In this document: piece by piece, positions 1 through 12,654 of the stretch
Layout of the letters: every line of letters starts with the position of its first letter
Position numbering within the stretch: the stretch's first letter is position 1
DNA from: Candidatus Solincola jinzensis
GTDB taxonomy: Bacteria; Actinomycetota; Geothermincolia; Geothermincolales; RBG-13-55-18
Length of the DNA stretch: 12,654 nt
Assembly (NCBI GenBank): GCA_015711875.1
Contig: JACVJG010000028.1
Coordinates: forward strand, 1-12,654
Direction of reading: 5' to 3'
Translations under genes and position numbers: made by a program
The notes under the pieces: model-generated
Told to the model about the DNA's origin: nothing
Seen by the model: the letters and a program-made list of their open reading frames with translations, nothing else
Databases searched by the model: none

Positions 1-878
1 GGCCCTCCACCGTATGCGCTTTCCATGAATTGCTGTTGGCATGGGGGGTGAACCGAAGCGGTTTAATACTGGCATTTGGGGGAGGTGTGGTCGGAGACAT
101 GGCTGGATTCGCGGCGGCGACCTACATGCGGGGGGTCGATTTCATCCAGATCCCCACAACCCTTATGGCGATGGTTGATTCCAGTATAGGGGGCAAGGTG
201 GGGGTTGATATGCCAAGCGTGAAAAACGCCGTGGGTACTTTCCACCAGCCGGTGGCAGTTATCAGTGATACCGAAATGCTATCCACTCTTCCAAGGAGGG
301 ACCTGGTGAGCGGCTTGGCGGAGGTTATCAAATATGGATTGTTGTATGACGCGGATATCCTAACGTTAAAAGGCGGATGGGAGGGGTGGGCAAGGATCAC
401 AGAGTGGGAGAGAGAGGAGATAATCGCAAAGTGTGTCCGACTCAAAGCCGCTGTGGTGGAAAAGGATGAAAAGGACTTATCGGGAGAAAGGGCGATATTA
501 AACTATGGGCACACCTTCGGGCATGCCCTTGAGTCGGCAACCGGATACTCTTTGTTTCGGCATGGTGAGGCAGTCGCCGTTGGAATGATCATGGCCGCGA
601 GGTTGGCGGAGAAGTCGGGAGTGGCTGAGACAGCCTTACTTGAATTGCATATAGATAGACTGTATCCGCTTCTGGAAGAAGTGCCTATACGGCATGACAT
701 CGACGCTGAAGCTGTGTTATGCGCCATGTATGCCGATAAAAAGAGGGACAGCAGCATGAAATACGTGCTTCTTGAAAGTCCGCAACAGCCGCTGTTAGCA
801 AGTGGCATCAAAGACGAACTGGTCATCGAGGCCATAAGAGAGACTCTAAACGAGTTGCAAGGCAGATGCTGTAGATGA
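1..878 (+). CDS. aroB: 3-dehydroquinate synthase, 5' end outside window
   Basis: Converts DAHP to 3-dehydroquinate, the second step of the shikimate pathway, in the cytoplasm with NAD and a divalent metal. The reading frame is open from the first full codon at base 3, so the true start lies upstream; about 291 residues are visible of a usual 350-370. Visible family motifs are the NAD-binding GGGVVGDMAGF, then PTTLMAMVDSSIGGK, SGLAEVIKYG, NYGHTFGHALE and RHGEAV. By comparison with known AroB structures the metal ligands should be the Glu of GLAEV (visible residue 107), the first His of GHTFGH (170) and the His of RHGEA (187). All are present, so the enzyme looks intact. It ends at TGA 876-878, 78 bases before aroQ, consistent with one shikimate operon. 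G+C is lower here than in the efp-nusB end. An internal TTG at base 30 is not a real start because conserved sequence continues upstream of it. Confidence 0.96.
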   Translation, partial: PSTVCAFHELLLAWGVNRSGLILAFGGGVVGDMAGFAAATYMRGVDFIQIPTTLMAMVDSSIGGKVGVDMPSVKNAVGTFHQPVAVISDTEMLSTLPRRDLVSGLAEVIKYGLLYDADILTLKGGWEGWARITEWEREEIIAKCVRLKAAVVEKDEKDLSGERAILNYGHTFGHALESATGYSLFRHGEAVAVGMIMAARLAEKSGVAETALLELHIDRLYPLLEEVPIRHDIDAEAVLCAMYADKKRDSSMKYVLLESPQQPLLASGIKDELVIEAIRETLNELQGRCCR

Positions 879-956
879 TTCTACGGAAAAGGTCGAGCAG
901 ACAATAACTGTCGCTATGTTTAGATAACAGCGTTTGAGGTAAAGGCGGTGCGGTAA

Positions 957-1391
957 ATGACGAAGATAGCGGTGGTGAATGGACCAAATCTCAATCTCCT
1001 GGGAGAAAGGGAGCCGCACATTTACGGGGATATAGCCTGGGAGGAGATAAAGGAAGGGTTAGTGAAGATAGCGAAAACCCATAATGTTGATCTTGAGTTC
1101 TTTCAGAGTAACCACGAGGGCGCTATCGTTGATTACCTGCAAGGGCTGCGCGGAAGGGTAAAGGCCCTGATAATCAACCCCGGTGCCCTTACTCATTACT
1201 CTTATGCCCTAAGGGATACACTTGCCATGCTGGATATGCCTAAGATCGAGGTGCATATAACAAATATAATGGGTCGTGAGGATTGGAGGGCTCGCTCCGT
1301 CATCGCACCGGTAGTGCTGGGGACTATAGCCGGCCTGGGAGGAGACGTATATCGGCTTGCGCTTGAGTATTTACTTGAGATGGGTAGATAG
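957..1391 (+). CDS. aroQ: type II 3-dehydroquinate dehydratase
   Basis: Dehydrates 3-dehydroquinate to 3-dehydroshikimate, the step after AroB, through an enolate intermediate; the family forms dodecamers of small flavodoxin-like subunits. At 144 aa the length is typical. The N-terminal signature VVNGPNLNLLGEREP is followed by the catalytic Tyr23 (HIYG), with Arg18 on the mobile active-site loop. Further active-site features are FFQSNHEG (48-55), Asn74 in INPGA, and Glu98 and His100 in IEVHITN. The usual SNI triad is TNI here, a conservative change. The ATG at 957 places the first strand exactly where the family begins. The preceding purine-rich stretch (gaggtaaaggcgg) is somewhat distant for a Shine-Dalgarno site. 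It follows aroB in the same direction. No U-tract terminator is seen directly after the stop; the non-coding region that follows holds other structures. Confidence 0.97.
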   Translation: MTKIAVVNGPNLNLLGEREPHIYGDIAWEEIKEGLVKIAKTHNVDLEFFQSNHEGAIVDYLQGLRGRVKALIINPGALTHYSYALRDTLAMLDMPKIEVHITNIMGREDWRARSVIAPVVLGTIAGLGGDVYRLALEYLLEMGR

Positions 1392-1410
1392 ATCGCAGCA
1401 CAAACGCCTC

Positions 1411-1451
1411 CATGTTTTGCCTCGCTTGAAAATCGATCTGGCAAAGGCATG
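1411..1451 (+). other. predicted RNA hairpin with loop-tail complementarity
   Basis: CATG 1411-1414 pairs with CATG 1448-1451, and TTTGCC 1416-1421 pairs with GGCAAA 1440-1445. This gives about ten base pairs with a small internal loop and an 18-base terminal loop. The loop bases TCGCT (1422-1426) are complementary to AGCGA at 1482-1486. The match extends to eight bases (GCCTCGCT 1419-1426 with AGCGAGGC 1482-1489) if the inner stem opens. No U-run follows, so this is not a standard terminator. It may be the aroQ 3' UTR, a leader element, or chance. Confidence 0.35.
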
Positions 1452-1549
1452 AATCGAACAATACCGCAACTTCTCTCATTGAGCGAGGCTTAAGCGGTAA
1501 TTCAAAGCGAACCCACTGCCGAGAAACAAGGTCCAGATTGAGCTATAAG

Positions 1550-1573
1550 CTGCGTTTATGCAGCATAAAGCAG
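1550..1573. repeat. operator-like inverted repeat
   Basis: CTGC, one extra G, then TTTATGC, a central A, then GCATAAA and GCAG. The arms match over 11 positions apart from the single extra base on the left. The centre alone (1555-1569) is a perfect 7+1+7 palindrome. The short spacer and AT-rich surroundings suit a protein-binding site more than a terminator; no T-run follows. It lies about 290 bases upstream of the first pilin gene, so it may control that operon, but no clear promoter overlaps it. Confidence 0.4.
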
Positions 1574-1859
1574 TAATTTAACATTATCGTAACACGCTTT
1601 ACAGCTATTTTACCTCTAAGTCATTGAAAAAGGGTTAAGATTTCAATATGCAAGTTCGATGTCAAAATAGGTGCTTAGGTGCTGGAGTTGCTAATGAAGG
1701 TTCCGAATAGTTACTCAGGAGAAAAAGTACGGCGAGGAGATTTCCGTTAAGTAGGTCATGAGATTTATTTATGGATTGTATTAAGGGATTGGCATGCATA
1801 GCGTAATGAGCGATGGTGGCCTGGGGGTGGTGGTGGAATTGCATGAAACCTTAGGTGTG

Positions 1860-2399
1860 ATGCCAAGGAGGCGTTTCATCCGTCAGCAATCGGGCTTCAC
1901 GATTATCGAGCTCGCGGTATCCGTCCTCCTGATTGGCATCTCAATCGCTATTGTGACTCTGACTTATGGCCATTCCCGCAACGGCATGCTCATAAAAAGT
2001 GGCGCTGATGAGGTAAAAGGCCTCATGAACAGAGCATATAACATAGCCATGCAAGAGGGGGTAGATGTTTATCTCCAGTTCTGGGGCTCGAGTGGCAGCC
2101 ACCCCAATCGTTGCGCGATCTACCGCGTTTATCCTGGAGGAACAGACGAGAGAGCGGACGACGAACCAACCGAACCGCCACCACCAGGCGTTTCCGCTGA
2201 TAAGGATGGAGAAGGGCACTATTGGTTCAAGATCGCAGGTGGAGCGGCTGCCGTTCAGTCTCCCGTGACCCTTCTCTTCCGCAGGGAGGGTGCTATGGTC
2301 ACGGTAAGCAGTGTTAGCGGTGGCATGAGCGTAACCATCAACGTATCCGGCTTAACCCGCACTATTACCGTAAACGATAGGGGAGATATAAGCTCCTGA
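1860..2399 (+). CDS. FimT/GspH-like type IV prepilin
   Basis: Small pilin-like protein of the FimT/GspH class, expected in the inner membrane and in the pilus or its tip complex. From the ATG at 1860 the leader is 12 residues (MPRRRFIRQQSG), basic and of usual length. A prepilin-peptidase site follows, Gly12 before Phe13-Thr-Ile-Ile-Glu17, with Glu at mature position 5. The hydrophobic helix runs to about residue 37. A beta-rich body follows, with a proline-rich loop (PTEPPPPG), and ends in TRTITVNDRGDIS, which resembles the C-terminal strand of GspH/FimT domains. In-frame ATGs at 1794 and 1806 would add 22 or 18 non-basic residues; I prefer 1860 on leader length, although its Shine-Dalgarno (taggtg) is weak and close. 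It is the first gene of a four-pilin operon, with 19 bases to the next start. The pilin class is clear; its exact role is inferred. Confidence 0.85.
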   Translation: MPRRRFIRQQSGFTIIELAVSVLLIGISIAIVTLTYGHSRNGMLIKSGADEVKGLMNRAYNIAMQEGVDVYLQFWGSSGSHPNRCAIYRVYPGGTDERADDEPTEPPPPGVSADKDGEGHYWFKIAGGAAAVQSPVTLLFRREGAMVTVSSVSGGMSVTINVSGLTRTITVNDRGDISS

Positions 2400-2406
2400 C
2401 GTGCGA

Positions 2407-2413
2407 GGGAGGG
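2407..2413 (+). promoter_or_regulatory. Shine-Dalgarno site that fixes the PilV-like start
   Basis: GGGAGGG sits five bases before the ATG at 2419. It lies inside the reading frame opened by the GTG at 2401, so 2419 is the better start. Confidence 0.7.
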
Positions 2414-2418
2414 AAAGC

Positions 2419-5115
2419 ATGCGGTCCCATGATGCCGTAAAGGCAATAGGCAGGAAGCTTACCCGGGAGGAAGGCTTCTCGCTCGCCGAGGTGATGATGG
2501 CGATGGTTATCCTCGCCATGGCCGTCTTTCCCATGGTGGGGATGTTCGACGGCGCTTTCCGCGTTTCCATGGCCGCATCCGATATCAATCTCACTGCGGA
2601 ATGCCTGCAACGCTATTCGGAAATGGCGCGTAGCACCCCCTTTTACGTCGCGCATGACGAAAGCAACGCGACCACACCGCTTGACTTCGATGACTTTTAC
2701 TGGGGTTCGCGATCTCCCGTGACCACCAACAACTGGACAAACGCCCCCCGAGTTACCGTGAAGCCATTCAACGCCGAGCCCTACCCCAGCATGCAGGTGA
2801 CCATAAAGATGGCCTTCGTCGACGACGAGCTGGTGGAAGGGAGAACCCTCGAGCAGGCCGCTAATCTGACGGGCATGAGCCCGGACTGGGGGCCCATGAA
2901 ACTATACGGATACGATCGCCCAAAGAGCAACACTGGAAAAGTGCTTACGCTGATTCTTTTCGAGGTCATGGTCACCACTAGAAGCGGGTATACTTCAACC
3001 AACACCGAGCTTTACGCCTCGCCCACGGACATGGTCGCAAACGTATATATAGACCGGGTGGTCAATGTCTCATCCGATGCCACCAAAAAAGGCACGCGCT
3101 ACAACGCATATAACGAATGCATAAGCGCTCCACACACCAAGAACAGCATAACCATACGCGCTTATGGCGAGGGGTTTACGCAATCGGATCTGGACGCTGG
3201 CCTGGTGAGCGTGAAGCTGGTGCGCGTGGAGGACACGGACATAGAGCTGAAGAACATGTCCTTCGGCATGGATGGCAACGAAGCCTACATCCAGGGCACC
3301 ATAGACCTTAACGACAACAATGGCTCAGAGGAGCCTTGGGGCCCCAAATACCGCATGCCGGGATACTGGCATGCCTGGCTGGTGGTCAACCACGTCATCT
3401 CGGTGCGCAACAACATCTTCGTGGTGGAATACCCGGTGCCCGTCTACCATTCGCCCGGCTCCGACTTCAATGATTCCAGCGGAGACAAGCAGGGGCTGGA
3501 GAGTGCTACCGACGAGGTATTGACCCTCACCATGGTCGATTACGTTACGGACCTGGTGCCCGAGAACTATCCGAACCCCGGTATAGGGGCGGTGATACAG
3601 CTTGTGCATACCACATCGGATAACGGGGTGCCTATAGATACCATCACGGGGAAAAACCTCACCATTAGTCCTTCCACACAGAAGGGGTACACCACGGGGC
3701 TCACGGTAAGCGCGCACTTCGATTTCACCGGACACATAGGAGGCAACTACATGGTGCGCGTGATCAACTGCATCGACCGCGCCACACCCTCCAAGGACGT
3801 TATGGGCAATACGTATTTCGAGCTAACTACAGGTCCCTATTACTATCTGGAAGGCCCTCCGGCGGTAAACGAGGTTTACGTGTACGAGGAGACGCCGGTT
3901 ACGGCGAGCCCAAGGCATTTCGTTTACGATGACCGTGGCTACACATATACTCTGGAGATCAAGGGCTACAACTTCGATAACCTCATAGCTGCGGCGGATG
4001 TGAAGCTGGGCATAGGGGGAAATACCTCCGATGACCCGCCCAGCGGGGCTGTAAATGAGATATCGCCTTTGACCGTGACCTGGGTCGACTCCCAGACCCT
4101 GCGGGCGGTGTTCGACTTCCACGAGGACGCTTCTGGCAACGAGGTTGTGGAGGAAACGGAACGCGGCGTTTATTGGCTGTGGGTCAGGAACAGCAACGGT
4201 TTTGGCAAGGTGTTGAATCCAGCCCTCGATATTCGCGCTCCCGCACCGGTTATATACGATTACGACATAAAGACATACGGGCTGTGGCAGAACTATTACA
4301 ACGTGGGAATAGATCTGGTGGGTGAGTGCTTCGACGTAGACGAGGTTTCAGGGACTTATTATTTCGATGTTATGATCAAGGAAAAGACGGACCCGGTCAA
4401 CGACTGGCTGGCCACGGAAGGGCTCGATGACCCCACGGCATCGGATTTCGGGAGGAAAGCGACCTGTGCCCTCAACCTGATAGATTGCGACGCCGGCGAC
4501 TGGGAGCTTTACGCCAAGTCCATGCCCTCGGGGGCGACCGATAGCGGTTATACCGATATCATAAGCGGCGATACCTATATTACCTATCTACCGGTGACCG
4601 TGGGCACTCCCACCCTCCTCACCAACGGGGTCCCCACGGCGTCAGAGCCCTGGTCGGTGAAGGTGAAATCTCATTACATGAACTCAAATGCAGCAGGGGA
4701 GTGGCCCCCTGGTTGGAGCGATTGGCTGGAGAGCACGGAGGGTGCCGGCAGCCAGGCGGTAGTGTACGAGACTGATGACGGTCGCTCCCAGCCTCAGAAC
4801 CGCACCAGAGGAGAGATGTTCTTCGTGGAGCTTCGCGGCATGGGCTTCAACAAGGGCACGGTAAACATTCAGTGCCAGAACGATCATGGTGAGGATACAG
4901 ACGGCATGGACGAGACCTGGACAAACGTTCCGGTCCTCACGGACAGGGCGAACGTGAAGGTATGGATCGCGATGCAGGCAAGCGACGCAAAGCGAACCGG
5001 ACCTCACCAGAAGGATGATGGGAGCGCCAATCCCATCAGAATAAAGATAAAGAACAACGTCAACAACAAGTGGTCAGACCTTTTCAACAACCGCATCAGG
5101 GTGAGGTATCCGTGA
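2419..5115 (+). CDS. giant PilV-like prepilin with repeated Ig/TIG-like modules
   Basis: 898-residue protein with a type IV pilin N-terminus: 19-residue leader ending in TREEG, then Phe20-Ser-Leu-Ala-Glu24 and a hydrophobic helix to about residue 44. Ordinary PilV-like minor pilins are some 120-250 aa. A pilin-like section (about 45-235) follows, then beta-rich units sharing a short signature of hydrophobic strand, Gly, two residues, Phe: ITIRAYGEGF (from 244), YTLEIKGYNF (within 481-604), VGIDLVGECF (within 609-728) and FFVELRGMGF (within 793-898). A looser unit lies around 380-475. This pattern resembles IPT/TIG immunoglobulin-like folds, but the assignment is from eye-matched motifs. ATG 2419 has a strong GGGAGGG site. 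It is second in the pilin operon, 16 bases before the PilW-like gene. The likely role is an extended surface arm for adhesion or ligand binding on the pilus. Almost no cysteines, so no disulphide pattern is evident. Confidence 0.85.
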   Translation: MRSHDAVKAIGRKLTREEGFSLAEVMMAMVILAMAVFPMVGMFDGAFRVSMAASDINLTAECLQRYSEMARSTPFYVAHDESNATTPLDFDDFYWGSRSPVTTNNWTNAPRVTVKPFNAEPYPSMQVTIKMAFVDDELVEGRTLEQAANLTGMSPDWGPMKLYGYDRPKSNTGKVLTLILFEVMVTTRSGYTSTNTELYASPTDMVANVYIDRVVNVSSDATKKGTRYNAYNECISAPHTKNSITIRAYGEGFTQSDLDAGLVSVKLVRVEDTDIELKNMSFGMDGNEAYIQGTIDLNDNNGSEEPWGPKYRMPGYWHAWLVVNHVISVRNNIFVVEYPVPVYHSPGSDFNDSSGDKQGLESATDEVLTLTMVDYVTDLVPENYPNPGIGAVIQLVHTTSDNGVPIDTITGKNLTISPSTQKGYTTGLTVSAHFDFTGHIGGNYMVRVINCIDRATPSKDVMGNTYFELTTGPYYYLEGPPAVNEVYVYEETPVTASPRHFVYDDRGYTYTLEIKGYNFDNLIAAADVKLGIGGNTSDDPPSGAVNEISPLTVTWVDSQTLRAVFDFHEDASGNEVVEETERGVYWLWVRNSNGFGKVLNPALDIRAPAPVIYDYDIKTYGLWQNYYNVGIDLVGECFDVDEVSGTYYFDVMIKEKTDPVNDWLATEGLDDPTASDFGRKATCALNLIDCDAGDWELYAKSMPSGATDSGYTDIISGDTYITYLPVTVGTPTLLTNGVPTASEPWSVKVKSHYMNSNAAGEWPPGWSDWLESTEGAGSQAVVYETDDGRSQPQNRTRGEMFFVELRGMGFNKGTVNIQCQNDHGEDTDGMDETWTNVPVLTDRANVKVWIAMQASDAKRTGPHQKDDGSANPIRIKIKNNVNNKWSDLFNNRIRVRYP

Positions 5116-5131
5116 GGCGAGGGGGGTCGAG

Positions 5132-5767
5132 ATGAAAGGCCTTATGGGAAGGCGGGAAAAGCGAACGTCTCGCACGAGACGTTTCTCCTGCCGGGATTCA
5201 CGTCCCTCGGTACTAAAGGAAACATTCGCTTCCCATGCACAGGATAAACGAACGGCGAGAGAGGAAGGCTTTACCCTGGTAGAGATGCTCATAGCCTTTC
5301 TGATCCTATCGTTCGTGGTATACGCGGCCTTCAACATGCTGGATGTGCAGATAAAGGCCAGTGGCGTATATGCCGCCAAATCGGAACTCAGCCAGGAGCT
5401 GAGGGAAACAGCTACCACCATGGTGGACCAGTTGAGGGTGGCATATTCTTTTACCACCGCTGATACCGCGAACGTGGCTTTCACGGCGTATTTGACCGGC
5501 ACATCTCAGCTATATAATGTCCAGTTCTTCCTGCAGGGAACGGATCTGATCCACCGCGCAAGCACAGGAGCGCTAGGGCCCTCCGACGACCGGGTTCTGG
5601 CAAGTGGCGTGACCGGGTTGAGGTTCTTGTATTACGATGCGGCAGGTAGTGCGCTGTCTACCCCTGTTTCCAACCTTGCATCAATAGCCAAGGTGGAGAT
5701 AGAGCTCAGCATGAAGGTGTCTGGCATCGAAGGGACGGTAAAGACCGTGGCCAGGATGAGGAAATAG
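5132..5767 (+). CDS. PilW-like type IV prepilin with an unusually long leader
   Basis: 211-residue prepilin. The peptidase site is Gly46 before Phe47-Thr-Leu-Val-Glu51, followed by a hydrophobic helix to about residue 70 and a mature protein of about 165 aa. SELSQELRETATTMVDQLR after the helix is typical of PilW/GspJ-like N-terminal helices, and the rest looks beta-rich (VQFFLQGTDLIHR, GLRFLYYDAAG, KVEIELSMKV). The leader is 46 residues, highly basic and rich in Arg. No in-frame ATG, GTG or TTG lies between codon 5 and the cleavage site, so a short leader is not available. The start at 5132 has a good G-rich Shine-Dalgarno (gaggggggtc). DNA in the leader contains a perfect 20-base dyad (5164-5183). 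It is third in the operon, with 49 bases before the PilX-like gene. Expected to join the minor-pilin tip complex. Confidence 0.83.
   Translation: MKGLMGRREKRTSRTRRFSCRDSRPSVLKETFASHAQDKRTAREEGFTLVEMLIAFLILSFVVYAAFNMLDVQIKASGVYAAKSELSQELRETATTMVDQLRVAYSFTTADTANVAFTAYLTGTSQLYNVQFFLQGTDLIHRASTGALGPSDDRVLASGVTGLRFLYYDAAGSALSTPVSNLASIAKVEIELSMKVSGIEGTVKTVARMRK
5164..5183. repeat. perfect inverted repeat inside the PilW-like leader
   Basis: AACGTCTCG and CGAGACGTT flank a two-base centre (CA), giving nine matching positions per arm. It lies 32 bases after the start codon of the PilW-like gene, in the segment coding the Arg-rich leader, and is followed by TTCTCC. In RNA it could form a hairpin in the early coding region and modulate translation or processing between the PilV-like and PilW-like genes. 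It could also be a by-product of Arg-rich coding. Confidence 0.5.
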
Positions 5768-5816
5768 GCGAGGAGCGGAGATAAGGAACTCCGGTTAGCG
5801 CTGGGAGTGGTCTAAG

Positions 5817-8156
5817 ATGAAAGCGAAAGGGTCACGATTGCGGCGCCAAAAGGGATTTTTTGGCATTGCCGGCGGCAGGTCGGTAATCCATGGCCGCCAA
5901 GAAGGCTTTGCCATGATCTTCGTTATTTTCACCATCATGGTTCTCGGCATACTGGGAGCCCTGGTTCTCCTCTATACGACCTATGCTCTTCGCAGCGCCA
6001 CCGGCGTGACTCCTGCGTCGAGGGCGCACGCTGCCGCCGAGGCGGGGCTGGATGTCGTCCATGCCATGCTGGCGGCAGGGGATATCACCGGCACCACGAC
6101 TGGTATAACCGGTAGCGTGTGGAACGGCAACGGCACCTATACCGTGGATGTGGTCAAGAACCCCGACATGGGCGACGGAGATCCCTACGACTGGCTGGTT
6201 ACCTCCTCGGGCACCTATACCGCCAGTATCGAAGGCGTGACGCGAACCTTTTACCGCACCTTGGAGGAGGTCATTTCCTTCGCCGGCGGGCATTATTACA
6301 GCGCTCTTGACTACGTGCTCTTCTCCAAAGAGGGAAGCGTAAAATTCAACCTAGGAGGCAGTCTCCTGCAGGTGGGAGGAATCCTTATAGACGGCAGCGT
6401 ATACGCAGGAAAGGACGTCGAGCTCCAGAACCAGGCGCGTCTGGCAGCTGGTACTAATTTCGAGATAAGGGGGGACGTGGTAACAGAGCGTGGCGACATC
6501 ATCGTACGCGAGCTGAACGTAGCCCTTGCGGCCTCCACGGTCAGGCTGAACGGGAACCTATACAGCGGTATTCTGGCACGGCCAGGCGATACCGGTGGAG
6601 GGGTGTTGCTGGAGACAAGAGTGGGTATAGCCGGAGGGGGAAACATCGAGCTGACGGGAAGTATCGACTCCTCAGGCAGGTTGAGCGGCTACGATCAGGG
6701 CGTGAGGATGATCAACGAGGTATGGGTCGCTGGCGGGTGCACGACCCGCATCAACGGCACCATAAGGTCAAAAAAGGATGTGTACAGTGAGAACTCCGTG
6801 CGAATCGCCGCGGGATGGCCTTCCACAGAAGTAAACGGTACCATATATAGTGGTGAGGATGTAAACCTTCGCTCCGTGCTTAATATCGCAGGAGGCACGT
6901 TGAACAACAACGTTAACGGGAGCATTTACGCGGCGGGAAACATCGACCTGTACGCCTCTGGGACTTTTCTTGGGACTATGCAGAACCGCGTGGGCGGGGA
7001 CATCCAGGCCGGCGGCAACGTCAATATCACCCATGAGTTCGGCGTTGGCTGCGGCAACCCAAGCGGGTATGTCGTTGGAGGCAACATCTACGGCAACAGC
7101 GTGACCATAAGCGGTTCGCTCGGCGCAGCGGGAACGCTTTCCAACAGCATCGGCGGCAATATCTACGCGGATGGCCCATTCAGCCTTTCCAACCGTGTTA
7201 TCACCTTGGGGACGTCCAGAACTACAGTCGGTGGGAGTATCTACTCGGAGGGTAATCTCGCCATCAGCAACGAAGGCGGTTTCCTCTCTACGGCCACGAC
7301 GAGCATAAACGGCAGCCTGGCGGCGTTGAACCCGCCGTCCACAAACCCCGGCGTGTTTTCCGACGGGAGCATGACGCTTTCCTCAAACGAGGGCTTATTT
7401 GCGGATGCTTATGTTTCCATAAACAAAGACGCGAGGCGCTATGGTGGAAACCCAACCACGAGCGGCGATATCAGGGTTTCGGGGATAAAAACGGCACTTC
7501 CCTCGCCGTTCAGCGTGCCCGAGCCTAGCGATCCGAATGCCCCTAACGAGTACCGGGAGGTGCTGCTGCCGGAATGCGACTTCGACTATTACCGGGAAAT
7601 GGCCAAGGAGCAGGAGCTGCTAGATGGACAGGATCACTATTTCCCGACCCCGCCTGTTCCCAACCTGGACATCCCGGCAGGGGCTTTCAGCTCCAGCCTC
7701 TTCGTGGTGTTCGTCGAGGGGGACCTGAACGTGGGCACGGTTTCCGTCCCGGTGAATTGCAAGGCGGTTCTTGTGGCCACGGGAAACATCACCCTGCAGG
7801 AGGAGATGCGGCGAGAGGGCAGCGGGGACGCCGAGTTCCAGATCATAGCAGGCGGAAAGTTCCGCTATGACGCAGGGGGAAACCTCAGCATCGACGATAA
7901 CGACCAGTTCTTCATATACGCTGCTCATGAGAATTACAATCCCGTGAGCGACCCGGTAAGCGTCGTATACGAGATGGGCTGGTTTAAAAACCTCAAAGGT
8001 CAAATAACGGCGAGGGGGGATATAGTCCTCAACTCTAACGGATCGAGGTTCAGCTGGCTGCCGGGTTCCAATTACTCCGTGCATTATAAGAGCCCCTCGG
8101 TTCTGGGAGAGGCTTTCCGAATCCCCTTCAAGGTGAAGATGTGGAAGGAGAAGTAA
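5817..8156 (+). CDS. giant PilX-like prepilin carrying a beta-solenoid
   Basis: 779-residue prepilin. A 30-residue basic leader ends in GRQEG, then Phe31-Ala-Met-Ile-Phe35 starts a hydrophobic helix to about residue 55. Mature position 5 is Phe rather than Glu, as in many PilX and GspK proteins. HAAAEAGLDVV (about 79-89) matches the AAEAG motif of PilX N-termini. From about 190 to 505 the sequence is a repeat array with (V/I/L)(N/G)G(S/T/N)(I/L)Y motifs starting at residues 191, 244, 279, 312, 339, 366, 392, 420, 445, 471 and 497, so the later copies are 25-28 residues apart. This indicates a right- or left-handed beta-helix similar in style to bactofilin-type repeats. A Pro-rich linker (about 560-620) leads to a second beta-rich part with GNITLQEE and GGKFRYDAGGNL. 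The ATG at 5817 follows GGGAG nine bases upstream. It is the last gene of the operon. A pilus-tip role is inferred. Confidence 0.85.
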   Translation: MKAKGSRLRRQKGFFGIAGGRSVIHGRQEGFAMIFVIFTIMVLGILGALVLLYTTYALRSATGVTPASRAHAAAEAGLDVVHAMLAAGDITGTTTGITGSVWNGNGTYTVDVVKNPDMGDGDPYDWLVTSSGTYTASIEGVTRTFYRTLEEVISFAGGHYYSALDYVLFSKEGSVKFNLGGSLLQVGGILIDGSVYAGKDVELQNQARLAAGTNFEIRGDVVTERGDIIVRELNVALAASTVRLNGNLYSGILARPGDTGGGVLLETRVGIAGGGNIELTGSIDSSGRLSGYDQGVRMINEVWVAGGCTTRINGTIRSKKDVYSENSVRIAAGWPSTEVNGTIYSGEDVNLRSVLNIAGGTLNNNVNGSIYAAGNIDLYASGTFLGTMQNRVGGDIQAGGNVNITHEFGVGCGNPSGYVVGGNIYGNSVTISGSLGAAGTLSNSIGGNIYADGPFSLSNRVITLGTSRTTVGGSIYSEGNLAISNEGGFLSTATTSINGSLAALNPPSTNPGVFSDGSMTLSSNEGLFADAYVSINKDARRYGGNPTTSGDIRVSGIKTALPSPFSVPEPSDPNAPNEYREVLLPECDFDYYREMAKEQELLDGQDHYFPTPPVPNLDIPAGAFSSSLFVVFVEGDLNVGTVSVPVNCKAVLVATGNITLQEEMRREGSGDAEFQIIAGGKFRYDAGGNLSIDDNDQFFIYAAHENYNPVSDPVSVVYEMGWFKNLKGQITARGDIVLNSNGSRFSWLPGSNYSVHYKSPSVLGEAFRIPFKVKMWKEK

Positions 8157-8186
8157 GCGCCGCGCGAACACATATCATACCGATAT

Positions 8187-8216
8187 ACGGGAGCCGTACC
8201 TACGGCTCCCGTTCTT
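8187..8216 (+). terminator. intrinsic terminator after the pilin operon
   Basis: ACGGGAGCCGTA (8187-8198) pairs perfectly with TACGGCTCCCGT (8201-8212) across CC; the real loop is probably TACCTA. A short T-rich tail (TCTT) follows. The stem is strong and sits 30 bases after the PilX-like stop, so it should close the operon; the weak T-tract is the only reservation. Confidence 0.75.
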
Positions 8217-8241
8217 GCTGAAGGACCGCGCGATGACCCGG

Positions 8242-8270
8242 GTGAAACGGGCATGTGCAACGGGTATACT
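8242..8270 (+). promoter_or_regulatory. sigma70-type promoter for the membrane-protein gene
   Basis: GTGAAA (8242-8247, four of six matches to TTGACA), a 17-base spacer, then TATACT (8265-8270, five of six matches to TATAAT). It lies just after the pilin-operon terminator and about 40 bases before the ATG at 8311, as expected for a separate transcription unit. Confidence 0.55.
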
Positions 8271-8310
8271 AGATAAAATTTGATACGGGTGCAAGTATGG
8301 AGAGGTAAAA

Positions 8311-8949
8311 ATGGCGGAGAGGAAGGTTCACGATTCCGAAACGGGGTACGACATAGAGCGGCTGAGGGTGGACAAGCCCCGCAGGGGTTACCCATGGTAC
8401 CTGATGCTGGTGGGTTTAGTGCTCATGTCATATTTCAGCATCAATATGATTATGAATTGCGTGTTCGCAGTGGACCTCTCGAGCGACGGGATGAGGGTGG
8501 TGCAGAGAGAGGCGATATACGACGATTCCGGAAACCTCGTAAGAGAACCTGAGGTGATCGTCCTGCAAGGGGTCTCGGGCTGGGTTGAGGGTTTCGCTCC
8601 CTGGCTCGCGGTGAACGGCTACATCATATCCCTGGGAGCATTGCTATTCGGTCTGGGATATGTCATGACGGAGAGAAAAAAGGATAAGCTTGAGGTCTCG
8701 CTCTTCAAGATGAGGATTCTGGGCTGTTACCTCTGCCTGCTGGCTCTGCTCATGCTGGCGCTGGGCCTGGACAGGGTGTTTTTCATTCCCCACGGGCCCA
8801 AAGAAGGCGTCCTTGATTGGATGGACTGGTACATACTGGAGTTCATGGCGCACTCTGTGTGGGTGGTGGTGCTTGCGGCGATGGGGACCTTTTTCCTCAA
8901 GATCAGGATGGTCGATGGCGGAAACGGTGCAATGCCGGCCGAAGCGTGA
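8311..8949 (+). CDS. unrecognised four-helix membrane protein
   Basis: 212-residue protein that I do not recognise. The N-terminus (1-27) is charged and hydrophilic. Hydrophobic segments fall at about 28-53, 97-119, 134-157 and 174-197, so four transmembrane helices are expected. A loop of about 43 residues lies between the first two (DLSSDGMRVVQREAIYDDSG) and the tail is short. With positive residues before the first helix (DKPRRG) and after the second (TERKKDK), both ends probably face the cytoplasm and the 54-95 loop lies outside. No catalytic or transport signature is visible. The start at 8311 has a clear GGAGAGG site five bases upstream. It has its own promoter-like sequence and is isolated from the pilin operon by a terminator, so a pilus function is not implied, though neighbourhood makes an accessory role possible. 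Confidence 0.78.
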   Translation: MAERKVHDSETGYDIERLRVDKPRRGYPWYLMLVGLVLMSYFSINMIMNCVFAVDLSSDGMRVVQREAIYDDSGNLVREPEVIVLQGVSGWVEGFAPWLAVNGYIISLGALLFGLGYVMTERKKDKLEVSLFKMRILGCYLCLLALLMLALGLDRVFFIPHGPKEGVLDWMDWYILEFMAHSVWVVVLAAMGTFFLKIRMVDGGNGAMPAEA

Positions 8950-8955
8950 CGCAAA

Positions 8956-8984
8956 GCCGCGCATCCATTTCCGTACAGCGCGGC
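8956..8984 (+). terminator. GC-rich hairpin after the membrane-protein gene, no T-run
   Basis: GCCGCGC (8956-8962) pairs perfectly with GCGCGGC (8978-8984) over a 15-base loop, starting seven bases after the stop codon. No run of T follows, so it may be a weak terminator, a 3'-end stabiliser, or chance. Called with low confidence. Confidence 0.35.
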
Positions 8985-9019
8985 GAGGCGGCTGATGCTA
9001 TTCTCAAGCGAGATCTCAA

Positions 9020-9205
9020 ATGGCCAAAGCAAGGTCAGTAAGCGGGAGCATAGAGCAGACGGAGCAACACCGGGCGGAAAAGCTGAGATCCATGCGGGAC
9101 GTAACGACCGAATCCGCAATGGCATATCCAGTTCTCAAGCATGCCGAACACAACGCTTGTAAAGAGCAGCGTATCCCCTGGTGGTCTCGGAGGCATGCGG
9201 GATGA
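9020..9205 (+). CDS. possible small ORF overlapping the peptidase start
   Basis: A 61-codon open frame encoding a hydrophilic, charged peptide (begins MAKARSVSGSIEQTEQHRAE). Its TGA overlaps the ATG of the peptidase gene as ATGA, a layout typical of translational coupling, and about 60 percent of its codons end in G or C. Against it, no good Shine-Dalgarno precedes the ATG at 9020, no domain or family is recognisable, and the peptidase has its own ribosome site. It could equally be leader sequence of the peptidase transcript. Confidence 0.22.
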   Translation: MAKARSVSGSIEQTEQHRAEKLRSMRDVTTESAMAYPVLKHAEHNACKEQRIPWWSRRHAG

Positions 9206-10440
9206 GTAAAGCGCACATTCACGAAGAATTCGCAGGGCGCAGAAAAAAGGCATTGTCTATGGCCGGGAAAGCGGGGTTGCACGGCCTGCTGGTGACCCAT
9301 ATGCCAGATATACGGTATCTTTGCGGGTTCAGCGGATCAAGCGGAATGCTGGTGACTTTAGGAAATAGAGCCCATTTCATAACCGATTTCCGCTACCGGG
9401 AACAATCGAGGATGGAAGTGGTGGGCGCAAGGGTGGTAATCCAGGACAGCGGCTTAGCGGACGCGCTCCGCCTGTTGTTGGAAGAGGAGAGAGGTCAATG
9501 CCCCGTAGTTCATGAGGCGGATAAAAGGCGGGCGAAGCAAGTCGGAAAGGAAAAGCCGACCATTGGCAAAGGAGGGGAAGAAAGTTTCACTCGGTTTCCA
9601 GGCGTAAAGCTGACGGCAAAAGATAGCACATCGCTACTCCTGGGCTTTGACCCAGAACATGCCATGTACTCCGAAGTGACCTCCTTGAGAAGAGCCCTGC
9701 GCGGAATGGCTCGCCTGGTTCCTCTGAAAAGGTCTTTGGCGGCGCTGAGGGCCTGTAAAAGCAGGCGGGAGTTGAGCGTCATCCGCAAGGGCATAGCCTT
9801 GGCAGAGCAGGCTTTTCGCGAGTCATTGAGAGCCATTGGCGCATCGACTAGCGAGATGGCCTTGGCGGCGGAACTGGACACAACATGCAGGCGCATGGGA
9901 GCGGAATCGCTTTCCTTCGAGACCATCGTTGCTTCGGGAAAGCGGGGCGCGCTGGTGCATGCTAAACCCTCGAGGGCCAGGATTTCAGGGGTTGCGGTGA
10001 TCGACTGGGGAGTGGTACACGAAGGGTACTGTACCGACTGCACCCGCACCATCGCCTTCGGGAGGGTGCCGCGAGAGATACGCAAAGCCCATGCTCTGGT
10101 GTTATCCGCACAGGAAAAGGCGTTTGAGGCTACTCGCCCGGGAGTACGGGCGAGGGAGGTTGATAGAGCCGCTCGGGAATTGATCGAGAAAGCTGGCTAC
10201 GGAGAGTTTTTCGGGCATGGCCTCGGTCATGGAGTGGGTCTGGAAGTGCATGAGAGGCCGCATGTCGGCAAAACAAGCGATGACCTTCTTGAGGAAGGCA
10301 TGGTCTTTACCGTGGAGCCGGGCATCTACCTTCCGGGTGTAGGGGGGGTACGGGTAGAGGACATGGTCCTGGTCACGCGGGATGGTATAGAGCTGTTGAC
10401 GACACTTCCCCGCACCCTGGACCCCGCAGAATACGTCTGA
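9202..10440 (+). CDS. pepQ: M24B Xaa-Pro aminopeptidase/dipeptidase
   Basis: Cytoplasmic metallopeptidase of the creatinase fold that cleaves X-Pro bonds. The 412-residue protein has an N-terminal creatinase-like domain (LVTHMPDIRYLCGFSGSSG at about 31-49) and a C-terminal pita-bread domain. All five metal ligands are visible: Asp268 (VIDWG), Asp279 (CTDCTRT, the family spacing of 11), His343 (GLGHGVG), Glu372 (TVEPGIY) and Glu386 (RVEDMV). Usual homologues are about 350-370 aa; the excess is a charged, Lys-rich stretch at about 100-145 (ADKRRAKQVGKEKP) between the N-terminal strands. The ATG at 9202 is chosen because GGAGG (9189-9193) lies eight bases upstream; the GTG at 9181 precedes that site. 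Its place before efp matches Bacillus yqhT-efp and actinobacterial pepQ-efp. Whether it acts on dipeptides or longer peptides cannot be told. Confidence 0.93.
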   Translation: MSKAHIHEEFAGRRKKALSMAGKAGLHGLLVTHMPDIRYLCGFSGSSGMLVTLGNRAHFITDFRYREQSRMEVVGARVVIQDSGLADALRLLLEEERGQCPVVHEADKRRAKQVGKEKPTIGKGGEESFTRFPGVKLTAKDSTSLLLGFDPEHAMYSEVTSLRRALRGMARLVPLKRSLAALRACKSRRELSVIRKGIALAEQAFRESLRAIGASTSEMALAAELDTTCRRMGAESLSFETIVASGKRGALVHAKPSRARISGVAVIDWGVVHEGYCTDCTRTIAFGRVPREIRKAHALVLSAQEKAFEATRPGVRAREVDRAARELIEKAGYGEFFGHGLGHGVGLEVHERPHVGKTSDDLLEEGMVFTVEPGIYLPGVGGVRVEDMVLVTRDGIELLTTLPRTLDPAEYV

Positions 10441-10452
10441 GTGGCGCTGTAG

Positions 10453-10490
10453 TCGCTGATGCGCCTGAACCTAGCGCGACGCTTTTCTTT
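10453..10490 (+). terminator. possible weak terminator after the peptidase gene
   Basis: GTCGC (10453-10457) can pair with GCGAC (10476-10480), or GCGC (10461-10464) with GCGC (10474-10477), upstream of GCTTTTCTTT. The T-rich tail is reasonable, but the stem is short and has alternative pairings, so this is tentative. Confidence 0.35.
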
Positions 10491-10648
10491 ACCGCGGGAA
10501 AGCCTCTTGCCTTTCAGGCATCTCATCCATGAACGGTGGCCGATAGCGTTATTCTCCCACCTGTATCACTGCCGTTTCATCCTCGAAACCGTCGGCTCAC
10601 GAGAAGAAGGTTGTATGTGGACATACGGGAAAACCTCGCCTTTCCCTG

Positions 10649-10657
10649 TGCTAGAAT
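10649..10657 (+). promoter_or_regulatory. extended -10 promoter element upstream of efp
   Basis: TGCTAGAAT combines a TG extension with TAGAAT (five of six matches to TATAAT). It lies about 46 bases before the efp ATG. The -35 region 17 bases upstream (GAAAAC) is poor, as is common for extended -10 promoters. It suggests that efp can be transcribed separately from the peptidase. Confidence 0.5.
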
Positions 10658-10703
10658 AAGAGCGCAAAGCATAAGGCAGGCATAGAAGCGAGAGGTAGAA
10701 GGC

Positions 10704-11264
10704 ATGATAACCACGGCGGATTTTCGCAACGGCATCACCATCGAGCTCGACGGCAACCTCTTCAACCTCGTATATTTCCAGCACGTAAAACCGGGCAAAG
10801 GAGGGGCTTTCGTGCGCACCCGCCTGAAAAACCTCAAAACGGGGGCGGTGATCGAGAAGACCTTCCGCGCTGGCGAGAAAGTAGAGCTCGCCATCCTCGA
10901 CAAGCGGCGCATGCAGTACCTTTACCGCGAGGGGGATAATTTCATCTTCATGGACCAGGAGACCTTCGAGCAGATGCCCATCGCAGAGGCGGAGGTGGGC
11001 GATGCGGCGAAATTCCTGGTCGAGGGGGTCACGGTGGAGGTGCCTCTATACGAGGGCAGGATCGTCGGCGTGGAGCCCCCTGTTTTCGTCGAGATGGAGG
11101 TTGTCGACACCGCCCCGGGCGTAAAGGGCGATACGGCCAGCGGCGGCAGCAAACCCGCCACCCTTGAGACCGGCCTGGTGGTGAACGTGCCCTTTTTCAT
11201 CGAAGCTGGCAACCGCGTGAAGGTAGACACGCGTAGCGGCGAGTACGTGGAAAGGGTTGACTGA
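10704..11264 (+). CDS. efp: translation elongation factor P
   Basis: EF-P binds between the P and E sites of the ribosome and promotes peptide-bond formation at consecutive prolines. Length is 186 aa, standard for the family, with three beta-barrel domains (about 1-63, 66-127 and 129-186). The tip loop is [17 protein letters not shown], with Lys32 at the position that is lysylated in E. coli (Lys34) and 5-aminopentanolylated in Bacillus (Lys32). The loop here is closest to the Bacillus form (PGKGAA) and is not the PGKGP described for many Actinobacteria. The C-terminal signature [19 protein letters not shown] and VPFFIEAG are intact. ATG 10704 has gaggtagaagg upstream. No EpmA, EpmB or other modification gene lies in this window, so modification is unknown. 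The polyproline stretch in the FimT-like pilin is a possible local client. Confidence 0.98.
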
Positions 11265-11297
11265 CGTCCGCCGATACGCGTATCCGCCGAGAGGACG
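11265..11297. repeat. nested inverted repeat just after efp
   Basis: A perfect 12-base palindrome, GATACGCGTATC (11273-11284), lies inside a wider pair, CGTCC (11265-11269) with GGACG (11293-11297). It starts directly after the efp stop codon. No T-run follows. It could be a binding site or an RNA 3'-end structure. Confidence 0.35.
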
Positions 11298-11491
11298 CGA
11301 TATGGCGAGGTGGATTCGTTGCGGAAGAGTCAGCCGGTCTGTTACCCGGTTTATGGTGGATCCCAAGCCGCGCTTGCGGTTGATGTGGAGAAAATAAGGA
11401 AAGGTTCGATAGATGACGCCAGATGATCTATTGAAGCTTTGCAACGCCGTTTGTTTTCATAGCGGAGAAAAAATAAAAAGGCGGGATAAGC

Positions 11492-11824
11492 ATGTTCGAT
11501 GCGGGTGATTTCAAGCTGCGCCAGGGCGTGCTCGAGCTCATCGCCGGGATCGCCGTCAATGCCGTGGATGGCGCGTGGGGAGTGGCCGTGCGTCCCGACC
11601 ACCCCGAGGAAAAAAGGAAGCGCAAAAACCTCGCCAGGGGAATTAAGGCGGAAGTAGATGGAAAAAGCGTGAGTTTCGACATCGAGACACACATGGAATA
11701 CGGCAGGGACTTCAACCGTGTGGCGCGGGAACTGCAGCGCGAGGTGGCGCGCGCGGTCTCGGAGATGACCGGCTGGGAGGTAAAGGAGGTCAACGTGACC
11801 GTGGTGGGGGTGAACGCCCTCTAG
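11492..11824 (+). CDS. Asp23/Gls24 family protein
   Basis: 110-residue protein of the Asp23/Gls24 (DUF322) family. The family pattern is visible throughout: GVLELIAGIAVNAVDGAWGV (12-31), a basic linker (KRKRKNLARG), IKAEVDGKSVSFDIETHMEYG (51-71) and the helix-strand end VARELQREVARAVSEMTG plus WEVKEVNVTVVGV. No signal peptide or membrane helix is present. Family members associate with the membrane or cell envelope and alkaline stress in some Firmicutes; the molecular role is poorly known. The position directly before nusB matches Bacillus yqhY, whose loss perturbs fatty-acid synthesis, but the acetyl-CoA carboxylase genes found beside yqhY are not present here. ATG 11492 has a moderate aaggcggg site. 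Its TAG stop abuts the GTG of nusB, so the two are probably translationally coupled. Confidence 0.9.
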   Translation: MFDAGDFKLRQGVLELIAGIAVNAVDGAWGVAVRPDHPEEKRKRKNLARGIKAEVDGKSVSFDIETHMEYGRDFNRVARELQREVARAVSEMTGWEVKEVNVTVVGVNAL

Positions 11825-12394
11825 GTGAAAGATCCCAAACCCCTCGGGAGACGGACTCTGGCGCGCATGGTCGCCTGCTGCGTCCTCTTTGAGATGGATA
11901 TCACCGGTGACGAGCCGGAATCCGCTTTGGAGAACGTGTCGCGCATGCTGCGCGAGGGGGTCTACGAGGAACCGGCCCCTCCCAGCGAGATAACCGAGAT
12001 GGCGAGGGAGCAGGTGCGCTTCTCCCTGGGAGGAGAGGCCTGCGTGGAGGAATTGGCCTCTTTCGGTGCGGAGAGTTTCTCCTATCCGGAGGAGCTTCCG
12101 GAGTTCTCGCGCGAGTTGTTCTATCTCTATCTCGACAACAGGGAGAGGATAGACGCGCTAATCAGGGATTACGCCGACCGCTGGTCCCTGGAGCGTATGC
12201 CCGCCGTCGATCGAAACCTGCTACGGTTGGGTATAACGGAGCTCCTATACCGTCCCGACATCCCCTCCAACGTAACCATAAACGAGTACCTGGAGCTGGC
12301 CAAATCCTTCTCCACCGAGGACTCCGGGAAGTTCGTGAACGGCGTGCTGGGAAGCATCGCGCGCGACCACGCCCAGGGTTCCAGGCCGGCATAG
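11825..12394 (+). CDS. nusB: transcription antitermination factor NusB, extended form
   Basis: NusB binds boxA RNA together with ribosomal protein S10 and supports antitermination of rRNA operons. The family core is clear: GRRTLARMVACCVLFEMD (8-24) as helix 1, and in the C-terminal half VDRNLLRLGITELLYRPDIP (128-147), VTINEYLELAKSFS (150-163) and SGKFVNGVLGSIAR (157-170 region). At 189 aa it is longer than the usual 130-150 because of an acidic segment at about 28-90 between helix 1 and FSRELFYLYLDN. The GTG at 11825, immediately after the Asp23 TAG, is chosen because the ATG at 11867 would delete most of helix 1, including its Arg residues. The tail (DHAQGSRPA) is short. The standard INEAVELAK reads INEYLELAK here. 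Confidence 0.95.
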   Translation: MKDPKPLGRRTLARMVACCVLFEMDITGDEPESALENVSRMLREGVYEEPAPPSEITEMAREQVRFSLGGEACVEELASFGAESFSYPEELPEFSRELFYLYLDNRERIDALIRDYADRWSLERMPAVDRNLLRLGITELLYRPDIPSNVTINEYLELAKSFSTEDSGKFVNGVLGSIARDHAQGSRPA

Positions 12395-12453
12395 CCTGCC
12401 CGCCCGATGAAGGCCACCGTTTCACCTTGAAATGAAGGCCATAAAGCCGGGAA

Positions 12454-12496
12454 AGGCCCCCGGGATTGCAGCCAGGGCCTCGAAAACCCCTTTTTT
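12454..12496 (+). terminator. possible terminator after nusB
   Basis: AGGCCC (12454-12459) pairs perfectly with GGGCCT (12475-12480) over a 15-base loop. A run of six T (12491-12496) follows, but ten bases separate it from the stem, which is further than in a standard intrinsic terminator. A 4-bp alternative (AGGG 12474-12477 with CCCT 12488-12491) would abut the T-run. Confidence 0.42.
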
Positions 12497-12618
12497 AATC
12501 GCTAGTCGGATCGGGAAAGCATCTCTTCCTGAAGAGCGAAATACCGCCTCTAGATTTGATCCTCCACCGCCTCTGCCGTGACAGCAGTCATGATAGCATC
12601 GGGGAGAGGGGGACATTC

Positions 12619-12654
12619 ATGGGGATCGAGAAAGGTGTGAGTCGCCTGGGAATG
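12619..12654 (+). CDS. start of an unidentified gene, cut by window end
   Basis: An ATG at 12619 follows a strong purine-rich ribosome site (ggggagaggggg, ending seven bases upstream) and opens 12 codons to the window edge (MGIEKGVSRLGM). In many actinobacteria pyrimidine genes follow nusB, but 12 residues are too few to assign this one. Confidence 0.55.
   Translation, partial: MGIEKGVSRLGM

Follow-up and report, generated by a model that had tools for sequence, protein, structure and literature searches.

The window analysed here, 12,654 nucleotides from Candidatus Solincola jinzensis (contig JACVJG010000028.1), carries four consecutive open reading frames on the forward strand, which were confirmed and are designated G1 to G4 (Table 1). 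They follow two aro genes. The first, aroB, is assigned through its counterpart in a relative (L028:11943-13049), which matches Pfam DHQ_synthase/DHQS_C; in the relatives aroB is part of an aro block that separates the pil operon from the minor pilin genes. The second, aroQ, was found by tblastn in 13 of the 17 relative loci at 49-73% identity, and in two of them (L058 and L059) it lies some kb away from the minor pilin cluster. The small membrane protein encoded downstream of G4 has a homologue in 4 of 17 relative loci and probably does not belong to the pilus tip.

Table 1. Genes and features on the analysed stretch, with the evidence for each assignment.
Feature	Position	Strand	Open reading frame	Basis
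aroB (3-dehydroquinate synthase), 5' part outside the window	3..878	+		ORF; Pfam match of a relative
aroQ (type II 3-dehydroquinase)	957..1391	+		Assigned by sequence and position
G1, H subunit, FimT/GspH-type minor prepilin	1860..2399	+	1794-2399	Pfam, NCBIfam, prepilin site
G2, I subunit, giant PilV/GspI-type prepilin	2419..5115	+	2401-5115	Pfam, NCBIfam, prepilin site, model
G3, J subunit, PilW/GspJ-type minor prepilin	5132..5767	+	5132-5767	Pfam, NCBIfam, prepilin site
G4, K subunit, giant PilX/GspK-type prepilin	5817..8156	+	5817-8156	Prepilin site, relatives, model
Tyrosine row of the G4 solenoid, one rung position	6402..7244	+		Conservation in aligned rows
G5, 212-aa membrane protein downstream of G4	8311..8949	+		ORF

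All four proteins combine a basic leader with a G|F site and a run of hydrophobic residues. The sites read QQSG|FTIIE in G1 (179 aa from ATG 1860, or 201 aa from ATG 1794), REEG|FSLAE in G2 (898 aa from ATG 2419, which is preceded by GAGGGAGG, or 904 aa from GTG 2401) and REEG|FTLVE in G3 (211 aa), all three with Glu5, and RQEG|FAMIF in G4 (779 aa), where Glu5 is absent. The subunit names of G1 to G3 come from weak family matches and the PilX identity of G4 from its relatives. Pfam N_methyl was matched by G1 (E 3.3e-5) and G3 (E 1.1e-6), and by G2 under Pfam's cut-off (E 8.3e-4). The NCBIfam matches are GspH-type for G1, PilV-type for G2 and PilV/GspJ-type for G3, all under the curated family cut-offs (33 bits for G1 against TIGR01708 GspH, where the cut-off is 80; G3 against both TIGR02523 PilV and TIGR01711 GspJ). 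G4 itself matched no Pfam or NCBIfam family, and PilX_N was matched by 6 of the 24 aligned rows of its relatives (best E 7.8e-6). The open reading frames, the sites, these matches and the relatives bear out the order FimT/GspH, PilV, PilW, PilX that an earlier note had proposed for four consecutive prepilins. The genes are adjacent, encode class III signal peptides and stand in H-I-J-K order, with Glu5 in H, I and J and none in K, which is as it should be if G4 is a tip-capping K subunit.

The earlier note had suggested looking for the same gene order in related genomes, and the order is indeed retained in 17 of the 18 clusters read, the remaining one being cut by a contig end. G4 lacks Glu5 in all 18 clusters, and Glu5 is present in every G1, G2 and G3 read, a count that includes G3 of L065 and G1 of L068, with G1 of L061 lying beyond its contig. 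Because the same four genes, order and Glu5 pattern persist in relatives in which the identity of G2 and G4 falls as low as about 25%, the pattern is more than chance would give. The G2 and G4 trees share the same three deep clades, which fits joint inheritance of the two giants. Their lengths are also rank-correlated (0.74, 15 pairs, with some G2 lengths off by up to 16 aa through the choice of start), although this is not independent evidence because the lengths fall into the three tree clades.

As the earlier note had stated, genes for an ATPase, a platform protein or a major pilin are missing from the window; this reflects the window's edge. In 4 of 5 relatives, the four genes have pilB, pilT and pilC ahead of them on one contig and one strand, and pilB, pilC, pilM, pilN, pilO and a retraction ATPase are linked to the cluster on the same contig in these 4 of 5 genomes. 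PilM and PilO were confirmed by Pfam in the L028 operon, whereas PilN and the name PilT are assigned from position, size and sequence. All five relative genomes encode pilB/pilT-type ATPases and platform proteins, and the genome-wide lack of type IV pilus assembly genes that the earlier note had named as fatal to its proposal is not seen in any of these relatives. Short prepilins of 109-132 aa (three tested by Pfam), as candidates for the major pilin, are encoded elsewhere in the relatives' genomes, and in G001, the genome in which a prepilin peptidase was sought, a Peptidase_A24 adjoins one of them (L085).

The cluster could in principle belong to a type II-like secretion system, with the giants as parts of a short pseudopilus. 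HIJK subunits are common to type II secretion pseudopilins (PMC10191384), G1 matches GspH weakly and extra PilB-like ATPases are encoded elsewhere in the relatives' genomes. However, a secretin was found in none of the 5 relative genomes, whereas 6 of 14 controls were positive, and a PilT-type ATPase lies within the operon together with the PilM and PilO confirmed by Pfam; the ectodomains, moreover, look too large for a wall-held pseudopilus. We regard this reading as highly improbable and set it aside on account of the secretin result and the PilT-type ATPase.

Near-full-length relatives of both giants were found only in the actinobacterial class Candidatus Geothermincolia among 396 sampled genomes of the phylum, so the suggestion that the operon may be lineage-specific is upheld for both ectodomains, each limited to one class. 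At least 16 of 31 genomes of this class carry the module-bearing HIJK set. The class is represented here by metagenome-assembled records alone. Large prepilins as such are not specific to it: frames of roughly 440-960 aa also occur outside the class, but they align to no more of the profiles than the first 70-210 positions. A literature search found no account linking Geothermincolia to pili, the papers listed for Solincola concern other subjects to judge by their titles, and from these listings alone the cluster is apparently undescribed.

The two giants are predicted to carry very different modules on a pilin base. In the single-chain model of G2, the pilin helix is followed by a chain of Ig/IPT-like beta domains, in agreement with the long Ig-like arm that had been proposed for it. 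The first Foldseek matches of this model are animal proteins, and Ig-domain surface proteins also appear among the matches (S-layer proteins, the GhpA grappling hook and PrgB). These surface proteins could suggest an organ of contact or recognition, in which the giants bind cells (kin, a syntrophic partner or prey) instead of an inert substrate, and the Kil pili of Myxococcus with their adaptable tips offer a precedent (PMC12075869). But Ig folds are generic, the animal proteins come first, the structural alignment of G2 reaches a Z of at most 10.1 and the sequence gives no pointer to a partner cell, and we consider this reading quite unlikely.

The G4 model, likewise a single-chain prediction, consists of a pilin domain and a long beta-solenoid, in line with the solenoid head expected from the earlier reading. 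Helices at residues 29-60 and 66-87 are followed by four strands (94-154), the solenoid (about 166-560) and a conserved C-terminal region (about 573-779) whose last strand spans 772-778, the strand order being that of the model, in which pairing is not visible. In both giants the predicted structures thus place domains that are not pilus-specific after an N-terminal pilin moiety, as in modular pilins. Tyrosines at G4 positions 196, 249, 371, 425, 450 and 476 share one rung position and are conserved across 26 aligned rows; a shuffle control of this row is a rough check only, because the motif was picked after viewing the sequence and shuffling destroys the repeats.

The first PDB match of the G4 model in Foldseek is the tapirin 4wa0 (E 7.2e-4) and the second is ComZ (6qvi, E 1.2e-3), and generic solenoids align to G4 better than either. 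A further tapirin entry, 6n2c, aligns over residues 161-770, a span that runs past the solenoid and takes in most of the C-terminal region. Tapirin is a fold relative beyond the ComZ named in the earlier note. ComZ is absent from the best 50 rows of the VIA-align structural comparison, no link from G4 to ComZ or to tapirin emerged when PDB sequences were searched with single sequences and with profiles, and two profiles (A1 and A3) recovered no tapirin chain among PDB sequences at E up to 10. A protein search with the class-wide alignment, scored for the 7,991 candidates with the most words in common, gave 29 proteins, of which 27 were already known.

The likeness to ComZ bears on DNA uptake, which the earlier note had raised by that analogy: K would be a ComZ-type solenoid DNA receptor, aided by H or J and feeding ComEC. 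The flexible, arginine-rich C-terminal tail of FimT-type DNA-uptake pilins is lacking in G1, where GR.R, which we take to be the pattern of such a tail, occurs in the last 30 residues of none of the 17 sequences and the tail charge ranges from -2 to +3. On the other hand, all 5 relatives encode ComEC, and the tail at the C-terminus of G3 is net positive, reaching +5, in 14 of the 18 sequences, which leaves some room for the analogy, as does the architecture of ComZ, likewise a solenoid grafted on a GspK-like pilin (PMC6561018). Both giants are nevertheless acidic, with ectodomain net charges of about -25 in G4 and -51 in G2 that are negative in 26 of 26 and 19 of 19 close homologue rows, respectively, while pilins known to bind DNA do so through lysines and arginines (PMC8897410); the linkage to a pil operon with a PilT-type ATPase also counts against this reading. 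DNA uptake is ranked below adhesion because of the acidic giants and the lack of a FimT-type tail, and we consider it unlikely.

We favour, as reasonably probable, the reading that in Candidatus Geothermincolia the cluster encodes the HIJK complex that primes the tip of a monoderm type IVa pilus, and that its modular I and K subunits would make this tip a retractable adhesin. From the gene order, prepilin sites, Glu5 pattern, pil linkage in relatives and lineage range, and from the predicted folds, we infer complex formation, location at the tip, adhesion and the kind of ligand as follows. The prepilin peptidase would cut G1 to G4 after the glycine, H, I and J each carry Glu5, and the Glu5-less K would cap the complex. 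PilB and PilC would then add major pilin beneath it, placing both giants at the distal tip, from where PilT could retract them. The Ig/IPT-like chain of I may serve as an arm and the beta-solenoid of K as a head, and together they would form an adhesin that PilT can retract and that binds a solid surface or a polysaccharide, including the cell walls of other organisms. Binding of a surface or polysaccharide is favoured over DNA because both giants are acidic.

A more specific version of the adhesin reading, which we offer tentatively and hold to be rather doubtful, is that the tip complex is itself the adhesin, its Ig arm and tapirin-like head binding plant or microbial polysaccharide as a stand-in for the PilY1 of diderms, and that the tapirins of Caldicellulosiruptor, whose genes likewise come after a type IV pilus operon, descend from such a K subunit. 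If this were so, the differences in solenoid length across the class would reflect different ligands. The cluster also provides a defined and expressible set of proteins for studying a pilus tip that would carry two large arms, and allows one to ask whether the ligand of a solenoid K is DNA or a polysaccharide and whether tapirins arose from pilins.

Among known systems, HIJK subunits (PilHIJK, FimU-PilVWX, GspHIJK) form a tip complex capped by the Glu5-less subunit (PMC10191384). The cluster described here resembles them in its adjacent H-I-J-K prepilins, its K without Glu5 and its linkage to pilB-pilT-pilC-pilM-pilO in relatives, and differs in the I and K ectodomains of several hundred residues and in having no secretin in the relatives searched. 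Compared with PilY1-capped type IVa pili, no match to PilY1 (PF05567) was obtained in 10 genomes, but none of 14 control genomes matched either, so that without a working control this absence is unusable. Thermus thermophilus ComZ shares with G4 the GspK-like pilin bearing a large beta-solenoid. ComZ is encoded alongside pilA1-4 and is a DNA-binding protein in which two lysines are implicated (PMC6561018), whereas the overall charge of G4 is negative, profile searches gave no sequence relation between it and ComZ, and it is paired with a giant I subunit.

The tapirins of Caldicellulosiruptor, the first structural match of G4 yet without a sequence relation to it in profile searches, are described as cellulose-binding proteins (PMC9933333, PMC10267330) and have been placed on S-layer glycoproteins and pili (PMC10267330). 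The closest working precedent is PilA-PilB-PilC of Streptococcus sanguinis, where a monoderm pilus likewise bears a pair of large modular minor pilins that would sit together at its tip as adhesins. Models put these S. sanguinis pilins at the tip, and they bind glycans or host proteins (PMC9934059, PMC8179133); their modules are a vWA and a lectin module, as against the Ig chain of I and the solenoid of K here. Modular minor pilins are known to make type IV pili into specific grapples; in S. sanguinis PilABC replace HIJK (PMC10191384), whereas the cluster here retains all four HIJK subunits and has the modules on two of them, which varies a theme already known.

The four prepilin genes G1 to G4 (H, I, J and K types, in that order) are tightly spaced, by about 20, 16 and 50 bases, and follow aroQ after a gap of about 400-470 bases, with a G+C of 0.47 in the surrounding 1-kb stretch. 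Their prepilin sites read QQSG/FTIIE, REEG/FSLAE, REEG/FTLVE and RQEG/FAMIF. NCBIfam models describe G1 as GspH-like, G2 as PilV-like and G3 as PilV/GspJ-like, each under the curated cut-off, the sole exception being the general prepilin domain model for G1 and G2. By itself, G4 gave no family match; PilX_N was matched by 6 of 24 aligned G4 relatives (best E 7.8e-6).

Coordinates of the window genes and of features in relatives (L, loci; three-digit G, genomes; C, contigs)
Feature	Sequence	Position	Strand	Remark
aroB, 3' end	window	to 878	as G1-G4	named by sequence
aroQ	window	957-1391	as G1-G4	named by sequence
G1-G4 prepilin genes	window	1794 or 1860 to 8156	one strand	
G5	window	8311-8949	as G1-G4	small membrane protein, 212 aa
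M24 peptidase gene, then efp, Asp23-family gene, nusB	window	3' of G5	as G1-G4	efp, nusB named by sequence
pilB; pilT; pilC; G4	G002	55179; 56725; 58254-59234; 71368	one strand	
Protein between pilO and aroC	L028; L030; L057; L065; L068	9444-10157; 9572-10273; 1189-1902; 15793-16557; 720-1427		
Two four-prepilin sets of G026	L064; L065	7387-12501; 7312-12071		
Four-gene sets beside a peptidase gene	L058; L059	6660-12598; 8814-14830		
Extra PilB-type ATPases	L089; L090	1900-5341; 3741-5420		
Protein beside candidate major pilin	L084; L085; L086	3929-5032; 4107-5231; 1650-2735		361-374 aa
K-like N-terminal matches	G006:C16; G017:C3	3374-3829; 59386-59823		frames of 1,363 and 978 aa

Relatives found by a protein search number 27 for G4 (40-99% identity) and 19 for G2 (47-100%), and all that bear a readable name are actinobacterial MAGs, one being Candidatus Solincola sediminis. 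The window sequence was aligned with 25 of the 27 G4 proteins (A1, 26 rows; P0001 and P0021 omitted) and 18 of the 19 G2 proteins (A2, 19 rows; P0028 is the window's own protein). When GTDB genomes were scanned with A1, five loci emerged, each in a MAG; two of these MAGs bear the name Candidatus Solincola, which NCBI assigns to the class Candidatus Geothermincolia. Among the 31 genomes of this class examined, 19 matched A1 and 12 had no match. We read 18 clusters, the window's and 17 from 16 genomes (G026 has two), and in 17 of these the four prepilin genes stand in identical order on one strand; in the eighteenth (L061) the contig stops short of the first gene. Among the 17, L069 has a G4 truncated where its contig ends, and L032 (genome G005) a G4 split into two frames. 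With the window proteins, tblastn recovered G2 and G4 in all 17 loci, G1 in 13 and G3 in 12, and the G1 and G3 genes that it missed were identified from their position, their size and their prepilin site. Three further genomes (G016, G020 and G025) yielded fragments or another arrangement only. Glu5, the Glu at position +5 of the mature pilin, is absent from G4 in 18/18 clusters and present in G1, G2 and G3 wherever read. Over 16 tree loci G2 spans 680-945 aa and G4 482-810 aa (the G2 of L061 is possibly cut).

One of the two sets in G026 sits in an aro-pil setting, its G2 only 680 aa long, and the other is unlinked, as if tips were exchangeable on one pilus machine. In L058 and L059 the set adjoins a peptidase gene and a sigma-factor-like gene, with an additional prepilin-like gene (217-222 aa) upstream; the L058 copy of the latter had no Pfam match. 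A homologue of G5 was found in 4 of the 17 relative loci.

The earlier note was right that no ATPase, platform protein or major pilin is encoded in the window; in relatives, such genes are located outside the cluster. In four of five relatives G4 is preceded, on its own contig and strand, by pilB, pilT and pilC; the cluster contig of the fifth is too short to judge. Major-pilin-like short prepilins (109-132 aa) are encoded elsewhere, one adjoining a prepilin peptidase. The missing machine is thus most likely an effect of the window's edge. The order in L028 is aroE-pilB-pilT-pilC-(small HTH gene)-pilM-pilN-pilO-(237-aa unknown)-aroC-aroK-aroB-aroQ-G1, with Pfam support for pilB, pilC, pilM, pilO, aroB, the HTH protein and the second of the T2SSE ATPases; the genes that we take to be pilT, pilN, aroE, aroC and aroK were named from sequence, size and position. 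L027, L029 and L030 match this order where genes are visible, some being masked by ORFs that overlap them on the opposite strand; in L029, pilT and pilC are separated by two transporter-like genes. Each of the five genomes encodes five or six T2SSE-type ATPases above cut-off, one ComEC and four T2SSF-domain matches, two of them within one PilC-sized protein and the other two in a protein pair that looks Tad-like by arrangement. No secretin was detected in these five genomes (6 of 14 control genomes were positive).

Several relatives encode, between pilO and aroC, a protein of 233-254 aa with one N-terminal hydrophobic segment, which may stand in for PilP; neither of the copies tested, those of L028 and L068, matched a Pfam family. 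Relatives also have extra PilB-type ATPases outside the pil operon, one of them near a 373-aa prepilin, whereas the platform proteins found amount to one PilC-sized protein and one Tad-like pair per genome. Three relatives have, next to the candidate major pilin gene and divergent from it, a gene for a protein with an N-terminus reminiscent of an actin-like ATPase motif.

The range of the giant subunits was surveyed in 396 sampled genomes of the phylum. A 24-row G4 alignment (A3) matched 66 of these, 22 within the class and 44 outside; nearly all outside rows are confined to the first 210 profile positions and none reaches the C-terminal part (534-743). A 16-row G2 alignment (A4) matched 161 genomes, and among the rows listed, the weakest not included, one near-whole-profile row occurs in each of 16 genomes, all of the class. 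Outside it, the best A4 rows come from frames about as long as a usual PilV, and among the weaker rows are large frames aligned over no more than the first 70-190 positions; a large prepilin is therefore not in itself peculiar to the class. In two class members, K-like N-terminal matches fall in larger frames. The G2 and G4 trees contain the same three deep groups, each supported at 100/100, and disagree on some of the weaker forks; a caution for the G4 tree is that long branches join two of the three groups.

The modelled G4 solenoid, for which the first Foldseek match was tapirin, repeats a rung motif, G-[SDN]-[IVL]-Y. An aromatic residue occupies 7 of its 14 instances in the window and 156 of 354 over all A1 rows, against 7% in shuffled solenoids, a rough control. 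In A1, Tyr 196 and Tyr 476 are present in 26/26 rows, Tyr 450 in 25/26, Tyr 425 in all 24 without a gap, Tyr 249 in 21 (plus 5 Phe) and Tyr 371 in 22 (plus 1 Phe), while position 344 is variable (His, Tyr, Phe and others). The ectodomains are acidic, with net charges of about -25 (G4) and -51 (G2), and negative in 26/26 A1 and 19/19 A2 rows; in the wider G4 set 1 of 24 rows is positive (L067, +7). No arginine-rich tail was present in 17/17 G1 sequences. The G3 tail, net positive in 14 of 18 sequences, counts against an adhesin. Taken together, the tyrosine row, the acidic surface and the match to tapirin point, by inference, to a role in adhering to a surface or polysaccharide rather than in DNA uptake.

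HIJK is described as a tip-located complex capped by a subunit without Glu5, and Streptococcus sanguinis as having, in its place, PilABC with two modular pilins (PMC10191384). Studies of this species found that such modules bind glycans and proteins, and they count >1,200 modular pilins in InterPro (PMC9934059, PMC8179133). ComZ is presented as a DNA-binding GspK-like pilin with an inserted solenoid (PMC6561018). In contrast to PilABC, the window cluster keeps a complete HIJK set, and it combines what ComZ and the S. sanguinis pilins show separately, I and K themselves being giant modular pilins. Because it unites HIJK, modular-pilin and solenoid-pilin features, each already known, we rate the cluster as a variation on a known system, its novelty lying in a complete HIJK set with giant modular I and K.
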